Origin: Ramicandelaber brevisporus
Taxonomy: Eukaryota > Kickxellomycota > Ramicandelaberales > Ramicandelaberaceae
Assembly (NCBI GenBank): GCA_025201865.1
Contig: MU602917.1
Span: 1-29,113, forward strand
DNA: 29,113 bases
Direction: 5' to 3'
Shown here in pieces: positions 1 to 29,113 of this stretch. The number at the start of each line of letters is the position of its first letter. The first letter of the stretch is position 1. The position numbers and the translations under genes were made by a program. Below the pieces are notes generated by a model, which made no database searches, was not told where the DNA came from, and saw only the letters and a program-made list of their open reading frames with translations.

Positions 1-2
1 AC

Positions 3-215
3 CTCAAGCGCTTCCGCGCGACGTGGTGGGAGCGCTACGCCTTCACGTTCAGCGCCGGCATGGACTCCGGCATGGCCATCTGCTCCGTCATCATCTACTT
101 TGCGCTCACGTACCACGGCATCGACCTCAGCTGGTGGGGCAACGACGCCAGCGCCTGCCGCGCCGAGCTGACTCCGACCCTCCCGCCGCTGCCCGAGCCC
201 AAGCCCAATGCCTGA
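3..215 (+). CDS. OPT-family oligopeptide transporter, C-terminal end (partial)
   Basis: The open frame enters from the left edge and stops at TGA 213-215, giving about 70 residues. OPT transporters are multi-pass membrane proteins that import small peptides (or siderophore/glutathione-type substrates) with protons. The visible piece matches the end of that family: a WWERYAF start to the last helix, a small-residue-rich helix around SAGMDSGMAICSV, then a GIDLSWWGND motif and a short Pro-rich cytosolic tail. Fungal OPTs typically end with a WW.KYNY...D.G...WWGN pattern, which is the basis of the call. Codon third positions here are almost all G or C, much more so than in the genes downstream. 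The 5' part lies outside the window, so substrate class and integrity cannot be judged. Confidence 0.8.
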   Translation, partial: LKRFRATWWERYAFTFSAGMDSGMAICSVIIYFALTYHGIDLSWWGNDASACRAELTPTLPPLPEPKPNA

Positions 216-714
216 TCCGCCGTGTCAGCCATGTCAGTTGTGTCCGCCATGTCAGTTGTGTCCGCCGTGTCGGTCGTGTCAGCCGTGTCGGTCGTCTGTC
301 AGCCGTGTCGGTCGTCTGTCAGCCGTCCGTCTGCCGTCTACTGTCCGCTTTCTTTTGTCAGCTAGGCTCGCCGTCCATCTTTCACTCATCTCTCATTAAT
401 CATCATTCATCTTTCAATCATTGTTCACCTTTCACCTTTCATCGTCTATTGTGCATCTCTCATCGTTCGTCCTTGCTCTTCTTCCCCGACGCTCGGCGCC
501 ACCCCTCGCTGCTGTGTCAAAGAATGTCCATAATTTTGAATGAGAAAGGCAGCTATGGCATGACAAACGTAAAGAAAAGAAGGCGGAAAAGGAAAAGGAA
601 GAGAAAAAGGAGAGAAATGGAGCGAAATGGAAGAGGAAACGACAGGCGTGAATCATCGGCCATGAGTCATCAGTCATGTGCAGACAAGCACGAGGCACGA
701 AACACCAGCCGCGC
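216..714. other. Convergent spacer between OPT and ADK genes
   Basis: This spacer of about 500 bp separates the 3' ends of two converging genes. It contains the short tandem repeat described separately (about 222-335), then CT-rich sequence with many TTCAT/CATC words to about 480, then an A/G-rich stretch (about 570-625). I see no protein-coding gene. The open frames crossing it are low-complexity and run antisense to or past the ADK end. Confidence 0.6.
222..335. repeat. Imperfect GTGTC(A/G)G/C-type tandem repeat
   Basis: Words such as GTGTCAGCC, GTGTCGGTC, ATGTCAGTT and GTGTCCGCC recur about every 9 and 18 bp from roughly 222 to 335, just after the OPT stop codon. The units vary by one or two bases. 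The array is open in several frames but has no independent coding signal, so I treat it as a minisatellite in the OPT 3' UTR. Confidence 0.75.
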
Positions 715-1851
715 TTACTCCGAGTACGTCGCCGCAAGGTACTCCTCCAGCATCGCCGCCAGATCGCCCTCTGGGTAGTGCGAGCTGAGCTGGCGCAGAA
801 CCAGTCCAGCCGAGTAGTGGCCAGCACGAACACAGCGCTTCGAATCATGGCTCAGCAGCAGCTGGCTCAGGAAACCAGCGCAGAATGCGTCACCAGCTCC
901 GTTGGTATCCACGATCTCCTCGACCTTCACAGCTGGCACGGGGTACCATTCCTGGCGTGGGAATGGACCGGTGGCACCAGTGAGCGCAACATCGGTAGAG
1001 TGAGCAGATGGGCCAAAGGCGACAACGGCTGGGTTGCTCGAATTGGTGATGACAACCATGCGTGGGCGGCTTGGGTTCAGCTTGAACATGTTAGCGATGC
1101 GAGTGGCGACATCGCCGGTGGAAGTTGGGTCGACACCCTCCTTGTCCCAGCCAAAGGTCTTGGCGAAAGCCTCGGCCTCGGATTCGTTACCAAACAGGCC
1201 GTCAATGTATGGCATGATCTGTTCAAACGTGTCCTTGTAGAACATTGGCACAAATGGCGCGGAGATGTTCATCATGAACGGCTTGCCAGTCTCGTGGGCA
1301 TGCTTGGCAATCGACAGAATGGTATCTGGCGACACGGTGATGAAATAGCCAGTAATGTAAAAGTACTTGGCATTCTCAATCAGAGCCTTAATCTCTGGCT
1401 TCTGGATGTGATCAATCTTGAACGAGTTGGCAGCGCTCAAGTCAGTGACCATGGAGCGGTCGTTGCCGGTGATCATCAGCGCGCAGATACCAGTTGGCTT
1501 CTCAGCGTCAATGTAGTACTCGGTGCGGAGGCCGTCCTCGGTAGCCTTGGCCTTGAGCGTGGTGGCATAGTCGTCGGCGCCAACGGAGCCCATGAAGATG
1601 GTGGCGTCGGCAGGCAGGAAACGCTGAGCGCCACGCAGGGTGTTCTGGCCAGCTCCACCGACAGTGTACTTGACTGGATAATCACGCTGCATCTCGCTGT
1701 AGAGCGGCATGTGCTTTTCCTCGGCCAGAATGGCATCGTTGGCCTTCAGGTCATACTTGGTGAGCAGGGAGGGGTCGACTGGGGCGTAGATGTCGAGCAG
1801 TGGGTTGCACATGCCGATAATGGCACCCTTGAGATTCTGAGCAGTAGACAT
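715..1851 (-). CDS. ADK: Adenosine kinase
   Basis: 378 residues, the usual length for eukaryotic adenosine kinase, which phosphorylates adenosine to AMP with ATP in purine salvage and keeps the S-adenosylmethionine cycle moving. It belongs to the PfkB/ribokinase family. Visible motifs are the N-terminal nucleoside-binding segment with GMCNPLLD (13-20), the family glycine motif GGAGQNTLRGAQ (65-76), the NESEAEAF motif (222-229) and the anion-hole/catalytic signature DTNGAGDAF (315-323), where Asp321 is the expected catalytic base. The frame is uninterrupted. The ATG at 1849-1851 starts the conserved N-terminus and is preceded on the coding strand by a pentanucleotide repeat leader. The next gene upstream (ABP1) is on the same strand, 342 bp away. 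Confidence 0.96.
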   Translation of the reverse strand: MSTAQNLKGAIIGMCNPLLDIYAPVDPSLLTKYDLKANDAILAEEKHMPLYSEMQRDYPVKYTVGGAGQNTLRGAQRFLPADATIFMGSVGADDYATTLKAKATEDGLRTEYYIDAEKPTGICALMITGNDRSMVTDLSAANSFKIDHIQKPEIKALIENAKYFYITGYFITVSPDTILSIAKHAHETGKPFMMNISAPFVPMFYKDTFEQIMPYIDGLFGNESEAEAFAKTFGWDKEGVDPTSTGDVATRIANMFKLNPSRPRMVVITNSSNPAVVAFGPSAHSTDVALTGATGPFPRQEWYPVPAVKVEEIVDTNGAGDAFCAGFLSQLLLSHDSKRCVRAGHYSAGLVLRQLSSHYPEGDLAAMLEEYLAATYSE

Positions 1852-1874
1852 TCTGTTCTGTTCTGTTCTGTTCT
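1852..1874. repeat. TTCTG pentanucleotide repeat next to the ADK start
   Basis: Four to five copies of TTCTG (AGAAC on the coding strand) followed by a T run abut the ADK initiation codon, so they sit in the mRNA leader just before ATG. On the mRNA they read as an A-rich, unstructured leader, favourable for initiation. Confidence 0.85.
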
Positions 1875-2193
1875 TTTTTTATTCAAAGCTGTTTCGATTC
1901 GCGTTACTTTTGATGGCCGAATAACTGTGTGCACACGGTGCTTCTGCTGTTGCTGTTACTGCTGCTGCTAGTGAAAGTGGTGGTGGTTGGAGAGTCGAAG
2001 AGTTGAGGAACTGTCTTTGTTGTTGAAGATTCAAACTGGGATCTACGCGATGAGGCAAATCTGGAACCACACTCGATTTTCTGTGATGATTAAAAATCGA
2101 ACCATTTTCGATGCAAAAATAAAACTGCCGACTGCTTTATAAAAAAAAGGACACAAAAATGACTAGAATGATTGATAGAGTGACACTGCTTTG
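1875..2193. promoter_or_regulatory. ADK promoter / ABP1 3' region
   Basis: This spacer of about 320 bp lies between the ABP1 stop and the ADK leader, both on the minus strand. It must hold the ABP1 terminator and the ADK promoter. It contains a CTG/CTT-rich patch (about 1938-1970) and A/T-rich sequence around 2080-2160. I can identify no specific factor site. Confidence 0.4.
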
Positions 2194-3034
2194 TTAACCA
2201 AGCTGCACGTATGCTGCCGGGAAGAGACCTTCTTTGCCGTCAGGATTGCGACCAGACCACCAGTCATCGGACAGCTTCTTAATGTCGGTAATGATGTCAT
2301 CCTCGCGGAACGTAATTTCTGAATCATCTTCAGCATCATAGTCATACATGGCAATGGCAACAAGCTCGCCCGCAGCTGGCGCAGCAGCCATTGGTGGTGG
2401 TGGTGGAGCAGCCGGCACAGCAGCCATGGGTGGCGGAGGAGGTGCAGCGGGTACTGCAGCCATTGGCGGAGGGGGTGGCGCTACTGGGATGCTGGCCATA
2501 GGAGGTGGCGGCGGTGCGTTGGGAATAGGGGCAGAAGCACCCATTGGAGGCGGAGGAGGAGCCATTGGAATGGCGCATCTGATGGGCGAAGATGGAGCTG
2601 GGGCTGCAGACATTGGCGGCGGAGGTGGTGCCATTGGAATTGCTGCCATGGGTGGAGGAGGTGGCGCAGCTGGAACGACTGATGCAGCTGGCTTGGGTGG
2701 CTGCTTAACCTCGGAGACATAGTTGGCAGGGAACAGGCCAGCACGACTTCCATCCTGAGACTTGCCATGCCACCAATCATCATCAACCTTGACGATTTCA
2801 ACAATAACATCACCTTCATTGAATGACAGCTCGGTATCGTCTTCAGCAGCGTAGTCGTATTCAGCAACTGCAGTGAGCTCACTCTTTTCGTCATCCTTGT
2901 CAAGCTTCAGGTTATTGGTGCCGGCTGTGACGGTATCAACAGTTGGCTCCTTCTTCAGAATCAAGTCGTTCTTGGCAGCATCCAATGCAGCACGAGTCTC
3001 GCGTTCTTGGCGTTCAATCTCGGCAGCCTTGCGT

Positions 3035-3072
<38 letters not shown>

Positions 3073-4416
3073 TTCCTCTTCGGCTCTGCGCTTGTCTTCC
3101 TGCTGTTGACGAATGCGACGCTGCTCTTGTTCCTCGCGTTCGGCTCGTTCACGGCGCTCGCGCTCAGCACGCTGGTCACGCTCGATGCGCTCCTTCTCTT
3201 CACGCTCACGACGCTCCCGGTCAAATCGCTCTTGCTGTTCGCGCTCCCGTCTTTCACTCTCGCGACGCTCCTCTTCACGCTGACGACGAATGCGTTCGGC
3301 CTCATCACGCTCACGTTGAGCAGCTTCGGCGCGCTCCCGCTCCTCACGAGCCTGCTGAACAGCTGCCTGTTGCTCACGTTCTTGTTCACGCTCACGCTCC
3401 TGCTCAGTAGCACGCTCGCGCTTAAACTCTTCCTCACGCTGACGACGGACTTCCTCATCCTGCTGGCGACGCTTCTTGTCTTCTTCTTCGCGCTGCTTCC
3501 ATGCTGGCACAGTGTTGACAGGAACATACGAACCAATCTTCCACTTAGATTCCTTTGGCTTATTGAGAGCGGTATCGGACTGTTTGGGAACAAAGCTGGT
3601 GGATGATGGAGGAATGTACGAGCCACGCATTGATGAGACTGTACCAAGAGACGCAGTTGCTACTCCCGAGCTGCCGACGTTGCTGGTGCTGCTGGCTGAA
3701 TAAGAGGAGGAAGAAGAAGATGCTGTGACTGGGGTTGATGAGAACGAGGGCTTCGATGGGCTTGCTGGACTAACTGGGCGGACTGAGGGAGCTGGCGGCA
3801 CAGTTGAAGAGGATGGCGCAGTTGGTGGGGTCCAGCGTGGTTTGAATGCAGGCTTGGCTGGCGGTGGTGCAGCTGTCTTCGCAGGCACCACAGGTGCTGG
3901 CTTCGCGGTGAATGCAGGCTTCGATGATGGGACTGCAGGTGCCGGCTTACTCGGCTGAGAATGAATCGAATATTGTGATCCGGAGCTCTCGCGCAGCTTA
4001 CGCAAGATGGCATCGGGCGATACATCGTCGTCATGGCGAGCATCGATCTGGACATGGAAGCCACGCAAGAAACGAGAGGCATCATTTACATGCCCAAAGA
4101 ACATGCCCTTGTTGGACACTGGGACGCCTTGGCCACACCATGACACAAACGCAATCTTGGGCAGTCGTGAGTTGGGATCCTGGGCTTTAACGAAGCCAAA
4201 CAGGCACTTGCTGTCACTAAACTCGTCTTGGAACTCGGCAAGGATGTCATCTGCATTGTCAGAGCCAGAGTCGGTGGACTGTGAAACGACTTTCAAGTCT
4301 GGAGTGCCGCGGTCGTAGCCAAACACGGCCCAGGCACATTGCTGCTGAGAGTCCAGGACAGCCTGGTGGGCGGCTTTGAGAGCGCGACCGTGTGTCTGGA
4401 GATTGAGAGCCGACAT
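2194..4416 (-). CDS. ABP1: Abp1/drebrin-like actin-binding protein (ADF-H, coiled coil, two SH3)
   Basis: 740 residues. Abp1 binds F-actin through an N-terminal ADF-homology domain and recruits kinases, synaptojanin-type proteins and amphiphysin-type partners to endocytic actin patches through SH3. Domains in order: ADF-H (about 1-137), a Pro/Ser-rich linker containing two similar GSY(I/V)P motifs (near 265 and 297), a very charged Arg/Glu coiled coil (about 306-485) with a 12-Ala run (450-461), SH3-1 (about 513-570, with ALYDY-like EYDYAAEDD and a DDWW), a Pro-rich hinge (572-682) with seven APPPPPM units, and SH3-2 at the C-terminus (683-740). Two SH3 domains fit filamentous-fungal rather than S. 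cerevisiae Abp1, which has one. I do not see the separate acidic DDW Arp2/3 motifs of yeast Abp1. The start ATG (4414-4416) begins the ADF-H domain directly. Confidence 0.93.
2388..2680. repeat. Repeats coding the APPPPPM units of ABP1
   Basis: This coding minisatellite of CCTCC/GGTGG-rich units encodes seven copies of Ala-Pro5-Met separated by short Ala/Ile/Val spacers. The last three units are nearly uniform at 36 bp. Such Pro5 tracts are typical profilin or SH3 ligands and sit between the two SH3 domains of the same protein. Confidence 0.85.
3035..3068. repeat. Perfect (GCA)n trinucleotide run in ABP1
   Basis: About eleven uninterrupted GCA/CAG units encode the poly-Ala stretch (450-461) of the Abp1-like coiled coil on the minus strand. 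The run is pure, unlike the mixed CAG/CAA glutamine runs elsewhere in the window, so length variation is likely. Confidence 0.85.
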
Positions 4417-4788
4417 CTGGTAGTTTGGTCAGCGCGTTTGCAATCAAGCGTGGAGTAAAAAAAGAAAGAAATCTGATGAGGAAGAACTCTGCCTTCCGTG
4501 CTTTCTGTGTGCTTTGTGTGCTTTTTGTGTGTTCCACTCGTTCTGTGGTAGAGAGGCAGGCACGCAACAAACGCAGCTTGGCAAGCAAGTCCAATATCAC
4601 GCATACAGCTTTTACCCGCTTTCTTTTTTTCTTGTGCAGCCATCGCCGTCGTCGTCGTCGCCGTTACCGTCGTTGTCGCCTTTACACTTTACGCTTTACG
4701 CTTTCTCTCTTTCTTTCTTTCTCTCGCTCTCTCTCGATAACTTTCATAGCTTTTGCCTCCTCCATTCCCTCTCCAGTAGTCTTGACAA
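4417..4788. promoter_or_regulatory. Divergent ABP1-SLA1 intergenic promoter region
   Basis: 372 bp separate the ATGs of ABP1 (-) and SLA1 (+), with no other gene between, so both promoters must lie or overlap here. Visible structure: GTGTGCTTT-type repeats at about 4497-4531, a CGTCGTCGTCG patch at about 4645-4660, three CTTTACRCTTTACG-like copies at about 4680-4705, then a polypyrimidine tract (about 4706-4736), probably in the SLA1 leader. No TATA box is evident. Transcription starts are not determinable from sequence. Confidence 0.7.
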
Positions 4789-7374
4789 ATGCCGTTTGCA
4801 GACGCAGTGCGAGCGATATACAACTTTACGGCGACAGCTGATGACATGCTGTCGCTGCGCCAGGGCCAGGTTCTCTACAGCCTGCCACCAGTTGACCCGG
4901 AAGATGCAGCCTCTGGATGGACAACTGTGCGCGAGCGGATCCCGGCAGATGAGACGGACCCGGACGCAGTGGGGGCAACTGGCCTCGTGCCAGCGTCGTA
5001 CATTGAGCCACTGCCAGCCAAGTCAAAGCATGTTATGAAGTGGGCGTATGTGGCACGAGATGGAGAGGACGAGGAGCTGACAGTGTCCCAAGCAGGTGCC
5101 ATTGTAGAGTTGCTGGATGATGGCGATCCTGACTGGTGTCTGGTTAGATTTGACGCTCAGGCTGGTCTAGTTCCTCGTTCGTATGTCGATTTGGATAATA
5201 AAGCTGATGGTCCTTCTTCTGATTCATCTTCAGCATCCATATCTGCGCCTACAGCCGCTGTCAATAAGGTACCAGAGGCAGTGAACCAAGCTACCATTCA
5301 GACCACAGTGACATCTCCCGCATCTCCGGCCCGTACAACTGGTAGCGGTGTTGGTGGCGGTGGTAGTGCTGGCAGCATTCGTCAGCCAGCTCACCAACGA
5401 CGCCTCAGCACAGCATCGACCGTGTCAAACTCATCATTTGCATCAATTCCACCAAAGTCGGCATCGTATCCAATTGCAAAAGTGCTGGCAACGTTTGAAG
5501 CACAAGACTCGGATGAACTATCGGTCATTGCTGGACAGTATGTGGTTTTAATGGATAACGCAAGTAGCGAAGAATGGTGGCAGTGTAGACTGGCTCCAAG
5601 TGATGAAGATCCAGATGGAATCGACGCAGAGTCCCAGCCACAGGGATTGGTTCCTGCTAACTGGCTTAAGATTGTGTCCCAGCCACCGAAACAGCTTGGT
5701 TTAACTCCCCCATCCGCTGCTACTAAGCCGGGTCGCAGTCAAGTCATACCTGCGAATGCTGCGAATGCTGCAAGTAATAGAAGAGCATCTGGAGGTTCAT
5801 CAGCTGCGCCGGCTCTTCCAAAGAGATCAAATGCTAACTTGGATGAGCTCAAACAGTCTTTTGATAAGGTGACAATGGGAGGTGATTTGAAGACTAAACT
5901 CACTGCAGCATCAACAACCGAGTCGTCATCATCAGCTGCACCACAAACACCTGCCCGCAGAGCTCAGCAGCATCAGCAGAATACGCCAAACAGTCCAGCC
6001 GATGACAATGTCCCTCTTCAGCAGTTGATGGCTCAAAAGAAACAAAGTCAGCAGCAGAACCAGCAGCAGAAGAAGAAGCAGTTGCCAGCAGTTTCAGTTA
6101 TTCGCAAACCAGGAAGTAATCAACAAGTGTCATCCTCTGGCCGCACGAATCGACCAGGTGCATCGTCATCATCAGCATCAGCAGCAGCAGCCAATCCAAG
6201 TAACAATAATAGTAACAGCAAGAATTTACCAGAGATGAGTCAGGTTCGCAATTGGACAGATGCAACGGGCACATTTAGAATTGATGCGCAATTCATATGT
6301 GTTCATGACGATGGTAGAATTGAATTGCTGAAAACTAATGGAAACTTCATCAAGGTTCCTATTGAGAAACTAAGCAGATCCGATTTGGTTTACTTGGAAC
6401 ACGCAACTGGACAGCCTCTGCTAAACTTGATTGAGCCAGAAGTCCCCAAATATAACGAAAACTTTGAGTGGTTTGATTTCTTTACGCTTAAGTGTGGAAT
6501 CAATGCAGATCAGGCACTTAAATATGCCAGAGCATTCACTGCAGAAAGACTGGATGATTCAAACTTACTTGATTTAACCAGAGATACAATCAAGTCACTG
6601 GGTGTAACCGAGGGCGATGTTTTGCGTATATTCAAAGGAATTGAATTGACTACTGGCAGAAAAGTGCTTCCCTCCTCTATTGGTAGCAATAATACTCAAG
6701 GGTCTACCTCACAGCAAGCCAACGCTGCCACCACTACCACCACCACAACTTCTTCTCAGACTCAGCTTCAGTCTCAAGCACCAGTTGCCACTACTGCCAC
6801 TACTGGGTCTCCCGGTGCAGTTTCTGATCCAGCCGACCCATTTGCAGGTCTCGATGCCTTCTTTAGTTCTGGTCCAGTCCTGACGCCAACTCAGGCTGCA
6901 ACAACATCTTCTGTCTCGCCAGCCACACCAGTTCTGAGCACAAATGGATTGCAGCGCTCAGGCAGTCGGCGACCAGCACCTGCTCGACCAGCTCCATCTT
7001 CAGTTGATGCAGAGAATATTGCAGCTGTTCAGAGAATGTTGCTTCATCAGCAGCAACAAAAGAAACAGCAGCATATTCAGAAAGATCCTTGGATGAATGC
7101 ATCCAACTCACCTGCAGCTAACATGAAACCAATCTTAAATCAAGGTAAACCTGGCCAGCAACAGCAACAGCAACAGCAACAGTTACAGCCACAGTTACAG
7201 CGTAGATCACTGGGTGGAATTGGTGCATCTGCTTCAGTTGGAAACCTGGCATCAACCGCTACGCCGCCTCCATCGATGCCATCTAATTTGAGTGTCAATC
7301 CAATGGGTAATATGCATAGACAAGCCTCATCGGCCACTCAATTACCTCTTCAGCAATCTCTCCATCATCATCAT

Positions 7375-7406
<32 letters not shown>

Positions 7407-8265
7407 CTCATCTTTATCATCACAGTTGCAACGTCCTCTCGTTCCCGCTGCTTCTTCTCTCCCACCACCATTGATTCCAACTCCAGCTGCGGGCACATCG
7501 TCGGCAGGAAACACTCCGACTGTGGCTAAATTCATTCCCACTCATCAATCAATGCGTCCAACCACAAGCCACCAGTCAGCAAACCAATCTCCCGCTTTCA
7601 ATACATTTAACCAACAGCAGCAAACAGCACATCAGCAGCAGCCACAAAGAATAATCCCAGCGTCTGCAGCAATGATGATGTCAGGAAATCAAACTATTGC
7701 TCAACAGTTGGAATTAAAGAGACAGCAAGAAGAACTGGCTCGTCAGCAAATGATGTCAAGAATGACTGGAAACACACCCACTAACCAGCAGCAGCAGCAT
7801 CAACAGCATAGCAACGTGTTCCAAGCAACCCCACAAGGTGTCTTTGCAACCCAAGCTCCTGCACAGCCAAACGTTGGATTTAACGGTAATTTAATGCTAA
7901 CTGGCCCAGCAGCAGCATCAGCAGCGTCACTTCACCAGCAGTCCAAGTATGATGTGTTTAGAGCAGTTAATCCATCGGCACCAAGCAATATCTTTGCACC
8001 TCAGCAGCCAGTTCAGCATCCACAGCCACAGCCACAGCCACAGCAGCAGCCATTTGGAGGCGCATTCCCTGTTCAGCAGCAACAGACACCACAGCCATTC
8101 ATGATGCCCCAGCAGCAGCAACCACAGCAACCACAGCAACAGAGTGCATTCCCATCGGCAACTACGCCGCTGTTCAATGCTGATTTTGGCGGCGCTCCAG
8201 GTGCAAGCATGTGGCCACCACAGCAGCCTGCTCAGCAGCAGCAGCAAGCATTCCGTCCTTGGTAG
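4789..8265 (+). CDS. SLA1: Sla1-like endocytic adaptor (three SH3, SHD1, SHD2/SAM, Gln-rich tail)
   Basis: 1158 residues. Sla1 is the fungal adaptor of clathrin-mediated endocytosis that binds NPFxD cargo signals through SHD1 and restrains WASP (Las17) through its SH3 domains. Domains in order: SH3-1 (about 4-76), SH3-2 (about 81-137), SH3-3 (about 225-298), SHD1 (about 483-545, starting with VRNWTDATGTFRIDA), SHD2, a SAM-like domain (about 555-622, WFDFF...GINADQALKYA...LGVTEGDVLRIF), then a long Gln/Ser/Pro-rich tail (about 625-1158). The order is the same as in yeast Sla1, though the C-terminal repeats of yeast Sla1 are here replaced by Gln-rich sequence. A DPF motif (PADPFAGL, near 690) could bind adaptor appendages. 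The start ATG begins SH3-1. The frame is intact and ends in TAG. Confidence 0.93.
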
Positions 8266-8441
8266 TTTTAAACTCCTTCTCCATTCTTTCCTTCCATCCT
8301 TCCCTTATTTCTCTCGAATTATTTACTTTGATTTAACTCTTTCTATTCTATCATCTAGATTCTCACTCTCTCATATTACTTCTTCAATGGTTATGTCCAT
8401 CCAAAGAGCTGTGCTGATGCTTAAGCTTTGTTCCTCTTTAA

Positions 8442-8468
8442 AATAAAATGAATAAAATGAATAAAATG
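8442..8468 (+). terminator. Triple AATAAAATG polyadenylation-signal repeat after SLA1
   Basis: Three tandem copies of AATAAAATG lie about 180 bp after the SLA1 stop codon. Each contains the canonical AATAAA polyadenylation hexamer, so this is the likely 3' end region of the SLA1 transcript. Confidence 0.65.
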
Positions 8469-9092
8469 ACAAATACAATGACAGGAAGGAGTAAAATGGA
8501 TGAGTGGCAGTTGTGTGGTCGCTGCTGGGGCTGTCTACGAGGGACGAAGCACCATACAAGACAACGACGGTTACACACACAACATGACGCAGAGCATGAG
8601 TAGACAGGACCAGTATGTGAGGAAGATACAATATAACTAAAATGACAAGGATACGACAGGAGACTTGGGAACAAAAGCAAAATAATCCGGGACAAAAGCA
8701 AGAAGAATAAGGGCGGAGAGCGCCAGCAAGAACAACAAAAGAAAAACAGATGCAAGAAGATGACGAAGAAAAAGCAAGCGCTGGACACCTGGCGGGGTGG
8801 CCACGAACGCGAAGAGAATTGTGGGCGAGGGTCGATCCGAGCGGTAGATCATTACAACGGGGGACAGATGGCTGATTAAGTGGAATGATGGAAGGAATGA
8901 TGAGGCAACTCAATCTGAATTGCATCGAGATCACAGCTGGCGCAAAACTGGGCGGGAGTGCAGTGTGCGGTTGGCGAAAGGATCCTGAAGGGAACCAAGC
9001 CGACAAGCACACTGCACGCACAGCGAATTAGGATGGACCCATTGAAATTATTTTGAACTGAAGTACAAAATCACTTTAAATTAGAAACAGCT
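8469..9092. other. Non-coding spacer, purine-rich on + strand
   Basis: About 620 bp between the SLA1 3' end and the mobile element. It is A/G-biased on the + strand. A 216-codon minus-strand frame spans 8371-9021, but its product is Ser/Phe/Cys/Leu-rich, as expected from translating a pyrimidine-rich strand. I see no domain and do not call it a gene. Confidence 0.5.
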
Positions 9093-9100
9093 GTTAAAAG
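9093..9100. repeat. Left 8-bp target site duplication
   Basis: GTTAAAAG immediately left of the TAGGG terminus, identical to the copy at 10051-10058. Confidence 0.85.
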
Positions 9101-10050
9101 TAGGGATAAAAATTTTCGTGGGCGCATACTTGAAGTATGCGCTGCAATAGCAAAATTTCCTATTGAAAACGGCATCGAAAAAGTTGTCTATGGTGGAACT
9201 ACCGGTTCTTTGTGATCAACCTCACCTCCGACTCCATGTATGTGTAAAGTTCAGAAGTCAAGCTATCCATATTGCTATAGCATGATGGGGCTGGCGGAGG
9301 TGTCTCACACACACTTTTGTCGTCGAAGTTGAGTTTCGAGTTTTGCAAAGTACTTGAGAAAAGTATGCGCCAGTCGCGGATTCTTCAGGAGGTTACAGCC
9401 CGCCTCAGACAATTGCGAGAAAAAATTATTTCGTCGAATTGGCCGAAAAAAATCGATCGAATTGCATGTAGCTGTTGTACATGCTCATAGTCATCGACTG
9501 TTGGTGTCTACGACCATCTGGAGTGCATTGCCGCCATGTCGGACACCAAGCCACAGCCCAGGCATTCTCGCTTGGAGCGCGCTACTGTATTCACTTTGCG
9601 CGCTGAAGTTGACGCCGTAGACTAGCTGGCAGCAGCCAAGGGAGAACACCGTCGGTGCCGTGAATGCCTCAGGTAGTTGCTGAGCTGGACTCTACACGTT
9701 GATGTGTGGTCATCTCGCAGTCGTGTTTGCGTATTTGGTGTGGTTGGCGCTGCGCTGGCTGGCCGGCAAAAAAAATTGTCGAAATAGAAAGTCGCATACA
9801 GGCGAAATTGGCACTCGTTCTGCAGATTAGTTTGTTAAGAAGCTGTTCACCGATCGAGACGGGCCGTGGACCAGTGGAACCGCAGAGACCAGAGGCTCAC
9901 GCATACTTCAAAACTATACTGGCCATTGCTAGTGAGAAAAAGGCGATATTGAATTTCAACCGATTTTTTTTGGCCTCCAAGAGCGCCAAAATTGCGCATA
10001 CATAAGAGAAAAAAGTATGTGAGGCTGAGACCCCTCGATTTTTATCCCTA
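9101..10050. mobile_element. Nonautonomous hAT-like DNA transposon (950 bp)
   Basis: The left end starts TAGGGATAAAAAT (9101-9113) and the right end is its exact reverse complement (10038-10050). The element is flanked by an identical 8-bp duplication GTTAAAAG (9093-9100 and 10051-10058). An 8-bp target duplication with a terminal TAGGG matches the hAT superfamily pattern (YARNG termini). There is no transposase frame; the longest internal frames are about 90-100 codons with no recognisable domain, so it is nonautonomous. It carries subterminal copies of a GCGCATACTT motif, including a perfect hairpin at 9122-9142. It sits in the convergent spacer between SLA1 and the P450 gene and disrupts neither. 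Confidence 0.85.
9122..9142. repeat. Subterminal hairpin, GCGCATACT arms
   Basis: A perfect 9-bp inverted repeat, GCGCATACT and AGTATGCGC, with a 3-nt loop, lies 21 bp inside the left end of the element. Related words occur at 9361-9370, 9900-9910, 9994-10000 and 10013-10021. Subterminal repeats of this kind bind transposase in hAT elements; that role here is inferred. Confidence 0.75.
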
Positions 10051-10058
10051 GTTAAAAG
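10051..10058. repeat. Right 8-bp target site duplication
   Basis: GTTAAAAG immediately right of the element's CCCTA end, identical to the copy at 9093-9100. Confidence 0.85.
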
Positions 10059-10337
10059 TAAATGAATTAAAAAATAAGGCAAAGTGGTCTGAAATGAAAC
10101 AAGTTAAGCAAAAAAGAGATAAAAATAAAACAGTGCAAGTTAATAAATGATGACTAATTTGGTGGAAAACGGTATATAACTGTGTTAAGGATAACAGGAT
10201 CTATTGTTTGTAGACTAAAAATATATAGAAGGGGAGGATGTGTAGAGCGGATGGTGCTGTGTGAGACAAAAAGTAAATACTAGATCAATATTGGATGACT
10301 GTGTGCATACAAAATCAGTAGTTGGTGTTCTGGCAGA

Positions 10338-12248
10338 TCAGAGACCTTCAAATACAACGGCATCATCCAATGGCGGCTGTGATTCTGTCAATGTGACTCT
10401 CGACGGACGTCTCGTTCCACTGACCGTTCTAATTGCATACTTGCGCAGAATCAGCACCATCATCATCTTCATCTCATGCACCGCAAAGAACCTTCCAGGA
10501 CACGCATTTCTACCACCGCCAAAGTGTCTGAAATCTCTTGACACTGTAGTAGCACTCTTGCGCGGCACATTCACGAACCGATATGGATCGTACTTGAATG
10601 GCTGTGGGTGGATGTCAGGGTTAACGTGGGCATCGGTGGTGACAGAGATGCAGATGCGGCCTTCGGGGACTTGCATGCCGTTCGAGAAGGTGAGGTCTTG
10701 CATTGCGCGACGCATGGGAACAACTTGGAAAGAGTTGGTTCGCATGGTCTCGCGAATACAGGCGTCCAGCAGTGGCATCTTGGTAAAAGTATCGCGGTTG
10801 AGCGGTGGAGAAATGCCGCACGCAGCGTCATAGGTGGAGGCAGCAGAGGAGTTCTGCGAGGGGGATTTGGAAACTGGCGAGGCAGTGGCGGTGGTTGCAT
10901 TGGGTGGAGAGCCAGGACGAGATCCAGAGAGATCAATTGCAGAATCAGACGCTGCCAAATGCTGAAGTGAATCCATACCAGTAGCAGCGATGGCGGTAGT
11001 AGCCGCACCAGCAGCCGCATCGGCAGTTATTTGACCAGTTCCGCTAACATCAACGGACGCAGTAGACACAGTACCAAGCTTGTGCTGTTCTTCAATAATC
11101 GCTTGCATGATGTTAGCGCGACCAGTAGTATCAAAGATCAAATTGGCACCCGTGTTCGCCGTGGTGTGGATCGCTGCAAATACCATTGACATCAACGTGC
11201 GCGAAATCTGGTCGGCTGGTCGCTCATTGCCCTCATCATCCGGCACCTCCAGTAGCGATTGCATAATGTCATGTGGTCTCACAAACTCGACGCCTTGCTC
11301 AAACGCCTCACGGGCTTCGCGACGACGCTTCTCAATCTCTGGCACAACGATGCGCTCAAACACCTCGATGTGGCGCTGGAATCCGCTGAGTCGACGGATC
11401 AAAGGCTTGGTGATGAATTCCGGCAAAACTCGGGCAATTTTCGTACCGCGAGACACGCACACACCCATGTCGATGAAGCTGTCCAAAAGCTCGTCGTTAG
11501 CAGCCAGCTCGTCACCCACCAAGCATGCAGCGCTGGCACGTCCAAACACAAGCTCAACCAGATGCTCAACCTTGCGCACCACCTTGGTCTCACCCTTGGC
11601 AAGCGGGCCAACCTGGCGGTCGAGCTCAAAGGTCATCCACCGCTCCAGGCGCTCGTTAAAAGTGTCGAGGTTATGGTTTGCCTCCAGGCGGATAACGGGA
11701 ACCTGGATCTGATCTTTCCACGCGTCGTAGCCAAACTGCTGGTCGAGCATCAGGAAATGACCAAAGGCGCGCGGGAGCGACAGCAGACGGTCTGGAGCAC
11801 GGACAAACTCATGGTAGAGCTCGGGGCCGATAAACGTGAGGGTTTCGTTGCCGATGCGCAGGTTAAAGGTGCCGGCGTATTGCTGGCGAACACGCAAGAA
11901 GAGGGCGATTGGATCGCGAACCAAATCGAGAGCGTGGCCCAGAATCGGCAGGCCAAATGGCATCATTGGCGGCTCGTTCAGCTTGTAGTCACCGTTGGCG
12001 GCAGAGGGAGTCTTGGAGTCGGGAGTACAGCCGGCGTTGTCGGAAGAGGAAGAGGAGCGAGAGCAAAGGGCAAGAAGGAAGCGAACGACGATGCGGAGCC
12101 ACATTGATGTGACGAATATGGCGGCAACGGATAAAAAGAGTTGGAAGCGAGTAAAAGAGTTGGAGATGGTGATGCCGTGCCACCAAGCGCGCTGGAGGAG
12201 CGACCACTGCATAGTGGATGTGATGGGATGAGCTATATGCTGCCACAT
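10338..12248 (-). CDS. Membrane-anchored cytochrome P450 with an inserted low-complexity segment
   Basis: 636 residues from the ATG at 12246-12248. Microsomal P450s oxidise lipophilic substrates (sterols, fatty acids, secondary metabolites) using electrons from a reductase. Visible: an N-terminal anchor (about 37-62), the Pro-rich hinge leading to PFGLPILGH (97-105), an I-helix with AAIHTT (358-363), K-helix ExxR as ETMR (500-503), a YDPYRF meander motif (553-558) and the haem loop FGGGRNACPG (576-585) with Cys583 as ligand. The AAIHTT form resembles fungal kaurene-oxidase/desaturase-like P450s and CYP51 more than the usual AGxDTT. About 85 Ala/Ser/Thr-rich residues (393-480) are inserted between helices I and K, so the protein is long for a P450 (about 500). 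The frame stays open up to 12698, but the extra sequence is pyrimidine-strand low complexity. ATG 12212 is an alternative start. Confidence 0.88.
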   Translation of the reverse strand: MWQHIAHPITSTMQWSLLQRAWWHGITISNSFTRFQLFLSVAAIFVTSMWLRIVVRFLLALCSRSSSSSDNAGCTPDSKTPSAANGDYKLNEPPMMPFGLPILGHALDLVRDPIALFLRVRQQYAGTFNLRIGNETLTFIGPELYHEFVRAPDRLLSLPRAFGHFLMLDQQFGYDAWKDQIQVPVIRLEANHNLDTFNERLERWMTFELDRQVGPLAKGETKVVRKVEHLVELVFGRASAACLVGDELAANDELLDSFIDMGVCVSRGTKIARVLPEFITKPLIRRLSGFQRHIEVFERIVVPEIEKRRREAREAFEQGVEFVRPHDIMQSLLEVPDDEGNERPADQISRTLMSMVFAAIHTTANTGANLIFDTTGRANIMQAIIEEQHKLGTVSTASVDVSGTGQITADAAAGAATTAIAATGMDSLQHLAASDSAIDLSGSRPGSPPNATTATASPVSKSPSQNSSAASTYDAACGISPPLNRDTFTKMPLLDACIRETMRTNSFQVVPMRRAMQDLTFSNGMQVPEGRICISVTTDAHVNPDIHPQPFKYDPYRFVNVPRKSATTVSRDFRHFGGGRNACPGRFFAVHEMKMMMVLILRKYAIRTVSGTRRPSRVTLTESQPPLDDAVVFEGL

Positions 12249-15200
12249 TGCTGAGTGTGCCAAACAATAGAGGGATAATAAAACAAATAAAGCTAGTATG
12301 GTGAGTGTATCTGAGTACAGAAAAAAGGAAGTGGAAGCAAAAGGAATTGGAGGGGGAAGTTTTGGACAAACAAATATAAAAAAAACACTGGTGATGACGA
12401 TGCGTAGCTGATGTTGTTGATGACGGCAAAAAAAGTAGCCGATTATGCACTTGAATATAAGGAAGGAGAGCTCAATGTGGCTGAAGGAAAGAAAAAAAAT
12501 AGGATAGATAGAAAATAACAACGACCAGCTGTCAGCTATTGAGTGAAGCACAGGAGTGGATGACTGGGTGATCGGCGGATGGATGAAGTGCGCACTAGCT
12601 GCCACACTGGCTAATAAACAAACAGGAGGAATGTGTGGCGATAATAATTGCGGCAAATAAAAAGGAACGAGAAGGAGTAACGACAAAAAGTGGCTCACAG
12701 TGGTACAATAATGAAATAAATGAACGTGAGCAACAAATAGAGAGAAAGAGAGGTAGAGAGAGAGAGGGATGGCGATAGATTGATCAGCCGATGACGATTA
12801 CGCGCTACGAGCGTTCGGATGATGTTCTATTGGTAAAACACTCACTATAGAGAGAAGTGGATGCGATCGGGGGAGTGGCGTCCAACTTGAGCGACGAGAA
12901 GGAACAGATGAGGCACCAGGTGAAATGGAAACGGATGTGTAAATGGATATGGAAGTGTAAACGACGATGAACAAAAAAAAGCGGATGATGTGAAGGAAAT
13001 AGAATAGTCAAGAAGAAAAAAGAGGAATGGGCAACAGTTGGTAGGCAAGGGGGCACAAAACGGACGAGGAGGCCGGCGACAACAAGCCAAGTTATACGAG
13101 TAGCGTGTGAAAGCCTCCCAGGTCAGTCGTGGCTGCGAAACTGCGCTGACACCGCCACCGAAAGCGGAAGTTCTGTTTTTGTTTCTTCTAAAAAAAAAAA
13201 CAAGAACGCGGGAAAGCCACTCAGGAGGCGCCGCTGCGTTACGTAGGAATTGTTGCCGACTTGGCCAAAAGATGTGAGGCGAATATGAATACGACGAAGA
13301 AGCGGAAAAAAGAAGAAGAAGAAAGGCTGAGGAGGAGGTGGTGGTGGAGTTATTTGAAAGGATACCCGGATCAACGGCGAAGTTCCGCTTTGTGTTCAAT
13401 TGTGGCGCAAGGCAAAATATAAATTACTGTGAGAAATAGGACGCCTCTTTAATATGAAACGTGCGTTATAGTTTCCGTGATACAAGGAAGGCAGTCCAAA
13501 CGCAAAATGACGTATGTGGGTGAGCGGGATGCGTTGGCGAGTTGTGAGTATGGAAAGGTACAATATTGTACTGATGAGTGAGCGGATGGATGGATGGATG
13601 GGCAGATGGTGGACAAATGAGCTGAAGATTGCAAATTTGGCGGCTCGGGCTGGATGTGAGTGCGAGGAACTAGCTAGTAGAGTCTCACTTTATATAGTGT
13701 ACAAACCGGCAATGAATGGAGGGCGATGGCGAAGGTGAAGGTGATGGTGATGGTGGATCTGGGTCTTAGAAAGCGAATATGAAACTGCAATTGAAATTGA
13801 AGGAGCGAGGATGGCGTGCGAATGTCGAGTCGAGTTGAGTCGAGTCAAGAAGCAGTTGAGGCAGCTATTTGACGAAGGGGGTCTTCGCACCAGATCCACA
13901 AATGGTGATATTGGCAGAAAAGGAGGATAGCAAAAGAGCGGCAGAGGCGACGAAGGAGGGACGATTAATCAACCCGGCTGGCAAACCTAGTAGGCAAATA
14001 GCCGAGAAAACTGTGGAAAAGTATGTACGTGTGGTTATTGAGAGATGTGGTGGCGATCAAAAAAGGAGTCGATGGATGTCGAGTTGAGCGCTAGTCAGCC
14101 GGCAGATTGGGAGGGCTAGCTAACTAACTAGCTAGTGGGCGAGAAGAAAAGAAAGAAAGAACGAAGGAAAGAACGAAAAAGAGAGAACGAAAAAGAGAGA
14201 GCCCCAATGTGAAGCGAGTCGCTTTGGGCAGAAAGGAGTGGGAGTGCAGTGAATGGGCACCTCTTCGGCGTATTGGCGTGCGAACTTTGAGCAGGGGGAA
14301 GGATGCTCTTGGGCTTGACGTGAATGACAGACTTTAGTCTATGGTGTGGTGAGTACAGGTGTATGGCGCTGGAAACAAAAAAGGATTGAAGTGGAAGAGG
14401 TTGAATGGTTCTATAATGATGTGAGTAGAATGAAGTAAAACCACGGAAAAGAAATTGGAAGGAATCACAGAGATATTTTTGCCGAGATACTTTATACTAT
14501 TTTTTCCACGAGCGTGTACTTGTGCAAGTGTGAATGGCTATTGCCGATCATTGTGAACAAGCATATACACCACCTTGTGATATCCTATTGGTAGTTGCTG
14601 GAGTATACAAGACCGGGGAACCGCTACAGTGAAGTAAATGCTGCAGAGTTGCCTCTCGTTCTTGGCCTCAAATGTCCTTTCAGCCTATCAAATCCATGTT
14701 GCAAACACTAACAGCAGCAGAAAAGCTTATCGCAGTCACTCAGTTGCAGACTTGCACTGACAAAAAGGTCTATTTGCAGAAACATCACTGTCTTCTTCTT
14801 CTTCTTCTGTTTTTTTTTTCTTTCTGTTGCTGCACATCGCAGTCCGACTCGTGGCCGATGTTACACTAACGGGTTCCTTGCTACGTGGTGGCGCCAATTG
14901 GAGCAGCGACGAGTCAAAAACCAGGTCGGAATCAATCTGCCTGTTTCTGCCAGTCAATGCCGAAGCACGCGTTCACAGGGGACCCCACCAACATTCTCCA
15001 GCCCATACAACATCCTCCTCCCTCCCCCAACCGACCAGAGCCTGTAGAAGTGAACATGCAGACGCGCCGCAGAGTGCATACGCCATCAATGTGTAGGTGT
15101 ATTTTTCCACCATACACCTGCTATCTTTGCTGCCATGTCGCGTGGTTCATACACTGCTGCCGCAAGCGTTGTCAACTGAAGGCTTTAATTACATTGCGTC

Positions 15201-16237
15201 TACATACCTGTATGGGTGTATGTGTATGTGCAATTAGTGACTGTTTATCTACCTAGTGCTTTCCATCGGTTCTTCCATCGCTATTACACCATCAGTCGGG
15301 AGCTAATTTCGTCTTGTGCGTCAGGTGCGTCGTGATCGGTTCAGTATAGTCCGATCGGTCCATTCGGTGATGATGGAGAATACCACTCACCCGCGCACCC
15401 ACGTACACGCGCGCGCCAACCATCGAGTTTACAGAAATTCACACGAACCACGTTGTATAACACGGTCACAGCGCGTCTTTCTTTTTTAGTCCACTCGAGG
15501 CGCTCAAGTTCCATTCGTGACACTCCGAAGATGTCTCTCCAGCCCTCGGTAAGCAGAACATATTGAATATGTGAGCTGCACAGCACTGTATGATACAGTA
15601 GAGGGCGTAAATTACATAATCGCGTCTTCCGCTTGTGGCTTGGCTCCAATCTCCCCAGTCTCTCCGAGATTACGTCTATGTCGAGCCATATTTTGCATTC
15701 CACCGATGATTTTTTGGGGGGAGGGAAGGGAAAGGGAGAGGCGGAAGGGGCATTGCGTTTGCACTTTGACGCGCGTTGGCTTATGCTTGAACACCGCTGT
15801 ATGTATCCAGCTTACTGGCAATTGGATGCAATCGCTGCGAGTTACTTTTGACCTGGAGAAGGTGTGCTGGTCAACACAGACGCGTAATACGAGCATCTCA
15901 CTTTAATCATAATCCGATCAACACATACATGGATCAACCATACCTCCAACTTCTGTTACCAACACAGCTATCACCCCCTCGTTCCAGGAGAGAGTGTCGG
16001 TTTAAGAGACCCGTGCCGGTGGCAACACATTACGTGTCTCTTGCAGCCATCTCTATCGCAGCTGACAAAAATGTTTTATCCGTCGGGTAGAAGAAGAGAG
16101 GGGAGCGGGTGGCTATTACGTGTTTTAATAAAATAAATTCCACTTATGAGCTCGGGGCATACTTCCACAGTGGTGTAGCCATGATAAGCTAATTGCGCGT
16201 GTGCGTCCGTTGGTTTTTATTAAAAATAACTCTCCGA
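12249..16237. other. Four-kb region with no supported gene
   Basis: Upstream of the P450 the + strand is strongly A/G-rich to about 14460 (for example GAAGAAGAAGAAAGG near 13310 and AAAGAAAGAACGAAGG near 14150), so any P450 leader would be pyrimidine-rich. From about 14460 to 16237 composition is mixed, with a CTT/T run at 14790-14826 and small palindromes near 15559 and 15584. Open frames of up to about 185 codons exist, but all are low-complexity or lack any recognisable domain. I find no tRNA, rRNA or transposase signature. Small multi-exon or non-coding genes cannot be excluded. Confidence 0.5.
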
Positions 16238-17263
16238 TCATGGAACTAGTCGACAGAGGAAGGCGGCTTTAATTAGAAGTGCTGGGGGGAAAATATATGT
16301 TTTGAAACCGGCGTGAAGCCGGAGATGATTTATAAAACGGATAAACGACGACGCCATTGACTGGTATTGGAAACCATTCAACTTGAACGATTTGGTCATT
16401 TCTGACCGTTGCAACTCCATTCCCAAAGTTGCAACGTTATGATTATTATTGACATCCATCCCAACAATAAAATAATCAGTTACTTTACCAGTGCCAAATC
16501 TGCCATGGCATTCATATTCAGTCAGTTGCTTGATGATTGGAGGGAAATTCAAATCCACAGTCTTTACATCTTCATCCATCAGAGGCAACCAGAAATTGTT
16601 GGAAACTAGCTGGGTGCATCGGGTCAATGCAAAGCCAGCTGCATAAAAGCACTTGATATCGCACGGCTCGTCCATGAAGATCTTGCCGCGCTCGGCTGGT
16701 CCTGGCCTGCCGCCAGCAATCGATGCATACGGACCAACTGCGACCGGCCCAAAGTCAGCTCGGTGCTTGACTGCCAATGCTGCAACGCAGCTGCCACAGA
16801 CACCTTTCTGCTTGCAATAGTCAGAGAACTTCGAGATGGCAACCTTGGCACGCAGGAAGTCGCGCAGCTCAGTTTCTGGATAGAACAACTCGCGCACAAA
16901 GCCAACCGATGCAATGATGACAAGAACAATTGTCCCAATCAAGCCACCTGGATCAACACCATCACTGCGATGCGTCGCGATCAATGTTACGGCAGTTGCA
17001 ATAGCACCAATCAATGCACCATAAAACACCAACAATCACCAGTCCGTGTACAGCTTGAACACACCACGCTCAGGCACCAGACTGAGCATCGTTTTATAAC
17101 CTGGATCGCTTGAATTAGTCGGATGTCCAGTTCGATTGCAAATGTCACAGCCACTGCACATGCTGGAAACAAACGCTGGCTTTGATTTCTCATCCTTCAA
17201 TATTGTCCAGCTACCAATTGTGTGCGGATTCTTCACCGACGGGGTAGTTGGTTCCAGAGAGTT
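16238..17263 (-). pseudogene. Unrecognised two-TM membrane protein interrupted by an in-frame TGA
   Basis: One minus-strand frame runs from 17263 to TAG 16238-16240 with a single internal TGA at 17036-17038. Before the TGA: a CSGCDIC cysteine cluster and a PERGVFKLYTDW segment. After it, in the same frame: two hydrophobic segments (17035-16975 and about 16960-16890), a FYPETELRDFL segment, a CKQKGVCGSC cluster, and a soluble C-terminal part of about 200 residues containing CDIKC, FIVGMDVNNN and PALLIKAAF. There is no ATG near the start of the downstream part, so it is unlikely to be a separate gene. A TGG-to-TGA change (the preceding codon is TGG) would explain it; readthrough, a small intron or a sequence error are alternatives. 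An AATAAA on the coding strand at 16216-16221 fits a 3' end. I do not recognise the family. Confidence 0.5.
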
Positions 17264-17272
17264 CTAGTGGAT

Positions 17273-17297
17273 GTAGTGTAACCGGGAGTTACACTAC
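17273..17297. repeat. Perfect 10-bp hairpin GTAGTGTAAC / GTTACACTAC
   Basis: Two 10-bp arms (17273-17282, 17288-17297) with loop CGGGA. The core GTTACACTA recurs at 14860-14868. The hairpin lies within the proposed intron or spacer between the two parts of the membrane-protein locus. Function unknown. Confidence 0.8.
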
Positions 17298-17423
17298 GCT
17301 TCCTTTCAGTGAACATGTTTAACAGTTACTTAGAAATAACTATAGAATATCATATTAGGAGAGTTTGAATGTTCTGTGCTTGTTATTGGCAGGATCGCAA
17401 ATGATGATCAAATATTTGCTAAC

Positions 17424-17744
17424 CATGTTGCACAATGGTGACTTTGGCGGTTTGTGAATGTAGTTCCGTCTATCCTTTTGTAGAGCACTATCTTTCAGCT
17501 CGGTACTGCCCTTCTGATTATGCAATGAGTCATGCAAGTATCCACCGTGATTTGCTGGGTAGATGTGAACACCGTGGCCACGGTCTTTATAAAATGGAGG
17601 CTTTGGAGGGGTCAGGGCAATTGCGATATTGTCGCTGTTCATGCTCTTGGAGCGAAATGATGTTCCGTGTTCTTTCTTGTATTTGTCCAGTGAGGCTTTG
17701 TAGCGTCTGAGTCGATAGATGTGATTATTATTATCAATATTCAT
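17424..17744 (-). CDS. Possible first exon of the membrane-protein gene
   Basis: A 107-codon segment starts at ATG 17742-17744 and encodes a basic, Asn/Lys/His-rich hydrophilic peptide (for example YRLRRYKASLDKYKKEHG, and HGVHIYPANHGGYLHD). The frame continues as 22 less convincing codons to TAA 17355-17357. A GTTAGC donor after codon 107 and a CCACTAG acceptor at 17264-17270 would remove 160 nt and join it in phase to the frame below. That splice model is inference. It could instead be an independent 129-residue gene or chance. No homology is recognised. Confidence 0.35.
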
Positions 17745-17751
17745 GAGTTAA

Positions 17752-17900
17752 TGGGAGAGAGAGGGAGAGAGAGAGAGACAGCGATGGAAGTAGAGAGGGA
17801 AAGAGAGAGAGAGAAAGAGGGAGAAAGGTAGAGGGGAAGAGGGAATAGATGGTGATGGAAAGACAGAGACAGAGACAGAGAGGGGAGGTGAGTGTATGAG
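17752..17900. repeat. GA-rich imperfect microsatellite
   Basis: GGGAGAGAGAG and AGACAGAGACAGAG type repeats make nearly all of this stretch purine on the + strand. Confidence 0.85.
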
Positions 17901-18390
17901 ACGGATAAAAGGAACCGAAGAGAGGGACAGTTTGTACAAAAGTGTTGGGATTATAAGCCGTTTGTTCAATGGTACAGCAGCATGAACCTCCAGACAATTG
18001 GAGAAGCAAACAAGTACAATGATCTCATCTACTCATTGTACTATTTTTTTATGTCCTAAACCCTGCCCTCGCCACTCAATCCAGACCTCCTCTGAGCACT
18101 TGGTACACAAGCCATCAACCTTTTATAATTTCCGCGGATAAATCGGTTCCTGTGCGACCAATACTCTTAATGTTCTTAATGACCCCACTCCGCCTGCGCT
18201 GATTGGCTCCCCTTTTGTTACTTTATTTTAGCACGCATTATTCGTCCATTTTTGGCTGCCCACACAGGTTTATTCTGGGAACCTCTTCCTCCTTTTCTCC
18301 TCCACTCCACTCCGCATGCACACGAGCTCTCTTTGTGTGTCGTTGTTGTCGTCGACACTGGTCTCTTTGCAAACAACCCTCGAAAAGCAC

Positions 18391-18395
<5 letters not shown>

Positions 18396-18425
<30 letters not shown>
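18396..18425. repeat. (CT)15 microsatellite in the RhoGAP leader
   Basis: Pure CT dinucleotide run about 75 bp before the RhoGAP start codon, followed by another short CTCTCTCT block at 18431-18440. Confidence 0.9.
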
Positions 18426-18428
<3 letters not shown>

Positions 18429-18500
18429 TACTCTCTCTCTGCAACAAAGAAAGAAGACTAACCTTGCCTGCGCGTGTACTCACACTTTCTCTCGACAGTG

Positions 18501-21479
18501 ATGATGAGCAACAACAGTGTCCACGCAACAATAGCAGCAGCAGCAGCAGCAGCAGCATCGACGACAGCTGTATCGGCGACAGCAGCGGCGGCCGTGGCAG
18601 CATCGAATATGGCCGGCACAGTTTGTCCAAGCTGCAACAACACAGTTGAAGATAGTGTTGATGACGTTTACATTGGTGCGGGAAATGAACGATGGCATCG
18701 AGCATGTCGACTGATCTTTCAGTATTGGGGTGCACACATCTTCGATCCAGTCACAGCAGCAACCTCCAACACCAGCTTCAAGTCAGCATCATCACCTCAT
18801 CATCGGCGACGACCATCAGCAGCGCCGGCACCGATTAGAGTTGAGACGATCAATGCTATTTACCAGTCGTTTTCTGCATTTGAACAGGCGGTTGCAAACT
18901 GTATTCTAGAAACGGTTGTGGATACAAGTGTTCGAGCAGCAGAGCGTCTTGTTTTGCACATTGAGTCACTGTTTGCTGCCAGCGACGCACTTGATACAAT
19001 TTTGCAGAAAGCAGCAGGCAGTTCATCCGCCGCTCTGACAGCAGCCACGATAATAGCAACAACGCCAACAGCAACAACGCCAACAATGACAGCGGCAGAT
19101 TTACTTCGAGAGCCGCGTCGATTAGTCAAGCGAGTTGTGGCATTATTGGCTGTGTTGAGCAACCTCGCTGCTTCCAACTCTGCAGGTGCCGCCAGTGATG
19201 ACATTGGACGCGACTTGGTCTCCCATGTTGCAGTCATTTCGCACTGTACAAAGACTGTCCTCCAGAGACTGCTGACCACTGCAATCCGGATAGACACTCT
19301 TTACTGCTGTAGCGAAGGTGAGAGTGGAACTGGGCAAAGTCTTGGAGCAATCGACTGCACGCTTGGCTGGCTGGAAAGAGCGAGTAACTTGCAGCAGTTG
19401 GCGCGGTTTAGAGATGTGCAGGCTAATCTGACAGTGTTTGCAGATCGATGTGGCATATGTAAAGCGACGGTGGATGGAAGATGCTATCATGTTGGATCGC
19501 AAACGAATGAAACATCACCAATGTGTTTGCATATGGGATGTGTGTCTTGTGCAAAATGTGGAAATTTTTTGCTTAATCTTGAGCACGGATCAATCATGGT
19601 ATCTCAGAGAAATGATGACAGCAAACATGTGTGGTGCTCAACGTGTGCTCCAGATGGTGCATCTGTTGCCACAGTCAGAGAGATGTCGCAGCTTGAGCAG
19701 TACGTGTTTCTGTTGAGAGTGGCACTGGTCAGATTTTCCGACTTGTTATCAGCTGATGTTACAAATCGGTCAAAGACGGCCGTGCAAAATGTGGCCGATG
19801 ATATGCGATCTGCCACTCCAATCAAGCAATCCAGCCAACCATCTTCGCCGCTGTCAGTTCACGTTGGTCGAACACAGTCGTATCAGAGCCAACAGTCTCA
19901 TCTTCAGCACTTGAGCCAGCAACACCATCGACAGCAATCACACTCGCCTGCTCCATTTGCTCGCTCGCCGATTCCTGGATTCACAAGTCCACTAGCATCA
20001 CAGTCAGTCCACAGCAGCAGCAGCATCAGCAGACTTCAACAGCAGCAACAGCCATCACACATCCCTCAAGTATCAGTTGTCTCGGGTAAGGACAGACTCT
20101 CGTCATTTGTAGCTGGCGGCTCGACTGAGAGTCTGGATATTGGTAGAGATGGCTCACCTTCAACCACAGCTGCAGTGGGTTCATTACATGATCCAGTCAA
20201 GCGGCTGTACTTGTCTGATTTACAACCACATGAGTTGCATGTGGCAAGATTTGTGTCTATTCTGCGACTCCAATCACGGCTTAATGGGGCATTTACTATG
20301 GACGAAATGCTGGCAATGGCTGGTCATCGCAAACAGTCATTCTGGCAGCGGCTAAAATGGCCTTCAAACCGTTCAAACAGCAGCCAGCAGCAGCATAACC
20401 TTCAGCAATTACAGCCATCAACCTCGCTCACAGCCAGTGGCCCAACATTCGGTGTCGCTTTGGATGTGCTGATGGAGAGACAGTGTGTGGAGGCAGAAAC
20501 TCCGTCATTGCTATGGCAGTTGGCATCGTCACGCTTGCAACCGAGTCAAGTCAAACTTCTTGGTATTCCCCAGCGCACTCTGCGTATTCCAATGTTCTTT
20601 GACCGCTGTCTAGTCTCGTTGCTGAGGTCGGATTTGGCGACTGAAGGCATATTCCGCAAGAATGGCAATGCCCGCAAACTAGCTGAATTGGTCCAGAACA
20701 CGGACCAAGACTTGCAGCGGTCTGTAAATGAGTTGCTGCCAAAGGAGTCCTCCATCATGATTGCTGCGCTGTTGAAGCGGTTCTTGCGTAGTTTGCCGGA
20801 GCCAATTTTTACCACTCGACTGTTCAAATTACTGTGCTCATGCAGCAGTACTTCAGAAGTTGAGGTGATGCAGCTTGCCTTCCATTTGCTGCCGCCTGTT
20901 AATCGAGATATGCTGGAGATTCTAGTTGCAGTGCTGAGATATACTGCAACATTTGCTGTTGACGAATCAAGTCCAAGCGGTGGCTCAAAGATGGATCTGT
21001 CCAACATTGCCACAGTGTTTGCAATGAACATGCTCTCAAGCACTCCTACGGGCGACTCGGTGACACCAGGCTCAGCCACAAATCCAGCTGCAGTGCTATC
21101 AGCTGTATCATCTTCCTCCAACATCTCCAGTGCAGCGGGCTCACCAGCATCTGCTCACAGCGAGGCGTTGGCTGCAGTATCATGCATGTCGTTCATACTT
21201 GAATCATGCGGTGGTTCGCAGCTGTTTAAAACCCATCAGTCAGTTTTAGACGTGCTGAAGTCTGATCCGATGTTTGTTGAATCAATTCGGACTCAAATGG
21301 CATCCGCAGTTCCGCCAGTGTCCCCTGGATTGCCTCCAATCTCCTCGTCAATGCCAATCAGTGCCACCAATAGCAACAATAATTCACCCACCGAGACACT
21401 AACAACCAAGGACATCCTCAAGAGATGTGAACAGTTACTCAACAATAATACTTCATCCAAGCGTCATCATCAACCTTAA
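18501..21479 (+). CDS. Lrg1-like LIM/RhoGAP protein
   Basis: 992 residues from ATG 18501; the frame is open 27 nt further upstream but without ATG. Fungal Lrg1 inactivates Rho1 and so tunes cell-wall glucan synthesis and polarity. Visible: a poly-Ala N-terminus; a zinc half-finger CPSC...HRAC (42-69); a second Cys/His cluster CGIC...CYH...C..MGCVSCAKCG...CSTC (317-382) typical of LIM; a LEQYVFLLRVAL segment (about 398-409) and a YLSDLQPHEL...SFWQRLKWP segment (about 570-622), both characteristic of Lrg1 rather than generic RhoGAPs; and the RhoGAP domain (about 650-850) with arginine finger EGIFRKNGN (Arg719), LLKRFLRSLPEPIF and MDLSNIATVFAMN. The three LIM domains of yeast Lrg1 are reduced to about one and a half. 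The C-terminal tail is Ser/Pro-rich, ending in a helical KDILKRCEQLL. Confidence 0.88.
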   Translation: MMSNNSVHATIAAAAAAAASTTAVSATAAAAVAASNMAGTVCPSCNNTVEDSVDDVYIGAGNERWHRACRLIFQYWGAHIFDPVTAATSNTSFKSASSPHHRRRPSAAPAPIRVETINAIYQSFSAFEQAVANCILETVVDTSVRAAERLVLHIESLFAASDALDTILQKAAGSSSAALTAATIIATTPTATTPTMTAADLLREPRRLVKRVVALLAVLSNLAASNSAGAASDDIGRDLVSHVAVISHCTKTVLQRLLTTAIRIDTLYCCSEGESGTGQSLGAIDCTLGWLERASNLQQLARFRDVQANLTVFADRCGICKATVDGRCYHVGSQTNETSPMCLHMGCVSCAKCGNFLLNLEHGSIMVSQRNDDSKHVWCSTCAPDGASVATVREMSQLEQYVFLLRVALVRFSDLLSADVTNRSKTAVQNVADDMRSATPIKQSSQPSSPLSVHVGRTQSYQSQQSHLQHLSQQHHRQQSHSPAPFARSPIPGFTSPLASQSVHSSSSISRLQQQQQPSHIPQVSVVSGKDRLSSFVAGGSTESLDIGRDGSPSTTAAVGSLHDPVKRLYLSDLQPHELHVARFVSILRLQSRLNGAFTMDEMLAMAGHRKQSFWQRLKWPSNRSNSSQQQHNLQQLQPSTSLTASGPTFGVALDVLMERQCVEAETPSLLWQLASSRLQPSQVKLLGIPQRTLRIPMFFDRCLVSLLRSDLATEGIFRKNGNARKLAELVQNTDQDLQRSVNELLPKESSIMIAALLKRFLRSLPEPIFTTRLFKLLCSCSSTSEVEVMQLAFHLLPPVNRDMLEILVAVLRYTATFAVDESSPSGGSKMDLSNIATVFAMNMLSSTPTGDSVTPGSATNPAAVLSAVSSSSNISSAAGSPASAHSEALAAVSCMSFILESCGGSQLFKTHQSVLDVLKSDPMFVESIRTQMASAVPPVSPGLPPISSSMPISATNSNNNSPTETLTTKDILKRCEQLLNNNTSSKRHHQP

Positions 21480-21661
21480 TTACTTTACTTTTCCCCCTTC
21501 CATCCACAATCGTTACTCATTACATTATTACTATTTTGCTACTTTCTTTTTTTTGCTCGATTTACTTTGTTTGCCTTTTGAATTTCCAATTTTGTTCTCT
21601 CGCGTTTTTTTTCTTCATCATTTTTGTTTCTGCTTTTGTTTTTTATTCTGATGCCCGTAAG

Positions 21662-22834
21662 ATGTCGAGATCAGGTACAAACAGAGATCAGTCAGCAGCA
21701 GCACAGCAACAGCAGCAACAGCAGCAACAGCAACAGCAAAAGCAGTCGAAGCAGCTGGACCAGCTGAAGCAGTCGAAGCCGGAAGAAGCTGCTCCTGTCA
21801 AAGTATCTGCAATGAGACGAGCTGAGCAATACTTTAAGGCTCGGAACCCACCTCCTGATTTGGACAGCTGTGCATTCGATGCTGAACGGTTCGAACAGCA
21901 CCCAGAACTAGTATCATCAGATCCATCGGCCTCTAAGCATTCACATTGGTTTGCCGATAACAATGGATTTGTTCGAGTCGAACTAAAGAAGCCTGTTTAT
22001 GGATGCACTCATGGCTGGATTCACGCAAAGAGACCTGGTATCATACTGCTATCGAGAGCAGTACCAGCTGACATGCAGTATCGTCTAATACACAGTGCAT
22101 TGACAGCATGGCCACGGGATTTACGAAACAAATCAAACGTCGACAATGTGAGTGCAAGCGGAATCATTCGAACAGAAGGCAGAAGTCTGTGGGACATTTA
22201 TCTTGGCAATCAACTAGGACAACAGCCATCAGCAGCAGAGTCACTAAAGAGACTAATCAAAATGAGATGGATTACACTAGGTGCACAGTATGATTGGACA
22301 TCAAAGACTTATGATAAACCACACGACGAGGAATGGCCCGAAATGCCTCCAGAGGTTGCAGAATTAACGTCACTAGTTGTTGACGCTGTCGACGGTCTCG
22401 CATGGCCGCAAGTCGACGCTGACATTGCCCCGTTTGTGAATAGATACCCAGCTTCACAGTATGCAGCAGAGGCTGCCATCGTTAATTACTATCAGCCACG
22501 CGACACGCTAACTGCCCATGTTGATCGGAGTGAATACAACATGGAGGCACCACTTGTCGCAACCAGTCTGGGCCAAGGCGGAATACTGCTCGTTGGTGGA
22601 CACGACAGAGAAGAAGCACCGTTACCGCTTGTTGTACATAGTGGAGACATTGTGGTAATGTGTGGACCCGGAAGAGCTGCGTACCATGGAGTTCCGCTGG
22701 TGTTTACCGAGCAACTACCTCCATTCCCTGCTAGCGAGGTGATCAGAGAGGATGAATCGAAAGAGGAATGGGATACTCTACTCCAATTCATGTCTACATG
22801 CCGTATGAACATTTCAGTCAGGCAACTTAACTAG
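21662..22834 (+). CDS. ALKBH1: ALKBH1-like 2OG-Fe(II) dioxygenase
   Basis: 390 residues from ATG 21662; an in-frame extension to 21536 has no ATG and encodes T-rich-strand Phe/Leu. AlkB homologue 1 enzymes use 2-oxoglutarate, O2 and Fe(II) to remove methyl groups from nucleic acids; ALKBH1 has been assigned tRNA m1A and cytosine and DNA N6-methyladenine activity. Family features: KPVYGCTHGW and PGIILLSRAVP early region, LIKMRWITLGAQYDWTSK (the ALKBH1 LRW.TLG.HYNW motif), then the catalytic core HVDRSE with Fe ligands His286 and Asp288, HSGDIVVMCGPGR, His342 in YHGV, and 2OG-binding arginines Arg381 and Arg387 (CRMNISVR). All key residues are present. The N-terminus has a run of about 12 Gln encoded by mixed CAG/CAA. 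Confidence 0.92.
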   Translation: MSRSGTNRDQSAAAQQQQQQQQQQQQKQSKQLDQLKQSKPEEAAPVKVSAMRRAEQYFKARNPPPDLDSCAFDAERFEQHPELVSSDPSASKHSHWFADNNGFVRVELKKPVYGCTHGWIHAKRPGIILLSRAVPADMQYRLIHSALTAWPRDLRNKSNVDNVSASGIIRTEGRSLWDIYLGNQLGQQPSAAESLKRLIKMRWITLGAQYDWTSKTYDKPHDEEWPEMPPEVAELTSLVVDAVDGLAWPQVDADIAPFVNRYPASQYAAEAAIVNYYQPRDTLTAHVDRSEYNMEAPLVATSLGQGGILLVGGHDREEAPLPLVVHSGDIVVMCGPGRAAYHGVPLVFTEQLPPFPASEVIREDESKEEWDTLLQFMSTCRMNISVRQLN

Positions 22835-22951
22835 CCATCCAGGCGAATCCACACTTTGTTATTACCTTCCTAACTTTGACTTTAACCTTGAGCTTAACCT
22901 TGAGTTAAACTGAAAAAGAAAAGAAACAACAAAAAAAGAAATAAAACCAAA

Positions 22952-25021
22952 ATGAAGCCAGAAGACAAGAATAAGAACAAAGACAAGAACAAGAGCAAAA
23001 GCAGCAGTAAGACGGGTACCAAGTCGACGGTGCCACTACAGATCCGCGCATATGTAGGTGGATTGACGGAAGCCATCAGCGACACGGATCTCGAGCAGCG
23101 TTTCAAACTCTTTGGCACGGTTAATGGAGTTGAGTCGGTCAGATCAGTCACCGACCAAGTTCATCGCGGGTTTGCATACCTTGATCTCAACATACTTCCA
23201 GATCAATGGCATCGACTGTTATCATTGTTTAATGGATCTAAATGGAAAGGCGCTCAGCTGAGGATTGAAACTGCCAAGCCGAGCTATGAACAGAAGCTGG
23301 CTAAAGAGCGTGAAGCTGCTCAAGCGCTGGTGCAAATGGAAGAGACGGGCGAGAGTGATGCACTGGTGGCAGATAGAAAGCTGAGAGATGTCAAGGCTGC
23401 AAAGCGAATTGTGAGAACACTGGTTGGTGGAAACATTGCATATCATTCATCTGCAAAGCTGGAACAGGATCGTGCAGCGGATCAACAGCTAAACACGCCG
23501 GATGCAGTGGCAGTTGAAGGCGTGCCAGAGTATCAGCCACGCCTAAGAAACTTGCGGGATGAGCGACCATGTGTTGAAGCGATTCAGGTTAGAAATATGC
23601 AGTCGATTACAGATAAAACGGCAGAGGGCCGCAGAGGCTGGAAGTTTGGTAAATTTGGAAGAGCCATGCCGATTTTGTCAGTGCCTATAAACGGAATTAA
23701 AGCAGAAAAGGATGGATCTGGATTGATTACTGGTGATATTCAGGCGATAAAGGATCATTTGAAGAAATTGCCACAAAGAGAAATGCAAAGAAAGTCAGTT
23801 CTAGACTTGGATTGGTCAGTTGATTATAAAGATAATAATCAGCCAGTTAGGAAATTTGCTAGTATAGTGTCTGATGATGATGATAATGATGATAATGATG
23901 ATACCTATTATGAGAATAAGGGTGGCGACATGGATGACAATGCTATGGATATCAGTGAAGCTGAAAATAGTCGACAAGAAGTTGAGTCTGAGGAGTCTGA
24001 GGAGTCTGAAAATGAAGAGGCGCCATCCAGTGCACCAAAATCGCTCAGCATATTTAATGACAGTGATGATGAGAAGGAGGATGATGGCGAATACGATGCA
24101 AACAGGGCAGCCAATATTGATGCTGAATTGGAGACTGATCGGTCGCGAACAATGGACATTTTGCAGCAATTATTTGGTGATTCTGGCGCAAGCGACTCAA
24201 AGGCGGAGACTACCAAACCAGCAGCACGGGTGCCAAAGGGTACGGGACTAATGTGGCCATCTATCAAAGTGTACGACCCGCGTGATCCACGTTCGGCAAG
24301 ACTTTTACTTGGTAGCGACGCTGAGGATTCATTTGAGCAGCTCGATGATAAAGATGAAGCCAGAATGACTGCAGTTAATGATGAGGATGTTGAACCGATG
24401 GATATCGACACCACAGTACATAATGAAGATACTGTAGTGCAGAATAGAATCGATGATGAGGATGATGTTGATACGAGCGACTCTGAGAGTATCGCCTCGA
24501 GGACATCATCCCCTTCAGACAGTGATAACAATGATGATATTGATGATGAACCCACCAATACCAACGAGGCTGATTCTTCCAGTAAACCAGGTGCAGAGCG
24601 ATTCTCTGTCATCAACACCAATCTCAAGTCACTCATCTTTGACAGTGGCGCAGCTTCGGGTGCAACATTCTCATTCTTTGGCAATTTCGAGCCTGAAGAA
24701 CCCACAGCCGAAGAACCAGTCGATTTACAGTCAGCTGATCAAGAACATTCACAGCACCAGGACCAACAGTACCAGCAGCAACAGACACTAGCTGTTGCAT
24801 CATCGCTATTGTTTGCACCATTGATCAATCCTGACTGGCACAAGACTGCCAATGTACCAATGACATTCTGCAGGACCGACAGACCTGATTACATTGAAAA
24901 GAAGTGGCGCAAAGCACGGCCCGAGCTGATCAAGGAGTTTAAGCGTAAGCACAAGTCAGCTGCTCGCACTGCATCTCGCGCCAAATTACTTAAACAAAAG
25001 GCTGCTTCTTCATCTAAATAA
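22952..25021 (+). CDS. NOL8: NOL8-like nucleolar RRM protein
   Basis: 689 residues. NOL8 is a nucleolar RNA-binding protein needed for large-subunit rRNA processing. A Lys-rich head (about 1-28) precedes one RRM (about 29-108) with RNP2 IRAYVGGL (31-38) and RNP1 HRGFAYLDLN (71-80), followed by the NOL8-typical LFNGSKWKGAQLRIETAKPSYEQKLAKEREAAQ continuation, in which the RRM runs into a helix. The middle is very acidic (Asp/Glu/Ser-rich, several DDDDNDD-type runs). The C-terminal part has INPDWHKTAN and a basic EFKRKHKSAARTASR tail, also as in NOL8. The gene follows ALKBH1 on the same strand after 117 bp and converges on the Sel1-repeat gene 104 bp beyond. The ATG sits in an A-rich context (AACCAAAATG). 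Confidence 0.85.
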   Translation: MKPEDKNKNKDKNKSKSSSKTGTKSTVPLQIRAYVGGLTEAISDTDLEQRFKLFGTVNGVESVRSVTDQVHRGFAYLDLNILPDQWHRLLSLFNGSKWKGAQLRIETAKPSYEQKLAKEREAAQALVQMEETGESDALVADRKLRDVKAAKRIVRTLVGGNIAYHSSAKLEQDRAADQQLNTPDAVAVEGVPEYQPRLRNLRDERPCVEAIQVRNMQSITDKTAEGRRGWKFGKFGRAMPILSVPINGIKAEKDGSGLITGDIQAIKDHLKKLPQREMQRKSVLDLDWSVDYKDNNQPVRKFASIVSDDDDNDDNDDTYYENKGGDMDDNAMDISEAENSRQEVESEESEESENEEAPSSAPKSLSIFNDSDDEKEDDGEYDANRAANIDAELETDRSRTMDILQQLFGDSGASDSKAETTKPAARVPKGTGLMWPSIKVYDPRDPRSARLLLGSDAEDSFEQLDDKDEARMTAVNDEDVEPMDIDTTVHNEDTVVQNRIDDEDDVDTSDSESIASRTSSPSDSDNNDDIDDEPTNTNEADSSSKPGAERFSVINTNLKSLIFDSGAASGATFSFFGNFEPEEPTAEEPVDLQSADQEHSQHQDQQYQQQQTLAVASSLLFAPLINPDWHKTANVPMTFCRTDRPDYIEKKWRKARPELIKEFKRKHKSAARTASRAKLLKQKAASSSK

Positions 25022-25022
25022 A
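25017..25022 (+). terminator. AATAAA overlapping the NOL8 stop codon
   Basis: The hexamer AATAAA overlaps the stop codon TAA 25019-25021. If used, it implies a 3' UTR of only about 20-40 nt, fitting the 104-bp convergent spacer. Confidence 0.5.
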
Positions 25023-25125
25023 ATTGCATTTTTAAAGTATAAAACCCCCGATTGATATCTGTATTCATTGTGGTCGTTTATTAGTCTTTTCGTTTCTATT
25101 TCTATTTTTATTATCATTATTATTA

Positions 25126-26727
25126 TTACATGATTGAGCATCCAGGTGGTCGATAGCTGTTTTGAGGATTTGCGATGCGTTCTTTATCTCCGGATGTCAA
25201 GTCAGCGAGTCGCTTCGATGCAGTCTGGGCAATTGGCCCGCCAATCTTGATCACAGCCTCCAGCAACTCACGAGCAGTTTCTTCATTTGAGCCATTCTTT
25301 GAAGTAGCCAAATACAACTCAGCCAAGTTCATCATCGATGGCTGGAATCCCTGTTTAGTTGCCAATAGCCAATATTCTTCAGCGAGCTCTAACTTCTTTG
25401 GGAATGCATCCATCGATCCTGATCTGTATGCATCTCCCAAGTTGTGCAGTGCCTCTGGCAGCCCCTTTGATGCAGCCTTTTTGAGCAATTCGGCGCCTCG
25501 ATCAGCGGCTGCTCTCAGTTCTTCACTGGACGGATTCTCTCTAATTGGCTGCTTTTCCGGTGACATTTCTCGACTCATCGGATCTCCATATGCCTTTGCC
25601 AGCAATATATTCGCCATCATAAACTCACCACCTGCATGTCCGCCAGCAACTGCCTTTTCGAGATACGCCTCGGATTCAGATGTGTTGCCATTTGAGCGCT
25701 TGAGTGATAGCTGAGCCAGCCGTACGGCAGCATCGAGGTTGTTTGCGCTGTCAACAAGAGCTTTGAGCATGACCTGGGCATCTCTGTTAGCACTGCGTGG
25801 TCGATCGTGGCGGCCGCTGTCCACGAGAATAATCTCTGCATAGATGCTCATTGCCATTGGATGACCTTTATATGCCAATTTGCGAACAATGTCAGTCGCC
25901 TCAGATGTATTCTGATCAGTTTCGCCAAATGTGGACGATGCTGATGAACCAATTAATAGATGGAGATCGCCGCCTGCCAATAATGTTGCTTTCATCAAAC
26001 TTGCTGAATCTGCCTCTGCCGCTTTCTTTGGGCTGGTTACTGCATCATGTAAATTGACATTGGATGCAATCGAGAGGAGTCTTCGAGCCGCATGGAAACA
26101 AGCCATCAATCCCTCATCGCTCATACTCAACGATGAGTCGCCTTCTGTTGACTGTTGCTGCTGCTGCTGCTGCTGCTGTTGCTGCTGCTGTTGCTGATAG
26201 CCCAACTGTCGATTTCTGGCAGTGATTGGCACGGTAAGAATGCCAGCCATCAGATTCAAGGCACGAATGCTGTTACCAGCCAACTCGAGAATCTCTCTAT
26301 CTGCCGAATCCCGCTGCGCAACCGTTGCATCTAGCTGTCGAGTCTCGCTTTCCAGCTGCAAAATACGCCGCTGGTTCTCTTCACTGATAGGCGTTTCTCT
26401 CTCTGATGCCAGTGCTCGAACAGCAGTGTCTGGCAATACAGCCGGCGAGCTGCCCTTTGATTGTTCGACACGGTCGCTCCGTCTTGGCGAAGGCGTTGGC
26501 TGGATGTCAGGTACAACTTTGGATGATGTAGCACTACTAGAGGCAGCAGATCCTTCGCCGCCAGTCTGATCTCCACTGCCGTCCTGAAGATGCGAGAACG
26601 AGGACAGTCCGTGGCGTTCAAACATGGCTGTGGCTGTGCCAAGTAGCTTGCGAGCAGCCACTTTACGTCTCGTGCCGCTGACCGCCGCTCTCGCCGCAGC
26701 CGCAGTTGCGCCAGATATTCTGCCCAT
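25126..26727 (-). CDS. Sel1-repeat protein with C-terminal CaaX box
   Basis: 533 residues. An N-terminal basic, Ala-rich segment (about 1-35; possibly an organelle or membrane-targeting helix) is followed by a Ser-rich linker, a short coiled coil (about 118-150), and a run of about 15 Gln (about 182-197). Next come Sel1-like helical repeats (about 265-510), recognisable from A(Y)KGHPMAMSIYAEI, AGGHAGGEFMMANILLAKAYG, ASKGLPEALHNLGDAYRSG and ATKQGFQPSMMNLAELYLA. The last four residues are CSIM, a good farnesylation CaaX signal. Sel1-repeat proteins are scaffolds. In fungi the chitin-synthase activator Skt5/Chs4 also combines Sel1 repeats with a terminal CaaX, but the N-terminal two thirds here do not let me assign that identity. 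The gene is divergent from the next gene across 241 bp. Confidence 0.85.
   Translation of the reverse strand: MGRISGATAAAARAAVSGTRRKVAARKLLGTATAMFERHGLSSFSHLQDGSGDQTGGEGSAASSSATSSKVVPDIQPTPSPRRSDRVEQSKGSSPAVLPDTAVRALASERETPISEENQRRILQLESETRQLDATVAQRDSADREILELAGNSIRALNLMAGILTVPITARNRQLGYQQQQQQQQQQQQQQQSTEGDSSLSMSDEGLMACFHAARRLLSIASNVNLHDAVTSPKKAAEADSASLMKATLLAGGDLHLLIGSSASSTFGETDQNTSEATDIVRKLAYKGHPMAMSIYAEIILVDSGRHDRPRSANRDAQVMLKALVDSANNLDAAVRLAQLSLKRSNGNTSESEAYLEKAVAGGHAGGEFMMANILLAKAYGDPMSREMSPEKQPIRENPSSEELRAAADRGAELLKKAASKGLPEALHNLGDAYRSGSMDAFPKKLELAEEYWLLATKQGFQPSMMNLAELYLATSKNGSNEETARELLEAVIKIGGPIAQTASKRLADLTSGDKERIANPQNSYRPPGCSIM
26152..26200. repeat. CTG/TTG run encoding poly-Gln
   Basis: About 15 consecutive CTG or TTG triplets on the + strand encode glutamines (CAG/CAA) of the Sel1-repeat protein on the minus strand. 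Confidence 0.9.
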
Positions 26728-26968
26728 ATTGCCTGCTCTGGCTGTTTCTTTCTTCTTTTTTTCAGGCTGGTTTTATTTTTGCTGTTGTTTTTGTTGTTTT
26801 TGGTGTGCGGAGTCCATTCAAGTTCGGACTGCGGCAGTTCATCTAGCTCTCGTTCTTGGCTCTTGTTCTCGCGTCATCTTTGTCAGCCTCATCAGCATCA
26901 CCACCATCTCTGTCTGCACTTCACTTCACTTCACTTTATATTCCTTCTTTTTTCTTGCAACATAACAG
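26728..26968. promoter_or_regulatory. Divergent promoter of Sel1-repeat and small-protein genes
   Basis: 241 bp between two divergent ATGs. It is T-rich near the left gene, then has a CATCAGCATCACCACCATC patch and four tandem CACTT/ACTTC units at about 26916-26935 followed by TTTATATTCC. CAACATAACAG ends exactly at the ATG of the right gene and resembles a 3' splice site. Confidence 0.55.
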
Positions 26969-27433
26969 ATGAGCGAGCACCGTATTACTCTTGTTGACGG
27001 CCTTCCAAGCCGCGGCTTTGTTGGCAGCGCTCCAAAGGCCACCATTGAAATCATCGGCAACCCTGACGAACAAGCTTCCGTCTTTGTCAAGAAGCAGACT
27101 CTCAAGCCAGGCTCTCGCTTCGACTACGCCGTCTCCGAGGGCAACGTTGCCACCTCCGACATCAAGCCCCTGCTGGATAACGTCAAAGCCTTGAAGGAGC
27201 ATAAGGATGTGTCGTTTACTCATGCTGGTCTTGATACCGGCATTGTGGTGAGTGCCGAGGATGGATCTAGCTGGTCTGTGGGTATGCCACATCCGGGCGA
27301 GGCCAGCCATGGATACGGTGGAGATCTAGATGCGGCTGGACTGACCCCGCAGGTGGCGAAAGCGTCGAACGAGCATGTCACCGCTTTCAAGTCGGCAGTG
27401 AGCGCCATCCAGCATATTGGCAGTCTTGTATAA
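26969..27433 (+). CDS. Small Cys-free protein of unknown function
   Basis: 154 residues, intact, TAA stop. I do not recognise the family. The product has no cysteine, no signal peptide and no membrane segment; it has one Trp (SSWSVGMPHPGEASHGYGG region, about 100-117) and looks like a soluble alpha/beta protein with an N-terminal half rich in short hydrophobic strands (ITLVDGLP, ATIEIIG, ASVFVKK) and helices near the end (VTAFKSAVSAIQHIGSL). Codons in the first half favour C-ending triplets, more than in neighbours, which suggests high expression. The start is the first ATG after a pyrimidine-rich leader. Confidence 0.75.
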   Translation: MSEHRITLVDGLPSRGFVGSAPKATIEIIGNPDEQASVFVKKQTLKPGSRFDYAVSEGNVATSDIKPLLDNVKALKEHKDVSFTHAGLDTGIVVSAEDGSSWSVGMPHPGEASHGYGGDLDAAGLTPQVAKASNEHVTAFKSAVSAIQHIGSLV

Positions 27434-27835
27434 ACCCTTTTGACATTTTTAATGTATTTATTTACAATACCTTGACTTTTTATCATTTTAATGATTGAAT
27501 CGACAACGCGTGGTATCAGCGTTTAAAGACTCTTCTAATTCCCCCAAAATAACCGTTAAAAACGAGTGCGTCTCGTGATACATGTCATCCGTGCGTGTGA
27601 GTGAGCGTGTGTGTGTGTGTGTGTGCGGCGTAGTCTACAATAGCCCTGAGGTGCTACCGATGGGAACCAAGAGCTGCGGAACCTATCCATCCAAACGTTT
27701 ATAGACCCTGGCGGTCGAGAAACACGCTTCCCTTTTCGCTCAACCCTTCTCTTTGTTCTCTACACTACTACAACAACAACAACACTCGAAGAAAGTAAAC
27801 TCAAATATTCAAAGCAAAAGAAGCGAAGAAACATC
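27434..27835. promoter_or_regulatory. Spacer with the promoter of the last gene
   Basis: About 400 bp: the 3' end of the small-protein gene (A/T-rich to about 27560), a (GT)n microsatellite at 27607-27625, and an A-rich leader with ACAACAACAACAAC (about 27769-27783) before the ATG. No other gene is seen. Confidence 0.5.
27607..27625. repeat. (GT)n microsatellite
   Basis: About nine GT dinucleotides upstream of the 2OG-oxygenase gene. Confidence 0.9.
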
Positions 27836-29083
27836 ATGCCGCCAAAGACTACTGCTGTCGCCAAGCAGGCCGCTGCCGTCAAAAAGACTGCTATCGCCAA
27901 GAAGGCTGCTGCTGCTGCTGCTGTTTCGGAAATTGAGGTCGACCCCCAGATGAAGAAAGAAGTACAAGCGCTCAGCGGACTTCGCAAAGCCGTTGTTGGT
28001 CTCAAGTCTCGCTTCGTTGTTAGTGGCCACGCCAACGTTGGTAACAAGGTGTATGTCGAGGCTGAAGGGGATGGTGGTGACAAGGCTGACGTGTTCAGCA
28101 TGCCTGCCGATGCCGCGCGTTTGTACCAAGCCGGTGCACTTGCGACATTTGGTCGTGGCAAAGAGGAGGTTCTTGACCCAGACTATCGTAGTGCGCGTGC
28201 TTTCAAGCCAAACAAGTTCCAGGTCCATGTGTCGGACTTGTTCGCGATTGTTCATGATGTGACCCGTGCACTGCTGCCAAATAATAGTGACGCTGTGTAT
28301 TTGGTGCCTGAGATCTGCAAGCTCAATGTTTACAAGGAAGGTGACAAATTCAAGCCTCATGTCGACACGATCACTAATAATCGTCTGGTGGCATCGCTGG
28401 TGCTGTGCCTGCCATCTTCGTTCACTGGAGGCGAGCTGGTTGTATCGCACGGCGACAGCGAGCACATGGTCCAGTTTGGAAGCTCTGACGCCAATGCTGA
28501 TGAAAATAAGCTGTGCAACTGGGCTGCATTCTACACCGATTGCGTCCATGAGATTCTGCCTGTTATATCTGGCTACCGAGTTTCAGTTACATACAACTTA
28601 CTCGCTGTCAAGGATAGTGTCCAGCATCTACCACTTGTCGTCGATTCACCAGTGAAGATCATGCTAAGTGAGGTTGTCAAGTCTGGATTCAAGGGCAAGC
28701 TCGCCATCCCTGCTCAGCATGCATACCCGCACACCTCTGGTTTGGATTTCCAGCTTAAAGGCGCCGATGCTGTCATCTATTCCGCTGCCAAGTCACTCGA
28801 TGTTGGCATCAAATTGGTACCTGCTGCCACCAGCAAGAATTTGCTGAAGGAAGCTATGAGTTACAAGGAGCCAAAAGGTCAATGGAAGCGTAACCGCGTC
28901 CAGCTTAGTGACTCTGAAGACAGCAATGGTGACCACCATGTTACGAACACACGCATGCAGTATATCAAGGAACATGGATTTGAGGTGGGTGGTTTGTTTT
29001 ATCATGAATTCACAACTGCACGGGTGGGCCGTTTTTACGTAAAATATTCTGTCCTACAAGTCTGGACAAATTTTTTTACGTAA
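27836..29083 (+). CDS. 2OG-Fe(II) oxygenase, prolyl-4-hydroxylase-like, probably truncated at its C-terminus
   Basis: 415 residues as read. The N-terminus is Lys/Ala-rich (about 1-30). The catalytic core has LVPEICKLNVYKEGDKFKPHVD with Fe ligands His175 and Asp177, a strand GGELVVSHG, His238 in DCVHEILPV, and the 2OG-binding Arg248 in GYRVSVTYNL. This is the P4Hc-type double-stranded beta helix found in prolyl hydroxylases and related fungal oxygenases; substrate unknown. A further region (about 285-330, AIPAQHAYPHTSGLDFQLKGADAVIYSAAKSL) matches what follows the core in larger fungal homologues. From about residue 396 (base 29021) the frame enters A/T-rich sequence with repeated TTTACGTAAA words and stops at TAA 29081-29083. 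The last 20 residues are therefore probably not original coding sequence: either an insertion or an unseen intron. Confidence 0.85.
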   Translation: MPPKTTAVAKQAAAVKKTAIAKKAAAAAAVSEIEVDPQMKKEVQALSGLRKAVVGLKSRFVVSGHANVGNKVYVEAEGDGGDKADVFSMPADAARLYQAGALATFGRGKEEVLDPDYRSARAFKPNKFQVHVSDLFAIVHDVTRALLPNNSDAVYLVPEICKLNVYKEGDKFKPHVDTITNNRLVASLVLCLPSSFTGGELVVSHGDSEHMVQFGSSDANADENKLCNWAAFYTDCVHEILPVISGYRVSVTYNLLAVKDSVQHLPLVVDSPVKIMLSEVVKSGFKGKLAIPAQHAYPHTSGLDFQLKGADAVIYSAAKSLDVGIKLVPAATSKNLLKEAMSYKEPKGQWKRNRVQLSDSEDSNGDHHVTNTRMQYIKEHGFEVGGLFYHEFTTARVGRFYVKYSVLQVWTNFFT

Positions 29084-29105
29084 AAGCATGCACTTTACGT
29101 AAAAA
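29031..29105. repeat. Three TTTACGTAAA palindromes at the window edge
   Basis: The palindrome TTTACGTAAA occurs near 29034-29043, 29075-29084 and 29094-29103, spaced about 41 and 19 bp apart. It is not seen elsewhere in the window. The copies coincide with the point where the 2OG-oxygenase reading frame loses sense, suggesting the edge of an inserted element. The other end is outside the window. Confidence 0.7.
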
Positions 29106-29113
29106 GCAGCATG

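Follow-up and report, generated by a model that had tools for sequence, protein, structure and literature searches.

Copy-specific sets of putative transposase-binding sites in a small hAT-like, nonautonomous transposon family of Ramicandelaber brevisporus

A 29,113-nt stretch of the Ramicandelaber brevisporus genome (hereafter the window) carries a 950-bp transposon with a short motif, spelled GTATG(C/T)G in this copy, at dispersed sites. In other complete copies of the family, seven of these sites have changed together. We read the element as a nonautonomous, Ds-like transposon moved by a hAT-type transposase encoded elsewhere, with motif sets that record changes of transposase specificity, and we place the probability of this reading at roughly 0.6. 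The dispersed sites themselves are most likely transposase-binding sites that changed as sets along with the specificity of the transposase.

Direct reading of the window letters gave the element (Table 1), its perfect 13-bp ends and its exact 8-bp duplication just as a first-pass annotation had described them. When the entire window was scanned for perfect inverted ends (11 bp or longer, separated by 200-3000 bp) with matching 8-bp flanks, no second such structure appeared; the shuffle control for inverted ends was run under a looser 6-bp rule only, which yielded 53 pairs in 200 single-base shuffles, or about 0.27 each. The element sits between the 3' ends of two frames, one SLA1-like (4789-8265, plus strand) and one P450-like (10338-12698, minus strand). 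Around it, Pfam places adjacent and divergent Abp1/drebrin-like and SLA1-like genes at window positions 2194-8265 and two 2OG-Fe(II) oxygenase-like frames at 21536-22834 and 27836-29083. An Abp1/drebrin-like protein had its best hits in Entophlyctis, Tieghemiomyces and Dispira (45-48% identity across 20-25% of the query), genera that point to a fungus, probably an early-diverging one. The P450 profile has 35 matches in the 17.9-Mb genome, exons counted apart, and one of these genes adjoins the element.

Table 1 Features of the element in the window
Feature	Position	Strand	Basis or size
Target-site duplication, left copy, GTTAAAAG	9093..9100	.	direct reading
Nonautonomous transposon, 950 bp, long form	9101..10050	+	direct reading and copy comparison
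Left terminal inverted repeat TAGGGATAAAAAT, 13 bp	9101..9113	+	
Motif site A, GTATGCG, left arm of palindrome beside left end	9123..9129	-	
Motif site B, GTATGCG, right arm of palindrome with A	9135..9141	+	
Motif site C, GTATGTG, solitary	9238..9244	+	
Motif site D, GTATGCG, solitary	9363..9369	+	
Long-form interior	9467..9750	+	about 284 bp
Site H, GTATGCG	9793..9799	-	
Motif site E, GTATGCG, solitary	9900..9906	-	
Motif site F, GTATGCG, inverted partner of G	9995..10001	-	
Motif site G, GTATGTG, inverted partner of F	10015..10021	+	
Right terminal inverted repeat ATTTTTATCCCTA, perfect complement of left	10038..10050	-	
Target-site duplication, right copy, GTTAAAAG	10051..10058	.	

Queries against the genome (17,887,837 bases in 510 contigs, the window being contig C239) were the full element, its two ends taken singly, the copy on C182, the fragment on C20 and end patterns. 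DNA and end-pattern searches together placed the family at a minimum of 12 loci, window included, a count that is a lower bound. Complete copies were called where both ends were present and the flanks matched near-perfectly over any length between 5 and 10 bp. Besides the 950-bp window copy, with its perfect 8-bp duplication GTTAAAAG, these were C7:27844-28529 (686 bp, GATGTGGG), C310:15355-16039 (685 bp, GTTCCACG) and C182:12460-13132 (673 bp, GTAATAAA), each again with a perfect 8-bp duplication. Although 5-10 bp was allowed, 8 bp was the only length obtained, in 4/4 complete copies. Because each of the four has its own perfect 8-bp duplication, the family is a DNA transposon. The strongest support for the element comes from the three other complete copies, which have ends of the same kind and three further perfect 8-bp duplications. 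This genome shows neither of the two outcomes that the annotation had named as contrary, a sequence in single copy or a duplication of some other length.

The remaining loci are partial. The right end is kept in C20, where homology starts 156 bases from the contig start, and in C431; the left end is kept in C152; and C105 (left end altered to TATGG), C188, C267, C284 and C282 are fragments. No longer or autonomous copy was found in the genome with the queries listed above; one left-end locus runs into N further in, so a longer copy may still exist. The 13-bp end pattern with one mismatch was hardly commoner than its reversed control (38 places versus 35), and we therefore restricted family places to those with an inverted partner and a duplication, or with homology beside the end. 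Eight of the 38 places had no assigned locus, and one of those, on C431, was found through the other searches. The long-form interior of the window copy is mostly missing from C7 (686 bp), and C310 lacks almost the same segment; since pieces of it are present in five other loci (C105, C20, C188, C267 and C284), the short form looks like a deletion derivative of the long form. In the right part of the copy alignment, columns 826-900 are 92% identical among the four complete copies, against 53-93% for 25-column windows elsewhere. Near the C188 fragment, the open frame at L007:2284-3162 has an arginine-serine repeat early on.

The window contains GTATG(C/T)G at eight sites. There the word CGCATAC/GTATGCG is counted six times, above the top word of all 300 shuffles, and the top 7-mer count beat 300/300 shuffles in the window copy, C7 and C310 and 280/300 in C182. 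Sites A to G change together at homologous columns of the other complete copies, whereas site H does not: it keeps TATGCG in C310, C182, C20 and C431 though their other sites have changed, and so provides an internal contrast. The set is spelled GTATG in the window copy and C7, (C/G)GATGTG in C310 and TGATGA in C182, where six sites were scored, site A being unrecognisable. The base before ATG was T at 7/7 sites in the window copy and 7/7 in C7, and G at 7/7 in C310 and 6/6 in C182, counts that include the inverted pairs A/B and F/G, whose members are not independent. The next two bases beyond ATG were CG (5) or TG (2) in the window copy, CG (6) or TA (1) in C7, TG (7) in C310, and AC or AG (6) in C182. 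Site F of C182, C105 and C431 was scored at a shifted column. These subterminal motif sets are absent from the first-pass annotation.

Partial copies extended the range of spellings, with GATGCG at 3/3 sites of C20, TGATGG at 3/3 sites of C431, and GATGCG and GATGCA in C152. Fragments were less regular. C105 has mixed spellings at six sites, the base before ATG being c, g, t, g, a and g; C188 offers two sites that contradict each other, and for one of them, site E, the ATG scored lies two bases away from the aligned column; and C284 is without an ATG core at either of its aligned sites. With a single aligned site apiece, C267 and C282 are uninformative on agreement.

We measured the joint change by permutation, shuffling alleles among copies site by site 20,000 times. 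Among the four complete copies, within-copy agreement at the base before ATG was 1.00 versus 0.50 in shuffles (reached by 1/20,000), and at the first base after ATG it was 0.79 versus 0.35 (0/20,000); the second base after ATG gave a weaker excess, 0.82 versus 0.68 (174/20,000). Taken jointly, the four flanking bases agreed at 0.865 versus 0.497 (0/20,000). The same joint measure over nine of the 12 loci, C105 and C188 included, was 0.762 versus 0.428 (0/20,000); that set omits C267 and C282, which have a single site apiece, as well as C284, whose two aligned sites lack the ATG core. Position by position in the four complete copies, the material also used for the word counts, excess agreement fell at -4 to -1 and +1 to +3, each with a fraction of at most 0.009 of 5,000 shuffles; among the 13 outer positions (-10 to -5 and +4 to +10), -7 alone was below 0.05 (0.028; 5,000 shuffles). 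Within-copy agreement spans about 8-10 bp. A no-choice test, which scored all trinucleotide cores conserved at six or more places, gave ATG a z of 5.5 with three copies (12 places, 21 cores tested; next best core 1.9) and 6.5 with four copies (6 places, 11 cores tested; next best core 2.3), while random seven-site sets reached at most 2.4 in 300.

The motif flanks also diverged more than their surroundings. They matched at 12/28 positions between the window copy and C310, versus 0.839 for the rest of the element, and correspondingly at 10/28 versus 0.856 for C7-C310, 2/24 versus 0.716 for window-C182, 2/24 versus 0.695 for C7-C182 and 8/24 versus 0.734 for C310-C182. The pair that shares a spelling, the window copy and C7, had no such deficit (24/28 versus 0.830). 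On the motif strand, T had become G at 7/7 sites between the window copy and C310, compared with 2.1% for T to G and 1.9% for A to C at other positions. A tree of the non-motif columns joined C7 with C310, at modest support (74 and 83), though C7 has the spelling of the window copy.

These sets could have arisen in the following way. A transposase supplied from elsewhere would bind the motif, in inverted pairs near each end and at solitary inner sites, and the bound transposase would draw the ends together, excise the element and reinsert it with an 8-bp stagger. When the recognised sequence shifted, copies whose dispersed sites had come to match would be the ones moved, so that selection at the level of the element would fit whole site sets to the changed transposase as the remainder of the element drifted. 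In Ac, the transposase binds hexamers that are repeated in subterminal DNA (PMC3260210, in excerpt). Turnover of tandem repeats fits poorly, because the sites are single and dispersed; within the inverted pairs A/B and F/G, one member could correct the other as part of a palindrome, but C, D and E, which stand alone, follow as well. The spellings GTATG(C/T)G, (C/G)GATGTG and TGATGA require a minimum of two switches of the whole set, or perhaps four when the partial copies C20 (GATGCG) and C431 (TGATGG) are counted. We give even odds to the broader proposal that one small genome preserves alternative complete sets of putative transposase-binding sites, 8-10 bp in size, as a fossil record of repeated specificity switches achieved by substitution, without tandem-repeat conversion.

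The choice of superfamily depends chiefly on the ends and the duplications. YARNG-type ends are a mark of hAT elements, and TAGGG stands at both ends in 4/4 complete copies. The P and Merlin superfamilies make 8-bp duplications, and one of them, or Zisupton/KDZ, might move the element in place of hAT, a reading that we consider improbable. The hAT target consensus is nTnnnnAn, and its match at 5/8 positions in the four duplications (P 0.027-0.058) leaves some room for such a mover without being decisive. Zisupton does make 8-bp duplications, as hAT elements usually do apart from hAT5, hAT6 and hAT7 (PMC12730594, in excerpt). However, the window end TAGGGATAAAA agrees at 10/11 positions with the Ac/Ds end, given as C/TAGGGATGAAA and compared in its T form (PMC3260210, in excerpt). 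The hAT profiles PF05699, PF14372 and PF04937 had 0 matches in the genome, which favours another superfamily, but the KDZ profile PF18758 had 0 as well, and all of these profiles were silent in 14/14 control genomes, so that both absences are weak. The same profile search finds the 35 P450 matches, the window's own included, and the method therefore works here for that family. The annotation's description 'hAT-like, nonautonomous' is well supported by the Ac/Ds-like ends and the 8-bp duplications; membership in the hAT superfamily proper is unproven, since no transposase was found and the hAT profiles are silent in controls too. The genome bore out the predicted copies with different 8-bp duplications (4/4 complete copies), but the predicted autonomous hAT copy did not appear.

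A hAT-like family might also carry motif sets that bind some other factor, such as an anti-silencing or host protein, or that suffer sequence-specific silencing, and the joint change would then have arisen for that reason. We hold this to be unlikely, though the foremost of the alternatives. VANDAL motifs are bound by an anti-silencing protein and their sets differ between related copies, but there the joint change is attributed to tandem repeats (PMC5735166, in excerpt), whereas here seven dispersed sites in both orientations, with unlike flanks, have changed. Sites C and D, solitary and lying 138 and 263 bp in from the left end, would suit such a factor, and the inverted pairs beside both ends would better suit end recognition. 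As for chance, alignment or site choice, with sites that drifted independently, the copies are few, the sites were first spotted by eye, the inverted pairs inflate the count, and C105, C188 and C284 misfit. We nevertheless regard this as very improbable given the permutation and no-choice controls, the over-representation of the motif as a word in each complete copy alone, and the uniform T to G change at all seven sites between the window copy and C310, set against 2.1% of other T. Against our preferred reading, in which the sets follow a hAT-type transposase, stand the failure of H to follow, the misfit of the same three fragments, the lack of any transposase in view, the spelling that C7 shares with the window copy despite grouping with C310 elsewhere, and the small number of complete copies, four in all.

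The family is small and old. Pairwise identity among the four complete copies is 71-87% with the motif sites set aside, and the 12 loci include no near-identical copy such as a recent burst would leave. The suggestions of a recent insertion and of a family possibly still moving are not supported, the complete copies differing by 13-29%. The perfect duplication is no mark of recency for the window copy, because all four complete copies have one. In trees covering eight and five of the 12 loci, the terminal branch of the window copy was the shortest, at 0.043 and 0.051 substitutions per site, respectively; this copy may be the youngest of the tree sequences, though its branch length gives no insertion date.

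Coding capacity appears to be lacking, as the annotation had noted in finding no transposase frame. The longest stop-to-stop frame in the window element is 100 aa, a length reached by 266/500 shuffles, and four element frames had no Pfam match at E up to 1. A decayed coding frame is not supported, although a remnant may exist: differences in codon phases 0, 1 and 2 came to 0.193/0.234/0.150 for the left core and to 0.176/0.127/0.140 for the right. As the best of six frames, the lowest changing-to-silent ratio was 0.50 in the left core (minus strand, four copies, no stops) and 0.53 in the right core (minus strand, eight copies, 14 codon pairs with stops); with four copies the right core gave 0.59 at lowest, on the plus strand. 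C182 has a minus-strand open frame of 144 aa (L014:1085-1516) that spans both conserved cores, and 20/500 shuffles reached at least that length; in each of the other three complete copies the longest frame is unremarkable versus shuffles. A protein search found no relative of the 144-aa frame at E up to 1, and neither it nor the other frames tried had a Pfam match. The minus strand of this frame has a weak bias to silent changes.

Without its motif sets, the element would be one more small hAT-like family in a seemingly poorly sampled fungal lineage. The broader issue is how a transposase changes specificity when many sites per element must follow. The copy-specific whole sets provide natural matched variants for binding and excision tests, and they suggest a route by which related nonautonomous elements in one genome could turn invisible to each other's transposase. 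In the open-access literature, judged from titles and abstract lines, we found no report of joint change of subterminal sites in hAT elements.

One likeness lies with the VANDAL/VANC system of Arabidopsis, whose VANDAL elements are Mutator-like. Like the present family, they carry short, repeated, noncoding motifs in sets that vary from one related copy to the next. VANDAL motifs are often in tandem repeats, coevolution with the binding protein has been proposed for them, and their sets are reported to change via these tandem repeats (PMC5735166, in excerpt), whereas in our family the changes are of single bases, at seven dispersed sites whose surroundings are conserved. Zisupton/KDZ elements resemble the family in the 8-bp duplications of Zisupton (PMC12730594, in excerpt) and differ from it in that the ends here are Ac-like and no KDZ domain was matched in the genome, in a search equally silent in controls. 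hAT MITEs such as Mar of Drosophila are likewise short nonautonomous hAT elements without coding capacity, a likeness drawn from their description (PMC3517528, in excerpt). Maize Ac/Ds, a hAT system, has in common with the family 8-bp duplications, similar ends and short nonautonomous forms with repeated subterminal motifs, but it uses one hexamer, AAACGG, family-wide, and many Ds1 elements hold fewer than three copies of it, some moving without any (PMC3260210, in excerpt). Here, by comparison, there are three motif spellings among the complete copies, and no Ac-like gene was found in this genome. As far as we have seen, the element represents a new family, of a kind already known, and its whole-set motif switching makes it a variant worth study.
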